This document shows, one piece after another, positions 1 through 64,000 of a DNA stretch of 64,000 nucleotides. Position numbers and translations under genes: made by a program. The notes below the pieces were generated by a model. The model saw only the letters and a program-made list of their open reading frames with translations, searched no databases and had not been told where the DNA came from. Position 1 is the first letter of the stretch, and each line of letters starts with the position of its first letter. Origin of the DNA: Lutjanus erythropterus. Its lineage: Eukaryota > Chordata > Actinopteri > Lutjaniformes > Lutjanidae. Location: assembly GCA_020091685.1 (NCBI GenBank), contig CM034601.1:9984419-10048418 (forward strand), written 5' to 3'.

Positions 1-386
1 GTGAGTGTGTGTGTGTGTTAAACGTCTTTTCTGCTGCTCCTTAATGTTTGATAGGTGGGGACTGGCGGGCGCTGCCTCATGTATTTTTAAGGGAAAAGTT
101 ACCCAGGCGTTCTGTGTGCTTTGTTCTGCCTTTTAGCTGGCCTACTTTAAACTTTGCTACAACAGCAGCAGCAGCAGAGTCAGATGTCGACTCCACCGGC
201 TGTCGTAAACAACATTTTCACACCTTTGAAGCACAAAAATCAGCCCCCTCTATCACAAAATCAACATACTGTATGTGCAATTACTCCGTCTAAGGACCAT
301 AAGCATGACAAAAATCTATGGATGCACTATAGTGTCCCAGTGAAGCTGTAATGATCATCAAGCACCAGAAAACATTATAATAATAA

Positions 387-472
387 GGGGTGCCCTAAAG
401 CTCAGTTGGTAGAACGTGCAGCCTACTGAGACTAAAAGTCTTCTGCAGTGGCCCCTGTTCAATTCCAGTCAG
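387..472 (+). repeat. tRNA-derived SINE head
   Basis: A box A-like stretch (AGCTCAGTTGGTAGAACGTG) is followed about 40 bp later by a box B-like stretch (GTTCAATTCCAG). This is the internal RNA polymerase III promoter layout of tRNA-derived SINEs. The intervening sequence does not form a clean anticodon arm, so this is a retroposon head rather than a tRNA gene. No clear SINE body or tail could be delimited downstream. Confidence 0.7.
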
Positions 473-2865
473 CCAAAAATTGATAATTTGAATATTTTTC
501 TGAGGGTATGTTAGTTGGGCTGGTCAAAAAATGTGACCCTTTCCTTGAAGACTTTATGTGCGAAACAGGAATTCTTCCCTCCGGTATGTCTGAAATGTCT
601 TTCTTGGAGTACTCTGTTTCTATCTTAGTCTCTCACTCACGGCAGAGGACGGGATTGCACATGCAACACAGTGCCAGTAAGAGGTTAAAATAACAGAAAG
701 CAAAAAAAAAAAGGTGTGAAGACTTTTCATATATGGGGAGAAGTCTCCTGGGAAAATCAGGAGGGTTGGCAAGTATGTCCACAGGCAGATTTCATGCAGG
801 TAGTCAGGTTTATATTTCAACAAATTTAAAAAAAGGCATCTAAAATACATCACTTACCCTAGCAGCAATGCTTTGAGCTAAATGCTAATAGCTGCATGCT
901 CATATTGACAATGCTAACATGTTTAGCAGGTATATTTTCTATCATGTTAACCATCTCAGTTTAGCACGTAAACCACTGACTGCATATAAAAATGGACCAT
1001 ATAGCTGCTCCCCAAAGTGAAGCCAAAGCATCTGGATTGCCCCCCTGGTGGCTGGTTGCAGTATTGGTCATAAACCCCGCCCCTTTTATGTAGGCAGATG
1101 AGACATGGGCCAAACTAAAACATCAAATCTTTTTCCTGTCATTTTATGTAGGTTTTTTTTTTTTGTATTTGATTCTATAAAATGATTGACAGTTGAGCCC
1201 TGAGTCAGCTGACTGTGTGGGGAGGAACTCAAAACAGCAGCTCCAACCTCGTTCACTACTGCTAAGACTCTGACTCCAAATGACATTAGAGGCAGCGCTG
1301 GTATCCGGGGTATTTGGCTTTGTTTTTGTGCATTGGGAGGAAACTAACAGCAAAATTATGCAACTAAATATCACCATTGTTCATGTCAACATGCTGACGT
1401 TAGTATTTGGCTCAACCCATGGTTGTAGATTGTCTGTGTTGGATATAAGCACTGCATCTCTATTTCAGGATTTACTGTACTCAATCACGTGGGAGCCTTC
1501 CTGAGAGGTGGCTCCGGGGTTGTGAACATGTTTCTTCATGGACTCTGGGGGTCAGAAACACAACAACACACTCCTCATGTAAAGCTGCATGTCAGCTCAA
1601 GTGTGATGGAGAAGAAAATACAGGAATCAGCAGGATTCTGAGTGTTGAGGTTCAGATATGATACGAGCGCTGTGTCAGTCATCTATAATGCAGGAAAACA
1701 CACCAGCTTAAATACACACAAAACATCACAAACCCTGCTGGGTGTGCGTGTGTGTGTGTGCGTCTACAGCATCATGTTGTGTATTTTCACCGGTGTATAT
1801 AATAAGTGTTTATTAGAACCTCTTGTGCATGCTGGTACAGTTTGTGAGATTTATTTATGAGTGTTTTTCTAACGTGCGTGTGTTCACTTTCTCGTGATTA
1901 ATGTGGGCATAAATCATTTAACTGTACATATGTATGTGCATTACTATTTGTCCATATATGTATGTGTGTGTGTGTGTGTGTGGGCGTCTGACTGTGTTTG
2001 TAACTTTACTGTTAATAACCTTGTGCCAGTTTTTACCCAAAGTATAAATTATTCAAGCACAAGCACACACACACACATACACACATCCATGCTATTGTAT
2101 AATTCTGTACAAATCAGCGCGTGTGTGTGTTTATCTGTGTGTGTGGCCTGCCGCCTTCCTATCACTCCTGATTTCCCGACTCCTCTGTGAATAAATGGCC
2201 GATTTGATCCATATAAAACTGTTATGGTTTATTGATCAACGTTTTGAATTATGAACGCTGTGTTTAAATATTCACGGAGCCGCTGGGACTTCCTCTGATG
2301 ATAAAATATTAACCTGCAACACACCATAGAAAATTAAGAATGTTGTTTGTGTAAAAAAAGCCGGCTTAACTCTACTGTTTTATTGTTGTGTGAATAGAAT
2401 AAAATTATTTCCTGTTGGCCTCCGTGGCCTGAGATTTATCCATAATGTCCCAGGTCATTATGGTGGTAGTTGTGGTGATATTTCATTTATCTGTGACATA
2501 TCTATTTCAAGTTTACTTTCTTAAGTAAACTAATAAAGAAGGAATGGTCATTTCATCACTATGGGACATTCTGTGCCCAAGACTTAAGCTTTACTGAGAA
2601 TTATGGGAGATGCCATGTGGATCATGCATTTTGGAGACCAACAGCAAATAAACAAATGTGCACATTTGGAAAAATCTGTCAGTATGCTACTCTCTGAAGT
2701 ATGTTTTTTTTTAGTGTTTTAAATGCATTTCTTCATCTCTAACCTGCTGTTATTTCGTGTCAAGCAAAGTAGCAAAAGACAGACCCAAAAATGCAGACTC
2801 AGACTGAGCAGCAACACTTCTAAGTGATTATGTGATAAAAAAAAAAAAAAGTAAATGAACCACAC
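473..2865. other. Non-coding stretch with microsatellites and a dispersed repeat
   Basis: No convincing exon is seen. The stretch holds a dispersed repeat at about 850-1110 that recurs inverted at about 8020-8110, a (GT)n tract at 1963-1982, and short CA/GT tracts near 2064-2085 and 2120-2145. The remainder is AT-rich unique-looking DNA. Open frames here are short and made of simple sequence. Confidence 0.5.
850..1110 (-). repeat. Dispersed repeat copy carrying a CTCF-like motif
   Basis: Read on the minus strand, about 1014-1110 matches the plus strand at about 8020-8105: a TTTGGCCCATG start, a GACCAATACTGCAACCAGCC-type middle, then CCACCAGGGGGGC and an AAGC/TTTGGCTTCACTTT end. A GCTAA-rich part follows at 850-960. 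Two copies in opposite orientation 7 kb apart support an interspersed repeat. Confidence 0.65.
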
Positions 2866-3803
2866 AGGATGTCACGATACCAGAAATGTAGTTGTTGATA
2901 CCAATACCAGTGAATTTCCAAAATTCTCAACACCCAATTCAACGCCACTGTTAAAAAAAATAAATAAATAAATAAAACACTAACATTCTGCCATTTTTAT
3001 TTTTCTGTGCCACAAAACTCTTCTGAGCTTGTAGGACAAAAGACTGAGGGAGTTATTTATTATGCCTGACACACTGTCAGGGGAGTACGTTGCCATGTCT
3101 GGGAAGTAACAAAGTGCAAAAGTGATTTCTACTGCTGCTGCTTTGAATATAAGTTGAACTCACAGTGCAGCAGTAGTTTAAATTCACTGACATGTGAGAC
3201 ACAGAATGCTAATGCTATATTTTGTGTATTTTGATGACAGATGACAGAGACTGAACAGTGAGGCAACACAACGGCAGTTACAGTATGTTTTCACTATGTT
3301 AGCCTAAACATAGCAGCCTTTAGCACTTAGCCATTGCAAACATAGTGGAACATAGCAGTGCAGCTGTCGCATTGCATAAATAATGGTATTGTGCACTTTA
3401 GGATAACAAGGAGAACAATTTGGGTACACATGAAGTGACACAAATTCACCATCTGTAGGTTGCTTGCACTAATCCCTGATTGTCCACCACGACTACAAAG
3501 TACGTCCATACATGACTCTGTTTACTGTTTGTCTCTTCAGCGAGTCGAGCTGTCACTGCAGCTGCACATGTCGCTGTCTTACACATGTAGTTGTTTATTG
3601 CCAGTGGCTGTATATCTTCTTCCTTTGGCATTTAATGGCAGACGACAGCACTTAGACAAGTACATATATGCTGTCCCTGTCATGTCCAGAGGAAGTGCAT
3701 CTACAGTAATATTGTAAAAGAAAAAAAATAGACAAGTACCATCACGTTTCTCAAATGTTTGGCATCAACCTGGTGCCTAAGTATTGGTTCGTGAGACATC
3801 CCT
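2866..3803. mobile_element. Degenerate DNA transposon with imperfect TIRs
   Basis: The left end reads AGGATGTCACGATACCAG. The right end, reverse-complemented, reads AGGGATGTCTCACGAACCAATA, so the ends are imperfect inverted repeats about 940 bp apart. No transposase-like open frame is seen inside, so the copy is non-autonomous. This end sequence resembles abundant teleost hAT-like elements, but the family is inferred from memory. Confidence 0.5.
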
Positions 3804-5149
3804 AAAAACAACAGGTCCAAAGGTCCAAAATAATCATGAAAACACAGAAAGGGACAGGAAAAATGACACAGAGGACAACAAGGAAGGGTTCACAGCCTTG
3901 CTAACGTTAGGTCACTCGGCTCTTTTTACTCTTACTGCTTAGAAGAGCTGCCAAAAATGAAAGTCACTGACATACACTGTCTTGCGAGGTAAGCTGGAGG
4001 TAAAGGTAACTGGACGTTGCTGTAGAGTGGATGGAAAGTAAAAAGACATGCAGTTCATGAAACAGATACACTACATTGTGCAAGTATAGAATTAGTTGTA
4101 TGCTCTCGATCTCTCCATGACGGCTGATCTATGTTTATATTCCAGGGTGTGGCATTAGGGAGGCTCGCAGATCAAGGGTGGAGTGTCCCAAAGTATGTCA
4201 TTGATTTTTGCGTAGTCTACAAGATAGAATTGTTGTAATTTTCTTTGGAAAAAGGAAAATATCTTTTGTTGTGATGCACACTAATAAATGGTGTCTTTCA
4301 CTAACCCAAATAAGTGGATTTGGCGTTTTGTTACTCTTTAAAAATGCCACCTTTTCTTTATCCATGAAGTGACGAACATAAAACCTAATCCTATAAAATG
4401 TGATGAAGCCACTCAGTAACCGCTCCATCAGCACACGTCAGCTCCCCTGAGGACGAACAGATCAGACGACACATATGGACGCAGGAAGTGCATAATGAAG
4501 CTCAACACATCTTAAAAGGTTTTTAATAGCCCTGAAGACATTGATCTGTGTGCTAATAAAACAGTCTGCTCCTATTGCTCCTATGAGCCCAATATTCCGC
4601 TGTAATAATAAAACTTGTTTCACTGGGATGTAGGGTGATCTTGTTTCTAATGTAACCCAGTTTAAATCATACCAGCTGCACTGCTTACTGTACATGCATG
4701 TCTCATTGATTTAATAGTTTAATTATCCACTTTATAACACCGTTCAGAGAGCAGACGACATCATTAGTAGTACCCAACAACTCACCCGAACTTTACAACT
4801 AAATAGGTCACTGTTCACACACATATAACGTTTATAAGAACAATCATATGTTTGTAACCAAAAAATATCTTTTAACCCTTTTAGATTACATCATGGTCAT
4901 GTTGTGCAATATATCCCTAAAAACAACAACAAATACATATCTTTGTGTTCTTCTATCAAAATCTAATCATGCTTTCTTCCTGTAAAACTAAATATGATGT
5001 GTGCTTTGTAAGTAACATGCTTGAACCAACCAACCAGTTTCAACCCAATCCACCCATCAGTCATCAACTTTAAGCAGCACAGAGATAAGATTAATTTGTT
5101 AGCTCGCTAGCAACAGCATTGTCCGTTTCGGTTATGGCACGCCCAGTTT
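3804..5149. other. Non-coding, no supported feature
   Basis: AT-rich sequence with scattered short open frames lacking any recognisable protein. I see no splice-flanked coding segment, RNA gene or intact mobile element. Confidence 0.4.
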
Positions 5150-5795
5150 TAAATGTTCAAATCAAATACGGATCCGGAGACACGCCTCTTCTGGTGGCCC
5201 ACCACTGGACCTGACTTCAGAAAAAAAAAAAGAACTGTAATTGATGGCGAGCTGCCATCCAGACGAGGTCTTTTTCAGAGGCATTCCTGTTTATTTCAGC
5301 AAGGAAATGTCAAGACACATTCTGCAGGTGTTACAGCAGTGTGGCTTCATAGTAGAAGAGTTCAAGAGTTTGGATACTTGACTGCTCTGCCTGCAGTCCA
5401 GACGTGTCTCCCACTGAAAAGGTGCGGTGCATTATGAAGCGCACAATACGACAACAGAGACCCTGGACTGTTTGAGAACTCAAGTCATATATCACGCAAG
5501 AACGAGAAAGAATTTCACTTTCAAAACTTCAACAATTGGTGTCCACAGTTTCCAAATGATTACTGGGTGTTAAAATAAAAGGTATCACAGTGGTAAACAT
5601 GATCTTGTCCCAACTTTTCTGGAACATGTTGCAGGCACCAAATTCAGAATGTATATACAAATAATAATAAAGTTACTCAAGTTGAACATAAATATCTTGT
5701 CTTTGTATTGTATTCAGTTGAATATATTGCATTCTGTTCTTATTTACATTTTACAGAACATCCCCTCTTTTACACCATTGGGGTTGTACATAAAT
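5150..5795 (+). mobile_element. Tc1/mariner-like transposase remnant and 3' end
   Basis: The frame starting at 5153 contains FQQGNVKTHSAGVTAVWL followed by HSRRV. This resembles the second catalytic-Asp block of Tc1/mariner transposases (FQQDN.KPH type) with the Asp changed to Gly. The frame then shifts, but the DNA still reads as the usual C-terminal part (near 5400-5560). The distal end carries the teleost element tail with CTTGTCCCAACTTTTCTGGA, finishing near TTGGGGTTGTA. Only the C-terminal half is present, so it cannot be active. Confidence 0.65.
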
Positions 5796-6544
5796 TCCCA
5801 GCTTTCTGCTGATGATTTTCTGCTGATGTCATGTCATGTCACTCTGTAAAACATTCAACAACCCACATGTACAAACAATATTTTAAAAGATGATTTTGAT
5901 GAGATTTATGATCCACTCCCATGACCGGTTCACTCTTCTTTTACGGTCCACGTTTGACTGAGAAATTAAGAAAAACATTCTGCAGACTTTTTTTCTTCCC
6001 AAATGTTGTTCCCCCTCAGCTGTATTTGATGGCGCCGTTAAAAATTGAACAAAAGCTGAAACGCTTATTCACAGATTGCTGTCTGCAGTCGCCCTCAGAC
6101 CGCACTCAAACCCCAGCGGCCCACAGACCAATGAGGAGCGGTCTTTAACGGCTCACGTGTCGGCAGCGTTTGGCTGAAACCTCACATCTCCAAGACTCTG
6201 GCACAGAAGCCTTCATCTGAAGATCTGCTGCATACTTTGTTTTCATCTCTCCAGCTGTTTTTCCCTGTTTGAAGTTTGTATCCATGTGAGAAATACTTTA
6301 GAAATTCTCATTACTTATAGTTTGTTCAATGCTGGTATTGTCATTGGGTTTATTACGGTGATAGGACGGTGTTTTTACAATGCATTTACTCAAATGACCT
6401 GATCTCTATGAGTAGTTTTGGTGGCTAAACTTGAACAAACTGAAAAAAATTTAAAATGTGTGGACATGACATGTAAAATGTCCTTAAAATGGTCATACTA
6501 TTTAAAAGCCATCCCATGAGGTCACATCGCTCAGAGCTCTGCAC
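5796..6544. other. Non-coding, no supported feature
   Basis: No exon, RNA gene or complete repeat could be supported. The open frame at 5921-6148 has no recognisable protein features. Confidence 0.35.
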
Positions 6545-7423
6545 CAGTGTTGCCAACTTGGCATCTCTGTTGCCAGATTTAGGGACTTTTCAAACCCTCT
6601 TGGTGACTTTATTTGCAAAAAGCAACTATCGAAAAATTTAGCGGTTTATTCCTCTCTTGTGCCATCCTGACAGGCAGTTCAGTTTGTGCTGAGAAGGGAA
6701 CCCCAGACCCGTGTAAAATCTTGCGAGAGTGACCAACTAACCCAAAATATGATATTGCTGGAGCGGAGAGGTTCCCTTACAGACACAACGAAGGAGGACG
6801 CTGCTCGTTTGCTGCTGGAGAGGGAGTTCAGTTTTGATGAGTTTCTATGGCTGTGTTGATTCTAGCTCTGAGTTTTTCTCAGGGCTGAAACTTTTCTTTT
6901 GCTCTATTAAAATCTTGTGGCTTGTAAAGATGTTTATAGTCTGTTTATCATGTCATTACCTTCTCTGGCACTTTCTGTCCAGATCTCTGGATTAGGTTGT
7001 TCCTGCATGGAGTCATCAGAGTGCCATTAAAAAAAAAAAAAAGAAGAAATCTGTAGAAGAATAAGAAAATAAATGTGGAAATTAAATTATTTTTATCCAG
7101 TAAATATTTAAATAGTTTTAACTTGTAAATATTTTAAAAGCTCATTTGATCTTCTCCCTTCCTTTGAAGATTTTTAAAACCTTTTTTACTTCAAATATGT
7201 TGTCCCTGTTGTGAGTTTGTGATTATTTAGCCAGACTTCTCTACCTTTTACATGGCTTAAGGTTATGTCTTCCATTTTTGCTGTAACAGACACAAGCTGC
7301 ATGCAAACACTTGCATGACGACATAATCAATATGCAAATTATCATCTGACATCATTTGGCAACTTTAAGCGACTTTAGGAGCCAGTGCTACCTACTTTCA
7401 TCAGAAAATAGGTGGCAACACTG
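6545..7423. mobile_element. hAT-like non-autonomous element with CAGTGTTGCCA TIRs
   Basis: The left end CAGTGTTGCCAAC and the right end TGGCAACACTG are 11-bp perfect inverted repeats bounding 879 bp. Flanking 8-mers (CTCTGCAC and GTCCACAC) agree at five of eight positions, consistent with a decayed hAT-type target duplication. The inside is AT-rich and lacks a long open frame. Confidence 0.6.
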
Positions 7424-10335
7424 GTCCACACCAGCATCAATTAAAGTCAGGGTCCTCAAACTGCTGGTCAGAGGGCTTCATCTTGGTCTTGAGACTATTT
7501 CATATGGCCGCTTACATGTTTCAAATGCACTGTTAAATCTGGCCAGCAAATTGTTGTTGTCATTTCTTTTATTTAAATACTTTATCAATGATTAGCAGCA
7601 GGGCAGGAATTTCATGCTGGCAATAAAGGCCATGGCCGCCCCTCAGTTCAGTCCCATGCCCCTCAAGAAATCACAAGCCCTGAGGCCACAGTGGCCTTGA
7701 TGCCACCCTCCTCAGTGCCCCAGTTTATTTGGCAGTTTTCTCCTCTGCCTCTGTCCTGTAAGGAGAAACACTGCCTAAAGAGCCAGTAGTGGGTTTGATT
7801 TCTAGTCTGTTATGACTCACAAGAAAACCGGGCTATTTATGACTACAGTTTGTTAAATCAATGAAAGAAGAAGACTAGAAACTCAACATACAGCATTACA
7901 CACATAATGCATATCGCAAGCCTAACGAGTATTATATCCTGATGTTTGTAACATTACAGTGTGATAAGAACTAACAAAAATGAAAGAAACCATGTTTGAG
8001 TCTACTTTAATGTTTTAGTTTGGCCCATGTTAGGATTTATGACTTGTACTGCAGCCAGCCACCAGGGGGCGATTGAGATGATTTGGCTTTACTTTTAGCG
8101 AGCTCTCATAATGTCCATTTCTATATACACAGTCTGTGCACTGAAGATGGAGAAGATGGCAAATATACCTGCTGAACATCAGCCTGTTAACATCGTGATG
8201 ACTTGTATGTTCACAAGCTGAAACTCAGCATTTAGCTCGAATCATCATCGTGCCTTGGGTCACTTTCTAAAACTCATGAGGGTTGAAACAAAGATGGATA
8301 TTACAAACTACCACCTGTCACTGAGCCAAAATGCTGTAAGCGTATTTAACAAACACTGTGGCTAAATATTTCATCACCTTCAACTCTCTGGAGAATTAAT
8401 CCAGAAATCCAAATGTTAGACTCTGCTGCTTCAGGAGTCAACTGACTGCTTAAACAGGTTTGTCCCATTATCATGACAGTTTTGTTTTCCTGTCACCTCT
8501 GTGTGTATGTGTTTGTGTGTGAGTGTGTGTGTGTGTGTGTTTGAGTCTCAGCAGGTGAAGCAAACCAATTACAGCTGCCCGGCACTCGCCTGCGTCCGTC
8601 TCAGCTGATACAGAGGGAATGTGCAGTGAAAGCAGCCGTAAATGGGAGCAAAACTCTTTTGAAGCAAAATGTTTTCGCTGATTTCAGCATCTCAGCTCTA
8701 AGCACAACAAATTGTATATTCCCCCTCCTCCAACTGGTTTCCCTGACACACACTCTTTCTGACTTTCCTTCTATAGAAATGTGTATTGTGTGTATAATTG
8801 TGCTGTAGACAAAATGCATTATCTCATCTCTTATGTCGGCTTAGTCGCGCCAAAAGGTGAATGTATGAATAATGCACCAATGTTTCAATTCATTTCACGC
8901 GTTATCATAACGCCTGTCTTGCTTTTTGAGTGATATTTCATGCGATTTAGTCTGCACAGATGCAGAGATGGCGTGTAATTTTACGCACAAATGTCAGAAA
9001 GAAAAAAAGCCAGATGACATAATATAAAGAGTGAGAAAGTCCCCATATGGAGGAGGCTGCAGTGGAATTGTCTAACATGCACAACCAAAAGTTTTTTACT
9101 TCTTTTTTTCTTTTTGACTTGAGTATGCAAGTTAACTTATAACCAGGGATACTGACAGTGACCATAATTTTAGCGTGGAGCCCAATCTGGGAGAAGCGTT
9201 TCTATCAGCACTGGTTTAGCAGCCCACCAGTTGCATGCATTAAGTTTTCTCACGTGATGCTACTCAGCCAATCAGTCTTTTTAAGACTTTTTAAGGAAAC
9301 ATAGAAAAACTGTTGGAGAAACAAGTGAGTCAGAGAAAAGTAATATCACATGGTGTGCTCTAAAAAGAGTAGACAGCTAAAACAGAGCTGTTAATCAAGA
9401 ATAGACAGACTCTTACATGTTCATTCTTCTAATGGGCAGTTCCACACCAGTGTCTCCTGTTCCAAGAAAAGCAAGTTAGCACTTAGCTGAGCTTACATTA
9501 GCTGTGTCAACTCTAGACACACTAATATCACAACAAAGACTCGTAAGTAGCGGTTGATTGGCAGTTGATTTACAGTTCTTGTTTTTACTCAGTTTCTCCT
9601 CCAGAGGAGATTAGGGACAGAAGTCCTTGCACACTCCTTGTCCTCCAGTCCTGGGAAAGCATCCACTGTATGTACACATTTGGCGAGCTACTCCGAGAGG
9701 GACGTACGTTAGGGACAGGTAATACCAAACTTTTTAAATATGATATAATACAGATACTTTTTATTATACTTTCAATGATATCGATACTGATCATTTTATT
9801 AGATGGGTATGTTTTTTTCAAACTAATGGTCATTTTTTAGGAAAAAAAAGAAATAAGATTTAAAAAGATTATACATAATAGGCCAGGAGTAGCAGTAGAT
9901 ATCTCTGTCTTTGACATAATGTCAAAAGTGATATTTTTCATATTCTGTTGATTAACTTTGGTTGATTTATGTTTTTGGCAAAAAATTCTTACACATGGCT
10001 CCTTTAAAGTGGTGTAATAGACCTGCTCTACTGTGCAATAATATCACACTTAATTTAGAAAGGAGCAAGTGAAGTAAAAGAAGATGAGCGAAATTAGTTC
10101 TGAGGTGAAGATGAGACACCAGACTTCCCCTGATGACACTGATGCAGTCTGCAGAAAAGTCTCCTTTCTGTCTCTTTCCCCTCTTCTGCCCCTTAATCTT
10201 GTTTTCTATCCGGTCCTCTCCTTCTTTCTCACACCCTCCCTGCCTCTGAGTGATGGTGAGAGGTAAAAACAGAAAAGCAGAGGGGGAGGAAAGAGAGGGA
10301 AAAGAGGAAGAGAGGGGGCGGGAGGCAGAGAAGCC
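7424..10335. other. Non-coding stretch with repeats
   Basis: Contains the plus-oriented copy of the dispersed repeat with the CCACCAGGGGGCG motif (about 8020-8110) and a (GT)n tract at about 8511-8540. A degenerate repeat-like block lies at about 9540-10010. No exon is recognised. Confidence 0.4.
8020..8110 (+). repeat. Second copy of the CTCF-motif repeat
   Basis: Matches the reverse complement of about 1014-1110. It includes TTTGGCCCATG, the CAGCCAGCCACCAGGGGGCG core (motif at 8059-8071) and TTTGGCTT. It lies in the opposite orientation to the copy near 1 kb. Confidence 0.65.
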
Positions 10336-10652
10336 ATTTTATAAGTGAGTGACCTGGAAATGTCAGAGATGAGGAGCGAGAGTTTCTACAAGACACACAC
10401 ACACACACACTTCTCTCTAACTCACACTAATATAAATTCATACACTCTCGCGCACTTTCTTTCTGACACATTCATGAACACACGCACTTTTCAGGGTGAG
10501 ACAGCCCTGCAGGTGGTTCTCCTTCTCTCTTGTAAAAGGACTTTTGCCTTTGAAGTGAGTGAAGCAAAATCAAAAAGAAGCTACAGGAAAGTTGTATTAC
10601 ATCAGCTGTGAGAAAGGTTCGCACTCCGGCGGCCCCGCATGGCGACGACAGG
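10260..10652 (+). promoter_or_regulatory. Putative promoter and first exon of an unidentified plus-strand gene
   Basis: A purine-rich block with a GGGGGCGGGAG GC box (10312-10325) precedes a TATA-like TTTTATAAG (10335-10343). About 270 bp of possible 5' leader follows. It ends in a GC-rich stretch with a strong Kozak context, CCCCGCATGGCGACGACAG, and then GTAACTG, a plausible splice donor at 10652/10653. The implied protein start is Met-Ala-Thr-Thr with the next codon split. I could not find the downstream exons, so the gene is unidentified and the call is inference from motif order. Confidence 0.35.
10393..10410. repeat. (CA)n microsatellite
   Basis: Uninterrupted CA dinucleotides inside the putative 5' leader. 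Confidence 0.9.
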
Positions 10653-13600
10653 TAACTGCTGGAGAATTTCACCACCCATACATGACGTCAGTTAACCAAA
10701 GCTGTGTTCAAATATTTAGCACTATGTGCTAATATAACTTGTTAGCAGCTGTTGTTGGACTATTTGTTATAACTTCATGAGTCTGTATTTTCAGCTAAAT
10801 AACTGGGTTAAAGGAGCAATACGCAGCAATTTCACATGCAGACGGTAAGTGTTAAACAGGTGGAAATCCTATTTAACATACAATCTATGGTTGAAGTGAG
10901 CTGGTTCCCCCTGCCACCTCCTCCTCAGACTTGGGGAAGCTCAGGCAGGCTGCAGGAGCACCGCAAAAGTGCAGGATGACTGCAACATCGTAAATTGACA
11001 ATAACAAGGAACAACGAGTCCTAGACTGTATGTTGATTGGTTGTTTATAAGTGTCAACTGTTTGCCAATGTAAAATTAAGCACATTATCCTGAAAAAAGC
11101 CCACTGCTACGAAAAAGACTCTGGACTTTGAGTTGAGTTGCTGTCTGTTTCACTGCCTGCCACATTAACATGTTGCTCAGTCTAACTGTTATAAACACTT
11201 GCTCCTTCTACAAGATTATTTATCATTTACTATGAGTCATGAACAGACACTCATTCAGTGAACATTCTGCATTAATTTCATTAATTTAGCTGAGCTTATT
11301 TGCCAGCTACAGTTAGTCGGGGTTTGTAGTTACTTTAGCAACAAGTAAAGCTAAAGTATCTAGGACATTTTGGCTTTAGTTTAGTACACTGAGAAGTGGA
11401 GAAGCATTTATTTATATCAGTGTTTATGCTAATCACTTTATCTCATCTCGTCTGTGTGAGAGCTGATGTAGCTCAGAAAGTCCTGACCGATCTGCTGGTT
11501 AACAAGAAGGTTCGGTAACAAATAGGTGGTCTGTTCAAATTCTGAAACTGTTATCTTGTTGCATGTCCAGAAACATAGTAAAACCAAGGACCAAGGACTA
11601 AAAAGCTTCAATGCTTTAGTGCATCTCTGAAAGAGGTGTTTTTAACCACAAGACTATCCAGAAACACATTTAAGACCAGGATAATTCAGTCAGTGTTGGA
11701 GGCTTAGTGTTATGGTAATGTTGCTGGCTTGTTGGCTTAATGTGTTAAAGCCTGAAATATTAAAACCCCATCACGCTGTACTGGCAAAGAAGAACAGAGA
11801 GTTTGCCAGCAGAGCCTCACAAACAGAATGAACTATGAATCATTATAAAGCTTTGGCCTGAAAAATAACCACAACTGAACCAACATTCCCTGCCTCAATC
11901 CACACAAAGCACTCTGTTTTGAACTGATCAAAGCTTTTTGTGACAGCAGGGATGCTATTCAGAAACCACAACCTGTTGTGAGGAACACAGACTGCAGCAC
12001 TAACTAACGGGAGAGGTAATTCTGGTCTGATGAGTTGTTTTTTTCGTAGACCTTTGTGAAGGCAGGGGGAAGGAGGACTGAAGCTGTTCCAAATGTGCCA
12101 CATTTATTATATTTTTTATATCAAGAGTGTGACAAAGAAACAGGCAGAGCTTCAGAATAGGCTGCCCTAGCATGCTAACATTCGCTAATGAGCACACAAA
12201 GCCTACAGCTGAGGCTGATGGAAACATTATTTTTGCAGGTATTTGGCCTGCAACTGTGATGGCGCTAAATTAATGACAAGGTTAGTGATTACAAGGTAAC
12301 TCGAACACAGGGCCATTCTGAGGCACAGCTGGGGCAATTCAATGATTCATTTGTGAAAATAAAAGGCATAAAAAGGCTCATAGGATAGTGAGGCAGGCAA
12401 GGGTCAAAACCAGAGGGTAGCAGTCCTATACGGGCAGTCAGTTAGAAAAGGAACGCTGACAAATCCAAAAGCTGATAAACATGCAAAATGGTCACATTTG
12501 CTGGTTGCAGGTGTTAGAAAAACAGGAAACAGATGCACACAAGAGGGAACTGTAGTTATATTTCATGTGGTAGGCTTGTCTATTTTTAAAAGACATCAAA
12601 TTTTGAAGACGGTTGAAAGAAGTTGCAAGGGGACCTGTAAAAGCAACATAAAGTAAAGCTAAGATCTTAAATTAGCTGATGTTAGCAAGACGCTCTATAA
12701 GTTGCCAGCTGATCTACATCAATCACTAGCTAGTTACATCTAATACCAAAATGCTAGCTAAATAGGTAGGTAATCTACATCAATCATTAGCTAGCAAGTG
12801 TTTTGCTAAAATTAGCTAACTTAAGATGTGACTATTATGTGTCATTTTTAGAGGTCTCCTAGCCCCAGCGTGCTGGCATCACAGAATCACATGAGGCGTC
12901 ACATAAGACAACAGTGCACAGATGAACAAGTGACTCTGCTCGTCGGAGCTTTTAACTGATAAACTCATGGATTAAAACATAAAGCTGTGTCCCTTGATAA
13001 ACGGACAGTTGCTTCTTCTGAAACAGTTAATCAAAAAGATTGCCTTGTGTTATGATGTGTGAGGTGGGATCTGTGTGTGTTTGCTTAGTGCATGCAGCGC
13101 TGTGTCAGCGCTGTAAAAAGTGTCCACTCGTCTTGCTCCCTCTCTCAGCTTAAAAAAGCTGGCATGAATTTTAACATAAAGAGCAGTGAACATGTAACTC
13201 AGCAGCGTCCTGTCCCACCGTGCTGGATAGAATTTTAATTAGATGTCGGTCTGGTTCAGATCGTGTCCTTACATAGATCTGTGTAAAATTGGTGGATGAA
13301 ACTGACCCCTCATTCTGCCTCCTCACCTTTTACACAGACAGTGAGGCAGAATAATGGTAAAATATTTCCACCTTGAACAGGCTGTGTGAAAGGGAATCTA
13401 TGAATATCTATGAACAGGAAACAGGAAAGGATAAAGTTGACCTAAGTTTCCCTTGCCAGGTAACAAGCTTTGGAACAGAGCGCAAAAAGGGGTGGTACAT
13501 AGGAAGCACCAACATACATACATACATAAATGTATGCCAAATTTAATGGCAGTCCATCCAACAGCTGTTGAGATATTTGAAATAAAAGGTTTAAATTATC

Positions 13601-14910
13601 AGTGGTATGGTGGCACAAAAGGAAAAGCTATGGAATCAACAAAAGTCAGCAGGACGCATTGTCTGGATCCATGATTGTCTGTACAAACTTACTGTATGTG
13701 CCAAACTATTCAGCAGATGTCAAGGATTGACCTGCTGTTGGGGGGCCCACTAGTCTTGCATGGCCAGTATAATACCCACATATATGTTATTCTGGAATCT
13801 CTCAGTTCATTTTTGATTTCTAAGGATGTTATCAACAGGTGCAGACCACAATGCTTCTGTATGCACTTAGAAAGACCTACAATCAATCACAGCAACAAAA
13901 CATGTGACGTAGATCAGAGCGACAAATGCAAGCTGAGGCAGTGTTTGTCAGTTTGATCTGAGTTTTGTGAGCCGCTTGAAACTTCTCAAATCTGTCAGTC
14001 ACTGGTTCAGTCAAACCCACCCCATATTAAATAAGTGGTTTCAATTGGCCTGATAAGAACCAGAACAGTTGGAAAGCTGACTGACCAGGAGTGTGGCCAA
14101 AGAAAATGACTCATGAGCTTGTCTGGTTCCAAGGCTAGGGAATCGCCAAAGTCATCAGGATTCATCCTCCAGGCACTATGGATATCGGTAGTAAAGTTCA
14201 AGGCAATCCACACGCTAGTTTTTTTTAACATGTTTCACTGATAAAAATGTCAACCTTCTGGTGTTACTGAGGGAAAAGCCAAGGGATCAGAGGAAGTCAG
14301 TAGGCGTCGACTTCTAAGGATGATGTATTCAAATAACATGAAACAAATTCATAACATCAAGTCCAATTTAAATACAAACACAAGTACACTGCCCTCATAA
14401 GTGGGAGGAAAACTAACCACACTCACAAATTAATTCAGAGCCAACATGAATACATGCAGAGTGATGCCTTTAATCAACAGAATTCATTTCTTTTGGCCTC
14501 TGTTTAAAAAATAATATATAAGACTGATTAAAACCACCCTGAAGGCAGAATGAATAATCATAACACCATATTCACTCTCTGTTTTTTTCTTTTTGACACA
14601 CACTCTCTCACACATGATTGTGACAGCACGCCCGCTTCAGTTATATCCCTTTACTTTTTATTTACTCATTCATGTTTTTCTACATTTCTCCTCCTAATGG
14701 AGTCTGGAAATAATTTGAGGTTTTGTTTTACTTGGGGTGAAATATTTTTGGAAACCCCTCAGGGTTTGTGTTTCCCTCCACGCAAGGAAGTCATGCCTCA
14801 GTGTGAGTAATACAATCTATTCAACCCATTTTTTGTTCATCCATCACATTATGCATTCCTCTTGGCAGCCATTTATCCGTCCATGTATTCATTCATCCAT
14901 CAGTCATCAG
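10653..14910. other. Non-coding stretch with dispersed repeats
   Basis: A GCTAGC-rich repeat lies at about 12660-12835, with a related copy at about 21900-22060. Fragments of a teleost repeat containing GGCAGTCCATCCAACAGCTG and GTTGAGATATTT lie at about 13530-13600, and a related block with TCATCAGGATTCATCC lies at about 14130-14230. A (TCCA)-type stretch starts near 14840. No exon is recognised. Confidence 0.45.
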
Positions 14911-15325
14911 TCCAGTGTGTAAGATTTAGGGAAATATATTGGCAGAATACAGCAGAAATGGAATGAAATATTCATAGATACGTTTCATTAATGTATAATC
15001 ACCTGAAAACAAGAATTGCTGTTCTATTATTGTGCTAATTTTTGTAGTTACCTCAGGATGAACCATTATATATCATATATTATATCAACAGAGGGAGTGG
15101 ATTCTCTTTCATAGAGGCTGCTATGATGCACTGCCACGTTTCTACAGGAGCCAAGAAACAACAAACTATACACTGGCTCTACATAGGGACTGTCACATTT
15201 TGCAAAAGTTTTGCCCACTATGGGTTCTTCTTCTTGGAAGGGAAGGGTGAAGCAGTGGTATTCAGTTGTTTGCAATATACAAACTTGCTCCTAGATGTCA
15301 CTAAATCCTACGCACTGGTCCTTAA
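14911..15325 (+). repeat. MITE-like repeat, copy 1
   Basis: Begins TCCAGTGTGTAAGATTTAGG and ends CACTAAATCC...CGCACTGGTCCTTAA, so its termini are related as inverted repeats (CCAGTGTG / CGCACTGG). A second copy with the same ends and shared internal blocks (CACTGCCACGTTTCT, ACACTGGCTCT, TAGATGTCACTAAAT) lies at about 63027-63404, and a terminal fragment at about 48345-48375. Confidence 0.75.
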
Positions 15326-15505
15326 AGTCATTTATTCATCTATCAAGCTTTTTATTCATTCACCCATCCATCCATATGCTAGGGCTGCCCCCTATTTGCC
15401 GACCAAGCCAATAGTCAAGGAAAAGTTGACCAAGTTTTCATTGGTTGTTTAGTTGCAGTTTGTGTGTGTTTTGTGTTGTTTCTCCCTCTTCTTGTTCCCT
15501 TACAG

Positions 15506-16415
15506 CAGGGGTGCCCACACTTTTTCGGCTTGTGAGCTACTTTTAAAATGGCCAAGTCAAAATGATCTACCTACATTAAAAATGAGGAGGCAGACTCACA
15601 GCCCAGTCCACCCACCCCGAAAATGATCAAGACAGCAGCAGCACCCCCAGATTGTGAACCCCGGGACCGGGACATCAGCTGTGCACCTGCAACTCAAGCT
15701 AACGTCCCAGGTCAAAATGCTAGTATTTCAGAGGCACCGCATCAAACAACTAGCTTCACATTTCCGGGAAGGTCATTTGGTAAAGAAACGTTTTGTCGGT
15801 CATTCAGTGCGAGCTGGTTTAGCAAATGGAGATGGCTCCATTATATTGAGGACGGCGATCGCGTTGTTTGTTTCATGTTCATGGAGATGTTTTGGACAGT
15901 CTGGACATTGGCAGCCTAATGAGGAGCTTCATCAGCGCCAACCCGGAGAGGAAAGCCACATTTGGAGTTGTGTGACGCCGGTCAGACACTTTTCTTTTCT
16001 AATGCTGCCGCTGCGCAGCACACGGCACCTTTACACAGAGTTCAGCACCACAGTGACATGGACAGCAGCCGTGACAAATTGTTTATGGTTGACAAGGTGA
16101 TTGGCACCATGGACAGTTATACAGACAGATTTTTGCAGTCTTAATTACTGTGCGGGTATTTTTTAATCATTATTATCAATGCAGGGAGTTGCGAGTGCAG
16201 CGCAGGGCTTTTTTTTTCTCAGCCCCCCCTGCTGAGAATATGTTCCCGCGGCTATGTCTCACACTGGCTGCCCTGTACGTCAGTCAAGTGGCAAATGCCA
16301 TACTGGGGATGGATGATAGGCTAACATCTAATTTTCTTGTTGAATGGCATGCGATCTACCCACACTACCTTTGCGATCGACCAGTCGATCGCGATCGACG
16401 TATTGGGCACCCCTG
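15506..16415 (+). mobile_element. hAT-superfamily element, internally deleted, with 8-bp TSD
   Basis: The ends are CAGGGGTGCCCA and TGGGCACCCCTG (inverted repeats). They are flanked by a perfect 8-bp direct repeat CCTTACAG at 15498-15505 and 16416-16423, which is diagnostic of hAT transposition. The frame starting at 15623 carries RSFSASWFSKWRWLHY, resembling the TTF-type zinc-finger region at the N terminus of many hAT transposases. It stops soon after, and no RNase H-like core follows. The copy is therefore a deleted, non-autonomous derivative. It sits inside an older repeat whose left part (from about 15379) and right part (from 16424) flank it. Confidence 0.88.
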
Positions 16416-17319
16416 CCTTACAGACTGAATGCTAATTGCATGACTACGTAGGGCTGCAGCTGCCTCTGCAGCTGGTGTTGTAAGGACAGTCTTGCAATAC
16501 GAGACAAACGGAGGTTGCAACACCTACCAATCGTCTGGGTATTTCAGAATGCAAGGTAGTTGCTTGAATGGTGGCGAGAGCAGCCACAACCAAAAAAAAC
16601 AACACTCTCCCCCAATTCTCCTCAGTAGTAATTACACAGTGTCACTGCCCCAAGATGAAGGGCTGCCCTAAAGACTTTGGATTGGTTCAGTAATAGAAGC
16701 ATTTTTTTATGGGCCCTCTAATTGTTTCTACTCAGTTTTAGCAACAAAAGCTGAGGGACTGTTCTCGGTCTCTATAGAGCAGACTGTCCGCCACAGTTAT
16801 TGTGTTAATTTGTAAGGGGGTTAAATTGGGTTCAGCTCTATATGTTGGAAAAGGAAGTGCAGGGATTGACCTTGAGACATTCACAGCCCACAGCATCTTC
16901 CAACAGCCAGAAAAACAAGTCAGACCAGCTGGACCAAACACCTTTGCAAGCAATTCAAGCACCCCAGCTGGAGAGGGAAGAGATCAGGAATAACACCTAA
17001 GCTAACAGTGCTTGGACCTAACAGAGCAAGCAAGAAAGATGCATTGTTGGCAAACTTTGATTATGCACCAGCCTATGTCTGCAAGTATTTGCTTTTGTCA
17101 AGGAAGTTATTATTGAACAATAAGACTTGTATTAACAAAATGCATTCAGACGCATCCAGAATCATCACTTTGCAGTCAGCATTTCTGTTATCAGGAGGCT
17201 CACTTTGTGCTTGTAAGATTTCTATTTTAAAGGCTCATTATTTCAGTTTTGAATTTCTCTCTAATGTGGTTAAGTAACGTGATGAAGAAAATCTTGGGTC
17301 TAAAGCAGCCAATACCATG

Positions 17320-17560
17320 CATTCATGTATCCATCCATCCATCCATTCTGCTAGTCAGTCATTATCCATCTATTCAGCCTCATCCCTTCCAGCCAGCTAG
17401 CCTTTTATGGGTCCATCCATCCATTCAATCATTCATCATCTATTCAACCATTCATCTTTACATAAATCCATATATTCATCCATCAATTCATCTGTCAGTC
17501 AATCCATCCACTAAGCACTTCATCCATCCAGCCTTTTATCCATCCTTCTAGACATGTTTT
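17320..17560. repeat. Degenerate (TCCA)n array
   Basis: Repeated CATCCATC/ATTCATCC tetranucleotide motifs over about 240 bp. A second such array lies at 18310-18530, with shorter ones near 14840-14900 and 15340-15375. Confidence 0.85.
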
Positions 17561-18309
17561 TATCCATTCATCTGTTTTTTTTTTTTTACTATTGACATTG
17601 CTGGCATATACTTTACGCAGTATGATCTCGTTGTCACACTGCAAGTTTATTTATCAGTATTACAGACTCTGGTCCTCATTTAGCTCCCTTGCATCCAGCA
17701 GTATAACATGTCAGTGCCCTGCTCCAATTCAAGATTATCAAACTGGGCCCTCCCCTTCACAGTCAGATGTAATATAACGTAATGTCAGTAGTGAATGAAA
17801 AAAGTGAAACCCTGCAGCTTTAAAACAACCAGCAACAGTGGAAAGAACTGCACAGCTGATACAGTAGGAAAGTAGGAAAACAGACTGGCATGATATGGAA
17901 GAGCAGCCAGCAAGGCCAAGACTGTGACTGACTCGCCTACTTGACTAAATCTGGTATTTGAGCACCATAACAAATGAAAACATAATCAGTGACAGCGCAC
18001 CGTCACATATATAAAAACTAACTGATTTCAGCACACCTCCACACAGATGAAAATACAGTACACAGCTGGGTAAAAATAAATGATTGGCTTGGTTCACACA
18101 ATGATTGGACCGGCAGCGTTCTTTTGAAATCTTTTAGTGGCAAATCTCATAAAGATCATGACCCGCCCTCACGGAGTTAACTATTGGAGGCTTGTGTGTG
18201 CAGGCCCCGATGCAGCTGCATTAATGGTAGCTCCGCTGCTGCTTGTATCAGGACTGTATGTTACTGTGTTTTTTGTGTGTAACAAGCTTCTTTAACAATT
18301 TACATTTAT

Positions 18310-18530
18310 CTCTCCATCCATTCATCATCCAGTCAGACTCCCATCCATCGATTTACACATCACTCCATCTATCTTTCCATCCGTTTATCCTCACCAGTCT
18401 GTCCCTCCCTCCTTCCCTCCATCACCCATTCCTCCTTCAAATGTCAGCTGATCCATACAGTCCTTTTCTTCCTTATATCCAACATATATCAACTCCGTCT
18501 GTTTTTCATTAATTCATCCATTCATTATAA
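18310..18530. repeat. Degenerate (TCCA)n array
   Basis: Repeats of CCATCCATTCATC type mixed with CCTCCTTCC. Same composition as the array at 17.3-17.6 kb. Confidence 0.8.
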
Positions 18531-20621
18531 GACAACTAACCCCGATTAGAGGGCCAGATAGAGACAGAGAATCAGTATAAAAAAAAAATGGTCTCAGACG
18601 TTGCATCAAATCACATCATCACGCCAAATTACCCACGAGTCTCTGCTCATTTGTCTCCCGTTGTGTCCAATCTGTCCGTCTGGCTCCAACGCTCCGCTGG
18701 GCAGTGCTGTTAGGCCTGACCAGCTTCTGGATTCTCCTCTGATAATTGGGCCAAAAAAAAAGGAAATAGATCTGCAGGGGACAGGAAGGAAGTGACACAC
18801 CGAAAACTGTCTGCTGCTAAATCCCTGTTTGAATCTGTGGCAGTTTACAAACATGGACGAGTAATGCTAAGTATAGCTGGGAGCAGGAAAGGCAAAGTGT
18901 GAAGAAATGGGCTGGATAAACTGCATCTAAACACTCTAACTAGGTCACATGGTTGAGTGTCCTGAGTTTCTGTTTTACAACATTGACGAAACCAACTTTT
19001 TCTGAGCCCTCAGCAGAATTTGTCACCCTCCCCCTCCTGTCATATTAACCCCCCGCGGTGTCCCAACACGTAAACTGCACCACTCCTGGAACTCTCACCT
19101 CAGTAAAAACTTTGCATGGAAAAGGTATTAAAGCTAGGCAATGACTGGGCAATGATGGTTTCACATCTTAAAAGTAAATTAATTCGATGTTTGGCCACTC
19201 AGGAGAAACACATTAAGAAATAAACAGTCAATGTAAAAAGCTGTTGTGGTAAAGATTAGCATTAGCTTTAATTTGGAGTCATATTTGTGGCACCTGATCA
19301 ATTTAAGTAAAAAAAAATCAATCTCTTTTAGCTCCATTTTCAGTCTCCACCACCTCATGAGGGAAATGTCTATCTCTTATGTACATTGGCTGAACCAAAA
19401 CAGTAAAATTGTGGCTTCAGGAACCAAAACTGATCTAAAAGATGTTTTTTAAAAAAGCTGGTTCTTCATCTTGGGAAATATGTTCATTTGTTATCTTGCC
19501 GAGAGTTAGATGTTAGCATTGATGCCACTCTCATGTCTGTACAATATAAATAATTTCAAAAAAGGAGCTGTTATTTAGAAGTTGAGGGGCACTGGTCCCC
19601 TCCAACCTAACCGAGATCTGAAGCTGCTGCATCACACATTGCACATCAAACTATTTTTTTGTAAACTCAATTTTTCTTTTCTTTTCTTTACTTTACCCAA
19701 AGAGTGAAGGACAGTAAAAGAAGAAATCTTCAGGCTGTCTTGCAGACAGGATGAAAATGGAAAACTGCAGGACCCGGCCAGTCAATGCTTGTACGTCTGT
19801 GGCGAACATTTCATCACAGGCATTATTCAAGGATTCACATTCAAAGGCTTTCTTTTCAGAAGCAGAGCATTGTATTCTGTTTTAGAACATATAAAACTAT
19901 ACCAAAAACTATGGTCAATATATAAGAAAAAAGAAATGATAAAAATAAACCGACTGATGATGAATACATGATGAATGATTAATACAAAATTTAAAGTGTG
20001 ATATAGCCTTTCATAATATTTCGGGGTTCATGTTGTTCCCCAATTTCACTGTCACTACAATATAGACCTAAAAACAGTGGTGCTAAAATTTTTGACGGTT
20101 GTTTTGAATTTAAGACAAGGTCTATGCCATCTTAACTTTTCCTACGACGGTTCTGTAATAGAACCGAAAGGATCAAATACAGTCAGGCAACATGTTTCCA
20201 TAATACCAAAAATCCTAAATGTCATCCTAAACTGAGGTAAGATAGGATTTCAGACTTAAGAAGTGTCTGTAATGGGGTCCCAGGGCTGAATTTTTTTCCC
20301 AGTGGAACCAATGTCCCCTCAAAGTTGTTATGAGATCTGCACCCTTGACTGAAGCTGTCAGATAAAAAAATATTCGCATTCAAACTGGTTCCAGTATCCT
20401 CGCTTGTACCCGAACCCCCAGTCTCTTGCTTTAATGTTCGAATTGGTCATTTCCCTCCTGTCAGTAAAGTGGATTTCCTGTTCGGACAGATACCAGAATC
20501 TGATTTTATCTAATAGACTGCAGCATCTCAGTGGAAATACATTGCGAGGAAAATCAAGTTTGTACAAGCACACAAACATTACAGATGATTCCTGGAACAA
20601 AATACATCACAATAACCCAAC

Positions 20622-20631
20622 TACACACACA

Positions 20632-20662
<31 letters not shown>
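20622..20662. repeat. (CA)n microsatellite
   Basis: CA dinucleotides interrupted once by a G near 20632. They generate the spurious Thr-His reading frames seen here. Confidence 0.95.
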
Positions 20663-20666
<4 letters not shown>

Positions 20667-23600
20667 CTCTATCTCGGTCCGTGGCCTCAGGTTGTGCGTT
20701 TAGATCATCTGGATTAATGAAGCGAATGCAGCTGGACTCCAACTCCGCTCCTTTTTGTTTTCTCTCCATCTTCTTTCCTTTCTTCTCCTCTGCCCTTTTA
20801 TCTTATATGTTTCAGCTGTCTTCTCTGTTCCTTTCTTTCTTCCTCTCTTCCTCCGTTGGTCTTTTTTATTTAATCCGTTCTTCTTCTCTTCCCTGAGGTC
20901 ACATGTGTTCTACAGTTATTCCAGCCATCACTTTCTGTTTTATGAACCTCCACATCTTCATCTTCCTCGTCCTCCTCGCTGCCTGCGGCCATGCAGCTGT
21001 GAATTAAGAAGCGCAGCGACCTCTGACCTCCAGTCGTCGATCATTAAAAGGCAAATAACCACCAAAACATAGAAAATAACCATGTTTTCAGGAAACTGTA
21101 TCAGTTTAGACAAATGCATAACAAGTGATTTGCATTCAGTGGATATTTGGTTAAAAAAAAATGTCCAAATTAAATGCCAGTTACATTCTTCAAATTCAGG
21201 AAAGAGAACAGTCTGAACCATGTTGACCTTGTTAACATGGCAGATTCAGTCTAAAAATTTTAAATTCAAAGGAATCAGTGTCTGAAAGATGACATAGATA
21301 TTAACTTCAAACTCAAGTCCTCCCACTCAAAATCAGCTAAATTAAACTTGGCTGTCTAACTCCAATCTGTGTATTTCTAATTTCATGTAATTGTGAGCTA
21401 ATGTTGTAGTGCCAAAACAAACCAAACATTCACACGATTAATTAACCTGGAGTCAAACATGATTAGTATCATTATTGATTAATTATGAGTAATCAGTTCA
21501 GTCTCTTAAGTGCCCGAAAAATGCCCCTTTGTGATTTACAAGAGCTCAAATTCTGGAAATTATATATTTTAGGAGCTGGAATCAGACCACTGTTGGCTAA
21601 TTTTGGAGCTATTTCAAAGTTTCAGTGAAATGGTATCATTTTAGAAAATTCTGTTGTTTAAAGCTAATTTTTTTTGGCCATCTGGGGACACAAAAAACAA
21701 CTGTGACAAACAAACATGTTAGCAAACAATTGACCTCCCCTATGTACCGCCCCTCTTTGCTTTGTTCTCCGAGAACTTGAAAGAACCTTCAAGAACTTTA
21801 AATCATCTTAAAAATGTGGTCGTCTCTTCAAAGTAGACAAGCTTAGCACATAGCTAAGTACAGAAAACCGAAAAGGTTAAAGATGTTGGTAATCTGTAAA
21901 TGACACAGCTCAAGTTAGCTAATGTTAGCTAACTGACTAGCTAGTTGATCTACATCAATAGTTAGCTAGCTAATTACATCTGATAGCCTATGTTAGCAGA
22001 GCACCAGCAAGCTAATCTATATCCATTGTTAGCTAGCTTGTTAGCTGGCTGGGGGTTGCTGTTCACAAATTTTAGCATTGCTGGCAGCAAAGATGGCTAA
22101 GTAGATAGTAAGTAATAAGTAATAATACTTTTACTTAACTAACATATTCAATGCTTAACTTGAAAGAGTTGTTTTTTTTTTTTACAATGTGTATCAGAGC
22201 TGTGGACTTGAGTCATATGACTTGGACTTCATTCACAAATATGGGGACACCAGTGACTTGTGACTTGACTTGGATTTCAGTCTGTTGACTTGAAAATACT
22301 TGATACCTTCCCCCAAGCCCAAAAGTCTATCTTTTAAGAAGTGTGAATCCACAAATTAATTAATTTCCCATCATTTTCTGAATCAACTAACGATAACATC
22401 AGTCACTCTCAGCACGTTGACACTTAATTCCCCAAATTCACTTTGTTTGAAACAATCTGACAGCATCCAATCAAATTGCAGGAGAGAAGCATGGATACGA
22501 TAAGGTTAGCAAATAAAAAATATATCGCAAATTGTGCAAATTGTTGAAAATTAGAGACAGAGATACAAGAACATTTGAAGTTACACAAAGATTGGTACAT
22601 CAAGGCTAACTATCTATCTATCTATCTGTTAACAAGTTGCTAAAATAACTTTGCCTCTCCCTCTGTATCTGTCTCTCTTTTGCTGGAGTCAGATAAGCAG
22701 TGTATCTCTCTCTCTCTTCCTGGCAGTCAGTTTGAATTTACTGATTAGCCTTCAGCCAACCTGTGGACGACAGGATCCACCGGCTCACGTCTGTCTGGAT
22801 TAGGGTCGCCTGTTAATTCACCCTGTTGCTTTTGGCAAATATACCAACTCGGAGGAAAGAAGGAGAGAAAAATGAGACAGAAAACTGCATCTGCACGAAA
22901 AATGACTTTCGGGGGGGAAGCAGTGAAGAAAAACACTTTCTTGAAATTTTACATTGAGAGTCTGGAGATAAACAAATCAACGTTTCCTTCTATCTTCTCC
23001 TGAGCTTTAGTGATCATCACCTCATCAGTCATGTTTGACAGTGAGGTTAATGTGTGAGACGTGCAGTTAAATCTGGCTTGATGATAGTTTAGTCAGCAGT
23101 AAACTGAGTGTTTGCAGAGATAAATGTCTATTTCAATCAGATTCAGAACTAACTGTCAGTGTGTTGACACATACCAGTAACTTCACTTCTGTTCTCGGCA
23201 GTTTTCAGTTCAGACAAACCAGAATAAAGGCTTTTACACACCAAAAGTTACACGCAAAAGCAGCACGCAAGTGTTAATATTTTGAAGAAGAAATCTATTT
23301 ACACCAAGAATGACACAATTTTATGAATAAATTATTAAACTTATTTTAAAAAAAAGGCAAAATGGCAACATAGTTGACTTCCCCTGTGTGTCTTTGTTGA
23401 ATTTACTTCCTGTCTTTGTCTGTTTCCCTGCATTTTTTGATGTCTGAGTGTTTTCACCTGCGCCTGATCACTTCCCCCGTGTATTTAGTGCTGTACGTTA
23501 CAAAGTCTCCTTGTGTTTTCTTGTGTCTTTTTATATTTTTGTTAACCTTCGCTTCCTCACATTTGGGATTATTGTTTGGTTTGACCTTGCTCTGGTTGAG

Positions 23601-26600
23601 GAATCTCCCTGTCTGAATGCCTTTTTTGATGTCATTAAATATCTTTGTACTGCATCAGTCTGCCTCCATTCTCCAAATCCTCCATCATCATCCAAATCTA
23701 CATTTCTTGAACTCTGACGATGACGACCTGGTTCTCCTTTTACTTCAGAAAAATACACCGCATACCTGGGCACACCTGATATTGAGAAAGACAGAAGAAC
23801 TTGGTGAGCTTCACTGCTTGGTTCAGGAGTTAAAACTGCACCACAGTTGCCTCTGGATGTATTTCGGCACTGCTGCAACAGCAGGTACGGAGCTTGAAGG
23901 AGCGGAGGAGTCATTTCAGAGAGCCACTCTGAGCAGCAGTTAGCCGGAAACGAGATGTAATATATGATTTGTAAACGATTCCAGCTGTGTGCAGTGTGCA
24001 TGCGGCCCATTCATACTCCACAGGTGGGGCGGTGTCTGGCTGGAAGTTTAAAGAAAGATGTTTTCTGTAGTTTGTTGAAGCTCGATGCACACATCATCAT
24101 CACACTGAAGCTCGCTGGTTATTTCTCTTAAGACCTCTTTGAAATTGTTGAACTTGTTTTGCAAAACAACGTCAGACACAATTTATTACTTCTTGCAGAA
24201 CATTTTCTAATTTTTAAAACATGACTGGTGGAGGACTTTAAATGTTGCCTATTGAAAGTATTGAAATGGAATGATTAAAAAATAATGCATTCATTTCATG
24301 TTACGTTGGGTGGCCACGCAAAATGTCTCTGGGGGGGGGGGCGCATTTGCCCACAGGCCACCCTTTGAGACACAATGGTCTACAGCCTGGTAGGGTCTTT
24401 CTATCCATTATTTTCTTTTTTCCTTTCCTTTTCTTCCTCTCCTTTCTTTTCCTTTTCCTCTCTTGTTCTCCATTACTTTACATTGTCTTTACCCCTCCTT
24501 CCTTTCCTGCAAATCCATTTAATTCCCTTTCCTTTATCTTTTTTATTTTAATTTCATTCCCCTTATCCTGTCTTTCCTTTCTTTCCCCTCCATTGCTGTC
24601 TATTCTTTCCTTTCCCACTGTTTTACATTTTACATAAAGCCATGTATGTCCCTCTTCCCTCTGATAGTTTATATGTGAGTGACTGTGCTTAGTTTATGTG
24701 TTTATGTGTATTATGAGTATATACACTAAATCTGTGTGTGTGTGTGTGTTTGGCAGGTAGTGGGCCAGTTATCAGGTCTGTCCAGCTGCTTCATGCTCAC
24801 TAAGCTCTTTACCAGCCAACGCAGCACATACACACACTCAAACACACACACAGACACACACATTCATCCAGTCAGATAACAGCAGCCTCTACACCTCCAC
24901 CTTTTTCTTTCCATCCTTGCTTTTCCTGTTCTCTACACCCTTCTTCCTGACAGTCACAGGTTGGGAATAACTTGCAGGTACACATGTTCATTTTGGCTGA
25001 TGGGAATCAGAACGGGTGGGGTCAAAATATTAAAAGATATACAGATGTACTGACAGTGTCTGTAATAAACTCCAGTTATGTTATTTCCCTTCAGTCTCTC
25101 TCCTTCTCCCTCTCATCTCTGTAAATAAAGCAGATTTATAAACATGTTTTATCAGTATAAGAAAACTACAATAATGGAAAAAATAAATAAATAAAATAAA
25201 CTAAAATAAAAAGAGACTTTTATGTTCAGTTCAGACCACACAATATTTGTGTCTGTTGGTCACTGTGTCACATTAGGAGATTATAGAGTCATAATTTCTT
25301 ACTGCGACTTGGCCCAGAGGCATGACAGGCTTCACGTTGGTCCCCGACCAATCACAGCCTTCCATCTTTCACAACCTGTCTGATGCAGTGAAAGGACGTC
25401 ACACATCCAACAATTCTCTTAAGTATTGTGATTCCTTTTTTTTTTTTTTACAGATTCCTGAATCGATTTTTTACATGTAAATAACCAGCGTTTAGTCTGT
25501 TAGCTTGATGCTAACACATAATGGGAATTCCCATTAACGCGCCAACAGAAATTAGTACTGTGATCTTGGTAATGTCATCTTAACAAATGGAGCCATTTTA
25601 CTTCACATGCTCAACTTAAAACTAGATGCGTGCTCATACATTCATCCATATACTCCCTCTGATCTGTGGAAACAAACTAATACCTGCTGACTTCACACAG
25701 TAGCCTAGTATTTGCTGGTGAAGTGGACTGAACAGGGTATTCAGCCATTAGAGGAAGATTAGAGCAAAACGTGCTCCATTCAAAGGGAGCTCTAAACCGT
25801 GTAGGGAAGAACTGAACAACGGTTCATCACTTTACTGGAAGCTTTCAAGCACAATTACCCATAAGTAATCAAGTAGTCAAAATCAAACAATGGAGTTCAC
25901 AGATGGGGCTTTTCCACTGGCATTTTTGGCCATGCTGAGTCAAACTGTGCCGTGCTGATTTGCATTTCCATCACCACTTTCATCATGCCCAACTGCCCCA
26001 AGCAGCGCACGACCTATGGGTCATATTGCAAATATGACATTTCTGCGTTTGAATGTCTTACATAGAGCATTGTTAAGATAATCAGTTTTACTGAATACAT
26101 ATAATATATAAAGAATTTACTTTATGTAAAGGTTTATCTCAAATTTCCCCTTAATTAAATAAGTAATTATTGAATAAACACCATAAGGATTATGTAAAAG
26201 TTTATTTGTAGTAATAAAATGGACACATGAAGTTTATGCAGAAATTTGCATTGATTTAATAAAAATGTTATATATTTGCATTAACTATACATGATACAAA
26301 AACACTGCATTTAATGTGACCTTTTACATTGACCTTTTGTAATGAAATTACATGAAATTATGTAATTCATTTGACTTAGTAAGGACTGAACTCCTTGAGT
26401 CAAAATAAAGCATCTGCGCCCATCGCCATAGTTAAATCTCACTGGCTCCGCCCACTGATATTCAACCCAACCAATGAGATTGTTCCAGGCCACAAACTGA
26501 ATGTGGGAATCTTTCTGTCATCCTTTCTTCAGACCTGCAGCCTGCTTTCTTTATCTCTCATCCACCGTCCATCCGCCCATTTAACCAAACTGGAACAAAT

Positions 26601-27418
26601 CCCGTCCAACAAACGCACACAAACACACACATACACGACACACACACTGCAGCCTGTAGGAGCTGTGACTCCAGATGACTTGGGCAGATTTAGGGAATAA
26701 GAAACAGGTGGTGTGTGTGTATATATATGAGTGTGTTGAAGCCTCGGAGCAGATCCGGCTGAATCTGGAGCAGAAAAACGCTGATCAGTGAATTATGTGC
26801 ATGTGCCAGTTACATGAACAATATGGCGAGGTTGAGACTGACCGATGTGACACAGTTCTTTTGAAAACGTGCATCTTTGAGAGTTCATGGCACAGAATAG
26901 AATCCTGTATCCGTAACTAGAGGCTGTACATTTCTATTAATCAGCCTAGATTTTAATTTTAAGCCTGCTCCTCTCCAGGCGTAAGATTTACACCCAGTCT
27001 TAGCAAGAACAAGGCTAGAGTCATGGTGCAACTTGTGTAACCATTAGGTCGGACTTAGAATGTGAAATTAACGTGTCAGTGCAACAGGGACCTTTCTCCA
27101 GCCAGTCTAGTTTTTTTCTAACAACAAATCTGTTGTCAAGGAGACTCAACAAAAAGTGCATCTTAGTTTTTGACTATAAACTCTAGTTGTTTGTGGAAGC
27201 GGTCACCGTGAACTCAAGACACAGTGAGGAAGAGTTCAAACTAGACGACCTATCGTGACGACACAACCGCAAACGTTTAGTTGATGCTTTTTGTCGTGAC
27301 TGAAGTCCTGAAGTTTGCACAACGCTTCAGGATTCATCCAGAGTGTTGAGGAGGCAAACCGACATCACCAACCTCAGGCTCGCTCGTCTGGAAAAAAGGT
27401 TATTTTTCTTTATTTTAT

Positions 27419-27452
27419 GTGTGTGTGTGTGTGTGTGTGTCTGTGTGTGTGT

Positions 27453-27493
<41 letters not shown>
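27419..27493. repeat. (GT)n microsatellite
   Basis: About 75 bp of GT with two C interruptions. First of four dinucleotide arrays packed in 370 bp. Confidence 0.97.
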
Positions 27494-27494
<1 letters not shown>

Positions 27495-27571
27495 TCTTCC
27501 ACAGGGAAATCTTTCAACTTTCCAACACGCTGGATTCCCCTGCCTCACACACACTCACACTCTATTCTCCA

Positions 27572-27593
27572 GTGTGTGTGTGTGTGTGTGTGT
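27572..27593. repeat. (GT)n microsatellite
   Basis: About 22 bp of GT. Second array of the cluster. Confidence 0.95.
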
Positions 27594-27658
27594 TGTGGTG
27601 TGTTTTTGTTCCCAGAGCACATTTGCTTTCCGCATCATTCAACACCCCTCCAACCATC

Positions 27659-27660
<2 letters not shown>

Positions 27661-27689
<29 letters not shown>
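27661..27689. repeat. (CA)n microsatellite
   Basis: About 29 bp of AC repeat. Third array, in the opposite strand sense to the two GT arrays upstream. Confidence 0.95.
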
Positions 27690-27691
<2 letters not shown>

Positions 27692-27747
27692 AATGTGGGA
27701 ACAACCTGGTAACTCCCTTTTTTTCTTTGAAATGTTTCAATTTCAGT

Positions 27748-27748
<1 letters not shown>

Positions 27749-27784
<36 letters not shown>
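27749..27784. repeat. (CA)n microsatellite
   Basis: About 36 bp of AC repeat. Fourth array of the cluster. Confidence 0.95.
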
Positions 27785-27786
<2 letters not shown>

Positions 27787-28160
27787 TATTTAACATTCAG
27801 ACCTTAATAAATAAATAAAAATGTCCCAGTCTGTCTCCCATAGTAACTCAGACCCTTCTGTCTGTGCTTAAAAACACCATGATTTGGTTTATTCCAGGTC
27901 TCTGCGTGGTGTTCAGCTGAGACACACTGACCTGAGGTGAACTCTGACATAACTGTTTTATCATCAGGTGAAGTAAAGTACCTGGAAACTCTATTCTAGA
28001 GAAATTCTGTTTCTCTGAAATGCAATAAAGGGACATGACATGCAATATTGTGAACATTATCCTTGAGCATTGTGCGTATTTTGTCCCAACACTTTTGCCT
28101 GCAAAGTTCTTATCTCATATTTGTGAAGATGTAAGCCACACAGCCAAAGTAAACCTTTAC

Positions 28161-28765
28161 TTAGGGCTGCCAGTCATTAGTTAAAGCCTGTAAAATGCTA
28201 ATGAAACAAAGCGGTAATGATTCTGAATGTGCTGGAACAACCAACAGGAGTCTGAACATTTAGTTAATTTATTTTAACACAATATAATCTCACAAGTCCA
28301 AGTTCATGTTCAAGACACAGGAATAAGTAACTTACACACTTACACAAACTTCTCCAAAACAAATACTTGTGGACTTATCAACATGACTGATGTAAACTTA
28401 CAATTAATTAATTTGCTATTAACCTGCTCGTTCACTGCTTCACGGCAGCTGTCCCTGCCTAAACCTGCCGTGTCTTCATCATTCCCTGTCCTGTACATCC
28501 CTCCGGTTACGTTATTATATTCCCGGTCGTCAAAGTGACCTCCATCATTCGTGAGGCTGTGTCCCAGTCTAATACGACTGCTAACTGAGCAGCTACAGTA
28601 CAGTTAGCAACGGTGCACCGGTGACTTCAGTGTTAGAGGAGAAAAGGTCCGTGTTCCAACAATCCCTTGGGCCTAACGATTTTTCTGTGACTAACTCATA
28701 AGAAAACACAGACGACTGAGACTCACCAACTAACAGTTCAGTCAACTATTGAGGCCAACCCTAGA
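28161..28765. mobile_element. Probable DNA-transposon remnant with GGGCTGCC-type ends
   Basis: Left end TTAGGGCTGCCAGTCATTAG and right end CTATTGAGGCCAACCCTAGA are related as imperfect inverted repeats about 600 bp apart. The inside has no transposase frame. The ends resemble common teleost repeats that begin TAGGGCTGC, so this is a likely non-autonomous copy. Confidence 0.5.
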
Positions 28766-30985
28766 AGAGACACGCTTCGTGGGAATAACACCAGCAGACA
28801 GTGAGGTAGATTAACTGGTGCTCCGTTACATCGTGACACAAACAAGAAGAAGAAAAGGCTACAAAGAGATTACAAAGAAGACATGCAAAGTCATTAAGGA
28901 CCAGTGTCTATCGGAGTGAGAAACTACCTTTTACATGGACTTTAGGATTTATAACTTTGCAGACATTTTACATGCACCAAAAAGTTCACATAGCATACTA
29001 AAGGAAAGGTTTCATCTTCCTGCAGCAGCTGGGTTAAAGTTCAAACTTAGCTCAATCTGAAGGTAGTAGTGGAGTTGTACTATTATTTAGTAAAAAATTA
29101 GTTATAACATAGACTTAGGACAGAACTTAAAATTTAGAAACTTTCCTCACAGGTGTAACAGCAAAGGTCCACAGGATCTGGCTGCATTATGTTCCGGTTG
29201 AACTGCAGGTCAGACACGGCTCTGTCGCGGTTCAGATGTCCACAGGAAACATTTCACACGCGAGTTGTTCGAGCTTAAGTGTTTGCAGCTCATTTAGATG
29301 GTAATTGATGCTTTATGGCTGAGCACGGTTAAAATTACAGTTTTACCCCACGGCATCTTTTGGCTGTCCTGAATAGTGTATATGGAGTAGCTTTAACCCA
29401 CTTTATGCCAGTACAATTTTAAACGTGCATATTTTTCTCCATCCAGCGTCCCAGGCTGTTTTTTCCTCAGTCTACATCTTTTTGTCAGGCTGTGAAGAGC
29501 CTCGCTCTCGTCCAGTATCTGTCAATCATCCTGGTGAGCTGTCATCTCACCTGAGGCTGTTAAACCCGCACAGGTGCTGAGGAGGGAAGACGGAGAGTGT
29601 CTGCTACTTACAAGGTCATTGAGTAATTATTTTGCTATATTAATTTTAGGTGTATGCACATATTTTACTCACAGTTTTCCCAGTTGTTTGCAGAAAGAAA
29701 AATGAAGAGAAAAAAAATGAGAATAAGGCTACAAGTGAAATTTCATTTAAGTTTAAGAAAGATATGGAGAGGAAAATATAAAGATATGAAAAAAGAGGAA
29801 ATGAAGGGAAAAGAAAGGAGAAGAGAGGAGACAACAACTGAAACACTGAAAGAGAGCAAGAAACAGGTGAGTTTACACACAAACACTGTACTATACATAT
29901 AGAGTTCATCTGCAATCTCAATAAAGAAGAATTAAGCATCAGTGCTTATATAAGACGACTCCACAAAACGGGACGATTTATATAACAGGAGGAGAGGAGA
30001 GGAGACAGGAGGGGAGAGGTGAACACTGAGCAGAACTGGGCAGGACTTTGGAATAATTTAGACTGAAGATTTGGAGAGAAAAACCCCTTTCAGCCGAATG
30101 CCTGCTATTGATAACGCATTAAGTAAGTAAGCAAAATTTTAGTTATATAGCAGCTTTCAATATCTAGATTACAAAGTGCTGAGCGAAAGAATAAAGGGTG
30201 AAGAAAAACAAAATAATACAAAAAAATAATTCAGCTGTGACTTAAAACACAACTGACTTAAACATCACAATTTAACAAAGTAGTTCAGCAATATTTCAGT
30301 ACTGTGACAGATGTGTGTGTGCAGCATTTGTGTGTCATCCTGGTAAAATGTGGCCCTGGAGACGCGGGAACTACCACAGACACAGGTCTAAAGGACTTTC
30401 CGAGGTGTTTATAATCTGTCTGTGAGGGGACAGATTTTGTCGACATGCCATCACAAAATTTCACAGAATGAGGGCCGAGTTCGACGATGGGTCAGAACGT
30501 CAACATGTTGCCGGAGTGTCACAGCTGGTGTGATCCAACCATCAGCTGTTTTACCAAATGACTTGAAGTGGACACGAATGACTAAAACTGGGATCCACGA
30601 CTTAAAGGAGCAATATGTATGAACTAATGAATGGAAATAACTTTGCTCAGCTCAAAGTGCTTTACAATTCAGCAGCAAATAAAAACACAACAACAACAAA
30701 ACAAGTTTTTAAAAGTCAAGTACATACACAAGGAGGAAGGTAAAAAAAACCCACACACACAGTTGTTATTTATAGGCTATTTATAAAAGATATAAGTCTA
30801 TAGCTGGTTATAAACCAGAGGTTTTGCACATGCAATATGTAGCCTACTGTCTCCTCTGTCAGGTCTGTTAATAGAGATAATGTCTTGTTTTTGTTAGCCT
30901 TATTTTTCAGTAGAGTTGTGTTTTGTTAATCTCTTTTAAGAGCCTGTGCTGTGACTGCTTGGTCCATGACAGAGACAGAGACAGA

Positions 30986-31024
<39 letters not shown>

Positions 31025-33464
31025 GTAAGGTGAAAACAGTATCAGTCACACACTGTCACAGCCAGTAGTTAAAGGAGAGAAGAGAGGATGAGAAGAAAAT
31101 GAAATTAAGACAAGGACATTTCAAAGAGGAGGAGGAGATGAAAAAGGAAAGGAAAGGAAATATGATGAGAGGAGAACAGACGGACGATAGGAGAACAGAA
31201 AAGGAGAGAAATTAAGAAAAGCAAAAAGGGACATGGAAAAACTTAAAGTTTTATCAATATAAATGCACGAAAAAAAATGTAACTGACTGCAGCTACCTGT
31301 TCATTCACACACACACACTTTGCCAAAACTCTGTCTCCATGACAACAGCTTCTCATTCCCGTACTCATGTTGATTTATCGCTCAGAGACACTTCAGACTT
31401 ATTTTGCAATCAATAAACTAAAGTTAAACTGGTCCAAAGATTCAGTGTGTAGGACTTAATGGTGAGTTTGCCAACTGGCTACTAAACTCATTTGTTTTTT
31501 CTGTTTATTTTGCGATAATGAACCAGTCACAAGAAAAAGTACTGAAAAGTACTGAAAAGTTGAAGATTTAAATCACTGAAACCCCTCAGTCAAGATTCTT
31601 CTCTTTTTTTCCCCTTTGTCAGTCAGTGTGCTTTACAACGTACAAGGAGAACATTTTGATGAGGAATTTTAAGTAAGGGGAATCATGGTTTTATATTAGC
31701 TGGTGCATTTAATTAAAAAGCCTTGTGACTGCATGTGCTGCTGGTTAACCGATAAGAGAAAGTGAAACGAGTAGTTGGTAAACAAGTTTTATCTCTTGCT
31801 TTTTAACTGACAGGCTGTAAACTTTACAGACTGAGTCCAAAAAAAGGGCAAACAACTGAAAGATCCACAAGAAAACACAAGGAGACTCGACGTTCAGACG
31901 AGTAGAGAACTAAAGAGGGACCAGTCACAGGACTAAATACACATGGAGGTTTGATGAGGGGCAGGTGGAAACAATCAGAATCCAAAAGAGCGGGAAAACA
32001 GACAAAGACAGGAAGTGAAGCCAGAAACAAGAGGGAAGACAACTACAAAATAAAACAAAAGCCCAGACTATACTGTTATAACATACTGATGTAGGCTAGA
32101 ATTTAGTTTGGCTTTTCTCAGATGGTAATGTTGTAATATTACTTTTTTCATAACCAGTTACCTTTAAAGGTAACGTTACCCAGCACTGCTCATTAATCAA
32201 CAAACAAGATGTAATTAAAACAGATGTAATTCAGACAGCTTCAGAGTTGTTTGAGGGTGTTTTTTCAGTCTTTTGATAGCGCTAGGCTAGCAGTTTCCCC
32301 CTCCTTCCAGTCATTATGCTAAGCTAGGCTAAACACATCGTTCTGCCACGCACAGAGGTAAAACCGACCCTCTCATCTGGCTTTTAAGCACACAGAGCTA
32401 ACAAGCAGATTTCACAAAATGTTGCACTGTGCCTTTAACACTATGAGCCCCAGATGAAAGATTTCTTTCTTGTTGTTTTTGCCTGCAGTTCAGTTTCAAT
32501 GACGACAACAAAGCCGATGAATTTAGATTACGACGGAAAAAAACATCAGCCAACTAGCCATAACCACAGTAACTAGCAGCCTGAGGACACTAAAATACAG
32601 CTTTAATGAGCTGGACCGTCAGATGAAAAACATTCGACTCAGCTGTCTTTTTCTTTCTTTCTTTCTTTGAACGGTTCGTCTCTGAGAAATGATCCTCTGA
32701 TCATTTGTCGGGATAATGTGACAGAGTCTGACTCCTGACCTCCTTACAGGCTGCTCACCATGTTGGTGATGGAGGAAATGAAGCCGTCTCTGCTCTTACA
32801 CTCCTTTCATGTCAGTACAGATATTAGAAAGCCTTTTCTCAGCAGACCAGTGTGAGTCGGTCTCCTGTGAGTTCACTGCAGAGGTCGTCTGTGTTTTTAA
32901 TCTGTCGTGACTGTTAGTAGTCTGTAGTGCTGTACTGCACTGTGAAGAATTTTAATATACTTACTATTTCCACTTTATATATCTGCTCTACTTACTTTTA
33001 CAGGAAAATACTGTACTTTTTACTCCACTACATTAATCTGACATCTGGATATAATTATCTTACAAATTATAATGCATCAGTGTATATATATTAACTATGT
33101 ATATTGTATATAATATTTGGGACAGCCAAAAGAATGAATCAACAGAAAAGTAATCAAAGTATTTTGATATTATATTTAATGATGGATTAATTAATTAAAA
33201 CAGTCTCTGCTTCTCAAATGAGGATCTGTACATTTCTTTATTGTTCAAAATGCTTATAAGGTTTCCTTTTAAGAGTGAGAAGATCAATATCATTCTCATG
33301 TCTGTGCCAGAGATCACTCAGCTGTGTCCTGTCCTCCGAAGGACAATAGAAAACGTGCTTAGGATGAACAGACATCTGCCCTGGGATGCCCCAGAGACAG
33401 TTTTTTTTTTTGCCTATGTAGCCTGTAACTATTGGTTAGAAAATAAACTGAACAGAGCATAGAA
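28766..33464. other. Non-coding stretch
   Basis: Contains purine-rich tracts (29690-29870, 29990-30040), a (CA)n at 30986-31022, a repeat at about 31860-32060 related inversely to that at 23.4-23.6 kb, and AAGTAAAAGTACT-type repeat sequence at about 32930-33120. An exon-like segment at 29694-29868 (TTTGCAG before, GTGAGT after) is low-complexity and lacks a convincing frame. Confidence 0.4.
30986..31022. repeat. (CA)n microsatellite
   Basis: About 37 bp of CA repeats preceded by (GAGACA)n. Confidence 0.95.
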
Positions 33465-34046
33465 GGAGTGCAGAACTAATAGAGCTTACAGCTAACAGAG
33501 CTAATAGAGCTTACAGCTAATGAAGCTAAAGAATCTAATAGAGAGTGCACTTAACAGAGCTAACAGATTTTGCTGCTAATACAGCTAACAGATGTTACAG
33601 CTAATAGAGCAAATACAGATTACAGCTAACAAAGCTAGTAGAGCTCACAGCTAACAGAGCTAGTAGAGCATACAGCTAATGAAGCTAGTAAGGCTCACAG
33701 CTAATGGAGCTAATAGAGCTTGCCGCTAACAAAGACAACAGAGCTAAGAGAGCTTACAGCTAATGGAGCTAATAGAGCTAAGAGCTAACAAAGCAAGTAG
33801 AACTTATAGCTAATGGGGCTAATAAGCTTGCTGTTAGCAAAGATAATGGTGCTAACAGAGCTTACAGCTAATGGAGCTAATAGAGCGAACAGCTAACGGA
33901 ACTGATATAGATTACAGCTAATGAAGTTAATAGAGCAAACAGCTAATAGAGCTAGCACCTAAGAGAGCTAATACAGCTTACAGCTAACAGACCTAATAGA
34001 ACTTACAGCTAATGGAGCTAATGGAGCAAACAGCTAACAGAATGTA
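33465..34046. repeat. Minisatellite of GCTAA-rich units
   Basis: About 580 bp of degenerate tandem units built from GAGCTAATAGAG and CTTACAGCTAAT-type pieces with a period of roughly 24 bp, for example repeated ACAGCTAATGGAGCTAATAG. The units diverge internally and no spacer/repeat alternation of a CRISPR kind exists. There is no open reading frame. Confidence 0.9.
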
Positions 34047-34627
34047 GCACACAGCAGGACGTAGAGTTTCTGTTCAGAGGAACATTAAACAGTGAACTGC
34101 AGTTTAATCCTATTTGTTATCTCCTAAATGCTGTGTTGTTTTTGCAAGGATTCCTTTAACCACACGTATTTTCTCCTCCACAAGAGTCGTGAATTTCAGG
34201 AGGAGGACAAAGAGGACAAAGTGAAAATGATGAATGAAAGCTCTGACAGCGTTTTAGAAGCAAATTCAGGAGGCTCGTCTTGCTTTTGATTGGCTGTTGC
34301 TGTAAACTGGGATGAGGGAAAGAAGCACATGTTGCCTTTCGTTCACATCTTGAGATAATTCTCAGGATTTGCGTCTGCAAATGTGAGTGAAATGCAAACA
34401 TGGTGGTGTGAATCCCTAAATCCCCTGAGCTCCACATGCAGGTAGCGGTGAGGCAGAGTGCAATGTGTGAATAAAGTTTTTTTCTTTTTTTAGTATTTGG
34501 ATGTGCTGCAGTGACAGACATTGGTCCCACTGGATTATGTCAGAGCTCTGCGGTGAGTCTGGAGAGTCTCTGAGCAGATTATGAATCAGGGTGAAAATGA
34601 GTGGGAGAGCAGCTGGAGAGGTGATGA

Positions 34628-34693
<66 letters not shown>

Positions 34694-35449
34694 ATATGTC
34701 AGTGCAGATGAGGCACCCTGGGGACTGAGAGTGTCGCTGCCTGGGGAGTTGAGTTTTCTGTGTCTCAGTTTGTACTGTACATCAGATATTTATCTGCACT
34801 GATATCACCGACACACACACAAACACACCCATGTAATGTAGTCATCAGGTGCGGTCACACAGGTGAGCTGAGGACAACCAGAACTTCTCCACAATTTAGT
34901 TTTCTCTGTGACAGTAAAGTCAGGTGTGAAAAACCAAAAGTTTTACTTGACGCATTGCACTATCCTTGACCTATAGAAGAGTATCTGGCTCAGAAATGAT
35001 AAAAAGTCATTTTGCAGGTATTTTTTTAATGGTATTTTAGCCTTTGTAATTTACTGGAAAAGTACTTTAAATAATGCTGATGTCTCCCGCACTCCAGGTT
35101 GTACACTAAATGTGTGTCCAATGAAATGCTTTCTCACTTATGACGATGGCAGAGAACCACAGAACTTTATAACCTTATTCACTGATTAAGGTGAAGCAGG
35201 ATCATATTTTATAGAGAAATTATTGTCTGGTTTTCTCAGCTTTTCTGTCATTTATTTAATAATTTTGATTTACCTGTTGCTGAGGTTGCTAACTGTGACT
35301 GCTAGCTTGCCGTTAGCAGGAAACAGAACCAGACTCAGCAGCCTCCCGGTGAACACGACCGATCCTGAGACAAACACTCTCTGAGACCAGCAGGGAATAC
35401 AGTACAGACACTGTTTATGGAGTTTCCTGATGGAAGGATAGCTTTACGG
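34047..35449. other. Non-coding, with a long (GT)n tract
   Basis: No supported exon. The 124-aa minus-strand frame at 34156-34530 lacks recognisable features. A 64-bp (GT)n tract at 34629-34692 is the main structure. Confidence 0.4.
34629..34692. repeat. (GT)n microsatellite
   Basis: About 64 bp of uninterrupted GT dinucleotides, the longest pure tract in the window. Confidence 0.98.
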
Positions 35450-36501
35450 CCTGTGTCCACATAGCTTTTTTATTTCTGAGCGCCAGCGTCTTTTTTCAGT
35501 TGTTCCGAATGAGGTGAGAGCATCTGCAGCCACATGCAGCTGCTTAGAAAATGCACAGCACCCAGCCTTTTTTCCCCTCTGGTGCGACTCCTTTTTTGTG
35601 CAGCCACACTGAACATTTCAAATTGGGCCATCCCTTCCAATCCACCAGTCTGGAAATGTTTGATTTGGGAACCCACAAACATGCAGTCCCCAGTGTGGTG
35701 GTGCACCATCTCGCTGGAAAATGATGCACATGATCCCACACCACATATTCACCTTTGAACTATCTTGGTGAAGTTCCCTAGTCACATGGGGGTGTTCTGA
35801 TCCCCAGATTCTCACATTGCGTGTGTCCAGTTTCCCTGAAACATGAAAGGTGACCTCATCACTAAAACAAACTCGGGTGAGGAACGTTGCATCCTCAGAA
35901 ATTCTTTCCAGCATGTTAACTGCAAACTCTTTTCGTCTTGGTTTATCATTTGGCTCAAGTGCCTGTAAGAGTTTCACTTTGTAAGCATACAATCGCAAGT
36001 TCTTGTGTAGGACTTTGTGCACGGTTGAACGTGGTAGCTGTAACTGTCTGGCAGCAGTACGGATGGACATTGTAGGAGAATGATCAAAGGCTCATCTTAC
36101 ACGATCCATGTTTTCCTCAGATGTTCTTGGTCGTCCATTCCTCCCTTTATCCAACACTGTCCCCGTCTCCATAAATTTCTTGTGCCATACACAAATTGAC
36201 GGACGGGACGGTGAATGTCTTCCATACTTAATCCTGTAGTTTCGCTAAGACTGCATACCTGATTTTGTTTCAGTAAACCACCATACACATTGTGCCTTTT
36301 CTTGAGGAGTAGCCTTTTTTTTTAGGAGTTTATTTAACAGAACCTATTTCATCAACAGGGTACCTGAAATGCACAAATGCAATGTGATTAAAAACTCTGA
36401 TAACCACCGAGTACACAGAACAAATCTGATTAACATATCTCATCAATCGCTTTTGTAATAATTTTTTTAAATTGTAAAGAGACTTTGTGGACACCCTGTA
36501 T
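35450..36501 (-). pseudogene. Tc1/mariner-superfamily transposon, broken and internally deleted
   Basis: On the minus strand the right end reads TATACAGGGTGTCCACAAAG, a terminal-repeat-like end next to a TA. Inside it, a helix-turn-helix-type region (about 36288-36097) is separated by a stop and a frame change from a long frame (36070-35618). That frame carries STVHKVLHKN, a catalytic-block match FSDEVTFHVSGKL and FQRDGAPPH. Between MWCGIMC and the FQRDGAPPH block, roughly 45 residues expected in the family are missing. The C-terminal catalytic part is also lost. The left end merges into sequence with GCGCCAGCGTCTTTTTT that looks like another element. It is not functional. Confidence 0.85.
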
Positions 36502-38620
36502 ATTAGATGAAGACTCGTCACCCTGGTAACCAGGAAAATGGAGGAGTGTTTACCATTCTGTGTTCATTAGAGATCAGAGATCTCTCCTGTTTGCAATCTG
36601 AGATAGATGCTCAATTTTACTTTCATGTTCACTTTCAGCTGATAGGAGTCACGTTACACAGGCCAATAATTGTTGCTAAAGCAACGTAGCTTATCACCAA
36701 CTTCCTTTAGCTTAGTTAGCTGTGACTCAGCCATAGGGTGCCAGGGGCTAAACCTGGCAAGAAAACCACCTCAGTCCCGTAGCATTTTCCCGGTCATCAA
36801 ACTGGCCTCTGTTAGTCACTGGGAGCCCTCAGTGTGGAAAGAATTAGCTATTGGACCGTTCTCCTACATCACTGGACTGCTTTAGCTACACGATGAGGGG
36901 TGAAATGTATATGCTGCACTACTGGCTACAGTAAACAATAATCAATGTCAGCAACAAGGCCCTCCTTTGCTGCCTGGTTTTACAGGAAGATTTTAAGCAA
37001 TAAGGAAATTTAAATAAAAGTATTTTTTCCATAGTGTAGAAATACAGTTAGTTGTGTTCAAAATGTTAAAGGTACAAGGTTATCAGCATCAAAACATACC
37101 AAAAGTAACAAAAATAAAGTACTTTTATGTAGTAGAAGCATCCGCTGTTCATTAGCATGCCAGTCAAGGTTATTTTATGCATTGGAAGGGGAATTATTCC
37201 TTATTTTTTTATTGCATTATTGCGTTCCATCTTCCCAACATCAAAAGCAATTCCAACTTAAATGGACAGGACAAGAGGACATAGAAAAGATGATGCATTT
37301 GTGCACAAATCAATGCACGTCACACACAACAGACAAAAAGACAAAAGAGACAAGAGACGGAGATTCAACGCCGGAGAAAAGATGCAATGTTGATACTTTG
37401 AGAACATTTTCACTTTTACTCAAGTAAAGAAGTTGAATCAGTGTTCATACTTTTACCAGAGAGTAATTTATTTAGATATTTCAATCTAAAGACACAGCAC
37501 AAGTCACTCTTCTTTCTTTATACTTTCTTCACAAAGGATCAGCCAGTAACTCTTCTGGTTGCAGAAACTTGTGACATTTCAGTGCTGCTTCCCAGTGATG
37601 TCATACCCATGAATCTCTTCTTGTCAGCCACTATTTTCATTCTTTATTTTTAGGTCTTTCTGGTGGAGTGGAGGCAGGTAACAGAGGGTGACAGCAGGAA
37701 ACGAAACACGAAGAAGTGCAGCAGGTGGCATAATGTGATTATTAATTTAAAATGTTACATCTTTGCTGGTTTATGTTTTTTTAATTCAGGATTTTTAAAT
37801 GTGCAAATTCAAAAATAAATGTTTAGTTTTAAAGAGTAAAATAAAAGACTCAGTCTGGCTGCTCATCTTCGTTATTGGTTTCTGTCTCGCTGCAGTTCAT
37901 TTCCATTTCTTTCTGCCAAGGTTTGTCACTTCTATGTGCGTGTGTGTTAAACAAGTGTGTGAAGAGGGATAACAAGGGCAGCACTCTGCCAGTCTGAGTG
38001 GGCTGACTCATCGTGAGTGGGGAGCCAGAGAGAGGCAGGTATTTACTGTGATTCGGCCTCCTCTTTAATATGTGCCTCTGTGTTTGGAGGCTCTGCTGAA
38101 GTTGCCTACAAAAGAGACTGAATTAAAGAATGGATGGATGGAGGGAAAGAAAGGAAGGAAAACAGGAAAAACAAACTCCTTCAAGGCTCGTAATAAACTG
38201 TTAGCAAACACAAGATCCATCACCGAGAAACAAACTGTATTACGACTGGGAACACTGGCAGCATCACCAGACGCAGACTGAGAGGAGGTGAAATTCAATA
38301 AGCCAAAAACAATAAAAAAATATATAATAATAACTTCCCAAAAAAGTGACTGTCACAAGATAACTTATGAGAGGTGTGGAAGAAGTATTTAGATTCTTCA
38401 TTTACTTAAAAGTAACAATACAATGATGTAAAAATAATCAATTACAAGTAAAAGTCCTGCACTGAAAACCCTACTTAAGTCAAAGTTCAGAAATATTATC
38501 AGCAAAACGTATTTAAAGTGTCAAATGTAAAAGTACACATTCTGTAGCAAAATGCCCTCTTTGACTGACCTCCAGGTATGTGAAGCTAAAGTATTAGCAG
38601 GTTTCAGCTTTGTGTAGTTA

Positions 38621-38735
38621 AAGTATCAGAAGTAAAAGTACACAAATATTATCAGCATCATGTAAAGTATCAGAAGTAAAAGTACACAAATATTATCAGC
38701 ATCATGTAAAGTATCAGTAGTAAAAGTACTCAAGT
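38621..38735. repeat. 44-bp tandem repeat, about 2.6 copies
   Basis: AAGTATCAGAAGTAAAAGTA begins at 38621 and again at 38665. The unit also contains CACAAATATTATCAGCATCA and TGTA, and a third partial copy starts at 38709. It is part of a longer dispersed repeat. Confidence 0.92.
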
Positions 38736-39560
38736 ATTCTCAGCTTTGTCTAGCTAAAGTTCAGGTTGTGCAGTACAACATCTCCTACTGTGAATGATTT
38801 TATGCTACAGTTACTGACCAAGTAACTTGATTGGACAGGAGGTATTCCATGAGTTGGAGAGACTAAACTGACTTGCCCTTACGCTGCCTCTGATTGGCTA
38901 TACCCTTCAGGGTGTTCGCTAAACACTAACGTTCCCCTAGCTAATGCTAACCGGCACTTCGAACTGCTCAGGACCGGACCATAACCCCAACCAGCCCCAA
39001 CTGGCTGTTTTATGGATCCATCCAGACAGTTAAAGGAGAGCTCTACTGCAGTAATGTGCAGACTTGCAAAAAGAAGCTAGCAAGCTAATGTTTGTGTGCA
39101 GGAAAATGGTTGTTGTTGCTTGGCAACATTCCATTCTCAGTCCAGTTGCAGAATTACTTGTGTGGGCTGAGCCAAATAAATGAGTAAATAAACAAAGAAA
39201 TTATAATCTCTTGTCAGTTATTACTCTGCTCCACTTCCTGCCATTGTACAAAACTGGAGCCAAAATATGCCTGATATCAGCGCTGCCATCTTGTGCTGAT
39301 AACTCAGTTTGCTTTGGAGTTCCCACTCACACATCCAGCTGGCGTTCACTGCATGAAACCCTGTTTTTCTATCACCAAATAACTATTGATCAGAAAAATT
39401 AACACTTGAACAAACATCAGCATGATAAGAACTATTTAAAATTACAGAAACCATGTTTGGGGAAAAAAGTTTTCACTTTCAGGCAGGTCTGATGTTGTCC
39501 ATTTCTCTATACACTATGCTTAATACTATTAACTAATACATAAAATAGTTGTACAAAAGC

Positions 39561-39675
39561 AATATCACATTCGAGGTTGGTGCGATTGTACTGAATATCA
39601 GCACAGTTATTATCTACAACTGAATCAAAGCTGTGCTGATATTCAGTACAACAGCATGCCCTTTAGTGTGATATT
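39561..39675. repeat. Palindromic MITE (21-bp perfect inverted arms)
   Basis: The arms at 39586-39606 and 39631-39651 (TTGTACTGAATATCAGCACA G and its complement) are a perfect 21-bp inverted repeat around a 24-nt loop. Outer 9-bp inverted repeats AATATCACA (39561-39569) and TGTGATATT (39667-39675) suggest the ends of a small foldback element. Confidence 0.85.
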
Positions 39676-41446
39676 ACTTATCAATGTGACATTATAAGCT
39701 TGTTCATGCAGGCGTTCGTGCATTAATGTTAGAGCAGCATTTCACTGTCAGAGCTGCTCCGGATACAGACACTTTGAATTACTTTATACTGAGCTAGTTT
39801 AGTCCAGTGGTTCTCTCTGGCTGTTAAAATCACATACGTCACTGTACCCTTTATGGTCCTGCTGATGTCCACAGACTTTCACATTGGTTTGCTCCCTTTT
39901 TTTTCCTGTGTACATTCATGTGTAAAAAAAAAATATATTATATACACATATCAAAATGACCTGCCTGCACTCTCACACTATTCTAGTAGTTGGTCCCCAG
40001 AGGAATAAGAAACCTGGACAAAAAAAATGGCCTGTAAATACACTGTCCCTTCCTCCTGGAATAATTTACAGAGGGACCTGAAATTGTCAGAGATTACTGC
40101 AGGGAAATTTATGTCAATTTTAAGGGATCAAGAAAATAGTACTTTTGGTTTGCTCTGAAATTGTAGAAAATTGTACCTGCTTCATAACTATTCTTTCGTC
40201 TCTACGTTTCATTTCAACTGGATATTGTGTTTTCTCATTTGTAGTTTGTGATGGTTGTATTTTTCTGTTTGTATTGTTTATGTTTATTGTTTTAACAGTA
40301 TTTATGCTGCACTCTGTCACACTTAAAAGAGATTTAATCTCCATTAAGCTTTTACCAGGTTAAAGAAATGTTATTTATCTAGATTTAATTGTGTTTGAAT
40401 TCCCCTGGTTGAAATTTCCAGAAGGTGCCTTTTTAAAACTGTGATGAGTGAATTGTTTTAATGACCAGACTTCATTGATGAGTTAATCAAAACTCCTGTC
40501 ACTCAGTCTGTACTTTGGGACTCTGGCTCCATCCAGTGGACGCTGGACAAAACAACCACAGTTTATTCCACAAGAGCATCAGAATCATGTTTTCCTCTAA
40601 TCTGATGTCAGTTTCTCACCTCATTAGTGACACCTGTTTAATTTGGTACAAACAGACTTAAATTATCTCAGCTGCAGGAGACAAATGAGTCATGATAGAG
40701 AGCATGATGGGAAGGAAATGACAAAAATTATGTAATATTCTATTTAAAAATCAATGTAGACAGACTAATGAAATGTAATTATTAATTAGAGTCTCATTTA
40801 ATTCAAATTTCATTTGAACTGAATCATTTATATGCAAATTGACTTCATTAACTTATAATAGGTTAAATGTACAGGATTAGTTATGTAATCAATTATAATA
40901 AAGAACTGAATAAGTCTAATTATTATGATGGCACACTGCTGCCTCTATTAGATTTAAAGTCGAAGCTACAGTTCATGATGCATACAGTGAGCAACTTTTT
41001 AAATTTTATGACATCAGGTGGAAATACTCCACATCTTTGATGTATTTGGTATTTTTGAGTTGTACAAATATTCCTGCAGGTTCCTGCAGTACACCCAGCG
41101 GGATACCACAGAGGACTGTACAAGTTTAAGCATACTTCACAACCTTGAGACATAAAAAACAGAGAGGATTTCCAAGTTTAAAAAAAAAAAGTGTTTTGGA
41201 GGCTTTGTTTCTTGCACTTTGGAAAACTTAAAATAACATGCTAATAATTACATTAATGTTAATTACATTAATTTTATGTCAATTACACACTGTATATCTT
41301 CATAAATCAGAAGAAACACAGGAGAACTGTGATCCCAGGAGGAATTAAGGGTTCACAAGGGTTTGAAAATAATGCCAATCACAATAATATTAATTATTTT
41401 CAGAGATGTCTTAACCCTGTGTTTCATTGTATTAAAAACAGCCTAC

Positions 41447-42399
41447 CTGTGACAGAGCTGAAAGAGTCAAGAGGCCCGAAAGATTCTGCAGTGAGCCGTT
41501 CAATCCCATTTTAGTGACGACAGTCTGCAGCACAGATCATCTGAAAGAACAGAAAATGTAGGTCAGTAGACTGGAATGATAAGAAAACTTGTCTAAAAAG
41601 ATGGATGTGGGTAAAAACATTTAAAACTGTGCGAAAAACTCTGTTGAATGAGGCCTAATCTATGAAAAGAGGTTTAGATCATGGTAGTTTGAGTAGTTGT
41701 CATTCATTACTTCCCCTTTGCTCAACATTTTGCAAAAATCACTATTGATGCACTGATTGTCAGCAAAATATTTCATCATTGTTTTTAAAGGTGCAGCCAG
41801 AGTTCATCTTACAATTTTCTGTTTGAAATTTTAAAGGTCATTCCCCCACATGGATGCATGAATACACTCTGTCATAAACCCACTCTTCATAAAAATGAAC
41901 CACCAGAACAACAGCACACAAATAATCAAGGTGACAATGTCAGTTCAGTATAAATCAGTGTATTGACGGGAAAATGAAAAAACACATTTAGGCAGAGAGA
42001 CAGAAGAGAAAAGAGAAAGTCATTTTCAATCAAGTCCAAAATAAATTCCCTGAAACTCTTCAGAGTTCAACATAAAAACAACTTTTCAGGTCTTCAGCAA
42101 TAAACAGCAAAAAGAACTCAGTTTGTTCAGTTCTGTATCTGAAAAGTTGACCCGAGTAAACCCTCTTCACCGAAACAAATCAAAATAGGATCTGTGGGAA
42201 AGTTTAAGCGGTTTAGTTTAGTAAAGAGTAAAAATAGTAAACCAACTCGCCAACAAACTTAATTAGACATCTTTGGACTGGTGTCAGTTGTTTGGTCCAT
42301 GATGAAACAGAAAATCAAACACCAAAAGTTTGTGAAAGAAGAAAATAAGCGGGAAAAAGGGGGAAATGAAGACCTGGCGTTCACCAACTCACCTGCCAT
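41447..42399 (-). CDS. Putative 5' exons of an unidentified minus-strand transcript
   Basis: Reading the minus strand, exon 1 ends CTTCATGGCAG at 42393 before GTGAGTTGG. Exon 2 runs from 41540 to 41447, preceded by GTTCTTTCAG and followed by GTAGGC, all good splice consensus. The first ATG (42399-42397) joined to exon 2 gives only 15 codons before TGA. A second ATG in exon 2 in good context (AAAATGGGA, start near 41509) opens a frame of 21 codons that reaches the donor in phase 0. This could be a coding gene with an upstream ORF or a non-coding RNA. No further exon was found and the product is not recognised. Confidence 0.4.
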
Positions 42400-42565
42400 G
42401 AAGGGAGATTATTGATCGGCTGGTTCCGGAGATATTCGGTCTTTTCGGAGACTCACGTAGCGGTTTTCCCGCGCCGTCTTTCAAACACCATCACTTCCCT
42501 TTTACCTCCTATATAAAGGAAGAGACGTGGGCCGCCTACTCGAAAAAACGGTCAGTGATTGGTTG
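42400..42565 (-). promoter_or_regulatory. CCAAT/E2F/CHR-like promoter of the 42.4-kb transcript
   Basis: On the minus strand in order: CCAAT (42562-42558), a TATA-like CCTTTATATAGG (about 42521-42510), TTTGAA (42485-42480, CHR-like), then GGCGCGGGAAAA (42475-42464, an E2F-type site). The donor of exon 1 follows at 42393. This combination is typical of cell-cycle-regulated promoters. Regulation is inferred from motifs only. The TATA-like sequence is nearly symmetrical, so plus-strand use cannot be excluded. Confidence 0.5.
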
Positions 42566-43610
42566 TCAGGATGGACAGGTGACAGGGGTGTGGCCTTCAT
42601 TCATTAAAATGTATTAATTTACCCTGGGACAGTACATATACTGTACTTTTACTACTGATATTTTAAGCTCTTTATACTTTTGTACTTAAACAGGATTGTA
42701 GGATTGTCTTTGACCTTGTAATTATTCTTATGAAAAGATATATGTCAGTAACAGAGTCCTAAAACAGTATTTATTGTCAGTGCAATGAGAATATACTAGC
42801 AATACCTATTTTTATTTTTTCTTAAGTTCTAAAATTGAGTGTCTGTGCCTTAAAGGCACAAAATAAGGTTTCATAAATACAGAACAGTAAAAAAAAGTGC
42901 ATTATTCCCTCTGTTTTTACTGCGTTAAATGCTGATTTTACAAATATTCTCATGCCATCTTCTGACAGCACACCGAAATAAGGAAAAGAAAATCTGAAAT
43001 ACAGTGAAGATTAAAGACACTTTAATCCGTCCACAACAGAACACAATTACAACAACAAACAATGAGGACATCCAAGGCAAGAAAATGTATTTTCATCCAC
43101 ATGCATGTTTACATCACATTGAATATACAAATCTAATTTGCCAAATGACCAGCATTCAGCTGCTTATTTTTAACAGGAACTTCCATCTCTTCACATAATG
43201 CAAACATCAACAAAACAAGGAAACATCAACTTTTAACCTCGCCACGCGGGGCCAATCATAAAGCTTCTACTGAGCTGCCTTTGATCCACATCTGTAGATA
43301 AAGATTTAATTGCACAATATACTGCTCTCAGTACAGTTGTTGTTCTGCCCACGATTTTCATTTTAAGAACAGATCCGTTTATACGAGTGGTTCTTGCATG
43401 TGGCCCATTGCATTTTATGTCTGTATCTACCCATGAACCATCACAAACAGTAGGCATAATAATATGTTAATCCCACCACAAGAGTGACTTTGTTCTCTGC
43501 AAACATGTCCATATATGAGTATCAGCAAAAATGAGCTGCAAAATATCAGTATATTGGATATCTGCAAAAATCCAAAATTGTGCATCCCTAGCTGTGTGGT
43601 GGTAAGGTAT
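42566..43610. other. Intergenic, AT-rich
   Basis: Contains AAGTACT-type repeat remnants (42600-42700) and a transposon-end-like piece at about 43500-43592 finishing GTGCATCCCTAG. No exon is seen. Confidence 0.4.
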
Positions 43611-43615
43611 CAATA

Positions 43616-43621
43616 TTTATT
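43616..43621 (-). terminator. Candidate polyadenylation signal of the five-repeat gene
   Basis: AATAAA on the minus strand, about 370 bp downstream of the stop codon at 43989. It is the first clear hexamer noticed there. Use is inferred. Confidence 0.4.
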
Positions 43622-43624
43622 ATT

Positions 43625-43950
43625 AAACTACAATGATTAGTTGATTAAATGATAGCTGATCCAAAGACAACCCATGACTTTTTTGATAATCGGAAAGTTG
43701 TTTAATTTATCAAGCAAAAATGTCAAACTCCAGTCTCTTAAATGTGAGTATTTGCTGCTATTCTCTGACGTGTGATAGGTAACTGTATTTTTAGGTCTTA
43801 GACTGCTGGTTGGACAAATCAAGTGATCTGAAGACATCAACTTGGGTTTTGATTGTGAAAAATTGCAATTTTGAACCATGTTTTTCTGGTATTTTCCAGA
43901 CCACAATTCTTTCACTATTTGAGAAAATAATCTCTATAGTCCCTAATCTG
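43625..43950 (-). repeat. Teleost dispersed repeat in the 3' flank of the five-repeat gene
   Basis: Contains ATTAGTTGATTAAATGATAG, GATAATCGGAAAGTTGTTTA and AAGCAAAAATGTCAAACTCC, the order found in a very common fish repeat with ATTAATCG-type ends. It lies between the stop codon and the candidate AATAAA, so it would form most of the 3' UTR. Confidence 0.65.
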
Positions 43951-43988
43951 AACACTGATTTTCTGAAATGTAAACAGGAGCTACGACT

Positions 43989-46900
43989 CTATTCAACCTC
44001 GACTTCTATGTCAACAGGCCTCAGCTCTCGGACAAACATGATGTCCGAGTTATCAGTGAGGTCCAGCTCGCCAAAGCCATCGTCTGGCTCCTCTTTGCAG
44101 ACGATCTGTGAGGACTCTGAGATCTCGAAGGGCAACTCAAACACTTTGTTCAGATAATCTCCCTTTCTGTTGTGTTTTCCTGCTATGGCTATCACCTGGG
44201 ATGCAAGTGACCAAGCGAACTCCACCTTCCGATGTTTCTGAGAGCTCAGGTCGAAGTTGTACTCCAGGATCTCGTACAGAGAGGGAACGTACCGCTTGCA
44301 GTTTTGTTCTACATACTGGTGCATCTCACAGAGGACTCCTCTTGTCAGCACTCCCAAATCGAGTTTTGTTTTGGTTTCTGATTTAGACCTGATGTCCAGG
44401 TCCAATCCTATTTCTTTGCAGATGTGATAGTGGTTGACCATTTTCACCTGTTGCACATCTTCACTGAAAGCCTCCGTTTCTTCTTCCAGTCCTATGTTTT
44501 CTGTATCCACATCCTTTGGGCGTTTGCGAGTCTGTGGTTGTCGAATAACCTGTGGCTTACCGTCCACTGGGACAACCAAGTTTAACCACATCCTTAGCTT
44601 TGGTGATGTATGCTGCTTTCTCATCAAGCTCCTCTGTGTTGTGTACCACCTCTGGATCACCTGTGCAGCCGTGGTCACGCCACTTTGAAGCTCAAGATCG
44701 AAATTGTGCTCCAGGATGTCATTAACTTCCTCGCGGACTTCTCCACACAGCTCCCTGACAAAGCTGAGTATTTCGAGCACAGCGCCCGTGGTCAGGACAG
44801 TCAAATCAAGCTTTTGGCTTGCCGGAAGTGGTTCTGTCGACCAAAGGTTGAGACCTAACTTGTTACAGAACGGGTGCGACTCTGTGTCTGCCTGCTGGCT
44901 TGAAGCTGATTCTGATGAATCCTGCTTTGTATGCTGCTCGGTGTCAGCGTCCTCTGCAGTTTGAAAATCACTGGTCACGTCAACCATGTTGTAAACATCA
45001 GGGAACTTAAAGGGACTGTTGAGAAACTCCATCTTCTGTCTAGCAGGGTGGTTCTGAAGAATCTTCTCTTTTGTGATGATGTAAAAAAGAAAATTGCGCT
45101 GGTGCAGCTCATCTTGGAGGACAAGGGTAAAGTTCTTATCAAGGATGTCCAATAAGAAACTACGTAAACTCTTTGACATTGCAGTTGCAAATCTATAAAT
45201 TTCAAACAACACAAAGTTGGTGAGTAGTTGTAGATCCAACCTCTGTTTCTTGCCTGAGCCAACATTAAAGTCTAAACCTATCCCTCTGCAGCGGGCAAAC
45301 AAGTCGTTCACTCTGCTAGACTTTAGGATTTGTTTTGAGCGAGGAGCACGTCTTGTCCACAGCTTCTCTTTCAGTGTTTTTACATTTACGTCCTCATCTT
45401 CAACTTCAGAAAACAGATCAGAGACTTCTAGAGCTGTGATCTTTGAAGGAAGGTTTAGTAAAGCAGAGCTGTGGCCATCAGTCTCTGAGGAAACTGAGGA
45501 AACAAAATCTTCCTCCTTTATATCCAGAGACAGTGCCAACTCTGTACCTGCTGCTGTTCCTGACGAACAGCTTTCAAACTTCGTTTTTTCTGGTCCGTCC
45601 TCAGTCTCAGACAGCATTTCTGACTCAAAATCAACTGGACACATGTACGACAGGTCACTATCTTGCCAACACTCTTTGTCACTCGGCGTCCTTCTCTTAC
45701 TGTCCCTTGTTAGTCTTTCCAGTTCTCGATCAACTGGATCAGGGTTTGTTCTCTTTTTACGATTCTGTTGCAGTTTCTTGATGTGGAGTTTAAAAGGCTC
45801 CTTTCGGAGAGCGTGCTTCTCCTCAGCTGTTAGGCAGGCATTTTTTCGCTCCATCACCTTGGACATGTTCATATGGAATTGCACTGTATCCAACTCATAG
45901 CCAAAGTTTTGCTTGACAATGCCATGAACTATCCCAGTTAATGTTCCACAAAGCACTCTGGAAAAGTCAAGCAGCTCCATCATCACACCGTTAGTTACCA
46001 GATTTGGGTCTAGTTTCTGTATGGGTGCATCATCTGGTCGAACAGTTAGGGAAACACCAAGTCCTTTACAGAAAGGGTAAGATTTGGCCGTTAGTTTAAA
46101 TCTGACCCCTCCTCGTTTTTTTATAACTGGCACACTGCTCAGAGCTCTCTTACTCTCCGTCTTCTGATTTTCTGAAGACTGGCAGCTCCTGCTGCCATCA
46201 GTGAGGAGCGAAGTATCCACGATGTTGTTCCTTTTATGGTAGTAGGTTCCTGACTGCTTTGCTCCAATGAACGTCATTATAGCCTTTCGGTCTGGTAGTG
46301 GAAATGTTTCTGTCCATCTACGAGGTTTCACCTTGAGTTGCTCTTTCAGTGCCTTTATTCTATAGTGAACTTTTGATGCATATTCATACAATTGCCTGTC
46401 ATCATCATCGTCCACATCAAGGTCGAAGTTGAAATGTAGTATTTCAAACAAGAAATATTTCTCTGACCTGCTCACTGTTTTGGCAAAGGCACTAAGTTCC
46501 GTCATCACACCGTTTGTCAGCAGACAGAGATCTAACTTTTCCTTCCGTTCCAATGCCGCGTTGAACTCCAGACCAATTTCAACTGACTCTGGGAATGGAA
46601 CTGCACATTTCTGATTTCTAACTCCCTGGTGGATGCGGCGCTGCCAGATGTAATATTTAATGCCATCCATGTTAACATCCACACCCCAAAACTGACAGAA
46701 GCTGCTGAGTCCTCAGAACATGCTTCTTTGTATCCTGATCGATGGCTCAGGAACTGGATCCAAAGAGACTCCTCATCAACTTCTTTGCAGAGGAAACCCA
46801 GCACAGTCTTTTATAGAAGCTGCAGACATCATTCGCTGTTACTGCATCACTGAGATTATCTTCTCAGTCTGTGAGTAAAGACAGAACAGAGTTTGACTTA

Positions 46901-49297
46901 GTTAACTGAGCAGCAGATTTTTCAAACCTAAAACCTTTAAACATTGGAGCTGTGGGATCACAGAAAGATGATGGGATATGTCGGTAACAAACTGCCACAC
47001 TACGATTATTGTAGCTAAAATATGACGGTAAATGGGAAGATCACAATATTCACTGAACCTCACTGAACAATAGTAAAATTACCTTACACCATGTTTGTCA
47101 ATCAATTAGGAAAGAGACCTAGGTTACAGAACAGAAATAACTTTCTACCTCCTAATAACTCCTCTGTTGGCTAAGTTCCCTCATCAAAAATTAGTATTAG
47201 TAATTTATTACTAATAAATTAATTTTAGATTTTTATTTTATATCAATAAAAAACAGTTGCAGCTTCAGTGTTTCAGGTAACAGATTTAAAGGCCTAGTCT
47301 AAACCTTTGAATCCACCCACTCCACTGAGCTGATTAATATGGAAAATAATTGCAATTCAGTCTGATATCAGGTTAATGAAACCTTTTGTTTAACAAGATA
47401 CAGAACCTCTGAATTATGAGATTTTTGTCTTAATGTCCTTTGCCTAAATCCAAGACAGAATGCAAGATATTTTGCTAAATTATGTGCAATTATTATTTGA
47501 ATCAAACAATATTTGATTAAAGACTAAATAAACAAGGCTACGGTATAGTACGATAGTACAGCCCTCCTACAGGACCATGCTGTTTGATATTCCCACCCCT
47601 GAGCAGTGACCGGTAAATGCAAGAGGCCCAGTTAAATTTACAGTCACTGTACCTACCTTTCCACAGAGCAAAGTTATATTGCTATAATAAAAACACCCAG
47701 CATTTTTAATAACCCCACAGCATAATTTTAAACTATAGAGGCTTTCTTTTCAAAAACAAGTTTGGAGAGCCGAGTGTTTTTGAAAACCCTGACACAAGCC
47801 CTGGATCTTCAAGCATTTTGGGCCTGAATATTTTACTGCATTATAGGTAGAGAAGTAGAAAGCTCCATTAACAAGCTCATACACAATACAGGCCTGATGT
47901 GATGCTGTCATTTATTACTTTGAAGCATATAAAATATGGAAAATGATGGGAAAATCAAGGTTTGATGGACCACATTTGCATCATGAACAGTACACAGCCT
48001 TCACCACTAGATGTCAGTCAAATATAGTCAGTGTGCTAACTGAGCAGTGAAGGCTTACAAGACAACAGGTTAAGGATTAATACACTGAGATTATGTCTTA
48101 ATTGATTATGCCTAATTTACTGCAGCAAACATGGTTTGGACTATTCAGACAACCACTATGACATTACTATGATACTATTTCTGACATATATTTATTTTCG
48201 TTCACAGATCACATAGCTGAACATTTAAAACAATCCCTTATGTTTGTCCTACTTTTTGAAAAAAGATAACCTGGGCCCTCTGTGGATATAAATGGCTCAT
48301 TCTAAGGTGACAAAAACACAATGATTCATATTTAAAATTCCAATAAATACCCCTAAATCTTACACACTGGACCTTCAACTTGTGCTGTTATTAGGAAAGA
48401 GGATTCTTTGTCTTGTGTGATTAAACTAATTTTACCTCTAGCTAAACACTACTTCAATATAGAGCTGGGCAATTCTATCAATATTATATCAATATTGTGA
48501 TATAAGATTTTTGAGTTCATTATATTGTGATATGGTGTAAGTGTTGTCTTACATGTCATTTTCTGAACTTACCAGACTGCTGTAGCTGGTTTATTATTTG
48601 CCTTTAACTACACTTTCATTATATCAATACTACTGATAATTATTTATCAAAAATTTAAAAACTATAACTAACTACTATATTGAGAAATATATCGAGGTAT
48701 TTGGTTTGAAAATATTGTGACATGTATTTTTGCGCATATCACCCATATGAGATAATTAACTAGACTATCTCATAATTTTCGGTATGCTAGCCTAGAGAAA
48801 ATGTGTATATTTTAATATATATCGCAGCAATGTGGTTATGTATTGATATTAATTTCATCATTTGATACATGTACTTCCACCTCCCTGGCATTGTGTCATG
48901 GTGTAAACTTAAAATTATTAATAGCGTTAAATATGTCATAAATAAAGTTCCGAGTCACGTTAGCTAAATAAATAATTAAATAAATAAACAAATAACATAT
49001 GGCGTTTACCAGTGGGACCTGACCGCACCAAAATGGCTGCTCCATCAAGCATCAATCCTGTTAATGTGCACTTGAGGTTGTAGTGCGTGACGAAGCTCCA
49101 CGTTTATGTAACGAAGCTACGAAGCTTGAAAAACACCAAAAACGGCGTTATTGCTAACATTAGCCTCTCAATGGAAAGCTAACGTCAGGCTGACAAATGC
49201 GTTTAACACAGAGGGGCTAAACACGAGCACTCACCAGAGACCGGAGCACAGACCGGTCACCCCGGCGGTCAAAGAGGTTACTGAAGTACTTGGTCAT
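43989..49297 (-). CDS. Unknown protein with five tandem copies of a novel ~100-aa module
   Basis: The model has two exons. Exon 1 is 49297-49235 (21 codons, MTKYFSNLFDRRGDRSVLRS + Leu, donor GTGAGT). Exon 2 is 46691-43989, after acceptor TTCTGTCAG, with both junctions in phase 0, giving about 921 aa. The large exon is certain as an open frame (898 codons to the TAG at 43989). The exon 1 join is inference, since the frame closes at TGA 46715-46713 and its first internal ATG is at 46670. The protein has five diverged modules at about residues 50-155, 225-324, 484-587, 626-729 and 775-879. All share an ungapped core: Leu-Asp, then Thr five residues after the Asp, Glu at Thr+6, Phe/Tyr at +10, Ile-Leu/Val at +25/+26 and Asn-Phe at +29/+30. 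Basic NLS-like runs (QQNRKKR, TRKRPKD), an IKEE sumoylation-type site and a C-terminal acidic/hydrophobic SDIMFV suggest a nuclear protein. No family is recognised and no enzyme motif is seen. Confidence 0.75.
46692..49234 (-). other. Intron of the five-repeat gene (with possible alternative exon)
   Basis: Mostly AT-rich, with a repeat at 48461-48747 and a terminal MITE fragment near 48345-48375. The last 180 bp (46870-46692) is less AT-rich and follows a strong acceptor (TTCTGTCTTTACTCACAG at 46871). It may be an alternative 5'-UTR exon, in which case translation would start at the ATG at 46670. It also holds an open frame (46804 leftward) that is out of phase with the main exon. Confidence 0.5.
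48461..48747 (+). repeat. Teleost repeat with GCTGGGCAAT start
   Basis: Starts AGAGCTGGGCAATTCTATCA and continues with TGATATAAG...GATATGG...AAGTGTTGTCTTACATGTC and TTATTTGCCTTTAACTACAC. It ends near GCATATCACCCA, whose complement echoes the start. It is AT-rich, non-coding and located in the intron of the five-repeat gene. Confidence 0.65.
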
Positions 49298-49420
49298 GAA
49301 GTCAAAGACCACAACACCTCATGAAATGCTGCAGCGCAGCAACACGTCACTTGACACATGTGCACTTCCTCGTTACGCCGCGTTCGGGGACGCGTCGGAA
49401 ATTCCGTGTTTACACATTAC
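49235..49420 (-). promoter_or_regulatory. CpG-containing promoter region of the five-repeat gene
   Basis: Local cluster of CpGs in otherwise AT-rich DNA (GACGCGTCC, GAACGCGGCG, CCCGGCGG). On the minus strand it contains GAGGAAGTG (ETS-like) and GTGACGTG, and no TATA box. A short upstream ATG (ATGAGGTGTTGTGGTCTTTGA) precedes the proposed start codon. The transcription start is not defined by sequence. Confidence 0.5.
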
Positions 49421-49548
49421 CATTAACAGACAGTTATCCGATCTGCCCAGAAAACATTGGGAAGCTACCTTTAAGAAATGTATTACGTTCGTTGCGTTTT
49501 TTAATATGTTATAATATATAAATATCGATCACAGAGGGAAATAAATAC

Positions 49549-49605
49549 TGTTTCTGCTCGGTTTCGAACCGGAGACCGTTAGGCGAACGTGATAGCTACA
49601 GAAAC
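49549..49605 (-). pseudogene. tRNA-Val remnant (deleted D arm and anticodon stem)
   Basis: On the minus strand the ends GTTTCTG and CAGAAAC form a perfect 7-bp acceptor stem followed by A. The T arm has a perfect box B (GGTTCGAAACC), and TATCACGTTCGCCTAAC matches the anticodon-loop region of eukaryotic tRNA-Val(AAC). At 57 nt it is about 16 nt short. About 8 nt of the D arm, with box A, and about 9 nt of the 3' anticodon stem are missing. No T4 terminator follows immediately. It is probably a decayed tRNA gene or pseudogene. Confidence 0.75.
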
Positions 49606-49620
49606 TGCATAATTGTGTGA

Positions 49621-52289
49621 TGTTCAGGAACATACAGGAAACTGAAACTTCGAAGTGTTTAAACGCACAGTGTAACACGGGGTCATTCTGAGCACAAACG
49701 AGGACAAAAAAATGGTTAAAGAAGGAGGAGAAGTGAAAAACACTGGCATACTTTGCATGTTAAAATGTGCAGTGAGCAGGTCATTATTATGAAATAAATC
49801 CTGATGATGCACTGTGGTTTTATTTCACAGAAGTGACCTGCTCGCTGTACATTATCCTGCTTGTTACGTGGGTGTGTACCAAAGAAATCAATGATTTCAC
49901 ACAGTCTATGATCAGACCTGTGTCCACAGCAACGGTCTGTTCTTCATAAAACAGATATAACAGACCTTGGAATTGTAGTAGTAAGACACTTTAATACACA
50001 TGTTCAGATGTACTATATGCAATCTTCAGACAGTGTGTAGAGAGCATAAAGCCCCAATATGTTGAGTAAAATCACTTGTGTCACCTTTAGTAACAGCCAT
50101 AAACCTTTTTAAATTTAATACTAACATTTTATGATGGTTAACTCACTTTTCATTGAACTATTTTTTTAAGTCTGAGTCAAATTCACGTGTTGTTTCAAGC
50201 ATTATATGACAGTACAACCTCAACTTGCCCCCTTCTCTCCCGATAAAAAAACGAGTGCGGTCTGTTTAAACTGATTAAAAACATCACTGACGCAGCAGAG
50301 AAACCTTGTGGGGTGTTATTACATTGAAATCAATGTAAATAAAATCAGCGTCTGTGTATCCATGCTCCTGTAGTTAAAACCATGTTTTTTGGAGCATTTG
50401 GATGTGAGCTGGTTTGATATTAACTTTCCAGTTTTCACAAGGAGTGTGCTGTGTCTAGACAGAGACTCTGGACAGTTTGAATGGTTTTGTAAACAGTTTG
50501 GATGAAATCCATTTAGTGAAATAATGTAGTGTACTGTGCTGCCTTTCACTTTCCTCACCCACATTTATCCTGCTGGTCAGGCACTGAACCACTGACAAGC
50601 TCGCTTCTCAAATCATCAGGCCACTTTAGGCTTCAACGCTGTGACCACTGCAGATGCACTACTGATGCTGGCGAATGGACCAAAGGAAATCCCAGATGAT
50701 GCGATGAATATTCCTGAGAGGAGCATCACAAACATTGGCACATCTGGGGGAAGACCCTGCTACTAGACCCTGAGACTGACTGAGCCTGGGTGATGACAGA
50801 AGGAATGTACACGCCTCACTGGACAACTTTGCAAAAAGCATCAAAATCCCGCTTCAAGCTGATCTCGTGTGGCTGCAAGAGAGGTTGCAGAGACTGCTGC
50901 AGGTGCACGAAGGCTGCACTTTGACACGCAGGCCTTGGTTTCTGTGTGGGAGAATGTGCAACCTGACTGTAAGATTAGTTATTCAAACATGCCAGAACAC
51001 GGTCTGTGGTAAGTTGTTTTGCCATGAGGAACAAATAACACACTCAAGATGTGTTTGTAAAATGATTAAAATAGTTTACAGCAATCATACAGGTCTGTTC
51101 ACTGAACATTGTTACATGACCTTTGTTAATAAACTGTGCTCAGTACTGTTACAGTTTAATCCAATTATCACAATAACATGTAGAGACAATGTCACCATTT
51201 GGTTGCATTTTCATTTAGTATTACCTCAAGTCACAACAAAAATCTTCACAGCATTTTTAATAGGACTTCTGTTGCTGTTATTTGTTTTGTTTGTTTGCTC
51301 TTCTTCTACACGTGTGATAATAAAGCGTGTATCAGAACAAATACTGTTCACTTTGATTTGACTTTGACTTTAATGGGACAGAGTAGTCTGGACAGCACAG
51401 TTCACATCACAGGGAATAATCCACCTATAAAACAGAAGGTTTACACCACCATCTAGTGGTCAAAGAATGTTGTAGTCTGGAAATACACAACCTACACTCA
51501 CCAGCCACTTCATTAAGTACACCTCGCTAGTACCAGGATGGACCCACTTTTGCCTTCAGAACTGCCTTAATTCTGCATGGCATAGATTCAACAAGTTGCT
51601 GGTCCATATTGACAGCATCACACAGTTGCTGCAGATTTGTCGGCTACACATCCATGATGTGAATCTCTCTTTCTGCCACATCCCAAAGGTGCTCTACTGG
51701 ATTGAGATCTGGTGACTGTGGAGGCCATTGAGAGTACAGTGAACTCACTGCCACCAGTTTGAGATGATTGGAGTTTCATGTTTTCACCAGATTCTGACCC
51801 TACCATCTTAATGTTGCAGCAGAAATCGAGACCCATCAGACCTGGCAACATTACCACAAGATTACCGTACTCTTAAAGAACTGAAAACAGAAGGGGTTTT
51901 TGGTTGAACAAACACTTTATTACAATTTCCCAAAATATTATGTCCTATCAGACATGAAAATTGTTTTAAAAAATACTGTTAAGTATTTTTAATACCAGCT
52001 AAGAGTGAGCAGGATAATTTGGATGAATTGGCCTTTATGATTTGCTAGTTAAAGAGTGACACCAAATGATCAGTACACTGAATGTGCCGTTAACTGGATT
52101 TACTTGATTTTAAATCTCACCCCAGACACATGGTGGAGTGTGTACCGTCTTAAGCGCACTCTCTTTCTTTTATTTCCCAAGTTAGGATTTTCGTAAATTT
52201 CCTAAAATGTTGTTTTGCTTGCCAAGGTGAGAGAAGTAGTGTTGGTTGCTAGGTAACAGACATAAAAAAAAGTGATGCTGGATTGAGTG
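49621..52289. other. Intergenic region between hpgd and the five-repeat gene
   Basis: No exon is supported. The frames at 50867-51361 and 49624-49812 show nothing recognisable. A transposon-end fragment lies at 51493-51850, and the rest appears unique or decayed repeat. Confidence 0.4.
51493..51850 (+). mobile_element. Teleost DNA-transposon 5' fragment
   Basis: Starts ACTCACCAGCCACTTCATTA / AGTACACCT and continues with TTGCCTTCAGAACTGCCTTA, ATTCAACAAGTTGCTGGTCC, GTTGCTGCAGATTTGTCGGC and TGGATTGAGATCTGGTGACT. This order is that of a very common fish element whose terminus reads CACTTTATTAGGTACACCT. A short end of the same type occurs near 55965-55990. The superfamily is left open and no transposase is intact. 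Confidence 0.65.
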
Positions 52290-52295
52290 TTTATT
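52290..52295 (-). terminator. Candidate polyadenylation signal of hpgd
   Basis: AATAAA on the minus strand about 200 bp downstream of the hpgd stop codon. Assignment by position only. Confidence 0.45.
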
Positions 52296-52344
52296 ATTTC
52301 CTAACCTAAAACAGTAATATCGAATTAGGAAAAACCCTTTAGCT

Positions 52345-52378
52345 CTTCCTATCTTAACTAAGGACTTAAGATAGGAAG
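52345..52378. repeat. 13-bp perfect inverted repeat
   Basis: CTTCCTATCTTAA (52345-52357), an 8-nt loop, then TTAAGATAGGAAG (52366-52378). It lies between the hpgd stop codon and its candidate poly(A) signal, so it would form a hairpin in the 3' UTR. The sequence resembles the end of a dispersed fish repeat (compare GTAAGATAGGATTT near 20237). Confidence 0.85.
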
Positions 52379-52493
52379 TTTCTGTAATTCAACCACAGTA
52401 GAAGATGCAAATAGCCTACATCTTAGACTTTCCATGTACTTTACTCATGAAAATATTTTTGCTGGAATTAGATTTTGATTTTGCACAAAACCA

Positions 52494-55400
52494 CTAAATG
52501 TATGAAGGAAAAGTCACAAATGTTTTTCCCTTTGGAGTCACCAGGAGGGCCTGTCCGTTCTTTGTCTCATCTGTCACCAGCTCGAGGATAGACTCCGCTA
52601 CGTCAGATGTACTGAAATAAAAAGACAAAATGACTTCAACGATTATGCAGGTACATGTTGTCATACATGACCAGGATAATGTACTTCCATTTGTTTTTTT
52701 AAAATAATTTGCGAGGGACAGACTCACGTTATTATCCCGAGCTGGTCTACTAATTGTTGGGTTGCACCAGCCAGGTTGGAATATTGTCCCAGTTTGGTTG
52801 GAATGGCGGAGAAGAGGTCAGTTTGGACAAAACCTGGACAAAGTGCGTTAAACCGTATACCGTAGCCTAAGGCTGCAGAGGCACTCTGATAAAAGACACA
52901 CACAAACATGCAATTAAGCTTCAACTGTTGAGAGGCAAAATGTATAATACAAGCACTAAAAGGCTGCGTCTGTCTGTCTCAATCCTGGATTATAAGACTT
53001 TTATTGTACCAAACAGCTTGTCCCGTGCCAACACCAGGACTAGCACAATTAAGCTAGCTTGTGTTCCAGAACAGGTCAGATCATGTCTTTTAAAGTCATT
53101 CAGAGTCAGTTAGAAACCAGTCAGTAAGTAAGAAATGCTTTTTCTCCACATGAAAAACAATTTAATTCATACCTGGTTTCAATATTTGATATATGGCAAT
53201 GCATTGCTGCACAACCAATAGCAAAGACTCTCGCCTTGGCAGGCAATGGTCACCCACTGTGTGTTTGTTTGACAGGGCTTTATATGGAAATAACAGACCT
53301 TAGAATGCTGTAATTGACCAATCAGAATAAAGTATTATATCAACAAAGCTATGTAATAAAATGTTATAACCTATTGTTACAACACAATGTTCTTAATGTA
53401 TTATCATTTTATATCAACATAAATAAATAGTGTATTAAATTTCTTGTTACAACATGATAAGTTAATATGTCATAATAAGGTGAAAAAAATATTTTTTTCA
53501 GGTTATAACATGATACTAATCTATTTCCCCTTTTCTGGAGTGGAAGTGACACACTGCTGTACTGCTGCAAATTCTTGTACACAGATGTTTCCTTCATCTT
53601 TCTGGACTTCATCGTAAGAAAACGGTCCTTACCGCCATGGCTCGAGTGAAGCCGATCACTCCGTGTTTGCTGGCTGTGTAGACAGGACAGCTCGGCAGTG
53701 GACCAAGACCTAAGGTGTAGGATGTGGAATAAATTTGTCACATTTGAGTTGTCAAAATCCTGACTTAACAGGGATACACAAACTTCCTGTTCACCACTTC
53801 CTATTCTGGTGGCATTTGTTGCATTTCCGTTCAGTGAGACCGTGAGATAGGCCTTAAAATCTTACTGTTGGTTTGTGGAAGGGGTGGCAGATTGTAAGCA
53901 CTTTCCTTCTATGATTTATTACAGTAAATATATTATAGATTTCTCTTTTAAGAAACAAAAACATTTTAAACCTATTTGTAAATCTTAAACACAGAAGAGG
54001 AAACATTTTAGGTCAGACTTAGAAAATATTTTTTTTTCTCTCGCTGGCCTCTCAGGGCTTCTGCAAAACGCTGCTGTCTTTTGTTGGTAAATAAACAAAC
54101 ACATCGTGGGCTTTACCTGCCATGGATGCTGTGTTGATGATAACCCCTCCTTGACCTCCATTCAACTTGCTCATGTGCTCCACAGCCAGGTAGGCCACCC
54201 TGATAGCCCCCAACTACAACACAGAACAGTTAAGAGTCGACAGCAGAGATCTCTTTTTCTGCTGCAGGCCGAGTATCAAATGTTGTGACATTAAACAGGG
54301 GAAGCAGAATGTCAAAACTGCCAAATTTAACTGTTGCCAGATCATTTCTTCACACTCTAACTGCGGAAAAGAGTGAAATATAAATCATTGCGGTGGGGCA
54401 ATAATTCACGAAAAGCTGCAAATATAACATGTGGTGGTGTGATTTCTCTTGTGGGAGTGGGACATAATCTCATGCAGATGTACAATGCAGGTTTTGTTGC
54501 TTCTTACGAGGTTTATGGAGACCGTTTTCTCCCACAGATTCTCATTCAGGATGCCAGCATTGTTGCACAGAATGTCGATTGCGCCGAATTTTTCTGTGGT
54601 TTTCTGAAAGGCAGCTTGAGAGGAGAAAAAAACAGACAGGACAACCAAGTTGACCACTTCCTATTTAAATATATGACTGTTGCTAAACCTTTGTTAACAT
54701 GTCATCATTTACTCTTCAGCTGCAACAATTTCTCAGTTAATCAATTACTCGATGGCTAGACATTCAATCTGCAGCAGTTTTTACAATCCATAAATGTTAT
54801 AGACCAAATAATTGATGGAGGTTATAAACAGTACGTTTATTGATGAAATGAAATGCGAATGACTGCATAAGACTGTTAGCCAGTTCCTCCAGGATTTGTG
54901 ATCAATTAATATCAGTTCAGTTCAAGTCATTGAAGGCTAATAGTTAATATCTTTCACAATAATCGACTACATGTTTTTATCAAAAGTTTTTTGTCATATG
55001 CATTATAAGTGTAGTCAGCAAAAAGCTTGTGCTTTGGCAGCGTTCTGCTGATACACAGGATGCCGTGTAACATGAAACATACAATAAAATAAATAAATGT
55101 ACAAAACAATCTCATCATATGTGTCTCTGGCTGACATCACTCTCTGTCAGAGGCTGTAACGGGCTCAGTTTTAAAGAAATAATTGAAGACATCATTTGAA
55201 ACTAAATGACTGAAAGCATCCATTTGTGCCAACCATGTCATGCAGGCGTATCGCTCCACATTTAGGCTAAATTTTGGTGATTCAAAGATTGGCGTGACCA
55301 TTTTCACAGGGGTCCCTTGACTTCTCACCTCAAGATATCTGAAAATGGGTTCTATGGGTACCCAAGAGTCTCCCCTTCACAGACATGCCCGCTTTTATGC

Positions 55401-58400
55401 ACATCCCCTGTAGTTTGGGGTAAAAACCATGCAGTTTTGTGCATGCAGTAGAAATGTGTATTTTCACCTGTTCTGAAATGGTACGTTCAAATATTTCTGC
55501 ATACTGGGGTCCCTAAACAGCACTAGAATATCATAAATCGGTTATGACTACAAAGCGGAGACTCTTTTGGATTTAATGAGCCTAATGGTGAGTGGTTCTC
55601 CCTGTTAACCATCTCAGCAAATTATTTACACTATCACTATGATAAATGATAAATCTAACTGAACATGGCGTTCGATTGGCTTAATTCAAGACGCACTGTA
55701 CTTACCAAAAAAATATGTATATATAGATTTGTTAAAGTAAATAATTGAAAGTCCAGCCGTTTTCTTCCTTTCTTTGTTTGTGTTAGTTAATGTGTGTGTG
55801 TGTTTTACCTTTGATCTGCTCCTCCGATTCAACATTACAGCTCAGGAACAGAGTTCTCTCCCGTCCGTACTGTTTTTCGAGGGTTTCCATTAAATTCTTT
55901 CCTGCAGTTTCATTCACATCCAGCACGGCTACCTGTCCAGCAGACGGACAATCAGACATACACTCAGTTGCCAGTTTATTAGGTACAACAGCCTTTATGA
56001 AGTTCAGTTTTTCTTTTTTTTAAACTGTGTAACAGAGCTGCTGATACACTTCATTTATTACTTTTTTCTTTTGTGTCTTTATCTGTGCTTTTTTTTTTTT
56101 TTTACCTTGTGCTGTTGCAAGACCTTAATTCACCGAAGATCAACAAAGGCTTATCTTATCTTATATTTAAACAAATAGTTTGTCTTTTTTTAAGTGGGGT
56201 TATATGAGGTACTTATCCATAGTCAGTCTATTACCTACAGTAGATGGAGGTCAGCATGTTCCAAGATAAGCAATGAACTGCTGTGGACAGGGTCAGCAGT
56301 AAAACGGGCCCATCTAAAAAAAATCAATATTGCTTTAACTTTCTGATATATTGAGAATATTTTCATCACTATACCTTGGTGTCAGACAGCCTTATTTGAC
56401 AGGACACTGCCTTTTCATAAGCCAAATATTGCTTTCTCCAAAACAACCAGACTAGACTAACAACATCAGTAATTTTACCTTTCAGAAAATGGGAGTCGCC
56501 GGTCTACTGCTGCCTCAACTGGTTAGTTAGTTTGTGTTGTGTGACTGCAGTGTTTTAAAGGGTCAGTTCAGATATGCTAAAATCACACATTAACAACATT
56601 AACTAACTAACCAAGTGCAGCAGCGGCACATCAGCACCTCCTGAATTCTGTGAGGTAAAATTATTGAGCCTCATGCAAGAACATTTTCGTATTCTTGTGT
56701 TAAATTTCTTACTTTTTTTTCGTATGAAGGGCTCGTACGAACACGCCACGTCAGATTCAACAAACGCTCCTAACTTCAGAAAACTGTGTAAATTATCCAC
56801 CTGTGCGTATTTGAGTGCACGTGCATGAGACTTGTACTTACTGGAGGGTCGTACTGTCACTGAAATAAAGAGGAAATGTCTCAATATGGAAATGACTTAA
56901 GGAAAAAAAACACTCGCCACAGTAAGGGGCAATCGATGACTGCAGCAGGAGGAGAGGGTTAAGAGGAGGACAGAATAAGTTAGGATGTTCGCCTGGACAG
57001 AGACTTCATAAACCTGCATGTGCAGATATACAGCCAATACACCTGACAGCAGGTACTAATAGATCATTGAATGAAGGATGAGAGGCTTTATTTGTAAATT
57101 TACAATTATATTATAATTTGAAACATTCAAAAAGGATAATGTTGACATAATCATGAAGTGTAATTTATTTGTTCAAACTCAAAATGTCTTCAAACTAATG
57201 AAATATACAGTCATTATTGAAAAACTTGGGTTTGTATACCAGCAGACTGACTGCATGACTCTACGACAGGTCAGAACCACTCGTAAACTGTGTTCGTATC
57301 TGAAAGAAAACTCAAAATATGACTCTTAAATCACTCGTAGATGCCAGTTCTTGCATGAGGCCCACTGTTTTCGTCAGTGGAGTCTGGTTGGTTTGGAGAG
57401 AGCAGCATGTGGTTTATATAATGGCTGTCTGACAGCAAAGTAAAGCAGTAAAAATATTCAAAATATAAAGCACACTTAAACTAATATTGATGTTTTCAGA
57501 TGCCTAAAATATGTCTTGCTGTTGACCTTGTTCACTGCAGTACACTGCTTAGCTTCCTACACCAGTACTCCTGCTGCTGCTTCTCCAAACTGGGGGCGTC
57601 TACTGTAGGTAATACACTCACTGTGTATAAGTACCTCATACTGCCCCACTTCTGAACCATGCCTTCAAATATAAGATAAGATAAGATAAGCTTTTATCGA
57701 TCGGCAGAGGGTGAATTCAGGACAGGAATAAGCACACGTACCTCATATAAACCCACTTTAAAAAAAAAACATAATCTACACGTATTCATATAAATGGGGT
57801 GGGCAAAATATTAGAAAAACCTCACAAAACTTTTAGAAAACACATTTAAGTCAATACTATTCATATACTCAAAGAAAGAGCTGAGAGCACCTCCAGCACA
57901 ATGGGCAAGAGCAGGGAAAAGATTCGCATACAAGACCGGATACAACGAGCAGGCTGCCTTTTGCCTTCTGTTTTTTTAATCAGGGAGTGCTGACATTTGG
58001 GCGGCATACAAAAAAACCCTCACGACAAAAGGAAATTTTGCTCCTTACCCTCGTAGAGCAAATTCCTTAAGTACGTACCCCACCAAAGTGTTACTATAAT
58101 CACAAGAGATAAATTACAAAAGAATGGGGACAAAATCTGTGCAGCAGAGGTTGAGATGTCCAAACATTTCATCTGTGATAGGGGTCACACCAAAAACTCA
58201 ATTCCCATTATGCAATACAACTCATTACATGCCCCACTGCTTCAAAAACGCAAATTCGACTGTGTTTGGAGCTCAAATTAACATGGTTATTTTTCCATAA
58301 TACTTACATGTGCATGTTGTTGTGTATCATTTATTTTTTATAAAGTACTACTTCTTGTGAAAAGTAAACTAAACCTCAGGTGTAAAGTTGGATGAGTGTC

Positions 58401-59780
58401 CTAAAACCCATGAAGTGAAATATAAGGTTTCAAAATTACCATAGAGATTTTGGACAGAAATATTTATTAATATTTCTGTTACCTTTGACTGTTTTTTTTT
58501 TTTTTTAATTATGACATTTTGTGTTTTTTTCTACAATTATTGTCTTATTTCTTGAATTTTACAATATGGTACATCTTATTGAGTGACATCAAAGCATAGC
58601 AGAGGTTGTGCTAATTTGGGAGGATACAAAACACTTGGTGACACTATAAAAAATGGCTTCACAACTTGCAAAAAAAAAAAAAAAAAAGATCAACGATGGT
58701 ATGTCCCAACAGTGGCCTATAGGGGACTCCAGCAGTGCTCTACAACTAGTTTCCATTCAGCCTGAAATAAACAGTGAACCTGTTAAATGGAAACCTGCCT
58801 GAGATTAGTAATGGACGTGTAATGATTTACCGGTGTGAAAGTGAGCACTTGTGGAAATAAATCGGTCACAACACTCAAAGAAATCAGCAAATTAGACATT
58901 GGTTTATTGTTGTTGCCAAGAATATGCGTCTGAACAAGTTCTCCCAGTGGCTTTAAATGTAATGTTCTTTTTTTTATTATTATTTTTTTAATTATTATTA
59001 ATTATTTTTATTGAAAGACTCTACAGTCTAAATCAGCTCATTTAAAAATGCTCTACAAGTGATTTTCTGTATCTGTCATGAATACGACACACTGCAGAAC
59101 CTAGATTAGCAAAAAAAACAATAATAATAATTTAAAAAATCTTGAAACAAACTGATTTACAAGTTGAAATGTTTCTGCAACATTACTTTTTTTAAAAATA
59201 TAATAATTCAGATTTAAAGTACCAGGACCAAAATGACTTGATATGAGACAGGGTCTCTTCACTTAACAATGCTGAGTTTTAGAATTTGAAAAATAAGATA
59301 AATTAAAAAAAAAAAAAAGAAAGAAAGAAAGAAAGAAACAGAAAAGAAAAAAACCCACTACACTTTACTAGGTCAAATAAATGTAGGCTAGTGGAGTAAA
59401 ATTTGGTGACGTGGGTTTATTAATCAGCAAACATGAAAATACAAGGTGCAAGGTTCATTTATTTATAATTTTACAACACTGGGTTTTGTAACGACATCAT
59501 AGATGTAGGCATTTGCTGCTCAAAAAAAAAAAAAAAAAAAGATTGAAGGAGCTCCAATGTTAATTTAAGTACTGTGCGTTATCTACACCTTCTCTGCCAC
59601 TGTTTGCCATATGTTTAATTGTATGTTGCAATGATTCGTAATGAACCAGTAGCAGAATATCACAGTAATAACTAAGAAAAAGTTTACCTTGGCTCCGTTC
59701 TGCAGGAGCATCTCCGCCATTGCCTTTCCTATCCCCATCGCTCCTCCGGTCACTACCGCGGTTTTATTAGTCAACGCCAT
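52494..59780 (-). CDS. hpgd: 15-hydroxyprostaglandin dehydrogenase [NAD+] (or close paralogue)
   Basis: Seven coding exons on the minus strand: 59780-59688, 55932-55809, 54614-54508, 54213-54117, 53709-53633, 52885-52728, 52611-52494. All introns are GT-AG and the phases are consistent, giving 257 aa (human HPGD is 266). It is a cytosolic short-chain dehydrogenase that oxidises the 15-OH of prostaglandins and related lipids with NAD+, inactivating them. Visible motifs are the Rossmann TGGAMGIG near residues 11-18, Asp36 after the second strand (NAD preference), NNAG near 91-94, Ser138 in NTASMAG, and Tyr151/Lys155 in YTASKHG, the same numbering as I recall for human [12 protein letters not shown] follows in exon 6. 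The start has good Kozak context (GCAGAAATGG). Residue 148 is Cys where I recall Gln in human, and the C-terminal tail is shorter and diverged, so a paralogue with shifted substrate range is possible. Confidence 0.92.
55933..59687 (-). other. hpgd intron 1 with repeats
   Basis: A 3.75-kb intron. It contains a (TAAGA)n-type tail at about 57672-57690 and an oppositely oriented (TTATC)n tail at about 56147-56163, both next to TTCACC...-type sequence, suggesting two 3' ends of the same retroelement in inverted orientation. A (GAAA)n tract lies near 59318-59340, with several poly(A) and poly(T) tracts. At 57903 an ATG opens [19 protein letters not shown], possibly a decayed transposase start. No additional exon is recognised. 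Confidence 0.45.
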
Positions 59781-59873
59781 TTCTGCCGCTCCGTTCAGTC
59801 AGAGTACAGGAGGCTGCGAGAATAAGATGCCTGCAGGAAATAAAGAAGTGATGAAACTGAAGAAGTCGGTGCG

Positions 59874-59893
59874 TTTTTATACATGACACCGCC
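59874..59893 (-). promoter_or_regulatory. hpgd core promoter: TATA box and GC box
   Basis: On the minus strand, TATAAAAA (59881-59874) lies about 94 bp upstream of the start codon, with GGGCGGTG (59893-59886) just before it. This predicts a transcription start near 59848 and a 5' UTR of roughly 70 nt. There is a clear TATA box, unlike the CpG-type promoter of the neighbouring five-repeat gene. Confidence 0.65.
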
Positions 59894-59899
59894 CATCAG

Positions 59900-61740
59900 G
59901 AGGCGGACATACCGAGCGAGTCTGAACAGGCGGAAAACGGGGGACGTACCGTTTACTTGGAAGTGTAACATAATTTAGGCTTAACTTTTTTTATAGGAAG
60001 TCAAAAGAAAGTTTCTACAGTTTTAAAATTTAAGAATAAAAGTAGTTTGATGTGTTTTGAATTGAATAGGAAATGTTTCTCATTGATTAAACTATGTACT
60101 GAGTGCATAGTTGGTTGTGAAATCATCCCTGAACAAAACCAGACCTTTTGTTTTGATGACTAACATACACGTATTTGTTTATCTGTAATCTCGCATAAAT
60201 ACTAATCAATACTTGTCAGTCCGCTGTTTGAACCGAAAGGGCTGTTTCAAATGTGAGTTCAACTCACACCGATCAAAGCACCAAACGATATTAATTTCCA
60301 TTTAAAAACTTTTCGATTTAATGCATTTTTCCTTAACATGATATGTCGGTGTCTGCTGTGTGTTGACCGAGTACATTTTGTTCTTAACTGAGACACTCAA
60401 AACTTATAGTGGCGTAATTGCAGGGTTAGGTTTTGCAGTGGCGGACTCAAGGTGTCCGAGGGTCGGGGGCACCAGCTGTATGCAGCAGGGCACCAAAGTG
60501 CAAAAATCACAGTTGTTTTATTATGTGACTTAAAGTATAACAACTACATTACCTCTGCAGTAATAATGCATATAATGGTTATACCAATAATGATTAAATA
60601 AATAATAACTATTTAAAGGCACAAAAAAATAGATAATGAAATATTACACAGGAGGTTCATCTGGAATTAAGGTACAATCCAAGTTTTTGAGAATTGGCAT
60701 TTGTGTATGAAATTCTCAAAATAATTAAATGATTATTCCCAAACTTTATTTTCTCTATCTTTCTCAAATGAAGACATTTGGAGAACAAATTTAATATTTT
60801 CATACGTTAGGATTGGAATACTTTGCTTATTATAAATTATCCAATACTAAAAAGCATCCCAAAAGCTCCTAGTTAATACATAGAGAAAATAAGTTGTTCA
60901 GTGGTTACAATGCATGAGCTACAGAAAAGTACAAACAGTTAAATTTAAAACCTTCTAAAATCTGATTGATGTAATAAGTCATTACATGTATAAATCTTGT
61001 TCATTCAGACTTCTTTAGCCTCATGTGGGATTAGAAAAAAAGAGATAATTGGTTCGAATTTTAACTATAAAATTACTGGTTTCCTCTGAACAGTGATAAC
61101 CGTGAACCGTGATTTAATTTTTTGAAAAACCTTGAAAAGCCCTTTTTTATGCCTCTTGATATCTCAAGAAAGCCATGAGGGAATGTCTTCAAAGTTGACA
61201 TAAATGTCCACTCGGACTCGAGGATTTACTGACTTGATTTTGGTAGTTAAAGGTCAAAGGTCACTGTAACCTCATGTTCATCCTGCTCTCATGAAAATGA
61301 TATGTCTGGAGTTCTTGGTGGACATTTCTTGAAATTTGGTACGAGTGTCCACTTGGACTCAGTGGTGAACTGATTAGATTTTGGTGGATCACTGTGACTT
61401 CTGGTCATAACTCAAGTGTCATAGACTCATGCACTGCTGAAGATGAACTACTTATATGTAATAAAATTACAGAATAAATGTAATTGTAATCTGTTACAGT
61501 TACTAATCAAAATTGTGGTGATTGCAAAGGGTTTATGTCCTAATATTATTTTCAGAATGCCTGTGGAGATCTGCACTCTCCTCAGTCACGTTTACAGTTT
61601 AGTTAATTATTGTTTTTTATTATTATTTATTTATTTAAAAGTTACATCCATTCGTAACTAATAAAGGCTCTTGTGGAACAACCACAGAATAAGTCAGAAA
61701 CCCTTTCATTAAAAGAGTCATTGCTTGTAGGATTGGAGTA
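59900..61740. other. Intergenic between hpgd and camlg
   Basis: The two genes are divergently transcribed, about 2.2 kb apart. Mostly AT-rich. It contains a GTGTCCGAGGGTCGGGGGCACC-type repeat piece near 60450 and a tandem repeat block at about 61130-61440. No exon is seen. Confidence 0.45.
61130..61440 (+). repeat. Teleost dispersed repeat, two ~141-bp units, with a DR1 motif
   Basis: TGTCCACTCGGACTCGAGGA at 61205 recurs as TGTCCACTTGGACTCAGTGG at 61346, each followed by a GATTTTGGTxGxT-type segment and CACTGTxAC. The first unit contains AGGTCAAAGGTCA (61251-61263), an exact nuclear-receptor direct repeat with 1-bp spacing. The block lies about 750 bp upstream of the camlg start codon. Confidence 0.75.
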
Positions 61741-61841
61741 GACGCATATAACCACACCCCAAATGGATTAAGGCACCAATTTCCTGCAAGACTACGACGA
61801 GGGCTTCAAAACCCGTCGTGCTTCTTTGTCACGCTCGACGA

Positions 61842-61934
61842 TGACGTCATCACTGTGCGTCCGCATGATCAGACAACGCACGGTCATGTTTACCGTTTAA
61901 TTCAGTGAACTGAGGCTTTTGTGTTGTCGCCAAT
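61842..61934 (+). promoter_or_regulatory. camlg promoter elements: palindromic CRE and CCAAT box
   Basis: TGACGTCA at 61842-61849 is a perfect CREB/ATF full site. CCAAT at 61930-61934 lies about 80 bp upstream of the start codon. Several CpGs cluster at 61795-61880. No TATA box is evident. Confidence 0.6.
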
Positions 61935-62011
61935 AAGCTGTCGAATCGCTATTTTTTTTTTTTTTAATGTGCTGTGAATTTATTTTGTAGTTAAGGGTAA
62001 TTTATTTCAAC

Positions 62012-63924
62012 ATGGAGTCCGTAGAGGGTAACGAGGAGAAGACAGCAGGTTCTCTGTCTGCGGCTCAGAGGAGAGCAGAGATCCGGAGGAGAAAACTGCT
62101 CATGAATTCAGAGGACAGGATGAAGAGAATCGTGGGCTACGCCAAAAACAACGAGTCTGAAAACAGCGGTATGATATGATAACTGATCCAGTTTACAATG
62201 AGTCTTTTATATTGAAAACATACTGTCAAGTCACTGTCATTAATACAGCTCAATACCACTAATTTGCTTCAAGTGGCTTTCACAGTATGACGAGATTACA
62301 ACACCCTCCATCATTAAATCCTCATTTTGGATGAGCAAATACAATTTTAACGGCGATAAAAATGCAAGAAACCTCAGAGAGTGCAAGAGGAGGGGAGCCT
62401 ATCCTAGGATGGACGCACAGAATAAGCCAACAGTGAAATTAAAATACGGACGATCAGGATGACACAATTGTAGGCAAAGTGTAAAAATACATCGATGAGC
62501 CACATTATGAAAAGCACTGACAAGTCAAGTGAACAATGGCATCTGCTAAAGGATATATATGATAAGTGAGGCAACAAGTGAACAGTCAGCAGTCCTTCAA
62601 GTTGATGTGTTGGGAGAAGGAAAAATGAGCAAACGTAAGGTGGTTAGTACAAGGAAAGGTTCCATACCGCTTTTCATGTACAATACTGACATCAAACCCA
62701 CAGTTTTGAGTTTCTGTCAATACCAGTTTCCAAGCTGTCAATAACACAACGATCGAGGCGTTGGTGATTTTAATTTTTGCCTCAAATGTGACCCTAAAAT
62801 CACCACAGCGTTTTGAATAAATATTGACATGTTAAATAAAAGCGGTTTAATTTTGCACCAACCCTACTGTGTGCTTTGGATTGTTTTTGAAAGAGACTTG
62901 CATGTTGTTGTTTTTTACTAAGATTATATGAAACAGAGAAAAGCAGACAATGGTCACATTTGAGAGATTTGCACTAGAGATTTTGTCATTTTTTGTCCTT
63001 TATAAATAAATTTAAGTTAACAATTAAAGGTCCAGTGAGTGTAAGATTTACAGGGATTTATAGGCTGTATAGGGTAGGAATGGAATATAATATAAAGAGG
63101 TATGATATCAGTGATGTAAAATGATCTGAAAATAAGATTTTATTGTATTTTCATGACCTTAGAGCGAGCCTTTCCTATCTACAGAGGGCACAGGTCTTCT
63201 TCCATGGAAGCCACCATATTTCACTGCCACATTTCTGCAGTATCTCAGAACAAACAAATCAAACACTGGCTCTGGATATGACCTTTTGCATTTTGCAGCC
63301 ACTGTAGATTCTCCGAACTCTCTGAAGGGGAGAGTGAGATGACTTGCAATTTGCAGTTTGCCAACTGACCTCTAGATGTCACTAAATGCACACACTGGTT
63401 CTTTATTAGATGTTATTGTTTCTAGTTATATCTGATGTCTCTGATGTTGTCTCACATCTGCAGCCGGAGCGTCCCGGCGTCCCACAGAACCCCACTTTCA
63501 CCTCGATCTGGACAGGACAGAGCCATGGTCGTCCTCATCATCCCCGAGACCGTCTCCCTTCCTGCCAGAGGCATCCGGGCTCGGCAGTCGCTCCCTCAGT
63601 GCCACTCCGGAGAGGAGGGGCTCGCCCCTGCTGGGCTTCAGTGAGCCACTCGGAGGGTCCCTGGAGGACGACAGCGGAGGGATCCGACAGAGGCCGAGGG
63701 GGGAGCGGGTATCGGATGACCCCAGCAGCTCTCCGCGTCGGGGCCTCCAGAAGTACCTGTCCCGTTTTGACGATGCCATGAAGCTGCGGGGTCAGCTGGC
63801 CAATGAGAAGCCGGCCCAGGACGGAGGGTCCGACTCAGAGGAGTTTGATCCCTTCAGAATCTTCAGGCTCATCGGCAGCGTCCTCCTCGCTATTTTCGTC
63901 AGGATTTTTGTCTGCAAATATCTG
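62012..63924 (+). CDS. camlg: Calcium signal-modulating cyclophilin ligand (CAML), 5' part
   Basis: Two coding exons are in the window: 62012-62168 (donor GTATGA, phase 1) and 63464-63924 (acceptor CTGCAG, donor GTGAGT, phase 0). Together they give 206 residues, and the remaining exons lie beyond the window. CAML is an ER membrane protein that, with WRB/GET1, receives tail-anchored proteins from TRC40/GET3. The N terminus has the cytosolic basic segment [20 protein letters not shown], matching the Get2-like TRC40-binding region. A long polar, Ser/Pro/Arg-rich linker follows. Then come [31 protein letters not shown] and the first transmembrane segment ([16 protein letters not shown]) at the exon end. 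Human CAMLG is about 296 aa, so roughly 90 residues with two more membrane spans should follow. The start codon has an A at -3 and G at +4. Confidence 0.93.
62169..63463 (+). other. camlg intron 1
   Basis: A 1.3-kb GT-AG intron. Its 3' part (63027-63404) is occupied by a MITE-like repeat ending about 60 bp before the splice acceptor. The rest is AT-rich with no exon signal. Confidence 0.8.
63027..63404 (+). repeat. MITE-like repeat, copy 2
   Basis: Begins GGTCCAGTGAGTGTAAGATT and ends TAGATGTCACTAAATGCACA followed by CACTGGTTCTTTA. It shares ends and internal blocks (CACTGCCACATTTCTGCAG, ACACTGGCTCTGGATA) with the copy at 14911-15325, in the same orientation. Confidence 0.75.
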
Positions 63925-64000
63925 GTGAGTCTGCTCATGTGGCTGTGATCACTGTGAGATTGGCTCAGTGCTTTTCTTACATGTCACCTGATTACAATTT
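63925..64000 (+). other. camlg intron 2, cut by window end
   Basis: Starts GTGAGTCTG. The following 76 bases hold no acceptor or coding sequence. Confidence 0.85.

Follow-up and report, generated by a model that had tools for sequence, protein, structure and literature searches.

The window, that is, the whole 64,000-nucleotide stretch of Lutjanus erythropterus DNA analysed here, carries on its minus strand a gene for a protein built of five copies of one module. The coding part of the gene is a single, intron-free exon. An 893-residue open reading frame starts with an ATG at 46670 and ends with the stop codon at 43989–43991; the frame is open from 46712, where it follows an in-frame stop, and the ATG is flanked by A at −3 and G at +4. 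The original prediction set the upper bound of the repeat-encoding segment at 46691, which is 21 bases too far upstream, the actual start being the ATG just given. The exon itself probably begins at 46868, after a splice-acceptor-like sequence. The layout of the protein is A-B, a long linker, and A-B-C, where the letters denote the three module types described below. The coordinates are collected in Table 1.

Table 1. Features of the five-module gene in the window and of the related array on contig C14.
Feature	Position	Strand	Remarks
Coding sequence, 893 aa	43989..46670	-	No intron
Probable 5′ untranslated part, same exon	46671..46868	-	Behind splice-acceptor-like tctttactcacag; putative splice site, from reading the sequence
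Module 1, type A	46281..46604; core 46425-46532	-	
Module 2, type B	45759..46082; core 45903-46010	-	
150-residue linker, net charge -9	45309..45758	-	Between modules 2 and 3
Module 3, type A	44985..45308; core 45129-45236	-	
Module 4, type B	44556..44879; core 44700-44807	-	Second AlphaFold2 model
Module 5, type C	44109..44432; core 44253-44360	-	First AlphaFold2 model
Acidic C-terminal tail, net charge -10	43992..44108	-	Includes CKEEPDD and SDIMFV
Candidate polyadenylation signal AATAAA	43616..43621	-	From reading the sequence
Tandem array of module units	L008 1689-7356 (C14)		Broken-frame copy beside 1202-codon open frame

Several other features lie in the window. Upstream of the module gene and on the same strand is what we take to be an HPGD-like short-chain dehydrogenase gene (52730–59780), presumed from six matches in a tblastn comparison with human HPGD that look like exons. 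A CAMLG gene lies on the plus strand at 62012–63948; its exon at 63445–63945 matches Get2_like (E 1.2e-58), and its first exon was read by eye. A minus-strand frame at 35618–36091 is presumably a fragment of a Tc1/mariner-type transposase, and its Pfam matches all fall below the cut-offs (HTH_IclR, 0.0015; HTH_SB, 0.024). A Rfam scan of the window at gathering scores gave no match. No DNA-level tandem repeats were found within 42000–50000, so the module repeat is visible there at the protein level.

The presence of five module copies with an ungapped 36-residue core in this frame, as first proposed from inspection, is confirmed. Numbering each copy from the threonine of the core, which falls at residues 52, 226, 484, 627 and 776 in modules 1 to 5, the nine positions claimed to be constant are found, gap-free, in all five copies, as follows: L at −6, D at −5, T at 0, E at +6, F or Y at +10, I at +25, L or V at +26, N at +29 and F at +30. 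A regular expression for this nine-position signature matches the protein five times, versus no match in 20,000 residue shuffles. When each module was compared with the protein by blastp, the other four were found in all 20 ordered pairs, the worst with E 1.7e-5. Profiles built from four modules score the omitted one at 49.1 to 73.5 bits, against best scores of 7.0 to 10.0 bits in 2000 shuffles per module.

Relatives of the protein were sought in the 938-Mb assembly using the whole protein, modules 5 and 3, and the C14 frame as queries. Among the matches listed at E ≤ 1e-3, one other place alone holds relatives, contig C14 at about 19.105–19.111 Mb. Three isolated matches elsewhere, with E from 0.25 to 3.8, were treated as noise. 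The 1202-codon frame on C14 holds six modules, the first of them incomplete; the frame opens inside a B module. Upstream of this frame lies a broken-frame tandem copy with 77 to 91% DNA identity. The array is situated about 2.8 kb downstream of a DDX1-like gene, a designation based on a DEAD match (E 3.2e-6) and a sub-threshold SPRY match, with the last exon read by eye.

Both loci have the A-B-C order. When the window protein is compared with C14 by tblastn, its best match takes in modules 3-4-5 in a single run (residues 433–860, E 1.1e-53). The first A-B pair of C14 matches window modules 1-2 (E 3.0e-29) better than module 3 (1.3e-17), and either pairing of the A modules between the loci is unrejected (p 0.33 and 0.34). 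There is also some likeness outside the modules. In the C14 frame (L008 3658-7266), codons ~84–146 and 722–846 form linker patches resembling the window linker before module 3; the likeness consists of Y-x-C-P plus a KLW/MW...QIL stretch and is weak (E 0.046 for the better match, which takes in the Y-x-C-P patch, and 0.26).

A tree was made of ten modules from both loci, the incomplete eleventh being excluded; its branches are long. Three groups are seen. Type A comprises modules 1 and 3 and two C14 modules (support 88/93), type B comprises modules 2 and 4 and two C14 modules (70/82), and type C comprises module 5 and one C14 module (100/98), the last being the one branch that reaches the strict mark of the tree program. 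The type labels are equally clustered in two of 200 shuffles. A single clade of the five window modules is rejected (p 0.0002), and because of this the A, B and C types are older than the split of the two loci. It had been proposed that the modules alternate in type and derive from an ancient A-B pair duplicated within one gene. The A and B types are indeed old, but the types number three, not two, as module 5 and its C14 partner make a group of their own. The broader grouping of modules 1, 3 and 5 against 2 and 4 is neither shown nor rejected: the best tree has a branch (support 70/82) that parts A and C together from B. A clade restricted to modules 1, 3 and 5 is rejected (p 0.005), by a constraint that excludes the C14 A modules and is thus unfair to that grouping.

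The types also differ in motifs. The (Y/H)PFC start and the LCG noted earlier in modules 2 and 4 are both there, and among the aligned modules of the two loci LCG occurs in all four B modules and in none of the six of type A or C. The rule that the core carries no insertions holds in the five window copies but is broken once at the second locus. In the C module of C14 the 36-residue core is longer by one inserted residue, so the core spacing is not absolute.

As regards selection, 10/10 of the module pairs compared agree better at the second codon position than at the third, a count from pairs that share modules and from a protein-guided alignment; the pattern is in line with coding constraint on the sequences compared. 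The youngest C14 duplicate pair has 14 amino-acid-changing versus 5 silent codon differences over 75 codons and displays no sign of constraint.

The conserved unit exceeds the 36-residue core. It spans about 100 residues and has the form C...G-L...F-x-L-P; since the conserved G and C and the closing F-x-L-P extend past the core, the domain is larger than the core. The G at −21 is present in four of the five window modules without gaps and in all ten modules after alignment. Across the ten modules of both loci, G, T, E, N and F are invariant, the conserved C is found in 8/10, and the C-terminal F-x-L-P is common. A zinc-binding reading of the cysteine was dropped given its absence from two of the ten modules. 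A loose C2H2-spacing expression matches the C14 protein once and the window protein not at all.

AlphaFold2 models were made of modules 5 and 4, with the same five window modules as input for both. In the module 5 model (pLDDT 71.3, pTM 0.66), helices extend over residues 38–51, 55–66 and 73–94; in the module 4 model (pLDDT 73.3, pTM 0.69), they extend over 38–51, 55–66 and 71–93. The weakest of the five models has a mean pLDDT of 50.9 for module 5 and 48.8 for module 4. We have moderate confidence in the predicted picture of a compact, mostly helical, three-helix domain. The single bridge residues of both models, 31, 37 and 67, are the conserved L, T and F (present in 9/10, 10/10 and 10/10 modules). 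The L lies before the first core helix, the T at the helix start and the F past the second helix. Because L, T and F coincide with bridge contacts in both models, we infer that the conserved residues are mainly structural, holding the predicted fold together. Variability is greatest in the third helix, whose mean column entropy is 2.39 bits versus 1.22 for residues 31–37.

To what family does the domain belong? The earlier statement that none could be assigned stands, there being no confident match by Pfam, PDB sequences or Foldseek. The Pfam scan of the window protein found no family. Comparison of the module models with known folds, which had been put forward as a check, gave no credible relative in the PDB or viral fold searches; the best Foldseek matches of the two models in the PDB have E 1.5 and 2.1. 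Nor do the module motif strings occur in the open full texts of the literature, as far as those exact strings go. By undescribed, then, we mean unmatched by the libraries searched, and the family may bear a name in other databases.

The main rival to this classification is that the module belongs, as a remote relative, to an established domain family and has lost the similarity by which a search could place it. In favour of this are the fast divergence of small helical domains, the small number of modules (ten) from which profiles could be built, and some weak sub-threshold Pfam matches. An example of these is the XRCC4 N-terminal domain (PF06632), whose likeness to the modules is a match of 12.8 bits over 44 residues of module 5, one of the ten. 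This score is half the curated cut-off of 26.2, and none of the other nine modules has PF06632 among its listed matches. The XRCC4 fold is not among the Foldseek or VIA matches listed, an absence compatible with the same fold. We regard membership of a faded known family as rather doubtful.

The charge and location signals of the protein bear on its function. The 40-residue cores have a net charge of 0 to −8 in all eleven modules, a composition more suggestive of protein than of nucleic-acid binding. Whole modules 1 to 5 carry net charges of −3, +4, +4, −1 and 0. The linkers are 35 to 150 residues long, with net charges of +9, −9, −9 and −3 in order, followed by the tail at −10. The highest 19-residue hydrophobicity mean is 1.39, so there is no strongly hydrophobic stretch. 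K[KR]-x-[KR] patches occur at residue 716, in a linker, and at residue 474, inside module 3, and the linker before module 3 has one ψ-K-x-E motif, LDIKEEDF, at residue 384. The protein is probably nuclear, judging from these two patches and the one SUMO-type motif, all of which are common by chance. Any relevance of the acidic C-terminal tail to SUMO is only inferred.

We propose, tentatively and at somewhat short of even confidence, that the gene encodes an uncatalogued soluble, probably nuclear, tandem-domain scaffold protein that binds several partners. The modules would be protein-binding units, and the scaffold would engage several partners, or one repetitive partner, simultaneously. The A, B and C types would each have different partners, and it would be for this reason that the types have been kept apart across the loci. 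The charged linkers, with their short basic patches and SUMO-type motif, may serve as regulatory spacers. The third helix and other positions would have diverged while the fold-holding residues stay.

Proteins with ankyrin-, HEAT- or TPR-type repeats are tandem-domain scaffold proteins. The protein described here is like them in having multiple copies of a small helical unit per chain, diverged outside the structural core. It is unlike them in the size of the modules, about 100 residues, in the long linkers between these and in the presence of three types; moreover, there is no match to such families in the Pfam scans.

The main functional rival holds that the modules bind DNA in the manner of a winged helix, in which case the protein would regulate transcription through several such domains. 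The likeness lies in the order of the predicted elements around the core, strand-helix-turn-helix-strand-helix with short strands and a short turn, which resembles a helix-turn-helix with a wing. The short basic patches, the net +4 of whole modules 2 and 3 and the +9 of one linker would also suit a DNA-binding protein. The cores, however, are acidic to neutral without exception, and no HTH family is matched in any of the ten modules in Pfam at E ≤ 1, a search in which HMMER filters drop most matches above 0.1. Structure comparison likewise argues against DNA binding, as the best PDB matches are those poor ones cited above and the structure-search matches listed include no telling winged helix or HTH fold. 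We therefore consider a DNA-binding role decidedly unlikely.

An origin of the gene by domestication from a mobile element or virus, as the single coding exon, the want of an assigned cellular family and the tandem and degraded copies on C14 could suggest, is very improbable, since the copies amount to two loci among the matches listed at E ≤ 1e-3 (such counts being lower bounds); no element enzyme domain is found by Pfam in the window protein, which has no Pfam family, or in the C14 protein, which has one sub-threshold zinc-finger match; there are no inverted repeats of at least 20 bases at 42500–48500; no relative was found in viral contigs and prokaryote genomes with six short peptide patterns from each of the two proteins, a search that detects close relatives only, and none in a tblastn search of phages for which the window protein was the query; and the module 4 model has no match below E 2.0 among predicted viral structures.

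The multi-partner scaffold thus remains the reading that we put forward. It is tempting to extend it to a vertebrate domain family with its own fold and three ancient types, kept in A-B-C order at two loci, that would serve as a multi-partner platform in fishes; as a whole, we think this extended version unlikely. A repeated vertebrate domain without a Pfam match nevertheless merits attention. With the domain limits, the three types, the invariant residues and the second locus now defined, a profile for searching vertebrate proteomes is possible, and the defined limits make a single module expressible for structure work.
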